This document shows, piece after piece, positions 1 through 34,361 of a DNA stretch of 34,361 nt. The notes under the pieces were generated by a model. It had not been told where the DNA came from. It worked only from the letters and a program-made list of their open reading frames with translations, and did not search any database. This DNA is from Clostridiales bacterium (lineage in GTDB: Bacteria > Bacillota > Sulfobacillia > Sulfobacillales > Sulfobacillaceae), in assembly GCA_027365485.1 (NCBI GenBank), contig DAHXNH010000345.1, positions 1 through 34,361 on the forward strand, read 5' to 3'. The position numbers and the translations under genes are program-made. Every line of letters begins with the position of its first letter. Within the stretch, counting starts at the first letter, position 1.

Positions 1-3000
1 TCCCGATACGTCAGATTCTGGTCCTCATATACCACCGCGACGGCTTCCGGGGTCCGCTCAACCTGTGCCTCAAACAGTTGGTGAATCGTCTGGTCCTTCG
101 GATATTCGGCCTCGGTCGCGTTGAACTCTACCAGCACCTGCTCTTTCTCTAATTTCGTCAGCAAGTGAATCTCACTTAGGTGGATCTCTGGATGCTCGAC
201 AATCTGCCCGAGCAGATGCATCCAATGTCCTGCCATTCGCTCGACAGTGATTCGTTCAAACAACTCAGTCGCGTATTCAAATCGAAATTCAAGTTCATTA
301 CCGTCAACTACCTCGAGGGTAATGTCAAATTTGGCATCCGAAGAAATTGCCACTTTGGAAATTTGAAGTCCAGCAAGCATTAGGTCATCATACGCCGATT
401 CTTGCATCACGAACATTGTGTCAAATATAGGATTCCGGCTCACATCCCTGATCAGCGAAAGTTTCTCGACTATCATCTCAAGCGGTACATCCTGATGCTC
501 ATGGGCCCCCAGAACGGTTTCTCTTATCTCCCCTACAAACTCTACAAATGTCTTGTGTCCTTTGGGATATCCTCGCAGGGCCACGGAATTGACAAACATC
601 CCTACCACATTGCGCACGTCTGGATGGAACCTTCCGGCCATTGCCGAACCCACGATAATTTCATCCTGCCCGCTCCAAGAAGCCAGTAACGTCTGATAAG
701 CGGCGAGCAATACCGTGTGCAACGTGGAGCCGCAGGTTTGAGCCAATTTCATGAGCCCCTGTTGCAACTGAGCATCGGCCCGGACCAAAATGGTATCCCC
801 GCTAAAACGGTGCACCGCCGGACGCGGTCTATCCGTAGGCAACTGCAAAATAGACAATTCCCCGCCCAATTGACTTAACCAGTAATCTTCTTTGAGCTTA
901 TATTCCTTGCCGTCGGCTAATCTACCCCTCTGCCATACGGTATAGTCCTTGTACTCAATTCGGGGCATCTCGGCAAGGGGCTGGCCTTCATATAGGGCTT
1001 TGATATCACGAAGCAAAATACCCGTAGAGATACCGTCTACCACAATGTGATGAGTATCAAAGACAAGGAAGAAACGCCGCGCCCCTGTTTGCATGATGCC
1101 TACTCTGAACAAAGGGCCGTCGCTCAGGTCAAAGGGCCTCCTAAAATTGTTCAACCACTCTTGAATGTCTCTTTCCTCGTGCAACGGTAATTCCAACCGG
1201 ATTTGGAACGAATCAACAACCCCCTGAATGGGCGTTCCACCACGATTGACAAACACAGTGCGCAAGGCAGCGTGACGCCGGACGAGCTCATTCAGCACCT
1301 CTTCGAGTCGATGAACGTCTAAGTCTCCCTCTACCAGGTATCCCTGTGCCAAATGGTATGCGGTACTTTCTGGATTCAATTGCTGAAGAATAAACATACG
1401 CAGTTGCTGAGGTGACAACTCACACGTTTCCACGTTAGCGACAGGAATCGGTGCAACCGATTGGGGCCCCGCAGTTTCAACAAAATCCACAACGTCCTGA
1501 AATAGAGGGTGTTCCATAAAGTTCCTTAAAGGGATTTCGACTTGAAAGCATGCCTGAATCTGCATCATCATTTCAACCGCTTTTAAGGAATTGCCGCCGA
1601 CCTCAAAAAAATGGTCCGACAGGTCGACCTCTTGAACGTTAAGAGTCCGGGACCAAATTTCAGCCAGTTCTACTGCAATCCCTGAGTGTTGTTGATTTAT
1701 TACCCTGACGCGTCCCTCATTTCGCATCAGGGAGCGGACGTCATTCGCGATTTCGTCATACTCACCGTTTTGGCATTGCTCTGCGAGCAGGTACCGCCGG
1801 AGTTTTCCACTGGTTGTCTTGGGAAGGCGGCGGATGGGGATCATGTCGGAAAACCGGAAACCACACAACCGATTGATCCGGGACTGAACTTCATAGAATA
1901 CAGGCGCCAATTTTTCGAGATTGCGGGTCTTAGATTCGACAAACAGTACAATTTTCTCGCAGCCACGATGCGAGTCCGTGAATCCAACCACAGCTGTGGA
2001 GCCACTGACCATACCTGCGACAGCTTCAACTAGCCGTTCGACGTCATGAGCATAGAAATTTTGGCCGTTCACAAACAAGATGTCTTTCACTCGACCTGTC
2101 ACAACGAGCCTTCCATTACGCATGAAGCCCATATCCCCCGTACGGAGCCATCCGTCGGTGGTGAACAAATTCCTACTGCCTTCTTCATTTCTCCAGTAGC
2201 CGCTTGTAACGTTGAGTCCGCTGATCTGAATTTCGCCATACATCATCTCTGGCAACGCATGGTCGTCGGCGTCACAAATACGTATCCCGACATAATCAAT
2301 CGGATAACCTACATCCACAAACTCAGCGCTATGTTCGGATTCGTCCGATTCCACCACCGGCTCCCCCATAGCCATGCCCCTTCGTTTAACTGCCACAACG
2401 GCTATGTCCTCCTGAACAGGAGGCATTGTCAGTGCCAGTGATGCTTCCGCCATGCCATACACATTGAACACACTTCTTCTATCAAGACCGTAGTCTGCCA
2501 ACGTCTGCGTAAATTGACGAACCACCCGTGGCAAAACAGGTTCAGCGCCGTTGAAGATGAGACGTAAGCTGGATAAGTCCCAACCGCTTGCCTTTCGTGC
2601 ATCGAAGTGTCTGCAAAAATAGTCGTATCCAAAATTAGGAGAACCTGTAAGGGTGGCGCGACACTGAGAGATAAGTTCCATCCACATTTGGGGTCGGAGC
2701 ATAAACAATGCAGGCGAGACCAAGTGCACGCTGATGTTTACTACAAGTAGCGTCAGGTGGAACCCAACCAGTCCCATATCATGAGTAAGCGGCATCCAAG
2801 ACACGGCCAAGTCGCGTGCGCTCAAACGTGCAGCCGTTTCGATGGCTCGGATGTTGCGAATCACATTGTCATGAGTGATCGTCACCCCCTTGGGGTCACC
2901 GGTGGATCCAGAGGAGAACTGGATAAATGCGACATTTTCAGGGGTTGCTTCATAGATTTGTCCTGAATTGAATTCGGCGTCCATCAACAGCTTTATGTCT

Positions 3001-3422
3001 AGAAGTCTAGATTCTATCGCATGGTATGTCGACCTCCATGTGTGTTCACGTTCAGAGAAAGACCGAAGTGACTCCATATGTAGGGTATCAGTCACTAGAA
3101 ATGGATCTTTCAACTGCGTCCATATTCGGAACAACTTTTGCTTATATTCCTCCAGCGTCGCCATAGAGACCGGGACGGGGATCATCCCACCCAGAATACA
3201 AGCCCAAAATACGATGACAAATACCTCGTTGTCTTCGATTTGAAATACCACTTCATCGCCCGGCTGAATTCCCTGTTGCTGCAAGACACCAAGCGTTTGA
3301 ACCGCTCTGCGAAAGACGTTTTCGTAGGTCACAAACTTGGTGTGAGTAGCTTTTACAAAGTGGATCCCCTTGTGACTCTCCGAACGGCGAAGCATCATTG
3401 CATCGTGTAAAGTCCGAATCAC
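1..3422 (-). CDS. Nonribosomal peptide synthetase, FAAL-type loading module, partial (runs off the left edge)
   Basis: The first 1140 codons of a large synthetase are open without a stop to the window edge. Residues about 1-560 resemble fatty-acyl-AMP ligases: SSGSTGDPKG at about 170-179, then MPLTHDMGLVG, NGAEPV, YGMAEASLAL and GRVKDILFVNGQNFY. A carrier follows (FFEVGGNSL; phosphopantetheine Ser about 612), then a condensation domain with an intact HHIVVDG at 791-797. The last residues (LTYR, about 1137-1140) are the A1 motif of the next adenylation domain. The start chosen is GTG at 3422 because GGGGTGA lies five bases upstream; an in-frame TGA closes the frame just above. By family knowledge such a ligase activates a fatty acid as acyl-AMP and loads the carrier, and the C domain joins it to the first amino acid, so a lipopeptide is inferred. 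The product is unknown. The gene looks AT-richer than its neighbours by eye. A divergent decayed transposase begins 51 bp upstream. Confidence 0.9.
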   Translation of the reverse strand, partial: MIRTLHDAMMLRRSESHKGIHFVKATHTKFVTYENVFRRAVQTLGVLQQQGIQPGDEVVFQIEDNEVFVIVFWACILGGMIPVPVSMATLEEYKQKLFRIWTQLKDPFLVTDTLHMESLRSFSEREHTWRSTYHAIESRLLDIKLLMDAEFNSGQIYEATPENVAFIQFSSGSTGDPKGVTITHDNVIRNIRAIETAARLSARDLAVSWMPLTHDMGLVGFHLTLLVVNISVHLVSPALFMLRPQMWMELISQCRATLTGSPNFGYDYFCRHFDARKASGWDLSSLRLIFNGAEPVLPRVVRQFTQTLADYGLDRRSVFNVYGMAEASLALTMPPVQEDIAVVAVKRRGMAMGEPVVESDESEHSAEFVDVGYPIDYVGIRICDADDHALPEMMYGEIQISGLNVTSGYWRNEEGSRNLFTTDGWLRTGDMGFMRNGRLVVTGRVKDILFVNGQNFYAHDVERLVEAVAGMVSGSTAVVGFTDSHRGCEKIVLFVESKTRNLEKLAPVFYEVQSRINRLCGFRFSDMIPIRRLPKTTSGKLRRYLLAEQCQNGEYDEIANDVRSLMRNEGRVRVINQQHSGIAVELAEIWSRTLNVQEVDLSDHFFEVGGNSLKAVEMMMQIQACFQVEIPLRNFMEHPLFQDVVDFVETAGPQSVAPIPVANVETCELSPQQLRMFILQQLNPESTAYHLAQGYLVEGDLDVHRLEEVLNELVRRHAALRTVFVNRGGTPIQGVVDSFQIRLELPLHEERDIQEWLNNFRRPFDLSDGPLFRVGIMQTGARRFFLVFDTHHIVVDGISTGILLRDIKALYEGQPLAEMPRIEYKDYTVWQRGRLADGKEYKLKEDYWLSQLGGELSILQLPTDRPRPAVHRFSGDTILVRADAQLQQGLMKLAQTCGSTLHTVLLAAYQTLLASWSGQDEIIVGSAMAGRFHPDVRNVVGMFVNSVALRGYPKGHKTFVEFVGEIRETVLGAHEHQDVPLEMIVEKLSLIRDVSRNPIFDTMFVMQESAYDDLMLAGLQISKVAISSDAKFDITLEVVDGNELEFRFEYATELFERITVERMAGHWMHLLGQIVEHPEIHLSEIHLLTKLEKEQVLVEFNATEAEYPKDQTIHQLFEAQVERTPEAVAVVYEDQNLTYR

Positions 3423-3473
3423 TTTATTCACCCCGTGTTTTCAATTGCTCAACTTTCCAAGACCTAACGCGCG

Positions 3474-4721
3474 GTGAATTCAATACCCGGCAACGATTTC
3501 AGGAATTTATCTATCGATCTTGACAGCGAAAAAGTGCCGAAAATGCCGGTTTCTCGGTCTACTTATTTTGTCGAACAAACCCTAAAAAAGCCATATACAC
3601 GATACCACAGAACGATGAAAAGTTTATTCTCACCTTCTTTTTCGGAAATTTGGCATGGGCCGTCTTCTCTGGGCGTTAAGCGTCCGCACCAGGCAATGGG
3701 TGCATCGGTTTTCGGCCTCGCCTGATGCGTTCTTCCTCGTCGATGACTCCCTCTTCGATCGGCATCGGCATCGGCATCGGCATCGGAGTCGCCACGTCGA
3801 TTTCCTATCCAAAGTGTACGATCACGTGGAGCATTGCTTTCGGTAGCCCACGCTAGGCTGGTCCCACGGGACGACCTTCTCACCCGTGGCCCTGTCGTTA
3901 CTGGGCATTGCGCCCCGCTTGGTCCTCCTCGACCGCTGGTTTGCGACTGGGAACCTCGCCGCCATGATCCCCCAGACCACCGAACTCGATGTGATTGGGA
4001 CGGTCAAAGCATCTCCCCACGTCTATTACGAGTTCGCGAAGGCTCACCGCGTCGGCCAGTACACGCTCAATCAGTTGGGCTGCCAACTCATTTGGCCCCC
4101 GATGGCGATCCGTGCCATCTTGGGATCGTGCCGGGTCACGCTGGCTACGGAATCCGGTCGGCCCCCGCGTCGCATCGTCTTTGTGCGAAATCTGGGCGCG
4201 CGCTCTAAGCAATGGCTCACCTTGTGGAGGACCGGTGTGTCCGTACCAGAGGATCAAGTCGTGAGGATTTACGGCAAGCGCTGTCTTGGCCATCGAGACG
4301 GTCTTTAAAGGTCGCGAAGAGTCTCTTGGGGTCCCCGCGAATACCAAGGTCGCTCCTGCGAAGGCATGCAGGCCCATGTGACCATCGTCTCTATCCGATA
4401 TCAGTGGCTGACACGTGGGACGCCTGGACCGCCGAAGATGTTCGCACCCTGGCTGACCCGTTTTTCGTGCCATGTCAGGATCTGGAAGATCTCGCCTTCG
4501 GGTGGGTCATCGACCAGATTGCGGCCGCATTCGGGGCCACTCTCCGTGAGGATCTCGAACTGAACGAAGCCCAAATTGGGGCGTTCTTCCAAAGTTTTCT
4601 GGAGCGCGTACCCGAGCGACTACGAAATCCGATACAGCGAACGGCATCCATCGCGTTTCTTAAGACGCCGTACTCCTTGCTACATCAGGGATTCGCCCAC
4701 ACTTTTTGCGTGGCCAGTTGA
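3474..4721 (+). pseudogene. Decayed IS4-type DDE transposase
   Basis: Several reading frames together spell one transposase of about 415 codons. The N-terminal part (from ATG 3474) is in one frame. Near 3655-3660 the similarity moves to the frame with FFLVDDSLFDR (first catalytic Asp region) and VYDHVEH. An in-frame TAG sits at 3844-3846. The same frame resumes with LGWSHGTTFSPVALSLL and, after an apparent internal deletion, LVLLDRWFATGNLAAMIP (second Asp region) and VRIYGKR. Further frameshifts near 4280, 4310, 4345 and 4400 are needed to read AIETVFK, VAKSLLG, YQGRSCEGMQAHVTIV and the C-terminal part AEDVRTLADPFFV to SFLERVPERLRN. The YGKR...IE..FK pattern is the Y-(2)R-(3)E-(6)K signature of the IS4 group. 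With four or more lesions it cannot make an active enzyme. Terminal inverted repeats were not identified. Confidence 0.75.
3758..3787. repeat. Hexanucleotide tandem repeat ATCGGC x4 plus ATCGGA
   Basis: Four perfect ATCGGC units and a fifth ending in A lie inside the transposase pseudogene, directly after its VDDSLFDR motif. They encode alternating His-Arg. The 6-base unit keeps the frame, so this looks like slippage expansion in a dead gene. Confidence 0.85.
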
Positions 4722-4794
4722 GTGACCCACTCTGAGAACACTACGCTTGCGCTATCTATCCGTGGGCCTCCCACGAAGCCCGAACCACCCGGGC

Positions 4795-4827
4795 AAAAAG
4801 CGGTCCTCCTATGGTACGGAAGACCGC
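4795..4827 (-). terminator. Rho-independent terminator of the atp operon
   Basis: Read on the minus strand, GCGGTCTTCC pairs with GGAGGACCGC (one mismatch) around an 8-base loop and is followed by TTTTT. It lies 33 bp past the atpC stop, at the end of the operon. Confidence 0.85.
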
Positions 4828-4859
4828 GTCTCGAGTCGTTCACACTGCGTTAATGAGGC

Positions 4860-5303
4860 TTACTCGACCAAAAGCGTGGCATTACCACGATTACCGCTTT
4901 TCACATCCTGAGCCACAGCGATTCGGCTCAAAGCTCTCGCCATCGCCCGCTGCGCGCGATGCAAATCGTGGTCTTCTCCACCTTGGTCTATTCGAGTCTG
5001 TGCTCGATCGCGAGCGGCCTCGGCACGGGGCAAGTCAATCTCTTCCGACAATTCTGCCGCATCGGCTAAAATCAAGCTGCCTTGCTCGTTCACCTCTAGA
5101 AATCCGCCAGCGATCGCGAGGTGGTGCACACTCTGATCCTCGAGATAGACCGTTAACACATGAGCCACCAACGGGGTGATGATAGGAATATGGTGCGGTA
5201 AAATGCCCAGTTCTCCCTCGACCGAACGCGTAATGATTTCATTCACCGCTTGGTCGAAGACGGTACGTTCCGGTGTTACCACCCGCAATCGAAAGGTGGC
5301 CAT
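4860..5303 (-). CDS. atpC: ATP synthase F1 epsilon subunit
   Basis: This 147-residue protein is the central-stalk epsilon subunit, which contacts gamma and the c-ring and can inhibit ATP hydrolysis. The N-terminal beta-sandwich shows TPERTVFDQAVNEI and the conserved GELGILPHHIPIITPL stretch, followed by IAGGFLEV. The C-terminal half (from about residue 88) is a charged two-helix region with EAARDRAQ. Length is close to the usual 130-140, with a slightly long tail. ATG 5303 is preceded by GGAGGGAT at good spacing. It is the last gene of the operon, 16 bp after atpD, and is followed by a strong terminator. Confidence 0.96.
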   Translation of the reverse strand: MATFRLRVVTPERTVFDQAVNEIITRSVEGELGILPHHIPIITPLVAHVLTVYLEDQSVHHLAIAGGFLEVNEQGSLILADAAELSEEIDLPRAEAARDRAQTRIDQGGEDHDLHRAQRAMARALSRIAVAQDVKSGNRGNATLLVE

Positions 5304-5319
5304 GTTGATCCCTCCGATC

Positions 5320-6771
<1,452 letters not shown>

Positions 6772-7632
6772 TTAACTGAGCGCTTCGGCTCCGCCGACCA
6801 ATTCCGCGATTTCCCGCGTAATCATGGCCTGACGCAGACGGTTTCGCTCTAAGATCATCTTACGGATTAATTCTTCTGCGTTCTTCGATGCCGAATCCAT
6901 CGCCATCATTCGAGCCCCCTGCTCGCTCGCCTTGGAGTCAAGCAGGGCCCCGTAGATGATGACCTCGAGATAGCGGGGCAATAACTCCTCGAACACATCT
7001 TCGGCCTCGGGTTCAAACAAATAGCGCCGCGACGGACCTGCCTTATCCATCTCAGGCCTTTCGACCGGAAGCAGCCGAATCGTCTTGGCTACCTGATTCA
7101 TCGCGTTGATGTACTGCATGTACGTTAAGTACACAACATCCACCGTATGCTCCAAATAGTGTCCGATAATCGCATCCGCGATGACTCGTGCGTGCCGATA
7201 CGTCGGCTCGTCGCCTAAATTAACGAACTCGTCCAACAGCCGTTGATTGCGAAAACGAAAGTAATCTCGCCCCTTGCGGCCCACCACCAGGACCGCGGTG
7301 TCTGGCACTGGATGGGTTTTTATATGCTGGACGGCTTGACGTAAAACAGCGGCATTATAGGGCCCTGCTAGTCCACGGTCGGATGTGATCACCACCATCC
7401 CGGTCGTCTTCAGCGGTCGCTCCACCAATAACGGATGGGGCATAGAGGTCCCTTCGACCGCATGCGCTGTAATCGCCTGAATGGCGTTGAAATAGTCATG
7501 GGCATTCCGAGCCCGAGTTTCAGCTCGTCTCAGCTTGGCACCGGCCACCATTTTCATCGCCCGCGTGATCTGCTGAGTATTCTGGACCGACCGAATCCTC
7601 CGTCTCAGTGCTTGCAACCCGCCCCCGGCCAC
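6772..7632 (-). CDS. atpG: ATP synthase F1 gamma subunit
   Basis: The 286-residue rotor shaft has the two family end signatures. The N-terminal helix contains RRIRSVQNTQQITRAMKMVA, and the C-terminal helix has SKNAEELI and RNRLRQAMITREIAELVGGA. The central Rossmann-like part includes ITSDRGLAGPYN. It couples c-ring rotation to beta conformational changes. Start is GTG 7632, only two bases after the atpA stop codon, so translation is probably coupled. Confidence 0.97.
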   Translation of the reverse strand: MAGGGLQALRRRIRSVQNTQQITRAMKMVAGAKLRRAETRARNAHDYFNAIQAITAHAVEGTSMPHPLLVERPLKTTGMVVITSDRGLAGPYNAAVLRQAVQHIKTHPVPDTAVLVVGRKGRDYFRFRNQRLLDEFVNLGDEPTYRHARVIADAIIGHYLEHTVDVVYLTYMQYINAMNQVAKTIRLLPVERPEMDKAGPSRRYLFEPEAEDVFEELLPRYLEVIIYGALLDSKASEQGARMMAMDSASKNAEELIRKMILERNRLRQAMITREIAELVGGAEALS

Positions 7633-7634
7633 CG

Positions 7635-9140
7635 CTACACCATCGCTTTCTTAAAAGCTTCGACCGCCGCGGTTAGCTCTTGAATCAGTGTCTCATCCAT
7701 TTTCTTCTGGTCACGAATCCGGTCAAGAATCTCGCGATGCTCGTCGCGCATAAAGGCCAACAATCTCTGCTCGGCACGACGGGTCTCAGCGACCGGAACG
7801 TCATCCCAAAAGCCCTTGGTCACCGCAAATATGGAGACGACTTGTTCTTCCACAGACATCGGCTGATATTGCGCCTGTTTTAGGATCTCGACCGTATGCG
7901 CTCCGCGCGACAGACGCGCTTGGGTCGCCTTATCCAGATCCGAACCAAACTGCGAAAACGCCTCCAACTCCCGGTACTGGGCCAAATCCAAGCGCATCCC
8001 TCCGGCAACTTGCTTCATGGCCCCAATCTGAGCCGAAGATCCCACTCTGGAGACCGAAAGGCCCACGTTAATGGCGGGGCGTTGGCCGGAAAAAAACAGA
8101 TCACTCTCCAAGAAGATTTGGCCATCGGTGATGGAAATGACGTTGGTTGGAATATAGGCGGAAATATCTCCGGCTAGGGTCTCAATCACCGGCAATGCGG
8201 TCAAAGTCCCCCCGCCGCGCTCTTCACTCATACAGGCGGCCCGCTCTAAGAGTCGCGAGTGAAGGTAAAACACGTCGCCAGGATAGGCTTCGCGACCCGG
8301 GGGCCGCCGCAATAACAGCGACATGGCTCGATACGCCACCGCATGTTTCGACAAGTCATCGTAAATAATTAAAGCATCACGGCCGTTGTCCCTAAACTCC
8401 TCGCCCATGGCACAGCCCGCATAGGGCGCCAGATATTGCAAGGGGGCGGACTGGGCCGCTGAAGCCGAAACCACAATGGTATAGTCCATTGCTCCCCGCT
8501 CTTCTAGGGTGTGAACCAAGCCGACAATCGTCGACTCTTTTTGGCCGATGCCGACATAGATACAAATCACGTCTTGGCCCTTCTGATTCAAAATCGTGTC
8601 CACAACCAAGGCGGTCTTTCCAGTCTGTCGATCGCCAATAATCAATTCGCGTTGTCCACGACCGATGGGAATCATCGCATCGACTGCTTTGATCCCCGTC
8701 TGCAACGGAATTTTCACCGGACGGCGATCAATAATGCCCGGCGCCGGGCTTTCCACCGCCCGCCTTTTGTCGGTGAGGATTTCTCCCTTGCCATCAATGG
8801 GCTGCCCCAGGGCGTCCACAATACGACCGATGAGTGCATCTCCGACCGGCACCTCGACCACACGGCCAGTGCGCCGCACGCGGTCACCCTCTTTGATGCC
8901 AATCTCCTCGCCCAAAATCACGCATCCGACATTGTCTTCATCTAAGTTCAACGCCAATCCTGATATTCCGTTATCGAATTCCAGCATTTCCCCGGCCATA
9001 CAATCAGCCAGACCATAGATACGGGCAATGCCGTCACCGACCTCGAGGACCGTACCGACTTCGGAGACCTCGAGATCGTGCCCAAACTTTTCGATTTGGG
9101 TCTTTAAAATCGCCGTTATCTCTTCGGGCTCTGGTCTCAT
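7635..9140 (-). CDS. atpA: ATP synthase F1 alpha subunit
   Basis: This 501-residue protein alternates with beta in the F1 hexamer and holds the non-catalytic nucleotide sites. Walker A is GDRQTGKT (169-176). The N-terminal beta-barrel has [11 protein letters not shown], the centre has IGIGQKES, and [13 protein letters not shown] is the alpha family signature with its Arg. The start ATG 9140 overlaps the atpH stop in ATGA, a coupling arrangement. Length is the usual 500 residues. Confidence 0.98.
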
Positions 9141-9685
9141 CGTGACACCTCACTTTGATTCGCTCGCGTCAAAAGATTGCGCAGTTTACCTAAGTCTCCC
9201 GCCACGCTGGCATCAACCATGCGATCTCCGAACCGTACCCGTGCGCCCCCAATTAAGTCCGGAGCCACACGAAAGCTGGGCCAGGATTTCTTGCCCAAAA
9301 ATCGGTCTAAAGCCGCTTTGGCCGATTCACGCTCTTCAGCATCGAGTTCCCTGGCAGTTTCAATCACTGCCTCGGTGTATCCTTCGCGGGCCAACAGCAT
9401 TTGATGAAAGGCCTGAGCCATCTCGCTCACGAGACGCTCTCTGCCATGTTGAATGACCACCGACAAAAACCGATAGAGTACCTCATCCCGATCCGCCAAC
9501 AAGGTTCGCACCAGATCTTGCTTGCTCGCGGCAGAAATTGTGGGATTAAAAAACAGTTTTCGTCCCTCGACCGAAGACAAGACATCGGCCAGGTCGGTGA
9601 GCCATTCGTCCCACTCGCTTGCATGATCCTGCGCTAACGCCATCAAGGCTCGCGCATAGCGCCGCGCAATCCCTTGAGCCATCAT
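9137..9685 (-). CDS. atpH: ATP synthase F1 delta subunit
   Basis: The 182-residue peripheral-stalk cap links alpha to the b subunits. It begins with the typical [12 protein letters not shown] helix and ends with the conserved [21 protein letters not shown] segment, matching OSCP/delta C-terminal IGG-R-GD-DxS architecture. It overlaps both neighbours by 4 bp (atpF upstream, atpA downstream). An adjacent second ATG (residue 2) is an equally possible start. Confidence 0.95.
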
Positions 9686-10179
9686 TGTGGCACCCCAATG
9701 CGGTCAATAAACTCATTGACCAACTTGCGGTCGGTGTCCTGATTCATGCGCTCACGGATGATCCGTTCCGCCACATCGATGGACAAATCCACCACCTGTT
9801 GCCGAACCTGGTGCAACATGGCCGTGCGTTGCCGAGCGATTTCGGCTTCAGCTTCTGCCAAAATCCGTTTCGATTCGCGATGAGATTCGTCGACGATGGC
9901 TCGCCGCTCCTCTTGTGCCTCTTTAATGGCCCGAGCTAGCGTCTCCTCAGCCCGCACCTTAATCTCTTTCACTTCCTCTTCCAGACGAGCTTTCAACTCT
10001 TCGGCTTCGCGCCTCGTCGCTTCGGCGGTTTCCAAATCGCTTTCAATGCGGTGCGACCGCTCCCGCATGGCTTTCATGATGCTGGGAAACGCAAACCGGC
10101 GAAGAAACAAGAACAATAACAGTACCGAGATGAGTTCAATTAGCACCATCTGCCAGCTAAGTGACACCGACTCACCCAA
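9682..10179 (-). CDS. atpF: ATP synthase Fo b subunit
   Basis: This 165-residue protein has one N-terminal membrane helix (about residues 8-28, rich in Leu/Phe) followed by a long charged coiled coil with the usual E-R-H-R-I stretch at 35-45. It forms the peripheral stator. Start is TTG 10179, preceded by GGGAGGAG. Only one b gene is present, so a homodimer is expected. The gap of 57 bp to atpE holds the ribosome binding site and nothing else obvious. Confidence 0.95.
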   Translation of the reverse strand: MGESVSLSWQMVLIELISVLLLFLFLRRFAFPSIMKAMRERSHRIESDLETAEATRREAEELKARLEEEVKEIKVRAEETLARAIKEAQEERRAIVDESHRESKRILAEAEAEIARQRTAMLHQVRQQVVDLSIDVAERIIRERMNQDTDRKLVNEFIDRIGVPQ

Positions 10180-10236
10180 TTTCGGCTCCTCCCTCTCTCC
10201 CTATAAACGGGCGAACGTTTTAGCCGGATTAACCGA

Positions 10237-10473
10237 TCAGATTAGGTGCACCAAGAACAACACCAAAGCAATAATCGGAAGTGCTTCTACCAGACCGATG
10301 AACAGAAAGGCCAACGGCATTAACCGCCCTTGCGCCTCTGGCTGCCGAGCTACGCCTTCAATCAATCGGCTGGCGACTAATCCGTCACCGACTGCGCCAC
10401 CCGCCGCCGCCACCCCGAATCCGATCGCGTCGCCAATTGCGCGAGCGCTAGCTAGGTCCATCAGTGTTGTCAT
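10237..10473 (-). CDS. atpE: ATP synthase Fo c subunit (proton-binding ring)
   Basis: The 78-residue hairpin of two membrane helices carries the conserved polar loop ARQPE (42-46) and the ion-binding Glu63 in the LVEALPI motif. The loop and Glu context match proton-type c subunits; the Q and S/T ligands of sodium-type rings are not evident. In helix 1 (about 14-31) the usual GxGxGxG packing motif is changed: alanines replace some glycines, giving [13 protein letters not shown]. An AGGAGG-like site lies upstream of ATG 10473. Because c-ring size depends on helix-1 packing, this may matter for stoichiometry (see findings). Confidence 0.95.
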
Positions 10474-10504
10474 GTTCGCTCTCTACCTCCGTATTGGTCT
10501 AAGC

Positions 10505-11167
10505 TTATTCATCTGCCATGGCACGACCTACATAGGCCATGGTCAACACCATAAAGATGAACGCCTGTATCGCATCGACAAATGCCGTAAAGCCCCACCA
10601 GACAAAAGCGGCGATGAATCCTCCGAGCACAAACAATAACGGTCGAAACCGAGCGATCAACTCCATAAAGATATCGCCGACCAAAATGTTGCCAAAAAGA
10701 CGAAAAGCGAGCGTCAGCGGTTTCGACAACTCCTCGATGATGTTAATCGGGAGCAGCGGCAAAAAAGGTTTCCCAAAATGCTTGAAATAGGAGACGCCGT
10801 GAGCCTTTAGGCCATAAATTTGAATCAGGAAGAAAACGGCTAGCGCCAGCCCGCCAGAAAGATTCAAGTTGGACGTGGCCGAATGCACCGCCGGAATCAT
10901 CCCTTCGAAGTTGGTCGCCAACAACAAACAGAACAGGAAAACCAAAATCTCATAGAGAAAGGTATCCTTGTCCGGATCAAAGTTTGTCTTTGCCAAGTCC
11001 GCGATGAATTCAAACATGGATTCCAACAGCCCTTGGGCGACCCCGGGAACCCCTGAGGTGACCCGTCGCGCCGCCAGCCAAAGCCCTCCACCCACAATCA
11101 CAATGGCTATCCAGGTATAGATCACTTCAGACCCATCGATGGCAATGGACCCAATATGCCATGTCAA
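10505..11167 (-). CDS. atpB: ATP synthase Fo a subunit
   Basis: The 220-residue membrane stator has about five helices. The essential Arg156 is present in SKPLTLAFRLFGN, and the C-terminal helix has the expected VDAIQAFIF pattern. It provides the proton half-channels next to the c-ring. The protein is near the lower end of family length, with a short N-terminus containing motifs for targeting the first helix only. Its start overlaps the atpI stop by 4 bp. Confidence 0.96.
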   Translation of the reverse strand: MTWHIGSIAIDGSEVIYTWIAIVIVGGGLWLAARRVTSGVPGVAQGLLESMFEFIADLAKTNFDPDKDTFLYEILVFLFCLLLATNFEGMIPAVHSATSNLNLSGGLALAVFFLIQIYGLKAHGVSYFKHFGKPFLPLLPINIIEELSKPLTLAFRLFGNILVGDIFMELIARFRPLLFVLGGFIAAFVWWGFTAFVDAIQAFIFMVLTMAYVGRAMADE

Positions 11168-11541
11168 AGGGACTCCTCCTTCGTTCTTCCGTACAATTTA
11201 ACCACAAACAAGATCTCGGGCAGAAAAACAGCAATCAACAGCGGCCAAGCGACAAGATGCGGGCCCTTAATGACTGCCCACCACAAAAGCCCGCCAACGA
11301 CGACCAACCGAAAAAAGCTAGCCACTTGAAACGGCCCTTGCGCCTTGCCCGGATTGAGTTTCAGGACCCTGCGAAGGCCCGACAGAAGAAGGTGAAAATT
11401 TAGCCATCCTAGCAACAGCCCCAACAGCAGCGACCAGCCTAGATCTTTGATTTCCGGAATCAACGTCAGGAGTAAGCTTGCTCCGCCAATCAACCACAGC
11501 CAGCGACGCACCCACCGGTAGGCCTCATCGACGGCCCTCAC
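11164..11541 (-). CDS. atpI: ATP synthase protein I (AtpI-like)
   Basis: This about 125-residue protein has four predicted membrane segments (LWLIGGASLLLTLIP, WSLLLGLLLGWLNFHLLL, VASFFRLVVVGGLLWWAV, LVAWPLLIAVFLPEILFVVKLY). A longer frame opens at 11646, but GTG 11541 overlaps the upstream stop as GTGA and the first 35 codons of the longer form overlap atpZ, so the shorter form is preferred. AtpI proteins assist c-ring assembly in several bacteria. Position directly before atpB is the standard one. Confidence 0.8.
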   Translation of the reverse strand: MRAVDEAYRWVRRWLWLIGGASLLLTLIPEIKDLGWSLLLGLLLGWLNFHLLLSGLRRVLKLNPGKAQGPFQVASFFRLVVVGGLLWWAVIKGPHLVAWPLLIAVFLPEILFVVKLYGRTKEESL

Positions 11542-11810
11542 TCTTGGCTTACCGCAGCATAAAGTGCCCACATGCCTAGAGCAAAGCCCACCAGTACTCC
11601 TCCTGCCGTCAACCACGGGGTGGTACCGAAGCGATGGTCTAACCATCTTCCCCCTAAGACCCCACCTACTACCGCCGCGACCAGTTCGCCACCAGCGGCT
11701 GCAATAGTCAGACCTCGAGTCATCCGTCGTCTGGGTTTTTCCACAATATCCGCCTCACACAAAAAGCCCCATCGATGTCCTTTCGATTCCAGGGCTTCGG
11801 TGGGCGCCAT
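11538..11810 (-). CDS. atpZ: AtpZ/AtpI-family small membrane protein, first gene of the atp operon
   Basis: The 90-residue protein has two membrane helices with a short GGRWLDHRFGTTPW connector, the hallmark of the AtpZ group. The start at ATG 11810 was chosen over an upstream ATG (11906) because AGGGTGAGG lies six bases before it and the longer frame runs back through the promoter. In several bacteria AtpZ and AtpI act together as a divalent cation transporter or assembly aid, but the exact role here is not shown. The promoter lies about 70 bp upstream. Confidence 0.75.
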   Translation of the reverse strand: MAPTEALESKGHRWGFLCEADIVEKPRRRMTRGLTIAAAGGELVAAVVGGVLGGRWLDHRFGTTPWLTAGGVLVGFALGMWALYAAVSQE

Positions 11811-11877
11811 GGCGAACCTCACCCTATCGACGAGATTCGTCACCAAGACACGGTCCAGGTACACTATCCCCCGGTGT

Positions 11878-11906
11878 ATTATAAACAAAGGTACGACGGT
11901 CCACAA
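11878..11906 (-). promoter_or_regulatory. Sigma-A-type promoter of the atp operon
   Basis: On the minus strand TTGTGG (11906-11901) and a perfect TATAAT (11883-11878) are separated by 17 bp. This lies between the upp stop and atpZ, so the ATP synthase operon can be transcribed independently of the upstream genes. Confidence 0.7.
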
Positions 11907-11919
11907 TAGTCGGATCTCA

Positions 11920-12546
11920 TCAGATTATCGTGCCAAACAGCCTATCTCCAGCATCCCCCAAACCCGGAAGAATATAGCCATCGCTATTGAGTTTCTCGTC
12001 CACCGCGGCGGTATATATAGGAACCTCCGGATGACGCAAAAAAACTCGCTCAATACCGGGCTGAGCCGCAATCACCGAGACCAAAACCACCTGACTGGCC
12101 CCTTCGCCCTTTAAATAGTCGATGGCCTCGACGGCTGAGCCCCCGGTGGCGAGCATGGGATCCAGCACGAAAAATGGCCATTGCTGACAGCGTTTTGGGA
12201 AATTGCTGTAATATCTTTGCGGAATCAGGGTGGTCTCGTCGCGATACATTCCCAGGTGCGACACCACCATCCCCGGGATCAAGTCGATAAACCCTTCGAC
12301 CATACCCAGTCCCGCCCGCAAAATCGGAACCAAAACCGCCTGACTAGTCAATCCATGGCCCTCGGCCACCACGCCCAGCGGAGTTAACACCTCGACCTTG
12401 GCGGTCGCTAAATGGCTAAATACCGGATAAGCCATAATCCTACTCAATTGCAACAGATGGTGTCGAAACCGCTCCGGCCCCAGGCTGGCATCGCGCAGAG
12501 CGGTCACATGCACCTTGGCCAAGGGGTGGTTCACCACCGTGAGCAT
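11920..12546 (-). CDS. upp: Uracil phosphoribosyltransferase
   Basis: This 208-residue enzyme converts uracil and PRPP to UMP in pyrimidine salvage. The PRPP loop DPMLATGGSA is at 129-138, VPILRAGLGM at 73-82, and the C-terminal uracil-binding signature (DEKLNSDGYILPGLGDAGD) is complete. The start is ATG 12546 (GGAGGG six bases upstream), giving the family's standard 208-209 residues; a longer frame from 12600 overlaps rpiB. It is 16 bp after rpiB and directly upstream of the atp promoter, the same neighbour relation as in Bacillus. Confidence 0.97.
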   Translation of the reverse strand: MLTVVNHPLAKVHVTALRDASLGPERFRHHLLQLSRIMAYPVFSHLATAKVEVLTPLGVVAEGHGLTSQAVLVPILRAGLGMVEGFIDLIPGMVVSHLGMYRDETTLIPQRYYSNFPKRCQQWPFFVLDPMLATGGSAVEAIDYLKGEGASQVVLVSVIAAQPGIERVFLRHPEVPIYTAAVDEKLNSDGYILPGLGDAGDRLFGTII

Positions 12547-12562
12547 CGGATGCCCTCCATCA

Positions 12563-13009
12563 TTAGAATCGGCCACTCTCCATGGTCTGAATTTTTTCAA
12601 TCCGGCGTTGATGGCGACCGCCTTCGAAGTCGGTATCGAGCCAACGGCCTAAAATCTCTTCGGCCATAGCCGGTGCCACGATTCGCGCACCCATCGTCAA
12701 CACATTGGCGTCATTATGCTGCCGAGACAGTCTGGCTGACATCAAATCATGAGCGGTGACCGCACGCACTCCATCCACTTTGTTCGCAGAGATACACATC
12801 CCCATGCCTGTTCCACAAAGCAAAAGGCCGCGATCCACCTTCCCAAACGCCACCGCTCGACCCACTTTTTCGGCGTAATCAGGATAGTCGACGCTGTCGT
12901 CACTAAAAGTGCCAAAATCCTCGACATCCCATCCCCGATCCATCAAAAACCTGACTAATCCCTCTTTGAGGGGCCAACCCGCATGATCTGCACCCACTGC
13001 GATGCGCAT
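12563..13009 (-). CDS. rpiB: Ribose-5-phosphate isomerase B
   Basis: The 148-residue RpiB/LacAB-family enzyme interconverts ribulose 5-phosphate and ribose 5-phosphate. It shows the N-terminal GADHAGWPLK, DYPDYAEKV, and the catalytic Cys65 within LLCGTGMGMCISANKV. RHNDANVLTMGAR is present as RQHNDANVLTMGAR. ATG 13009 is preferred over ATG 13015 because a GGGGGG run lies six bases before it and only touches the first ATG. It is in line with sua5 (34 bp gap) and upp. Confidence 0.95.
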   Translation of the reverse strand: MRIAVGADHAGWPLKEGLVRFLMDRGWDVEDFGTFSDDSVDYPDYAEKVGRAVAFGKVDRGLLLCGTGMGMCISANKVDGVRAVTAHDLMSARLSRQHNDANVLTMGARIVAPAMAEEILGRWLDTDFEGGRHQRRIEKIQTMESGRF

Positions 13010-13043
13010 GTCCATCCCCCCATTTTCGTCTGAGCATGAAACC

Positions 13044-14492
13044 TCAACTATCCTTCGACATTCTACCCCAAACCACCTGCCAAAGCTTTAGAAGAAGTGC
13101 ATCCAACTGTTGGGCCACGGCTTCGTATTCTTGGTCCGAGCCGCCATAAGGGTCGGAAATATCTCCCGAGGGATCTCCGACCAAATCGGTCAAACGCCAG
13201 ACCCGCTCCGCCCAGTTCGGCCGCATGCGTTTGACCGCCTCTGCCTGATCTTGAGTCATGGTCAAGACGAATCGAGGCTCTTGTGCCACCGAGTCAAGCG
13301 TCTTAGCCCGGTGATAGGCCAGTGACGCCCCCAACTTAGACACCGCCTTCATCGCAGCGGGGGCCGCCCCGGCTCCCAAGTGGGCCATCAATCCCGCGGA
13401 ATGGGCCGTGAAGATCCCATAACGATGGTTCCACAGTGCTTCAGCCATGGCGCTGCGACACGTATTGCCGGTGCACACGAACAACATCGAGTCATTGCCG
13501 AGACCCTGGGCTTTATGCAAACGGTTGAGCACCGCCTCGCCGACACCTTGGTGATGGTTCCAAATCACGGCGATGTATTCGGGATGCATCCGGTCGAGTT
13601 GGCGGAGACCCTGAAACAGATAATGCGCCCCTTCATCCACTGTCTCGCCCAAACTAAAGCTCAAAATGGTGGGCGAGCGGAGTCTCGTCAACCATGACTC
13701 GCGCGCCAGCACCGCGACGCTCCCTGGCCCACGGTCAAGCGCCTGCAATTGCGACGTCACGACGACCGGATCCTCGCTGGAAATGACCACGACTTGTGCC
13801 TTAGGCGCATAATGGCGATAGCGCGTACCCGGCGACCGATGTTGGCCCGAACCTGTGGGTTCCGCCAACCGCCCCACGATCTCTTCGATATCCCGTCGTG
13901 AGATTCCTCCCGGCCGAAGGAGCGTTGGTGGATCGACCGTGACATCAATGACGGTAGACTCCACTCCCAGTGGGCTGGCTCCTCCATCTAAGACCAGGGC
14001 GATGCGACCCGCTAAATCTTCGAACACCGCCTCCGCGTCGGTAGGGCTAGGGCGCCCGGAACGGTTGGCGCTCGGAGCGGCGATCGGTCGGCCTAGCTTT
14101 TGAATCAATTCTCGAGCCACCGGATGACTCGGCATGCGCACGGCGACCGTTTCGAGCCCACCGCGCACCTCCAAAGGCACTCGACCATTCGCCCGGACCA
14201 CCAACGTCAGCGCTCCCGGCCAAAATCGCTCAGCGAGGCGGGCTGCCAAAGGCGTAAGCGGCATTGCCGAGACCTGAGACAGCATCTCCCAGTCAGCCAG
14301 ATGCACAATTAGAGGATTATCTGCGGGTCGCCCTTTGGCAACAAAGACTTTTCTGGCCGCGTCCAAATTCAATGCATCACAACCCAAGCCGTACACCGTT
14401 TCCGTAGGAAACGCTACCAGCTCTCCTAGCGCCAGCAACCGCGCGGCGCGTTCAATCTGATCGGAGCTAGCTGTCACTCGTTGGGTATTCAT
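13044..14492 (-). CDS. Fusion: threonylcarbamoyl-AMP synthase (Sua5/YwlC) plus low-molecular-weight phosphatase (YwlE-like)
   Basis: One 482-residue frame joins two enzymes. Residues about 10-320 are Sua5: YrdC core with FPTETVYGLGCDA (28-40), KGRPADNPL (53-61), APSANRSG (139-146) and LRPGGISR (192-199), then the Sua5 C-terminal domain beginning near the SPGTRYRHYAP linker (220-230). It makes threonylcarbamoyl-AMP for the t6A tRNA modification. Residues about 336-480 are a low-molecular-weight protein tyrosine/arginine phosphatase with the CTGNTCR loop (340-346) and general-acid DPYG (447-450). In Bacillus these are the nearby separate genes ywlC and ywlE. The junction (about 322-336) is read without a stop, and ATG 14492 overlaps the rhodanese stop by 4 bp. 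Confidence 0.93.
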   Translation of the reverse strand: MNTQRVTASSDQIERAARLLALGELVAFPTETVYGLGCDALNLDAARKVFVAKGRPADNPLIVHLADWEMLSQVSAMPLTPLAARLAERFWPGALTLVVRANGRVPLEVRGGLETVAVRMPSHPVARELIQKLGRPIAAPSANRSGRPSPTDAEAVFEDLAGRIALVLDGGASPLGVESTVIDVTVDPPTLLRPGGISRRDIEEIVGRLAEPTGSGQHRSPGTRYRHYAPKAQVVVISSEDPVVVTSQLQALDRGPGSVAVLARESWLTRLRSPTILSFSLGETVDEGAHYLFQGLRQLDRMHPEYIAVIWNHHQGVGEAVLNRLHKAQGLGNDSMLFVCTGNTCRSAMAEALWNHRYGIFTAHSAGLMAHLGAGAAPAAMKAVSKLGASLAYHRAKTLDSVAQEPRFVLTMTQDQAEAVKRMRPNWAERVWRLTDLVGDPSGDISDPYGGSDQEYEAVAQQLDALLLKLWQVVWGRMSKDS

Positions 14493-14827
14493 GAGCCAAC
14501 CTCAGGCCGCTCTGTGCCCGCCGACACGGTCCTCTGGGTCAAAGCGAGATAGGCGTCAAGACCGCCGGTCAACATATAGACCTTGTGATATCCTTGCTCC
14601 TCGAGCACTTCGGCCGCATATTCGCTACCCCGACCACCAAATTGACAAAACACCACCAAATCGTGGTCCTGAGGAAACACCCGGGGCTCGTCTTCCAAAT
14701 CGGTCACGGGAATATGGATGGCTTCGGCGAGGGTTCCCACCTTGCCCAAACGGACGTCAATCACAGTCAGCGGTCTTGGGCTTGCCATCCAATCGGCTAG
14801 CGTCTCAGCGGAGATCCACTCTGCCAT
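14489..14827 (-). CDS. Single-domain rhodanese-like protein
   Basis: The 112-residue protein has the fold's ISAETLADWM start, TVIDVR, and an active-site loop with Cys61 in FCQFGGRGS. The loop begins C-Q-F-G-G-R, which fits sulfurtransferases with a six-residue loop. It probably carries persulfide sulfur, but the acceptor is unknown. It lies in the prfA-prmC-sua5 operon, overlapping the next gene by 4 bp, in a place where Bacillus has other small genes. Sulfur transfer to tRNA or redox defence are possible roles (inference). Confidence 0.88.
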   Translation of the reverse strand: MAEWISAETLADWMASPRPLTVIDVRLGKVGTLAEAIHIPVTDLEDEPRVFPQDHDLVVFCQFGGRGSEYAAEVLEEQGYHKVYMLTGGLDAYLALTQRTVSAGTERPEVGS

Positions 14828-14828
14828 C

Positions 14829-15719
14829 TTATGCCCCCCTTCGCCACCTACCGTAAACCACCCTTTGCACCCCGGAAAGGTCTCGAACCGTTTTTACTTG
14901 AGAAAATCCCCGGCGCCGCATTCGCTCTGCCACGACTTCGGCTTGTCGGGCGCCCACCTCCAAGAACAGTCCTCCATTTGCCGCCAGTCGCTTTGGCGCA
15001 CTGTCGATCAGCGCGTCGAGTAAAAACAAACCGGCATCGGCGGCAAAAAGAGCTTCCGGCGGCTCAAATTGCGTCTCCACGCTCATACCATGCACTTCTT
15101 CGACTCCAATATACGGCAAATTGGCACAAAGAATATCGATGGGCTCCAGTGCCCATGGCTCAATCCCTGGCGTCCACGGGCCCCAGTCCAGCAAATCGGC
15201 TCGGAGCACCCTTAACGGAAGGCTTAGTCGGACGCTGTTTACCATCGTCACCATCAGCGGCCAGCACTGAATGTCGGTGGCCAAAATTCGCCACCGGGGT
15301 CGAGCACTTCTGACGGCCAGGGCAACAGCTCCACTACCGCAGCCCACATCCACCACCAACGGGGCGATCGGCAAATCCTTCTCGGCAAGCACAGTCTCCA
15401 CCAAATGTTCGGTTTCCGGCCGAGGGATGAGGACGCCGGCAGGAGTAAACAACGACAACCCAAAAAATTCTCGCGAGCGGCTGAGGTAAGCAAAAGGTTC
15501 GCCGGCTTGCCGACGGCCGATCAGCGCCTCAAACTTTCGGGCCTCATCTGGGCTGAGAAATAGCGACGGCTCCCGCCATAGAGCCTCCACGGTAGTCTCG
15601 AGGGCAAGAGCCAGAATAAGGTAGCCTTCCCGTTCGGGCGCTTCGATCCCGGCCCGCCTCAGCGCGCCGATAGCCCGCTCGACTCTCAAGCGAGTAGGCA
15701 CAGGAGTTCCCTCGTTCAC
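14829..15719 (-). CDS. prmC: Release factor glutamine methyltransferase PrmC
   Basis: The 296-residue SAM-dependent enzyme methylates the GGQ glutamine of release factors. An N-terminal helical substrate domain is followed by IPRPETEHLVE (98-108), the SAM motif DVGCGSGA (124-131), and the catalytic NLPY tetrad (200-203), where the common form is NPPY. NLPY occurs in other members of the family, so activity is expected. It lies two bases after prfA, its substrate's gene, and one base before the rhodanese. Confidence 0.95.
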   Translation of the reverse strand: MNEGTPVPTRLRVERAIGALRRAGIEAPEREGYLILALALETTVEALWREPSLFLSPDEARKFEALIGRRQAGEPFAYLSRSREFFGLSLFTPAGVLIPRPETEHLVETVLAEKDLPIAPLVVDVGCGSGAVALAVRSARPRWRILATDIQCWPLMVTMVNSVRLSLPLRVLRADLLDWGPWTPGIEPWALEPIDILCANLPYIGVEEVHGMSVETQFEPPEALFAADAGLFLLDALIDSAPKRLAANGGLFLEVGARQAEVVAERMRRRGFSQVKTVRDLSGVQRVVYGRWRRGA

Positions 15720-15721
15720 CG

Positions 15722-16798
15722 CTATCGCGCCTCACGCATGCGTCCAGCCTCTTCTTGGGCGGCCAAAGCGCTAATCAATTCATCGATATCCCCGTCCAAC
15801 ACCGTTTCCAGTCGATGCAAAGTGACACCCACCCGATGATCAGTCACTCGACCTTGAGGAAAATTATAGGTTCGGATGCGCTCCGAGCGATCTCCAGTGC
15901 CGACTTGACTCTTTCTTTCATCGGAAAGTTCTTTTTCGCGCTCGCTGTCGTACAACGCCTTCAACCGCGCGCGAAGAACTCGCATGGCTTTCTCCCGATT
16001 TTTTAATTGAGACTTCTCATCCTGGCAGGAGACGACGATGCCGGTTGGCAAATGAGTAATTCTCACCGCCGATTCGGTCTTGTTGACGTGTTGGCCGCCA
16101 GCGCCGCTCGAACGCATGGTGTCAATTCGCAGGTCATCAGGGTCCACTTCGACATCCACTTCCTCAGCCTCTGGCATCACTGCCACCGTGACCGTAGACG
16201 TATGAATCCGACCTTGGGCCTCGGTAACCGGGACTCGTTGGACCCGATGCACTCCGCGTTCAAATTTCAGCCGGCTAAACGCTCCGTAGCCCTCAATCAA
16301 AATAATGATTTCTTTAAATCCCCCGATATCTGTGGGACTCGAAGACAAAATTTCGGTCTTCCAGCCTTGACGCTCGGCGTAACGGACATACATACGATAT
16401 AACTCGGATGCAAACAATGCCGCCTCTTCTCCACCCGCGCCGCCTCGAATTTCTACCAACACATTCTTGTCGTCATTGGCATCGCGAGGGGTCAGCAACA
16501 TCCGCAGGGTTTCTTCCAACTTCAGAGCCTCGGCCTTGAAGGGTCCCATTTCATCAGAAGCCCACTTCCGGGTCTCTTCATCACCTTGACGCGCTAGATC
16601 ATGCACCGTCTCTATCTCCGCGAGGACGTTCTGATAAGCTCGATAGGTGGTCACCGCATCCTGCCACTGAGCCATTTCTTGGCCAATGCGGCGCATGCGA
16701 TCCGGATCTTGGGTGACCTCAGGCTGTGACAACTCTTCAGTTAGAGCTTGATAGTGCGACTGGATTTCTTCCAGTCGCATCTTAATGGTTTCGTCCAT
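15722..16798 (-). CDS. prfA: Peptide chain release factor 1
   Basis: This 358-residue protein terminates translation at UAA and UAG. The codon-reading P-V-T tripeptide (190-192, class PxT) marks it as RF1, not RF2. GGQ is at 234-236 in [11 protein letters not shown]. The C-terminal SGDRSER and [13 protein letters not shown] motifs are intact. ATG 16798 has AGGGGAG four to five bases upstream. A terminator hairpin of rpmE ends only 18 bp before this start. Confidence 0.98.
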
Positions 16799-16816
16799 GG
16801 CGCTCCCCTATTCACC

Positions 16817-16843
16817 AAAAAAAACAGAGCCTTGGGCTCTGTT
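16817..16843 (-). terminator. Intrinsic terminator or attenuator between rpmE and prfA
   Basis: On the minus strand AACAGAGCC pairs perfectly with GGCTCTGTT around a CAA loop and is followed by a run of eight T. It is placed after the rpmE stop but just before prfA, so it may act as an attenuator for the downstream operon. Confidence 0.88.
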
Positions 16844-16852
16844 TCATCCACC

Positions 16853-17053
16853 TTATTTCATCCCATAGCGCCGTTTGAACCGTTCCACTCGACCACCCGT
16901 GTCTACGATTCGCTGTTGCCCGGTATAAAGTGGATGACACTTTCCGCACACTTCAATCCGCAACTCCGATTTGGTCGATCCGATATGGTACACCGCCCCA
17001 CACGAACAAGTCACCGTGGTGCGTTCATATTTAGGATGGATATCTGGTTTCAC
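16853..17053 (-). CDS. rpmE: 50S ribosomal protein L31, zinc-binding type
   Basis: The 66-residue protein has the four zinc-ligand cysteines of the C+ form: C16, C18, C36 and C39, with the KPDIHPKYE start and HPLYTGQQ segment of the family. GTG 17053 is preceded by AAGGTGA. Presence of the ligands suggests it is the zinc-replete paralogue. Its own promoter lies about 60 bp upstream and its terminator follows at once. Confidence 0.97.
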   Translation of the reverse strand: MKPDIHPKYERTTVTCSCGAVYHIGSTKSELRIEVCGKCHPLYTGQQRIVDTGGRVERFKRRYGMK

Positions 17054-17111
17054 TACTTCACCTTCTCTCGTGCACCGACTCCGCTAGTCACTCGGTTCTT
17101 ATGCCTTATCT

Positions 17112-17139
17112 AGTTTAGCAAAAATCCGCAAGGAATCAA
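17112..17139 (-). promoter_or_regulatory. Probable promoter of rpmE
   Basis: TTGATT (17139-17134) and TAAACT (17117-17112) are separated by 16 bp on the minus strand. The leader to GTG 17053 would be about 50 nt. Confidence 0.5.
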
Positions 17140-17276
17140 GATGTCGGCCATGCATCCAGCGCTGAAGCCACGGCACGACCCGAAGGTAGCAAAAACTCCG
17201 TAATGATCTTCTCCACCCCCCGGGTTTCGGCGCATCGGCATTCGTGGCAATGGCTCCGACCACGCCATCCGTAGGG

Positions 17277-18296
17277 TTAAAGGGGCGTCCAGATGCCCAC
17301 CAGCTTGGCCATCAAAAAGGCGAGCACGAATCCCGACGGCGGACCTACCAGCCAACCTTTGACGATGTTCCAAATGCTCGACCATTGGATGGTATTCCGT
17401 CCTCGGGCCAAGCCCGCCCCGGCCATGGCACCGACCAACGCCTGGTTCATTGACGTAAAGAATCCAAAACTCACAGCCGAAAACACGACGATGGCCTGCA
17501 CCAATTGAGCCGCACTCGCCATCGACAAATCCACCTGGACCACATCAAACGCTACTTTTCTCAGCAAGGGTTTCCCCCAGGTCAGGACCCCTACCAACAG
17601 ACCGACTCCTCCAATCATGCCGGCAATCCACACGTTATAGAGGTGGGTCATCACAAAAACACCGGTAGCGTTCGAGACGTCATTGGCTCCCATCGTAAAC
17701 GAAGCGGCCGCACCGATAACGACCAATACTCGGGATAAGATGGCCACCGCCGACAAACGCTTGGCTCCCGAAAAAACTCCGTTCTTGCGGCTCGATGCGG
17801 CTAACGCTGAAGGAACCGGTTGGGGAGCCACAATGTGGTCAAGGCCACGCGTAAACAAATATCCCAATCCCGTCGCCACTGGAGGTGCCAGCACCCAGAC
17901 GATGGCTAAGCCGCCAATCGTCCCCCAATGCACGGGAATACCGGCGCCAACCGCCATTCCCGACACCGCAAACACCAAAATTTGAATGGTAGAGGTCGGA
18001 ATTTTAACCGCGGTATAAATGGTCGTTAAAATAAATGCGGCCACGATAATCGTCACCGCCCCCCACAAGGTCACCTTCGCTCCATCGACGAGATGCATCC
18101 CGACGGTCATTTCCACTCGGTGACTGGCCAGAAAAGCTCCGAAGAAGGCTAAGATAGCCATGGTGACCAGGGCCGGCCAAAGGCCAATCGATCCCGAACC
18201 GTAAGGCATGCCCATACAAGCGCCAGTATAATGCGCGCCAATGCTCCAAGAGAAGGCGAGTACGGCTAAAACTAACACCAGGGCCAAGACTGTCAC
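17277..18296 (-). CDS. PiT/CysP-family anion permease
   Basis: This 339-residue protein has about ten membrane segments in two inverted halves. The second half keeps the PiT signature GANDVSNATG (203-212). In the first half the matching motif is SIGAHYTGACMG (18-29) followed by PYGSGSI, lacking the Asn-Asp pair. PiT phosphate transporters normally have the GANDVANA signature twice, whereas the Bacillus sulfate permease CysP, a PiT relative, has a degenerate first copy. The substrate is therefore phosphate or sulfate; I cannot decide from sequence. Start is GTG 18296, with a GGGGGGA run about nine bases upstream and a promoter immediately before. Confidence 0.82.
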   Translation of the reverse strand: MTVLALVLVLAVLAFSWSIGAHYTGACMGMPYGSGSIGLWPALVTMAILAFFGAFLASHRVEMTVGMHLVDGAKVTLWGAVTIIVAAFILTTIYTAVKIPTSTIQILVFAVSGMAVGAGIPVHWGTIGGLAIVWVLAPPVATGLGYLFTRGLDHIVAPQPVPSALAASSRKNGVFSGAKRLSAVAILSRVLVVIGAAASFTMGANDVSNATGVFVMTHLYNVWIAGMIGGVGLLVGVLTWGKPLLRKVAFDVVQVDLSMASAAQLVQAIVVFSAVSFGFFTSMNQALVGAMAGAGLARGRNTIQWSSIWNIVKGWLVGPPSGFVLAFLMAKLVGIWTPL

Positions 18297-18314
18297 GTCC
18301 TAGTCCCCCCTTCT

Positions 18315-18343
18315 ATGATATATGGCATGGCCTCTTCGTCCAA
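18315..18343 (-). promoter_or_regulatory. Probable promoter of the PiT-family permease
   Basis: TTGGAC (18343-18338) and TATCAT (18320-18315) are 17 bp apart on the minus strand, 19 bp before the GTG start, which would give a very short leader. Confidence 0.45.
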
Positions 18344-18484
18344 TCCTTCTCCCAGTCGTTGGCAGCCCACTCATCGCCACCCTCTTCCGAGTCCGCGAGT
18401 ATAGGTTATCGCGAAGAGGCCGACTTGGATCTCATCGGCCTCGCTCATCGATGGATGCTCACGCCATTTGCAAATCTCAGCCGT

Positions 18485-18937
18485 TTAGGAAAGTGCCCGG
18501 ACGACATCCAAAACCTGGTCGACGTGGCCATCGACTTGGGTGACGTGAAAGATCTTGCGCACTATCCCAGCCTTGTCCAGGACAAAGGTCGTTCGTTTGG
18601 CATAGGTCCCGCTATCATTTAAGATGCCAAGTTCCTGGGAAAGAACCCGGTCCGGATCCGACAACAAAGGGAAATGCAGTCCGCATGCTGTGCTAAATGA
18701 TTCGTGAGCTTCCTTGGGATCCACGCTCATTCCCACCACCACGGTGTCGTGCTGCGCAAACTGATCAAGTTTGCGATCGAAATCAATGGCTTCGCGGGTA
18801 CATCCCGGGGTCAGGTCCTTCGGGTAAAAATACAGCACGACATTCTTTTGACCGTGATATGCGGTGAGATCCACCCTTTCTCCATGATAGGTTTCGCCTA
18901 AGACCGCGGGAAACCTTTCGCCTTCAGTGATCGCCAT
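18485..18937 (-). CDS. bcp: Thioredoxin-dependent peroxiredoxin, Bcp/PrxQ type
   Basis: The 150-residue enzyme reduces hydroperoxides. The peroxidatic Cys46 lies in YPKDLTPGCTREA with the expected Thr and later Arg (YAKRTTFVLD). In many Bcp proteins a resolving Cys stands five residues later; here that place is Ile51. The only other Cys is 85 (STACGLHFP), so a 1-Cys mechanism or an atypical pair is likely (inference). The start is ATG 18937, with GGGAGTG upstream; a longer frame begins at 18970. A dyad lies 40 bp before the start. It is convergent with nothing and may also be reached by read-through from the kinase gene. Confidence 0.93.
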   Translation of the reverse strand: MAITEGERFPAVLGETYHGERVDLTAYHGQKNVVLYFYPKDLTPGCTREAIDFDRKLDQFAQHDTVVVGMSVDPKEAHESFSTACGLHFPLLSDPDRVLSQELGILNDSGTYAKRTTFVLDKAGIVRKIFHVTQVDGHVDQVLDVVRALS

Positions 18938-18976
18938 GCTTTCACTCCCATCGCTCGCCCTCGACCGCAAGCATTT

Positions 18977-18996
18977 TCCTATAGTTTAACATAGGA
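18977..18996. promoter_or_regulatory. Inverted repeat upstream of bcp, possible operator
   Basis: TCCTAT and ATAGGA are perfect 6-base arms around an 8-base AT-rich centre. The dyad lies between the histidine-kinase stop and bcp, at a likely promoter position. The sequence does not match the PerR box well, so the regulator is unknown. Confidence 0.35.
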
Positions 18997-18999
18997 TGC

Positions 19000-20436
19000 T
19001 TAGAGTTCGTCCGGGTGAGGCAAGGGTAACACTAATGCGACGACCGCTCCCCCATCGGGATGGTTTTCTACCCGAATATAGCCTCCGTGCTCTTCCATCA
19101 CGTCAGCCACAATCGAAAGCCCGAGACCACTGGAGTCCGTCCGCGACGGGTCCCCGGTAACAAAGCGATCCAACACTCGGGGTAAAATATCAGGGGCGAT
19201 TCCAGGCCCATGATCGCGAACCGACACGCTGACCTGGGTCTTGGTAATTTCGGCGCCTACCTCAACGCTCGATCCCACAGGAGCCCACTTAATCGCGTTA
19301 TCAATGACGTTCATCAGCGCTTCGACTAGGTGATCGCGGACGCCACTCACTTCACTGCTCTGTAACGGCCGCTCCCAGGTCAAGGCCACGCCTTTGGACG
19401 CTGCCACCGGCCCCAGGCGTTCTAATGTATCTTCCACCCAGCGGTCGACCGGAACCGGAAACTTGGGCGCGGTCCCGCTCTGAATCCTCGTCGCCTCCAA
19501 CAAGCGATTGACCAAGCGCTGCAGCCGAAGGGTTTCCTCCAAGGCGATGTCGACCGCCCGCGCCTTTCCCTCGCCCTCCACTACCCCATCGCCAATCGCC
19601 TCCAAGAAACCGCGAATCGAGGTCAGAGGCGTCCTGAGATCGTGCGTGACATGGCCTAAAAGCGCATCCCGTTTAGCCTTTTCCTGTTCTAAATTGACCA
19701 TCTGCTGATGAATCCGTTCTTGCATTTGGTTAAATTCACCCGCCAACTCCTCGACTTCCAACGGCCCGTCCAATTCAATCGGCTCCCGCCAACGATCCGG
19801 CCCCATTTCGGCGACACTCCGACGCAACGAGACCAGCGGCCAAGAGAGCCGACGGCTAAACGAATAAGCCACCAGGACGGCCAACAGCACAGCCACCAGT
19901 TCTCCCCAAAATACCAGACTGATAACCGACCAGGCTGTCCCGGTGGCTCCAGAAAGCGGCGTCTCCATGACAAAGATCCCGCGCATCTGTTGGTTTTCCA
20001 CCAAAGGTATGACGGCCGCGGCGAGTTCCTGATTTTTAGCTTTTACCAGGCCCTGCCAGTTCTGGCGGTCGTGGGCGACTCCGGCCAAGACGGACCGAGG
20101 AACGGTCAGAGGGGCTGCGGAGGTGAGAATGACCAAGGTGCCTTGATTGGTATAAATTCCCATCCGCGCCCGCAAGGTGCCTTCCAACACCTGAATCACC
20201 AGGAGCGCAGGCCGATTGTACAACGCTCTCGTGGCCACGTCTAATGCCGCCGGTGAAATCTCTTCGGCTCGGGTCACCAGAGTGCTCAGTTGGTCATCAA
20301 TCAGGTAGCGACGCACGGTGAATCCGGTAATTCCCAGCGCCACCATCATCACCACCAACGCGACCAAGACGTGACTGACTATTAGGCGTACGGACAGACG
20401 CCGCCAAAACCGATGCACCGTTTCCCTGATATTCAC
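19000..20436 (-). CDS. Membrane sensor histidine kinase
   Basis: The 478-residue protein has two membrane helices (about 17-40 and 170-192) that flank an extracytoplasmic domain of about 130 residues, a HAMP linker (195-250), a dimerisation domain with phospho-acceptor His265 in THDLRTPLTS, and a catalytic domain with N380 (NVIDNAIKWAP), DHGPGI (408-413) and SSGLGLSI (436-442). It overlaps the response-regulator stop by 4 bp, so it is the cognate partner. The sensor domain is not recognised. It ends just before the bcp promoter region. Confidence 0.95.
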   Translation of the reverse strand: MNIRETVHRFWRRLSVRLIVSHVLVALVVMMVALGITGFTVRRYLIDDQLSTLVTRAEEISPAALDVATRALYNRPALLVIQVLEGTLRARMGIYTNQGTLVILTSAAPLTVPRSVLAGVAHDRQNWQGLVKAKNQELAAAVIPLVENQQMRGIFVMETPLSGATGTAWSVISLVFWGELVAVLLAVLVAYSFSRRLSWPLVSLRRSVAEMGPDRWREPIELDGPLEVEELAGEFNQMQERIHQQMVNLEQEKAKRDALLGHVTHDLRTPLTSIRGFLEAIGDGVVEGEGKARAVDIALEETLRLQRLVNRLLEATRIQSGTAPKFPVPVDRWVEDTLERLGPVAASKGVALTWERPLQSSEVSGVRDHLVEALMNVIDNAIKWAPVGSSVEVGAEITKTQVSVSVRDHGPGIAPDILPRVLDRFVTGDPSRTDSSGLGLSIVADVMEEHGGYIRVENHPDGGAVVALVLPLPHPDEL

Positions 20437-21176
20437 GGCGCTGGGGCATCGAGATTCGGAGTGCTCTGAGGTTTCGGATTAAAGCGATATCCCAGCCCCC
20501 AGACGGTTTCCAACAATTTTTCCGGCCCGTGGTATTTTTGCAACTTGTGCCGCAAGCGCGTAATGTGCACGTCCACCGTGCGACCATCTCCAAAAAAGTC
20601 GATCCCCCACACTCGGTCTAGCAGCTGATTGCGCTCGAACACTTGATGGGGATGGGAAGCCAAAAACCATAGCAGTTCAAATTCTTTGGGAGTCAGCGAA
20701 ATCTCGTCGCCATCCACTGAGGCGCGGTGCAGTTTAGGATCGATGACCAAGGAGCCAAAGACCAAAGAGGGCTCGTGCCCCTCGGGAATAACCAGGGAGG
20801 CCCGACGAAGCACCGCCTTCACCCGGGCGACCATTTCTTTCGGACTAAAAGGTTTGGTTAGATAGTCGTCGGCACCCAACTCGAGGCCGGCGACGCGGTC
20901 GGCCTCATCACCGACCGCCGTGAGCATCATCACTGGAAGCCACGCCGACTGTTGACGAATGCGGTTGAGGACCTCCCAGCCGTCCAATCCCGGCAACATT
21001 ACATCCAGAATCACCAAATCCGGCCGGTCTCGTTCCACCAGTGCCAGGCCGGATACGCCGTCTGGGGCTTCGCTAACCCGAAATCCGACGTCCACCAAAT
21101 AGAGCGTACACAGTTCACGGATGTGAGCGTCATCATCGACCACTAACACCGATCCTTCGCCGGCAGCCCGGACCAT
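20433..21176 (-). CDS. OmpR/PhoB-type response regulator
   Basis: This 247-residue regulator has a receiver domain with acidic pocket DDD (14-16), phospho-acceptor Asp58 in VILDVMLPGLDGWE, T86 and K108 (LTKPF). A winged-helix DNA-binding domain follows (about 135-232) with SLTPKEFELLWFLASHP and the VDVHITRLRHKL recognition helix. The extra tail of about 15 residues is proline-rich. The ATG is directly after the rho stop codon (TAA then ATG), so it is in the rho operon. The targets are unknown. Confidence 0.95.
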   Translation of the reverse strand: MVRAAGEGSVLVVDDDAHIRELCTLYLVDVGFRVSEAPDGVSGLALVERDRPDLVILDVMLPGLDGWEVLNRIRQQSAWLPVMMLTAVGDEADRVAGLELGADDYLTKPFSPKEMVARVKAVLRRASLVIPEGHEPSLVFGSLVIDPKLHRASVDGDEISLTPKEFELLWFLASHPHQVFERNQLLDRVWGIDFFGDGRTVDVHITRLRHKLQKYHGPEKLLETVWGLGYRFNPKPQSTPNLDAPAP

Positions 21177-23348
21177 TTAGTTTGTCCCCTGGGAAGCTAT
21201 GAACATCTTGAAGAACTCTCCGTTGGAGCGAGTCCGTTTAAGATTTTGCAGCAACAATTCGGTAGCCTCTTGGTTTCCCATGTTATGAATCGCCTTGCGC
21301 ACACCCCAAATCACGTCGAGTTCTTCTGGACTCAATAGCAAGTCCTCGCGGCGAGTGCCTGAACGTTTAATATCCACGGCCGGAAATGTCCGTCGTTCCG
21401 ACAACTTGCGATCCAAGTGCAGTTCCATATTGCCGGTTCCTTTGAACTCTTCATAAATGACGTCGTCCATCCTAGACCCGGTATCCACCAGCGCCGTGGC
21501 CAATATGGTCAGACTCCCCCCTTCTTCCATTTTTCGAGCCGCTCCAAAAAAACGCTTGGGCTTATGCAGTGCCGCCGGATCCATCCCTCCGGAAAGCGTT
21601 CTACCCGAAGCCGGCAAGGTCAGATTGTAGGCCCTCGCCAACCGAGTAATCGAGTCTAACAAGATCACGACGTCACGGCCCGTCTCCACCAATCGTTTGG
21701 CTCGTTCCAAGACCATTTCAGCCACTCGGATATGATCTTCTGGAGGCTCGTCGAAGGTGGAACTAGCCACCTCGCCTTTCACTGAACGCTGCATATCGGT
21801 TACTTCTTCGGGACGCTCGTCAATCAGCAAGACCATCAAATGGGTCTCAGGATCATTTTTAGAAATCGCGTTCGCTAATTTCTTCAGCAAGACGGTCTTC
21901 CCCGCTTTAGGCGGTGCCACAATGAGACCTCTTTGGCCTCGGCCGATGGGAGCGACAATATCGACCAAACGGCTGGCCAGTTCTTCGCGCGTGGTTTCTA
22001 GATGAAACCTGGAATTCGGAAAAATCGGAGTGAGTGCATCAAAATCAGGCCGCTCCGCAGATTTTTCGGGGGATACCCCATTGACGGCTTCCACCCGCAA
22101 CAGAGCAAAATAGCGTTCGCCATCTTTCGGAGGTCGCGCTTGCCCCGAGACTTGGTCGCCAGCACGCAGGTCGAACCGGCGAATCTGAGACGCCGAAACA
22201 TAGACATCTTCTCGACTGCGTTGAAAATCGGTAGGCCTCAAGAACCCATAGTCGCCCACAATATCCAACAAGCCTTGAGCAAAAATAAAACCATCCTTGT
22301 GCGTTCTAGCTCGAAGAATCTCCCAGATCAATTCTCCCTTATGCAATGCCCGAAAATCCTCGATATTCAACGTTCTTGCCAGCTTGTATAAATCGAGCAG
22401 AGTCATTGCCTCTAACTGAGTCATCGACAGTTGCGCATCACGAGGCGGTCGAGAATTGGGAGCCGGTGGCGCTAGTGGCGTTGGCGGCAGCGCCGGCGGG
22501 CTGACATTTGCCAAGGGAACTGGCATGGACGTCGAGGCAGCAGTGGCTGTCACCGGCACTTTGACCGGAGCATTGGGAGCAGGCGTCTTCACTGGAGGAG
22601 GCACTGAGTGCACCCGATCTTCCCGGCGCGGAACAAAAGGTCGACTCACTTCGCGAACTTCCGGAACGGTGTTGCGCGGAGGCTCCGCCCGCATCGGTGA
22701 AGGCTTTCTAACCAACGCAGAATCTTGATTCGCCTCGGACCTCGACCCGGCCACTTGGTCATTTCCGGGTGACGCGTCGCCAAGCTCTTTCGTCTCGGGT
22801 GCCGATTCAATCATACTGATCTGGGCGAAAGGCTCGGGCTGGCTTACCGAGGGTTCAGCGGGAATCTCAGGGGATTTAGCCTTGGCCCTGGCTTTGGTTC
22901 TGGGCTTGGCCGGCTTCGGTGCTTGGGGGAGAGTCTCTTCCACCACCGCCGTTTCGGGCTCTGGCTTGGGATCGACCCCGGGCGGGGCATCGGCCACCAC
23001 CTCGTCAGCGATGGGCATAGCCACCTCCGATGCGGTTTGTACGGGTCCAAGATCCGGCTTGGCCTTGCTGCGACCGCGCTTCACCGGAGGTGGACTTTCT
23101 ACCAACTCAGTAGATGGCTTCACTGGAGGTTCTTCTTGGGCCTCGTCAATCTTCACCACGTCGGGTGCAATGGCATCACTGGCCGCCTTCTTCGTTCGCG
23201 GTCGTTTCGGTTTGACTGGCGCCGGAGTTTCTAACCCCATCGGCACTTCGGGTGCAGCCACTGCTTTGGATTTTGGGCTCTTTCGCGTACGCGTGCGAGG
23301 TGCGGGTGACGTTCCCGCCTCATCGGATTTGTTTTCTTCCCCTACCAT
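21177..23348 (-). CDS. rho: Transcription termination factor Rho with a long N-terminal extension
   Basis: The 723-residue protein consists of a disordered-looking extension (1 to about 308), rich in Pro, Ala, Glu, Lys and Arg with repeated PKxxxK patches, and a standard Rho core. The core has a Rho_N helix bundle ([17 protein letters not shown]), an RNA-binding cold-shock domain ([10 protein letters not shown]), the ATPase domain with [43 protein letters not shown], and the Q/R loops. It is the 5'-3' RNA helicase that ends transcripts. Start ATG 23348 was preferred because an AAGGAGGA site lies 11 bases upstream; a longer frame begins at 23396. It heads an operon with the two-component genes. 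Usual Rho proteins are about 420 residues. Confidence 0.96.
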
Positions 23349-23781
23349 GTAGGTGCTAATCCTCCTTGCAACATATAGATAGACAATAAAAATCACCGAA
23401 TCTTTATCCAGGATCGGTTGGGTCCAAAGACTACTGCTCGGATACTCAAGGAAAAACCTAGTAGTTACATGAAAGTACGCCCGGACATTCTCGGGGTCGT
23501 CCCATCGGCAGGGGCATCTTGGAGATTGTGTTCACACCTTATCGGTCTCGTTGTCCGACGAGCTATGAGCGAATTTGCAATCGGATAAATCGAGGCATGA
23601 CCAACGCTTGCACCACTGGCTCACCGTCGCTATCCTATCCATCTGCACAGGGCTTTACTCAAGCTTAACCAACGAGGATACACATCAGAAGACCTTTCAC
23701 TTAGACAGTATCACGATCGCGCTAAGTTCGCAAGGGACCTTCGGATTTCGGTCGCTGGCTAGAAAAAAGCGCTGTCATGGG
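23349..23781. other. Intergenic leader of rho, 433 bp, no gene seen
   Basis: This stretch holds the ribosome binding site of rho and presumably its promoter and leader. No coding frame with recognisable content is seen, and no convincing -35/-10 pair stands out. Rho genes are often autoregulated by premature termination in a long leader, so the length may be functional (inference). Confidence 0.5.
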
Positions 23782-24138
23782 TCATGCCGAATCGAGTCCG
23801 TTGAGCAACTGCAACAACTGATCTAAGCGAAAAGGTTTTCTGAGCCACTTGATGGTTGGGGGAATCGTGTCCGCCACCTCCGAGTCTCCGGACATAATCA
23901 CTACGTGGGAGAAGGACTCCACTTCCCGACGCAATCGTTCAGCCGTCTCAAGACCACTTTCTCCTCCGAGCCTGGCGTCGATCAAGAGGAGATCGGGAGC
24001 TTCGGGCCGATCGGTGGCGATCATTTGATCCAGACTAGAGACGTTGCTAAAGGTCCTGACCTCATGACCAGCATTCAACAACACCGCCTCGATGACTTGC
24101 AGTATCCCCGATTCGTCATCAACCACCCAAACCTGCAT
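23782..24138 (-). CDS. Stand-alone receiver-domain response regulator
   Basis: This 118-residue protein is a single CheY-like receiver without an output domain. It has the acidic pair DDE after VVWVVDD, phospho-acceptor Asp54 in LLLIDARLGGESG, Ser83 in the Thr/Ser position (VIMSGDS) and Lys101 in WLRKPF. The start is taken at ATG 24138 because GAGGGG ends five bases before it; a GTG two codons earlier lies on the Shine-Dalgarno itself. No kinase is adjacent. It could act by protein-protein contact. Confidence 0.88.
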   Translation of the reverse strand: MQVWVVDDESGILQVIEAVLLNAGHEVRTFSNVSSLDQMIATDRPEAPDLLLIDARLGGESGLETAERLRREVESFSHVVIMSGDSEVADTIPPTIKWLRKPFRLDQLLQLLNGLDSA

Positions 24139-24557
24139 ATACACCCCTCGCTTTTTGTTTGAAAATCTAAATCCATTTGAGAGTCACATCTTTGGCCAAG
24201 ATCCGTTGAAAAGAACGATCCGATGACGCGTACGCGTGGGCCACGTCATGCGCCCTTTTGAGCCTATGTCCCTCCGCCAGGCTTTAATCCCCCGGAGACC
24301 TCAATGAGGGTTGCCCCTTAAAGCCCATCTTGGGGCGAGTTTATTATGAAGCCGGCCCTCTGCCCAACGCCTTAAAGCCCACCTTTGACATGCCGGTGGT
24401 CCCGCCTCAAACGCGTCTCTCCAAGCTGACCTCCTACCCTCTGACCCGGCCCGTATTCCCTGTAGGCGATGGGTTCAGTCTGAACCGCCGCGGAAAAACG
24501 CCCGCTCGGACCCGTTCTCCACGCCCCAGCGCCACCGAATGTCCTCACCTAAAGGAC
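24139..24557. other. Intergenic region, 419 bp, possible remnant of a transposon right end
   Basis: No gene is supported. There is a direct repeat of CCTTAAAGCCCA (near 24312 and 24368). At 24541-24552 and 24553-24557 the small hairpin GTCCTcacctaaAGGAC is followed by TTAAGGCGGGG, a layout like IS200/IS605 or IS1341 right ends. An 81-codon frame on the plus strand (24330-24575) has low-complexity residues and no family I recognise. Confidence is low. Confidence 0.3.
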
Positions 24558-25022
24558 TTAAGGCGGGGTATTTGACAACGTACGCTCCATCTCGAATCGG
24601 GTGACGATATACCCCTGACCACGATACAATTGCACCGCCCCTTGATTATCCTCGGTCACATAGAGTCGGGCGACGCTCACGCCCTGATTTCGAATAAAAC
24701 GGTGTGCGGCATCCATCAACAATCGGCCCAGTCCGCGGCCTCGGTAGTCTTTTCGCAAATAGACTTGGTCCACCGACCCGAAGGCTCCTTGCAAATCCAT
24801 ACGCATCACCACCCATACAAATCCGACGGTGATCCCGTCATCATCAAGAACGAATAATCCGTTCTCAAAGGGTCGACGCTGCGCTTGTCTCAGACGCTGA
24901 GCCTGCTCCGCGACAAACGCTGCCGTACAGACAAATCGCGGAAAGTTAAGTTGATAAAGATCGCATTGCGCATCTAAAACCATTCGGTAGTCGTTTTGCA
25001 CTCGATAGGGCCGCACTTGCAA
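24558..25022 (-). CDS. GNAT-family N-acetyltransferase
   Basis: This 154-residue protein has the acetyl-CoA-binding motif A RGRGLGRLL (94-102) following VDQVYLRKDYRGRG, and the motif B pattern with VTEDNQGAVQLYRGQGY near the C-terminus. The substrate is unknown (the family includes amino-group acetylases for small molecules and proteins). The start is TTG 25022, with GAGGGA upstream; a GTG two codons later is possible. It follows the NCS1 permease on the same strand beyond a strong terminator, so it is probably transcribed alone. Confidence 0.88.
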   Translation of the reverse strand: MQVRPYRVQNDYRMVLDAQCDLYQLNFPRFVCTAAFVAEQAQRLRQAQRRPFENGLFVLDDDGITVGFVWVVMRMDLQGAFGSVDQVYLRKDYRGRGLGRLLMDAAHRFIRNQGVSVARLYVTEDNQGAVQLYRGQGYIVTRFEMERTLSNTPP

Positions 25023-25126
25023 CAGGATTCCCTCGCTTTACTCATGATTTCCTTCATGATCGAAGCGTAGCTAGATTGTACGATAAAATATGGAATTCGC
25101 GATCCATTTATTACCGCAACGCAACC

Positions 25127-25159
25127 AAAAATCACCCTGGGCATCTGCCAGGGTGATTT
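25127..25159 (-). terminator. Intrinsic terminator of the NCS1 permease gene
   Basis: AAATCACCCTGG and CCAGGGTGATTT form a perfect 12-bp stem with a 7-base loop, and the minus strand continues with TTTTT. The plus strand also has T after the stem, so it may work in both directions. Confidence 0.88.
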
Positions 25160-25175
25160 GCAAACCATGGGGATC

Positions 25176-26543
25176 TCACGGCCGAGCGACGATACGGCGC
25201 CTAGCCAAGACCCAATAAAGCACCCCGGCGACCAAAAATCCGACATAGTAGCTAAGGTCCCCAAACTGAGGAAAATGCTCAGCAAATGGACCCACATAGA
25301 GAGTTTGGTTAAAAAAGGGTACTGAAGCGATGATAGCCAGGACCCAAGCCCAAAAGCCCGGTTGAAGCACGCGACGAGGATCGTAGAAGGTGTCCGTCTG
25401 ATAACTGCCTCGAAAGATGAAAAAGTAATCTACCAACACCACTGCAGCCCATGGCGCCAGCCAATATCCTAGCAAAAAGAGAAAGTTTTGAAAACCGACA
25501 TAGTAAGAATTATGGCCAATATAAGCCAGAATGCCTCCCAGGACCCCCACCATCACCGCCGCCATCCAACGTTTTAAGGGAATATTGATGACTAACGACG
25601 ACAAGGACCCGGAGTAGATGTTGAGCACGTTGGCGGTGAGCGTTCCCAGCACGACCGCGACCAGGGCCACCGGTCCCAGCCATCCGGGATGGATATGATC
25701 CAACATCAAAGTGGGATTGGAGTTCTGAGCGTAAACCGGAAGCACCAGCGCGAGTCCAACCCCCAGCAGTTCCAACCAGACACAAGCAATGAAATTAGAC
25801 AGCGACGCGTTCCAAAACACCGAACCCGCCGATGTTTTCTCGGGCAGGTAGCGCGTATAATCGGAGGCGTAGACGGTCCAACCCATCAGATAGGAAAAGG
25901 CCAAACCGACGGCCTCAATCACTCCACCGCCGATGCCAATGGCTACCGGCGCCTTCGGGTTATACCCAATGTGATAATGCACGTGAGTAAAAGCAAACAA
26001 CGAAACCCCAATAAACACTAGGGTCAAAACCACCGCGAGCCAGCGCTCAACCAGGTGAATCATGTTGTACCCATAGACGGCCACGACCACCTGCATCACG
26101 ACCATAACCAACAGCGCGAGAAAGAATTCGGTATGGAACAATTCCTCGAACGCAAAGGCTCCGAGTACGGTATTGACCGCAAACCACATCACCCCGGCCA
26201 GCGCAGTTAAGGTCCCGGGAGCGAAGTTCCCGAAAAACCCAAAGGCAGACCGCGACTGTACCATCTGCGGCACCCCCAGTTTGGGTCCATAGGTGGATAG
26301 AAGCCCCAGTAGAATCACCCCGAGGATATTGCCAATGACTAAGCCGAATGCCGCTTGCCAAAAGCTTAAGCCAAACAGCGTGACCGCGGCCGTGCCAGTC
26401 GTCAGGGTGGCCAGTTCGACATTGGCTCCAAACCAGAGGGTGAAAACCGAGGAGACCTTGCCGTGGCGTTCTTGAGCTATCACGTGCTCGATGCCCTTGG
26501 GTTCAATCCGAACCACTTCGTCCCGATAGACGGGAGTACTCAC
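25176..26543 (-). CDS. NCS1-family nucleobase/cation permease
   Basis: The 455-residue membrane protein has about twelve helices. The N-terminal cytoplasmic part has GIEHVIAQERHGK and the first helices FTLWFGANVELATL, characteristic of purine-cytosine permeases of the NCS1 type, with QMVQSRSAFGFFGN and WTVYASDYTRYLP downstream. It probably imports a purine, cytosine, uracil, hydantoin or thiamine-type substrate with a proton or sodium ion; the sequence does not fix which. GTG 26543 is chosen because AAGGGGGA lies five bases upstream; the ATG at 26582 has no good site. The promoter carries an inverted repeat (see below). Confidence 0.88.
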   Translation of the reverse strand: MSTPVYRDEVVRIEPKGIEHVIAQERHGKVSSVFTLWFGANVELATLTTGTAAVTLFGLSFWQAAFGLVIGNILGVILLGLLSTYGPKLGVPQMVQSRSAFGFFGNFAPGTLTALAGVMWFAVNTVLGAFAFEELFHTEFFLALLVMVVMQVVVAVYGYNMIHLVERWLAVVLTLVFIGVSLFAFTHVHYHIGYNPKAPVAIGIGGGVIEAVGLAFSYLMGWTVYASDYTRYLPEKTSAGSVFWNASLSNFIACVWLELLGVGLALVLPVYAQNSNPTLMLDHIHPGWLGPVALVAVVLGTLTANVLNIYSGSLSSLVINIPLKRWMAAVMVGVLGGILAYIGHNSYYVGFQNFLFLLGYWLAPWAAVVLVDYFFIFRGSYQTDTFYDPRRVLQPGFWAWVLAIIASVPFFNQTLYVGPFAEHFPQFGDLSYYVGFLVAGVLYWVLARRRIVARP

Positions 26544-26587
26544 CGATAGTCCCCCTTTTTCGATATGGCTTACCATACCCATCTCTT

Positions 26588-26626
26588 ACCGAACAATTAC
26601 AGGAAGATTTTATCTCTATGTTCGGT
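26588..26626. promoter_or_regulatory. Operator-like inverted repeat flanking the NCS1 gene promoter
   Basis: ACCGAACA (26588-26595) and TGTTCGGT (26619-26626) are perfect 8-base arms with 31 bp between centres, about three helical turns. One arm is in the -35/-10 spacer and the other just downstream of the -10, so they fit a regulator binding site. Because one arm is not transcribed, an RNA hairpin is excluded. Confidence 0.55.
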
Positions 26627-26636
26627 CGTAGGTCAA
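26607..26636 (-). promoter_or_regulatory. Promoter of the NCS1 permease gene
   Basis: TTGACC (26636-26631) and TAAAAT (26612-26607), spacing 18 bp, on the minus strand. The leader to GTG 26543 would be about 57 nt. Confidence 0.7.
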
Positions 26637-26745
26637 TTAGCCAAGAGGAGTTTAGGCGTGTACACTCGAATCACGGCCTAGGCACCAGACGCGCTTAGGC
26701 GCTCACGAGGAGGAGAATGACAGTTTCGATATATGGAGGTAACTG

Positions 26746-26754
26746 TGCTATAAT
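26746..26754 (+). promoter_or_regulatory. Extended -10 promoter of tnpA
   Basis: TGCTATAAT-type element (TGC then TATAAT at 26749-26754) ends six bases before ATG 26761, so the transcript would begin at or near the start codon, giving a leaderless or nearly leaderless message. No clear -35 is seen. Confidence 0.6.
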
Positions 26755-26760
26755 ATATAA

Positions 26761-27360
26761 ATGGCACATATCTATTCTCCGAAACAGTTTGGAGCGTTGA
26801 TTGGGAAGTCGGTGGCCACGTTGCAGCGATGGGACCGTGAGGGGATTCTGACGGCCTATCGCTCTCCCACGAATCGACGCTATTACACGCACGATCAGTA
26901 TCTGGCGTACGTCGGTGTGGTGGCGAAGCCCCGAGGGCGTGTGGTGCTGTATGCACGAGTTTCGACCCGCAATCAACGTCCTGATTTACTCAACCAAGTC
27001 GTTGCGTTAGAGCAGTATTGTCAGCAACACGGGATCATCCCGAGCGACACAATTCAGGACATCGCCACGGCTTAAACTATCACCGCAAAGGCTTCAATCA
27101 ACTCTATGAAGACATCGAAGTCGGCAAAGTGCGTCAACTGATTGTGGCCCACAAAGACCGTCTGGTTCGAATGGTTCGCCGAGTTCTGTGCCCGACATGG
27201 GACGGAATTAGTCGTCATGAACCAAGAAACGCTATCGCCTGAGCAAGAAATGGTCAACGATTTACTGTCGATTGTCCACGTTTTCAGCGCTCGCCTGTAT
27301 GGTTTGCGATCCTATCGAAAGGAGTTGAAACATGCTCTTCGCGAAAAAGATTCGGATTAA
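26761..27360 (+). pseudogene. IS607-type serine recombinase TnpA, frameshifted
   Basis: The first part (26761-27072) has a MerR-like helix-turn-helix (IYSPKQFGALIGKSVATLQRWDREG) and the start of the serine recombinase domain with VVLYARVSTRNQ (catalytic Ser68). It then meets a TAA at 27073-27075. The family sequence continues in another frame (GLNYHRKGFNQLYEDIEVGKVRQLIVAHKDRLVR), which fits one missing G at about 27071. A second shift near 27165 leads to the third frame (FEWFAEFCARHG, and the C-terminal FSARLYGLRSYRKE). The second shift looks like a deletion between GTTCGA repeats. Two lesions make it unlikely to be functional, though programmed frameshifting cannot be formally excluded. Confidence 0.85.
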
Positions 27361-28522
27361 GGTCTCCCCCCGCGATGCGGAGACGCTGGAATTCATGCAA
27401 ACCAAGTGTCGAGCCCTGTACAACTGGCATTTGAGTCATTTGAAAGCAGGGGCGCGGTGGTCGCTCTATGAAGCCAAGAAAACCCTGCAACAGAGTCGTC
27501 AAATCGATCCTGAGCTCAACGCAGTTTATGGCAAACTGTTACAAGAAGTCTTTTTTCGGCTCGATGAGGCCATGCAAGCCTTCTTCCGTCGCGTGAAAGC
27601 GCGGGAAACGCCGGGATTCCCGCGCTACCATCCCCGGCAGAAATTCTTCACCTTGAAATATCCTGGCATGTACATCCACGTTCAAGGTCAACAACTCATG
27701 CTGCCCACGGGAGGCCGTGGTAAAACGAAGCGGTTACCAGATATCCATGCCACACTCACCGAAACGGCCCCAACACCATTGCGGGAAGTGGCGATTACGA
27801 AAGATGCGGAAGGGCATTATTACGCCACGTTTCTATCGGAGACTAGCGAGTCACCGCCCCAGGCGGATGATGGGAGTGCGGTTGCCTATGACTTGGGGAT
27901 TAAAACCTTGGCCACGGGCTATAGCACGACCGGACGCTTTGTGCATATTGGCGGGTTTACCACCTATCGTTGGTATAACAAGCAGCTGGATCACCTGCGA
28001 TCCCTTCGCGCCCGATGTCATCAGGGTTCGCGGCGGTATCGCTACCTAACCGCAGTCTACCACCGCGTGTCGGAAAAGAAACGGCGGAAGCAACGCGATT
28101 CCCTACACAAAGCCTCGGCTTTCCTGACACGACAGGCTGAAAGAGCTATCGTGCTAGGCGATCTGTCCCAACAGCAGATGGTGCGGAAATCGCGGAAATG
28201 TACCAAGCGAACCCAAGGGCTGCATCGCAGTGTGCAAAATGAGTGGGGTCTTTATCAATTCGTCCAGATGGTTCAGTACAAAGCGCAACGCACCGGCAAA
28301 ACCGTCTACGTCATAAGCGAGCAGTACACATCGAAAGAGTGTTCGGAGTGTGGCTATCGCCAAGACATGCCGTTGTGGAAGCGGACGTATCACTGTCCGC
28401 AATGTGGCCTCGTCATGGATCGCGACGAAAATTCGGCCCGTAACATTCTTGCCCGGTTCCTTGCCCGGCTAGGACCATATCTCGAAAGAGACGATGTGCT
28501 GAGTGAAAGCTCAGGAATTTGA
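27332..28522 (+). CDS. tnpB: TnpB RNA-guided nuclease-type protein of an IS607 element
   Basis: This intact 396-residue protein has a N-terminal OrfB_IS605-type domain and a RuvC-like nuclease fold with zinc ribbon. RuvC-I Asp187 is in YDLGIKT. At the canonical RuvC-II glutamate position the residue is Gly276 (IVLGDLS). A Glu occurs at 330 in VISEQYTSKECSECG, just before the zinc cysteines C337, C340, C355 and C358. RuvC-III DRDENSARN (363-370) is intact. The start overlaps the tnpA remnant. Known relatives use a guide RNA made from the transposon right end, overlapping the tnpB 3' end; the sequence directly after the stop (28523 on) may be scaffold or guide. Whether it cuts DNA is not shown. 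Confidence 0.9.
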   Translation: MLFAKKIRIKVSPRDAETLEFMQTKCRALYNWHLSHLKAGARWSLYEAKKTLQQSRQIDPELNAVYGKLLQEVFFRLDEAMQAFFRRVKARETPGFPRYHPRQKFFTLKYPGMYIHVQGQQLMLPTGGRGKTKRLPDIHATLTETAPTPLREVAITKDAEGHYYATFLSETSESPPQADDGSAVAYDLGIKTLATGYSTTGRFVHIGGFTTYRWYNKQLDHLRSLRARCHQGSRRYRYLTAVYHRVSEKKRRKQRDSLHKASAFLTRQAERAIVLGDLSQQQMVRKSRKCTKRTQGLHRSVQNEWGLYQFVQMVQYKAQRTGKTVYVISEQYTSKECSECGYRQDMPLWKRTYHCPQCGLVMDRDENSARNILARFLARLGPYLERDDVLSESSGI

Positions 28523-28541
28523 ACATGTTTACACATGTTTA
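28523..28541. repeat. Direct repeat ACATGTTTA, two copies
   Basis: Two perfect 9-base copies separated by one C directly follow the tnpB stop codon. They may mark the transposon right end or a recombinase-binding site. No matching copy was seen on the left side. Confidence 0.7.
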
Positions 28542-28562
28542 GAAAGGCAGGATGATGGCAAT

Positions 28563-29954
28563 ATGATGAATCCAACGATTTTTCGCGAATACGACATTCG
28601 CGGTATCGTCGACGAGGACATATCCCCCGATGGGGTGGTTCTACTAGGCAGGGCATTTGGCTCCTATCTCAGACAACACGGGTTAGAACAGGCGGTTTTA
28701 GGATGGGATTCGCGTGCATCCTCGCCTCCGTATCGGGACGCGCTGACTGAGGGCTTGACCTCCACTGGGATTGATGTGCTCGACATTGGGGAAGTCACCA
28801 CCCCTATTTTTTATTGGGCTCGGGTGCACTATCAGCTCGAAGGTGGAGCGATGATTACCGCCAGTCACAATCCGGCCGAATATAACGGATTCAAGCTGGC
28901 GGCGCGTGGCAAAGGCACCCTCTTCGGTGACGAAATTCAAAAAGTACGCCAACTGATGGAAGCGGGCCAGTTCGAAACCGGCCACGGCAGCGTGCGCCAC
29001 GACAACCCGGTTCCGGAATATTTGGCGATGTTAAAAGAGAAGATTACCCTCGGTCCACGCCCGCTCAAAGTCGTCGTGGACTGCGGCAATGGAACCCCCA
29101 GCCTCTTCGTGCGCGACACCATGCAGGCGTTTGGGATCACGGATGCGACTTACCTATATTGCGAAACCGATCCGACGTTTCCCAACCATCATCCCGATCC
29201 GGTGGTGGCTAAAAACTTAGTCGATCTAATCGCGACGGTTCAAGATCTAGGCGCTGACATCGGTGTGGCCTTCGATGGAGATGGCGACCGCATCGGCGTG
29301 GTCGACGAACACGGCCAAATCATTTGGGGCGACCGGTTGATGATCTTGTATTGGCGAGAAATTTTAGCGAGCCATCCCGGCACTCCGGCGATTGTCGAAG
29401 TGAAGTGTTCTCAGACCCTGTTTGATGAAATTAAACGCATGGGAGGCCGTCCGCTTTTCTACAAAACCGGTCACTCGCTAATCAAAGACAAGATGCGCGA
29501 ACTCGACGCGGTGTTTACCGGAGAAATGTCGGGGCATATGTTTTTCGCCGATGAATACTATGGCTTTGACGACGCCTTTTATGCCGCAGGTCGCATCTTT
29601 CGCATCCTCTCGCAGACCGACCTGTCGCTGTCCCAGTTGTTGGCCGACGTGCCCCTGCTTCCTTCCACCCCGGAAGTCCGCATCGACTGCCCCGACGAAA
29701 AGAAATTCGAGGTGGTCGCTACCCTGCGACAGCAATTTGGGGAAGATTCATCGCTAGAGGTGATCGATATTGATGGCGTACGCGTCAATTTTGGTCACGG
29801 CTGGGGCCTCATTCGCGCATCCAATACCCAACCCGCGTTAGTCGCCCGCGCGGAAGCCGACACCGAGATGCACTTACAGGAAATTCTCCATGCCCTCGAT
29901 CAGAAATTAAGTCAATTCCCGTTTATCGGATCCACCGATTGGACAGGGGAGTAA
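28563..29954 (+). CDS. Phosphomannomutase/phosphoglucomutase (alpha-D-phosphohexomutase family)
   Basis: The 463-residue enzyme interconverts hexose 6-phosphate and 1-phosphate, feeding sugar-nucleotide synthesis. All four domain motifs are present: catalytic Ser101 in ITASHNP, metal-binding DGDGDR (238-243), sugar-binding GEMSGH (320-325) and phosphate-binding RASNTQP (418-424). GEMSGH fits ManB/AlgC-type enzymes that accept both glucose and mannose. The frame is open from 28503, where it would overlap tnpB; ATG 28563 (or 28566) gives the family's usual onset. The IS607 element separates it from whatever preceded it. Confidence 0.93.
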   Translation: MMNPTIFREYDIRGIVDEDISPDGVVLLGRAFGSYLRQHGLEQAVLGWDSRASSPPYRDALTEGLTSTGIDVLDIGEVTTPIFYWARVHYQLEGGAMITASHNPAEYNGFKLAARGKGTLFGDEIQKVRQLMEAGQFETGHGSVRHDNPVPEYLAMLKEKITLGPRPLKVVVDCGNGTPSLFVRDTMQAFGITDATYLYCETDPTFPNHHPDPVVAKNLVDLIATVQDLGADIGVAFDGDGDRIGVVDEHGQIIWGDRLMILYWREILASHPGTPAIVEVKCSQTLFDEIKRMGGRPLFYKTGHSLIKDKMRELDAVFTGEMSGHMFFADEYYGFDDAFYAAGRIFRILSQTDLSLSQLLADVPLLPSTPEVRIDCPDEKKFEVVATLRQQFGEDSSLEVIDIDGVRVNFGHGWGLIRASNTQPALVARAEADTEMHLQEILHALDQKLSQFPFIGSTDWTGE

Positions 29955-29978
29955 GCTCAGGGCCTAGCATCCCGATTT

Positions 29979-30021
29979 TTTCGCTCGCGGCCGGCAAGCG
30001 CTAGAAACGCCGCGAGCGAAA
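29979..30021. repeat. Perfect 13-bp inverted repeat (long hairpin) downstream of the phosphohexomutase gene
   Basis: TTTCGCTCGCGGC and GCCGCGAGCGAAA are separated by 17 bases. There is no T run after either stem, so it is not a standard terminator, but it may still stop transcription or be a binding site. The rest of the 295 bp up to the next gene includes the 12-base palindrome AGCGCATGCGCT at 30101-30112. Confidence 0.75.
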
Positions 30022-30249
30022 TCACTGGGCTGAGTTCGAAGGCTCACGTTTGCCGCGCATCCATAAAGAAGGCGCAATCGAGTCCTATATCACGCGCAAA
30101 AGCGCATGCGCTCAGTCGCCGAATCGAGATTTTTCACGGAAACAATCGTGGGTACTAATTGGAATATTCGACCGATCTGGGATCGCGAAACCTTTTATGT
30201 CCCGTCGGGGTTACAATGAATATTAGGTAGATTTTCCGGAGGGATGTCA

Positions 30250-31380
30250 GTGCACCGCTCTCGCTCCAGCGTTTGCAAAACGCTATCGATCCTGGGCACC
30301 GCGGTGGCGTCTTTGATCGTCGTCGGCGGATCGAGCCCAACCTCACCGAGTTCGGCCTTTCAACGCATTGCCATGACCACCGCCACCACCGGCTGGGCGC
30401 TGACGGCGACCGATATCTATCACACGACCAACGCTGGCCGCCGTTGGCAGCAAACCGGCCCCAGTTTATTGCATTCATCCGCGGTCTATTGGCAAGTGGC
30501 TTCCTCGACTGAAGTATGGGTCAGCGTGGTCGATGCTCACACCTCTCGTCTCTACTACACCAGCGACGGAGGACGGCGGTGGATCTCGTCCCAGTTGCCG
30601 ACACCGCCCTCCGCCTTTTTGTCGGACATCACATTTATCCACCCTTCCACCGGATTTGCCCTATACGTGGTGGATTTAACGCCCTCCAACGAAAAAGCGG
30701 AGGTCTTTGCGACTCAAAACCGGGGAAAGTCTTGGCGACGGGAAAATGATCCGCTGCCTCTGCTAGGCATCAAGAGCGGAATTAGCGTCAGTCCAAACCG
30801 AGCGAGCTGGCTTGCTGGCGGCAGCGTGGCCACCGGCCACATTTATTTATATCGCCAAGTCAATCCCAGGAGTCCGTGGCAGCCGGTGCCCATTCGGGTC
30901 AATCACGCTTTAAAAGGATCGATTTTGTGGTCCTCCCCGCCCATCTTTTTTAACCAGCGCGACGGCATCTTACCGGTGTTCATCAACGGCACCGGCGGCG
31001 ACCCCATCTTCTATGCCACGCATAACGGCGGTCGCAGCTTTAGTCCCACCGCCGCCGTGGTGCCTATCGAGCAAGCGTCGACAGCCTCGGTCAGCCAGTG
31101 GGGTTTTACCACGATGAAGACCGGTTGGGCTCTGATGACAGAAAACGGGGCGAACGGTTCGGATGCGGACGCGCCGACGCTCTACGAAACCAACGACGGG
31201 GGAATGCACTGGACCGCTTTATCCACCCGCCCGGCCCTATCTGCCATCGGGCTTCTCGATATGCTGACGAATCAGGTGGGATTTGCCACGCCCAGTGTTG
31301 GTCCGGGATTGTTAAAAGTTACCGTGAAACCGCGATATCCCTCGCATCCGGCTAAGACGCTCGCCACCCGCCATTCTTGA
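30250..31380 (+). CDS. Secreted Asp-box (BNR/YCF48-like) beta-propeller protein
   Basis: The 376-residue protein starts with a positively charged N-terminus and a hydrophobic stretch (about 10-26) and then S/T/P-rich residues, an export signal. At least five Asp-box-like motifs occur (YHTTNAGRRW, YYTSDGGRRW, FATQNRGKSW, YATHNGGRSF, YETNDGGMHW), with spacing near 45-50 residues between the first three, typical of sialidase-like or YCF48-type propellers. Enzymatic sialidase residues are not evident. GTG 30250 is chosen since GGAGGG lies six bases before it; the ATG at 30244 touches that site. The cell-surface role is unknown; it could bind a partner or be an assembly factor. Gene order gives no further hint. 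Confidence 0.78.
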   Translation: MHRSRSSVCKTLSILGTAVASLIVVGGSSPTSPSSAFQRIAMTTATTGWALTATDIYHTTNAGRRWQQTGPSLLHSSAVYWQVASSTEVWVSVVDAHTSRLYYTSDGGRRWISSQLPTPPSAFLSDITFIHPSTGFALYVVDLTPSNEKAEVFATQNRGKSWRRENDPLPLLGIKSGISVSPNRASWLAGGSVATGHIYLYRQVNPRSPWQPVPIRVNHALKGSILWSSPPIFFNQRDGILPVFINGTGGDPIFYATHNGGRSFSPTAAVVPIEQASTASVSQWGFTTMKTGWALMTENGANGSDADAPTLYETNDGGMHWTALSTRPALSAIGLLDMLTNQVGFATPSVGPGLLKVTVKPRYPSHPAKTLATRHS

Positions 31381-31457
31381 CAGGCTTTCAAAATTTCTTA
31401 AGTTCGTGAAAAGGGATTAGCCCGTGGATGCGGAAACGCTTTGCTAGGTGATGCAAC

Positions 31458-32924
31458 ATGACAAAGCGGCTTCGCGACTATGCTGGTTTGGCGGGTATCG
31501 GCCTTTGGTGGCTCACGGTAGGAGTTTATGCGCTGTTGGCACTGACGCATCCTCCCTCTTCTCTGGCCCCCGAGTTGCTGGCTGCCTCGGTGTTGTTGGC
31601 GAGCGGAATTGTGGTTGGGGTCGGAGTTCGACGCGTCCTCCTCGTCCTTGTCCTGGTCGCTTCGTTATGGCTTTTGTCGGAATGGATGTTGGCATTTTTG
31701 TCGGTGATTACGGCGGCTTTGGGCACGCTCACAGTGCTTCGCTTTGGTTTAGGTTCAAGGCATCTCACCCTCTTTGGACGGCATCGGTGGTTCTTTTACC
31801 CTGTTGGCATCCGAACCGAAGACCGTTTTTTACACACGCATGTTCTCGGGCCCACCGGGTCCGGTAAATCGTCTTCCGTGTTGATGCCGATCATCTGGCA
31901 AGACCTCTATCAGGGTCACGGAATCAGCCTGATTGAACCGAAAGGGGATCTCAGTTTGGCGACCATGCGGGCCGCCCTCGATACCGGGCACACGGTGCTC
32001 TATGTGGACCCCGACGACCCCAAGGCCCCCCACTATAACCCCCTCTCGGGCCCGGCTGCGGTCGCTGCGGAGGGTCTGGCCTGGGCACTCGACCAAGCCA
32101 GCGAAAGTGGTCACCCGTTTTACGCCACGCTCGCCCGCCTGGAACTGCTCTATGCCGTCCTGGCGGTCAAAGAGGCGGCTTTAGAGAACACCGATGTCCC
32201 CATGATTATGCGTTTTCTGCGCCAAGACGGTTTTCGCCGGGACGTCTTAAACGCCTGTCAGGACACCCGCACCCTCGCTTACTATGCCGAACAAGTCGGG
32301 CGCCAATCGCAAGCCAAGGCCCATGAGCAACGGATTGGTCTCTTGAATCGGTTAGAACTGTTGTTGGTGAATCCGCGGGTGCGAAATATCCTGGAAGGCC
32401 CAGGCGATTTTACCTGGGATGAAGTCTTACACGAAGGTCATGTGGTGATTTGTCCTTTTTCGTTGGCCCGTCTCGGAATCTCGGCGCGCTTGCTGGGCAA
32501 TCTCTTTTGGCACGGCTTGGTCATGGCGACCTACCGTCGGCCAGCCACCGATCGCACCCCATACTTCCTGTTCATTGACGAGTTTCATCAGTTTGTCTCC
32601 CCGGATCTGGGCGATTACCTCGCCTTGGCGCGGGGGTACAAGGTGGGCATCACCTTGGCCCACCAAGACCTCGGCCAACTGAGCGCAGAGTTAAAATCTG
32701 CAGTGATGGCCAATTGTCGACAACGCGTGATCTTAGGAGGCATCTCAGGAGAAGATCAAAAAGAGCTGGAGCGTTCCTTAAACCTCAATCGCCAAACCCC
32801 ACCAGACTTTCGTCATCTTCCTTTGGGACGCGCTTTTGTCGAACGAACCGCCCACGGCCAACTTAAACCAGCGGTCATGTTGCAGCTTTTTCATCGGTCG
32901 TTGGAATCAAAGGCCTCGTCATGA
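31458..32924 (+). CDS. Membrane-anchored VirD4/TraG-like coupling ATPase
   Basis: The 488-residue protein has an N-terminal membrane region of about three or four helices (11-95). The ATPase part follows, with Walker A GPTGSGKS (131-138), DPDDP, Walker B LFIDEF (371-376) and the AHQDLGQL motif (401-408) that continues with ANCRQRVILGG. This layout is that of type IV coupling proteins (VirD4/TraG, TraD), which bring DNA or effectors to a conjugative channel. It lacks a clear C-terminal recognition domain. AGGTGAT precedes ATG 31458 by six bases. It overlaps the next gene by 4 bp. In a chromosome this suggests an integrated conjugative or mobilisable element. Confidence 0.82.
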   Translation: MTKRLRDYAGLAGIGLWWLTVGVYALLALTHPPSSLAPELLAASVLLASGIVVGVGVRRVLLVLVLVASLWLLSEWMLAFLSVITAALGTLTVLRFGLGSRHLTLFGRHRWFFYPVGIRTEDRFLHTHVLGPTGSGKSSSVLMPIIWQDLYQGHGISLIEPKGDLSLATMRAALDTGHTVLYVDPDDPKAPHYNPLSGPAAVAAEGLAWALDQASESGHPFYATLARLELLYAVLAVKEAALENTDVPMIMRFLRQDGFRRDVLNACQDTRTLAYYAEQVGRQSQAKAHEQRIGLLNRLELLLVNPRVRNILEGPGDFTWDEVLHEGHVVICPFSLARLGISARLLGNLFWHGLVMATYRRPATDRTPYFLFIDEFHQFVSPDLGDYLALARGYKVGITLAHQDLGQLSAELKSAVMANCRQRVILGGISGEDQKELERSLNLNRQTPPDFRHLPLGRAFVERTAHGQLKPAVMLQLFHRSLESKASS

Positions 32925-33724
32925 CCGCTATGGCTTGGATGACCGCGCTTAAAACCACCCATTACCTTGATGAAGATCAACTTCTCCACTATTTCGACAC
33001 CCGGCTTAGTGCCATCCAGGCCGCAATGCCTGATAACGTGGTGATTTATCGAGGCGCGGTGTGGACAAAGGACGCTTTTTTTCGAGCCAAGCACATTCGC
33101 CATCGCGCCCTTTTGGCCGAAATTTACTGCCGTCTCTTGGAGTCGGGCATCGAGTGGTCGTGTCCCACGGAGGACACCACCCTAAAACCCGATGCCATCC
33201 TTTCGACGGGGAACGGTCCTATTTATGTCGAAGCCGACACGGGAAAAGAGAACCAGCCGCAATGGCTCCAGAAATTGCAGGAATACCAAAATATCGGCAA
33301 CGGTGCGCTGTGGGTCGTGGCCCAAGGCGGACCGTTACGACTGAGTCGCCTGCAGCAATGGATCACCCAAGCGCATTTATCCATTCCCTGGGTGCTCACC
33401 CCGCTCGCCGACGTCCGGGCGGCTCTGCCCATGTTCACGTGGCCAGCACCTGCCGCGAATCCGCTTCACCCGGAGCCTCTTGTCCCCTTGAGTCACCAAT
33501 ATCGGTTGGTCGGCCAGGCGATTCGTTGGGATCAACTAGAGCCCCTGATCGCCAAGGGACGGGTTGAAGAGCGCGCTTGTCAAAGAATTCACCGGGGCCT
33601 CATCCATTTTTATGAACCCGTCCCCTCCTGGTGGCGACTTCTTGTTCGAAGCCAACGAAGGCCCATGGGTTCTCTAAAACCTAAGAAGCCGGAATCCAAC
33701 GGGAGCCCATCGATCGATAGCTGA
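32921..33724 (+). CDS. Replication-relaxation-like protein with PD-(D/E)XK-type pattern
   Basis: The 267-residue protein shares with the replication-relaxation family the segment HIRHRALLAEIYCRLLESG, then KPDAILS (P90-D91), YVEADTGKE (E104, D106, K109) and KLQEY (K118). PD...ExD...K is the pattern of PD-(D/E)XK nuclease folds. The N-terminal winged helix that is normal for the family seems short or missing, as only about 45 residues precede the core. It is translationally coupled to the VirD4-like gene (ATGA overlap), so it probably acts with it in plasmid or element transfer. Function is inferred, not proven. Confidence 0.6.
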   Translation: MTAMAWMTALKTTHYLDEDQLLHYFDTRLSAIQAAMPDNVVIYRGAVWTKDAFFRAKHIRHRALLAEIYCRLLESGIEWSCPTEDTTLKPDAILSTGNGPIYVEADTGKENQPQWLQKLQEYQNIGNGALWVVAQGGPLRLSRLQQWITQAHLSIPWVLTPLADVRAALPMFTWPAPAANPLHPEPLVPLSHQYRLVGQAIRWDQLEPLIAKGRVEERACQRIHRGLIHFYEPVPSWWRLLVRSQRRPMGSLKPKKPESNGSPSIDS

Positions 33725-33750
33725 GCTTTTTCTGCCGAAGCTTCGAAAAT

Positions 33751-33785
33751 CGCAAGGCTCAACGCTTGCGCCCCTCGGGGTTTTT
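33751..33785 (+). terminator. Probable terminator of the coupling-protein operon
   Basis: CGCAAG and CTTGCG form a 6-bp stem with an 8-base loop, directly followed by CCCCTCGGGG and TTTTT. A palindrome CGAAGCTTCG lies at 33736-33745 just before it. Confidence 0.5.
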
Positions 33786-33983
33786 CCCCTCACCTGACTC
33801 GGTAGCGAAGACGCCTTTGCCGAGTAGGACGCCGTTAGCGCCGCCTCCGACAAAGCACGACGGTCTTCAGGCAACGAACTTTTTGTTTGATATCCACCGC
33901 TTTGACGACGGACATGCCCTGAGGTCTCCCCGGGGTTTTTAGGGACGACGTCTCGATTTATCCTCGGGCGACGCATTTAGCAC

Positions 33984-34337
33984 CGGGACCAACGGCGCTG
34001 GTCCCGCAACCGGGGGTGCCTGGACGCGCGTTGGCCGAGGATGTGGCCCATCGTTTGGCGACCGTGCACCCCCGGTTCCTTTGCCCGAACCTGGTTAGAA
34101 AAACCTACAATAATCTCTTTCGGTTTTTCTCGGCCTCTCACGAGACCCGCAGACCTCACAGGAGCCCCAGGACTCGCTGTAAAGCTCGTCGTCTGCTCGG
34201 GGGTGGCTCTCGCCCCATCGAGCGAGGACAGGATTCCCTCGCTCACCACCAAGGAGCCCGTACGAAGAAGAGTCCGGTCAACGATCTAACCGTTCCGGTG
34301 TTCGTTCGGCGGTACCCTCGGCCCGGGTGTTACCCGG
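33984..34337. repeat. Cluster of perfect inverted repeats in a gene-free tail
   Basis: Five hairpins occur in 354 bp. They are CGGGACCA/TGGTCCCG (33984-33991, 33999-34006); AACCGGGGGTGC/GCACCCCCGGTT (34008-34019, 34066-34077); AGAAAAACC/GGTTTTTCT (34097-34105, 34122-34130); GAGCGAGG/CCTCGCTC (34220-34227, 34237-34244); and CCGGGT/ACCCGG (34323-34328, 34332-34337). No coding frame is convincing from 33725 to the window end. Density is far above that of the other intergenic regions. Confidence 0.75.
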
Positions 34338-34361
34338 CCCTCATTAGGATGCCCCGTCGCT

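Follow-up and report, generated by a model that had tools for sequence, protein, structure and literature searches.

A probable single-module nonribosomal peptide synthetase with a fatty-acyl-AMP-ligase start and an adenylation domain that looks swapped in

What does a nonribosomal peptide synthetase (NRPS) make when only the front of its gene lies on the assembled contig, and how did its parts come together? The window, by which we mean the whole stretch of 34,361 nucleotides that was analysed, is the entire contig C39. From a GTG at 3431 its minus strand is open without a stop to the window edge (1143 amino acids in the open-reading-frame reading), where the NRPS gene is truncated. An earlier note, made from the letters alone, had described this frame as open to the edge and as the beginning of a lipopeptide assembly line; the frame is indeed open, and the start given there, 3422, is the next in-frame GTG. 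The rest of the gene is found on contig C364 of the same genome, whose first 141 bases are those of the window on the opposite strand, exact and in frame. C364 supplies the adenylation (A), second carrier (PCP2) and thioesterase (TE) domains and completes the gene to 1919 amino acids. The far end of C364 has an exact 141-base overlap with the end of contig C11 on the ywmB side, and two overlaps of equal length look like the k-mer overlap of the assembler. The source genome comprises 4.93 Mb in 440 contigs, with a completeness of 96% and a contamination of 4.4% (tool estimates). The features at this end of the window are as follows:

3-3431, minus strand: NRPS gene, first 1143 codons; completed in contig C364 (L010:2-2470), 1919 codons in total
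1677-3431, minus strand: predicted FAAL (fatty-acyl-AMP ligase) domain, residues 1-585; FAAL-specific insertion near residues 335-372
1467-1676, minus strand: carrier domain PCP1, residues 586-655, with GGNS at 612
147-1466, minus strand: condensation (C) domain, residues 656-1095, with HHIVVDG at 794
1-146, minus strand: C-A linker and first A-domain residues; bases 1-141 are shared exactly with C364
3886-4718, plus strand: degraded IS4-family transposase, pieces in two frames (profile NF049925)
4860-5303, minus strand: atpC (ATP-synt_DE_N, ATP-synt_DE), upstream edge of the insertion site

On the 1143-residue front part Pfam finds AMP-binding (29-413), PP-binding (588-651) and Condensation (669-1099). 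The A domain is missed within the window, which holds only about 30 of its N-terminal residues, and is revealed by C364, whose frame matches AMP-binding, PP-binding and Thioesterase (PF00975, E 2.5e-19). The order FAAL, carrier, C, A that had been proposed from the window is therefore borne out by Pfam on both contigs. All core motifs are present in the joined protein (HHxxxDG, two GGxS in the forms GGNS and GGTS, YGPTE and GxSxG), so that the C, A and PCP domains of an NRPS module each carry theirs, and the terminal release domain, the thioesterase, has GYSAG at 1764. A phosphopantetheinyl transferase gene (L010:2555-3259; PF01648, E 7e-21) lies 84 bases downstream of the NRPS gene; its top NCBIfam match is AusB of aureusimine synthesis, with 74 bits against a cut-off of 225. 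We consider it fairly likely that the gene is a complete single-module FAAL-initiated NRPS of 1919 amino acids, FAAL-PCP-C-A-PCP-TE, with a phosphopantetheinyl transferase gene downstream. The domains, their order and the motifs can be read directly in the joined frame; catalysis, substrates and product are predicted from them.

The first question is whether the ligase is a FAAL or an ordinary acyl-CoA synthetase. In the alignment columns of query residues 320-400 the query has 81 residues and nine other FAAL-type rows have 81-83, as against 58 in the A domain of the NRPS and 52-56 in five further ligases that this genome encodes, presumably of another class. This insertion is described as exclusive to FAALs in a passage of a 2025 review (PMC11837247). 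A tree of 16 rows places the query inside a set of eight NRPS FAALs with support 100/99, on a topology with long outgroup branches, and the ligase stands apart from the remaining ligases encoded in the source genome. Among PDB chains the highest scores go to 6ulw, 6ulx, McyG, 3kxw and 3pbk (230-288 bits), and the malonyl-CoA synthetase 4fuq scores 105 bits; chains with intermediate scores that are named CoA synthase or ligase are FadD32, FadD23 and FadD28, which we take to be FAALs. NCBIfam supports the assignment in part: PRK09192 (fatty acyl-AMP ligase) leads with 365 bits against a cut-off of 600, followed by PRK07768, named long-chain-fatty-acid--CoA ligase, with 351 against 572, and the CoA ligase PRK06187 with 194 bits is likewise below its cut-off. 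The ligase reaches no curated FAAL family cut-off in NCBIfam, these cut-offs being those of single subfamilies. By its sequence the NRPS-borne ligase is a FAAL, as the earlier note had proposed.

The second question is whether the gene is alive. In a sister species (G001) the front part of the NRPS is present at 96% amino acid identity, on a contig that is also public (JAMCVM010000137.1, from the MAG Bacillota bacterium FK_Sedi_B_Bin.94). Over 1113 codons the two differ at 73 synonymous and 47 non-synonymous positions with no gap, which gives a dS of 0.10 and a dN/dS of 0.18. The gap-free neighbors atpD, atpC, atpG, Sua5 and rho have dS values of 0.07-0.11 and dN/dS values of 0.07-0.20; atpA was left out of this comparison because its alignment is gapped. 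A low dN/dS in a gap-free alignment, with a dS like that of the neighbors, suggests that the gene probably predates the split of the two species and that it has been under selection since. The NRPS frame is no remnant, and neither of the two outcomes by which the earlier note would have been refuted was observed. It is very improbable that the ligase belongs with the ordinary acyl-CoA synthetases or that the module is a dead leftover, an idea that could draw on the near tie of PRK09192 and PRK07768, both under their cut-offs, and on the dead transposase that adjoins the gene; we reject it on the FAAL insertion, the clustering with NRPS FAALs and the dN/dS, and the fusion of the ligase to a carrier domain and the intact motifs argue in the same direction.

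The expectation of a lipopeptide fared less well. The completed gene has one C domain and one amino-acid A domain followed by the thioesterase, and a profile search of the contigs in the binned genome returned a single Condensation match in all, so that the at least two amino-acid modules of a lipopeptide synthetase were not found there. Elsewhere in the genome the A-domain protein matches frames of 503-553 amino acids, about the size of free-standing ligases, and the sister genome has one NRPS front half, one back half and zero further modules. One C domain, one A domain and a thioesterase predict one acylated amino acid, and the product is likely an N-acyl amino acid (lipoamino acid) rather than a lipopeptide. 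In the proposed route the FAAL would convert a free fatty acid to acyl-AMP and load it onto PCP1, the A domain, probably acquired by recombination, would activate one amino acid and load PCP2, and the C domain would couple the fatty acyl group and the amino acid. The thioesterase would then release the N-acyl amino acid or a derivative, and the transferase would arm the carrier domains.

Two points tell against a single-module enzyme: the join of C39 and C364 is based on assembly overlap rather than on reads, and the sister's two contigs leave the A domain unassembled, one ending at codon 1113 and the other resuming at 1585. One could assume that the real enzyme is a longer lipopeptide synthetase, that further modules with the same C-A linker were dropped by the assembler, and that C39 and C364 are merely its two ends. 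C39 does stop in the C-A linker, as does the contig of the sister, and multi-module FAAL-NRPSs are usual among the relatives found. However, there is only the one Condensation match among the binned contigs, the linker and A-domain DNA is matched by no other contig of the genome and none adds a module, and the sequence of C364 is unbroken from the linker through A and PCP to the thioesterase. We regard a longer synthetase as unlikely. The C domain was compared with C domains that follow a FAAL, as a lipo-initiation (starter) domain would group with these: a tree of 30 rows places it in no supported set, and its best BLAST matches are two domains that follow a FAAL (L033, L034), the next being domains from later positions.

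Under the ten-position scheme for A-domain specificity, the code of the A domain is DMWTVGSVAK. No identical code occurs among the other rows of a set of 207, which includes the query's own row and some overlapping loci, and the closest other code, DAVTVGEVAK, agrees at 7 of 10 positions. As a control, the same columns in a Bacillus inaquosorum locus (L048) give DALSVGEVVK, DLTKIGEVGK, DAQDLGVVDK, DVQFIAHVVK, DLTKIGEVGK and DFWNIGMVHK, which we take to be, in this order, the Tyr, Asn, Gln, Pro, Asn and Thr codes of iturin-type synthetases. A weak guess from the code would be that the substrate is an aromatic or hydrophobic amino acid.

Where the gene sits suggests how it arrived. In the sister, the contig with the PCP-TE part and the transferase continues into a DUF1779 (ywmB-like) gene and an M23 peptidase gene; in the source genome this stretch is on C11, with 98% identity to the sister. 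Of 13 hand-picked relatives, 11 have a ywmB-like match downstream of atpC within the fetched flank, nine of them at a distance of no more than 400 bases, and two (L129, L130) have none there. In the source genome the distance between atpC and ywmB is about 10 kb (an estimate across contigs). Since the two genes lie close together in most of these relatives, the NRPS and transferase genes form an island between two old neighbors, and the pair probably was gained there. This agrees with the hint of horizontal gain in the earlier note, as does, modestly, its remark that the region is richer in AT than its neighbors: bases 1-4000, taken as four 1-kb blocks, have a GC content of 0.49-0.51 and the remaining blocks of the window one of 0.52-0.59, and GC3 is 0.53 for the FAAL and C domains, whereas 18 further frames of the window lie at 0.56-0.68.

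The dead transposase reported beside the gene is there, on the plus strand. Its pieces 3886-4305 and 4212-4718 match NF049925 with 59 and 22 bits (cut-off 250), and neither has a Pfam match to a transposase domain. The sister has the remnant too, at 93-94% identity and with a deletion, so that this IS4-type remnant is old. A composite transposon was considered and rejected, as blastn of C364 against the window gives only the 141-base overlap; a second copy of the remnant was not found in the source genome at E 0.001, and neither was a flanking pair.

The composition within the gene is not uniform. GC3 along the joined gene is 0.53 for FAAL and C, 0.73 for A and 0.54 for the thioesterase, with 0.50 for the transferase gene, and the A domain thus differs from both of its flanks. 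The best single segment comprises codons 1087-1638 (codon 1087 corresponds to base 173), with a GC3 of 0.73 inside and 0.53 outside, and its log-likelihood gain is 32.5; 200 shuffles that do not preserve local correlation give no more than 12.7. It begins at the C-A boundary and ends in PCP2. In 149 C-A modules from 68 fetched loci, whose domain edges were placed slightly differently from those of the query, the A-minus-C difference in GC3 averages 0.007 (s.d. 0.045); our difference of 0.193 is reached by one of the 149, and another three fall at 0.149-0.183, so that jumps of this size, though rare, do occur elsewhere. Four Paenibacillus NRPS modules (L039, L044, L047, L085) have an A domain 15-20 GC3 points above the C domain; these possibly are further A-domain swaps.

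The GC3 segment suggests that the A domain was swapped in from elsewhere by recombination. Passages of PMC7486941 describe hotspots of recombination located between the C and A domains, and they name A-domain substitution as primary in NRPS diversification. Like the cases treated there, the GC-rich segment starts at the C-A boundary; unlike them, it ends in PCP2, whereas the downstream hotspot in those passages is near motif A5. Searches of 42 genomes from the order and 154 from the class found no donor of the A domain; outside the genus the best DNA relatives come from G022, where pieces reach about 70% identity and the NRPS loci have a GC content of 62-66%.

Similarity to the sister shifts sharply along the locus (window 1-4800 against L029, L030 and L138), from a dS of 0.10 in the front part to at most 0.009 in the back part and 98% DNA identity on C11. 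In the back part the dS is 0.009 for PCP-TE and 0 for the transferase, and both genes are too similar to those of the sister for a selection test. The back part perhaps was also exchanged recently, and mixing of strains in the assembly would look alike. The joined gene would then be a chimera of two strains, its front from this species and its back from a sister-like strain. The fall in dS from 0.10 to 0.009 across the A domain fits this explanation, and so does the 98-99.8% identity of C364 to the contig of the sister in the aligned stretches. However, C364 starts with its own genome's version of the linker over 141 bases, where the sister's version differs; C11, beyond C364, is also 98% identical to the sister, and similarity varies along the locus without this break, the upstream blocks ranging from 93 to 99% identity. 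We consider such a chimera improbable, and the domain architecture would be identical in either strain.

A wider form of the swap is possible, and we offer it tentatively: in this genus the A domain of a minimal lipoamino-acid synthetase might be a replaceable cassette that passes from strain to strain and from species to species; the acylated amino acid would then vary, whereas the loading of the acyl group and the release step would not. This would explain the GC3 mosaic, the tenfold drop in dS beyond the A domain and the points where the assemblies break off, at the 5' edge of that domain here and at both of its edges in the sister. A-domain substitution is already a known route of NRPS evolution; if the A domain was truly swapped, the gene is a compact natural example of a change in NRPS specificity.

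Close relatives of the enzyme are few. At E 1e-60, 13 of 151 genomes match, including the source genome, with at most 41% identity except in the sister. Of 398 genomes drawn evenly from the phylum, six match at 1e-120, again including the source genome, the others at 29-41%. A search of GTDB contigs listed 75 loci, one at 96% and the rest at no more than 40% in their best segment; 29 of these have frames with a FAAL match (21 from Paenibacillus), and among the loci listed only the sister exceeds 43% identity in the FAAL domain. The FAAL-NRPSs of other Bacillota resemble ours in joining FAAL, carrier, C and A in one protein, with FAAL domains 39-43% identical; the Paenibacillus frames mostly have two to three C domains, whereas ours has one and ends in a thioesterase. 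The FAAL-NRPS of Alkaliphilus transvaalensis (L033, a frame of 2157 amino acids) likewise has one FAAL and one amino-acid A domain, and its front half is collinear with ours at about 40% identity, but it carries an additional, divergent C domain and lacks a Thioesterase match. The PvdL-type enzymes (NCBIfam NF004282; PDB 9lcq) have the same domain order at the front: NF004282 is collinear with residues 29-1142 at 630 bits, below its cut-off of 4090, and spans 4334 positions, whereas ours has one module. As outlined in part of PMC9113097, the daptomycin-type start consists of a FAAL, a free-standing ACP and a special C domain; in our protein, FAAL and carrier are fused to the module. The earlier statement that such NRPSs are little described in these bacteria fits the open-licence literature, in which a search by title and start of abstract found no paper on such an enzyme in this group; a catalogue from acid mine drainage (PMC9734747) counts 1,738 NRPS clusters, and neither FAAL nor lipopeptide occurs as a word in its main text. 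The enzyme is of a known kind, and it looks as if the part that selects the amino acid was swapped in. A one-module FAAL-NRPS with its own transferase gene offers a small complete system in which to study fatty-acid loading and amino-acid coupling; the class is already well known, and the interest therefore modest.

Elsewhere in the window, a single frame of 482 amino acids (13044-14492, minus strand) fuses Sua5/YrdC with a low-molecular-weight phosphotyrosine phosphatase, and a TnpB/OrfB-like protein (Pfam Cas12f1-like_TNB, OrfB_IS605) is encoded at 27332-28522 on the plus strand. A phosphomannomutase gene (28503-29954, plus strand) lies near a frame with a match to a type IV secretion coupling protein (31458-32924, plus strand; T4SS-DNA_transf, E 1.5e-12). 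In the sister locus, L030:11919-12199 has copies of about 80% identity across many contigs of the source genome and is perhaps a repeat or a mobile element.
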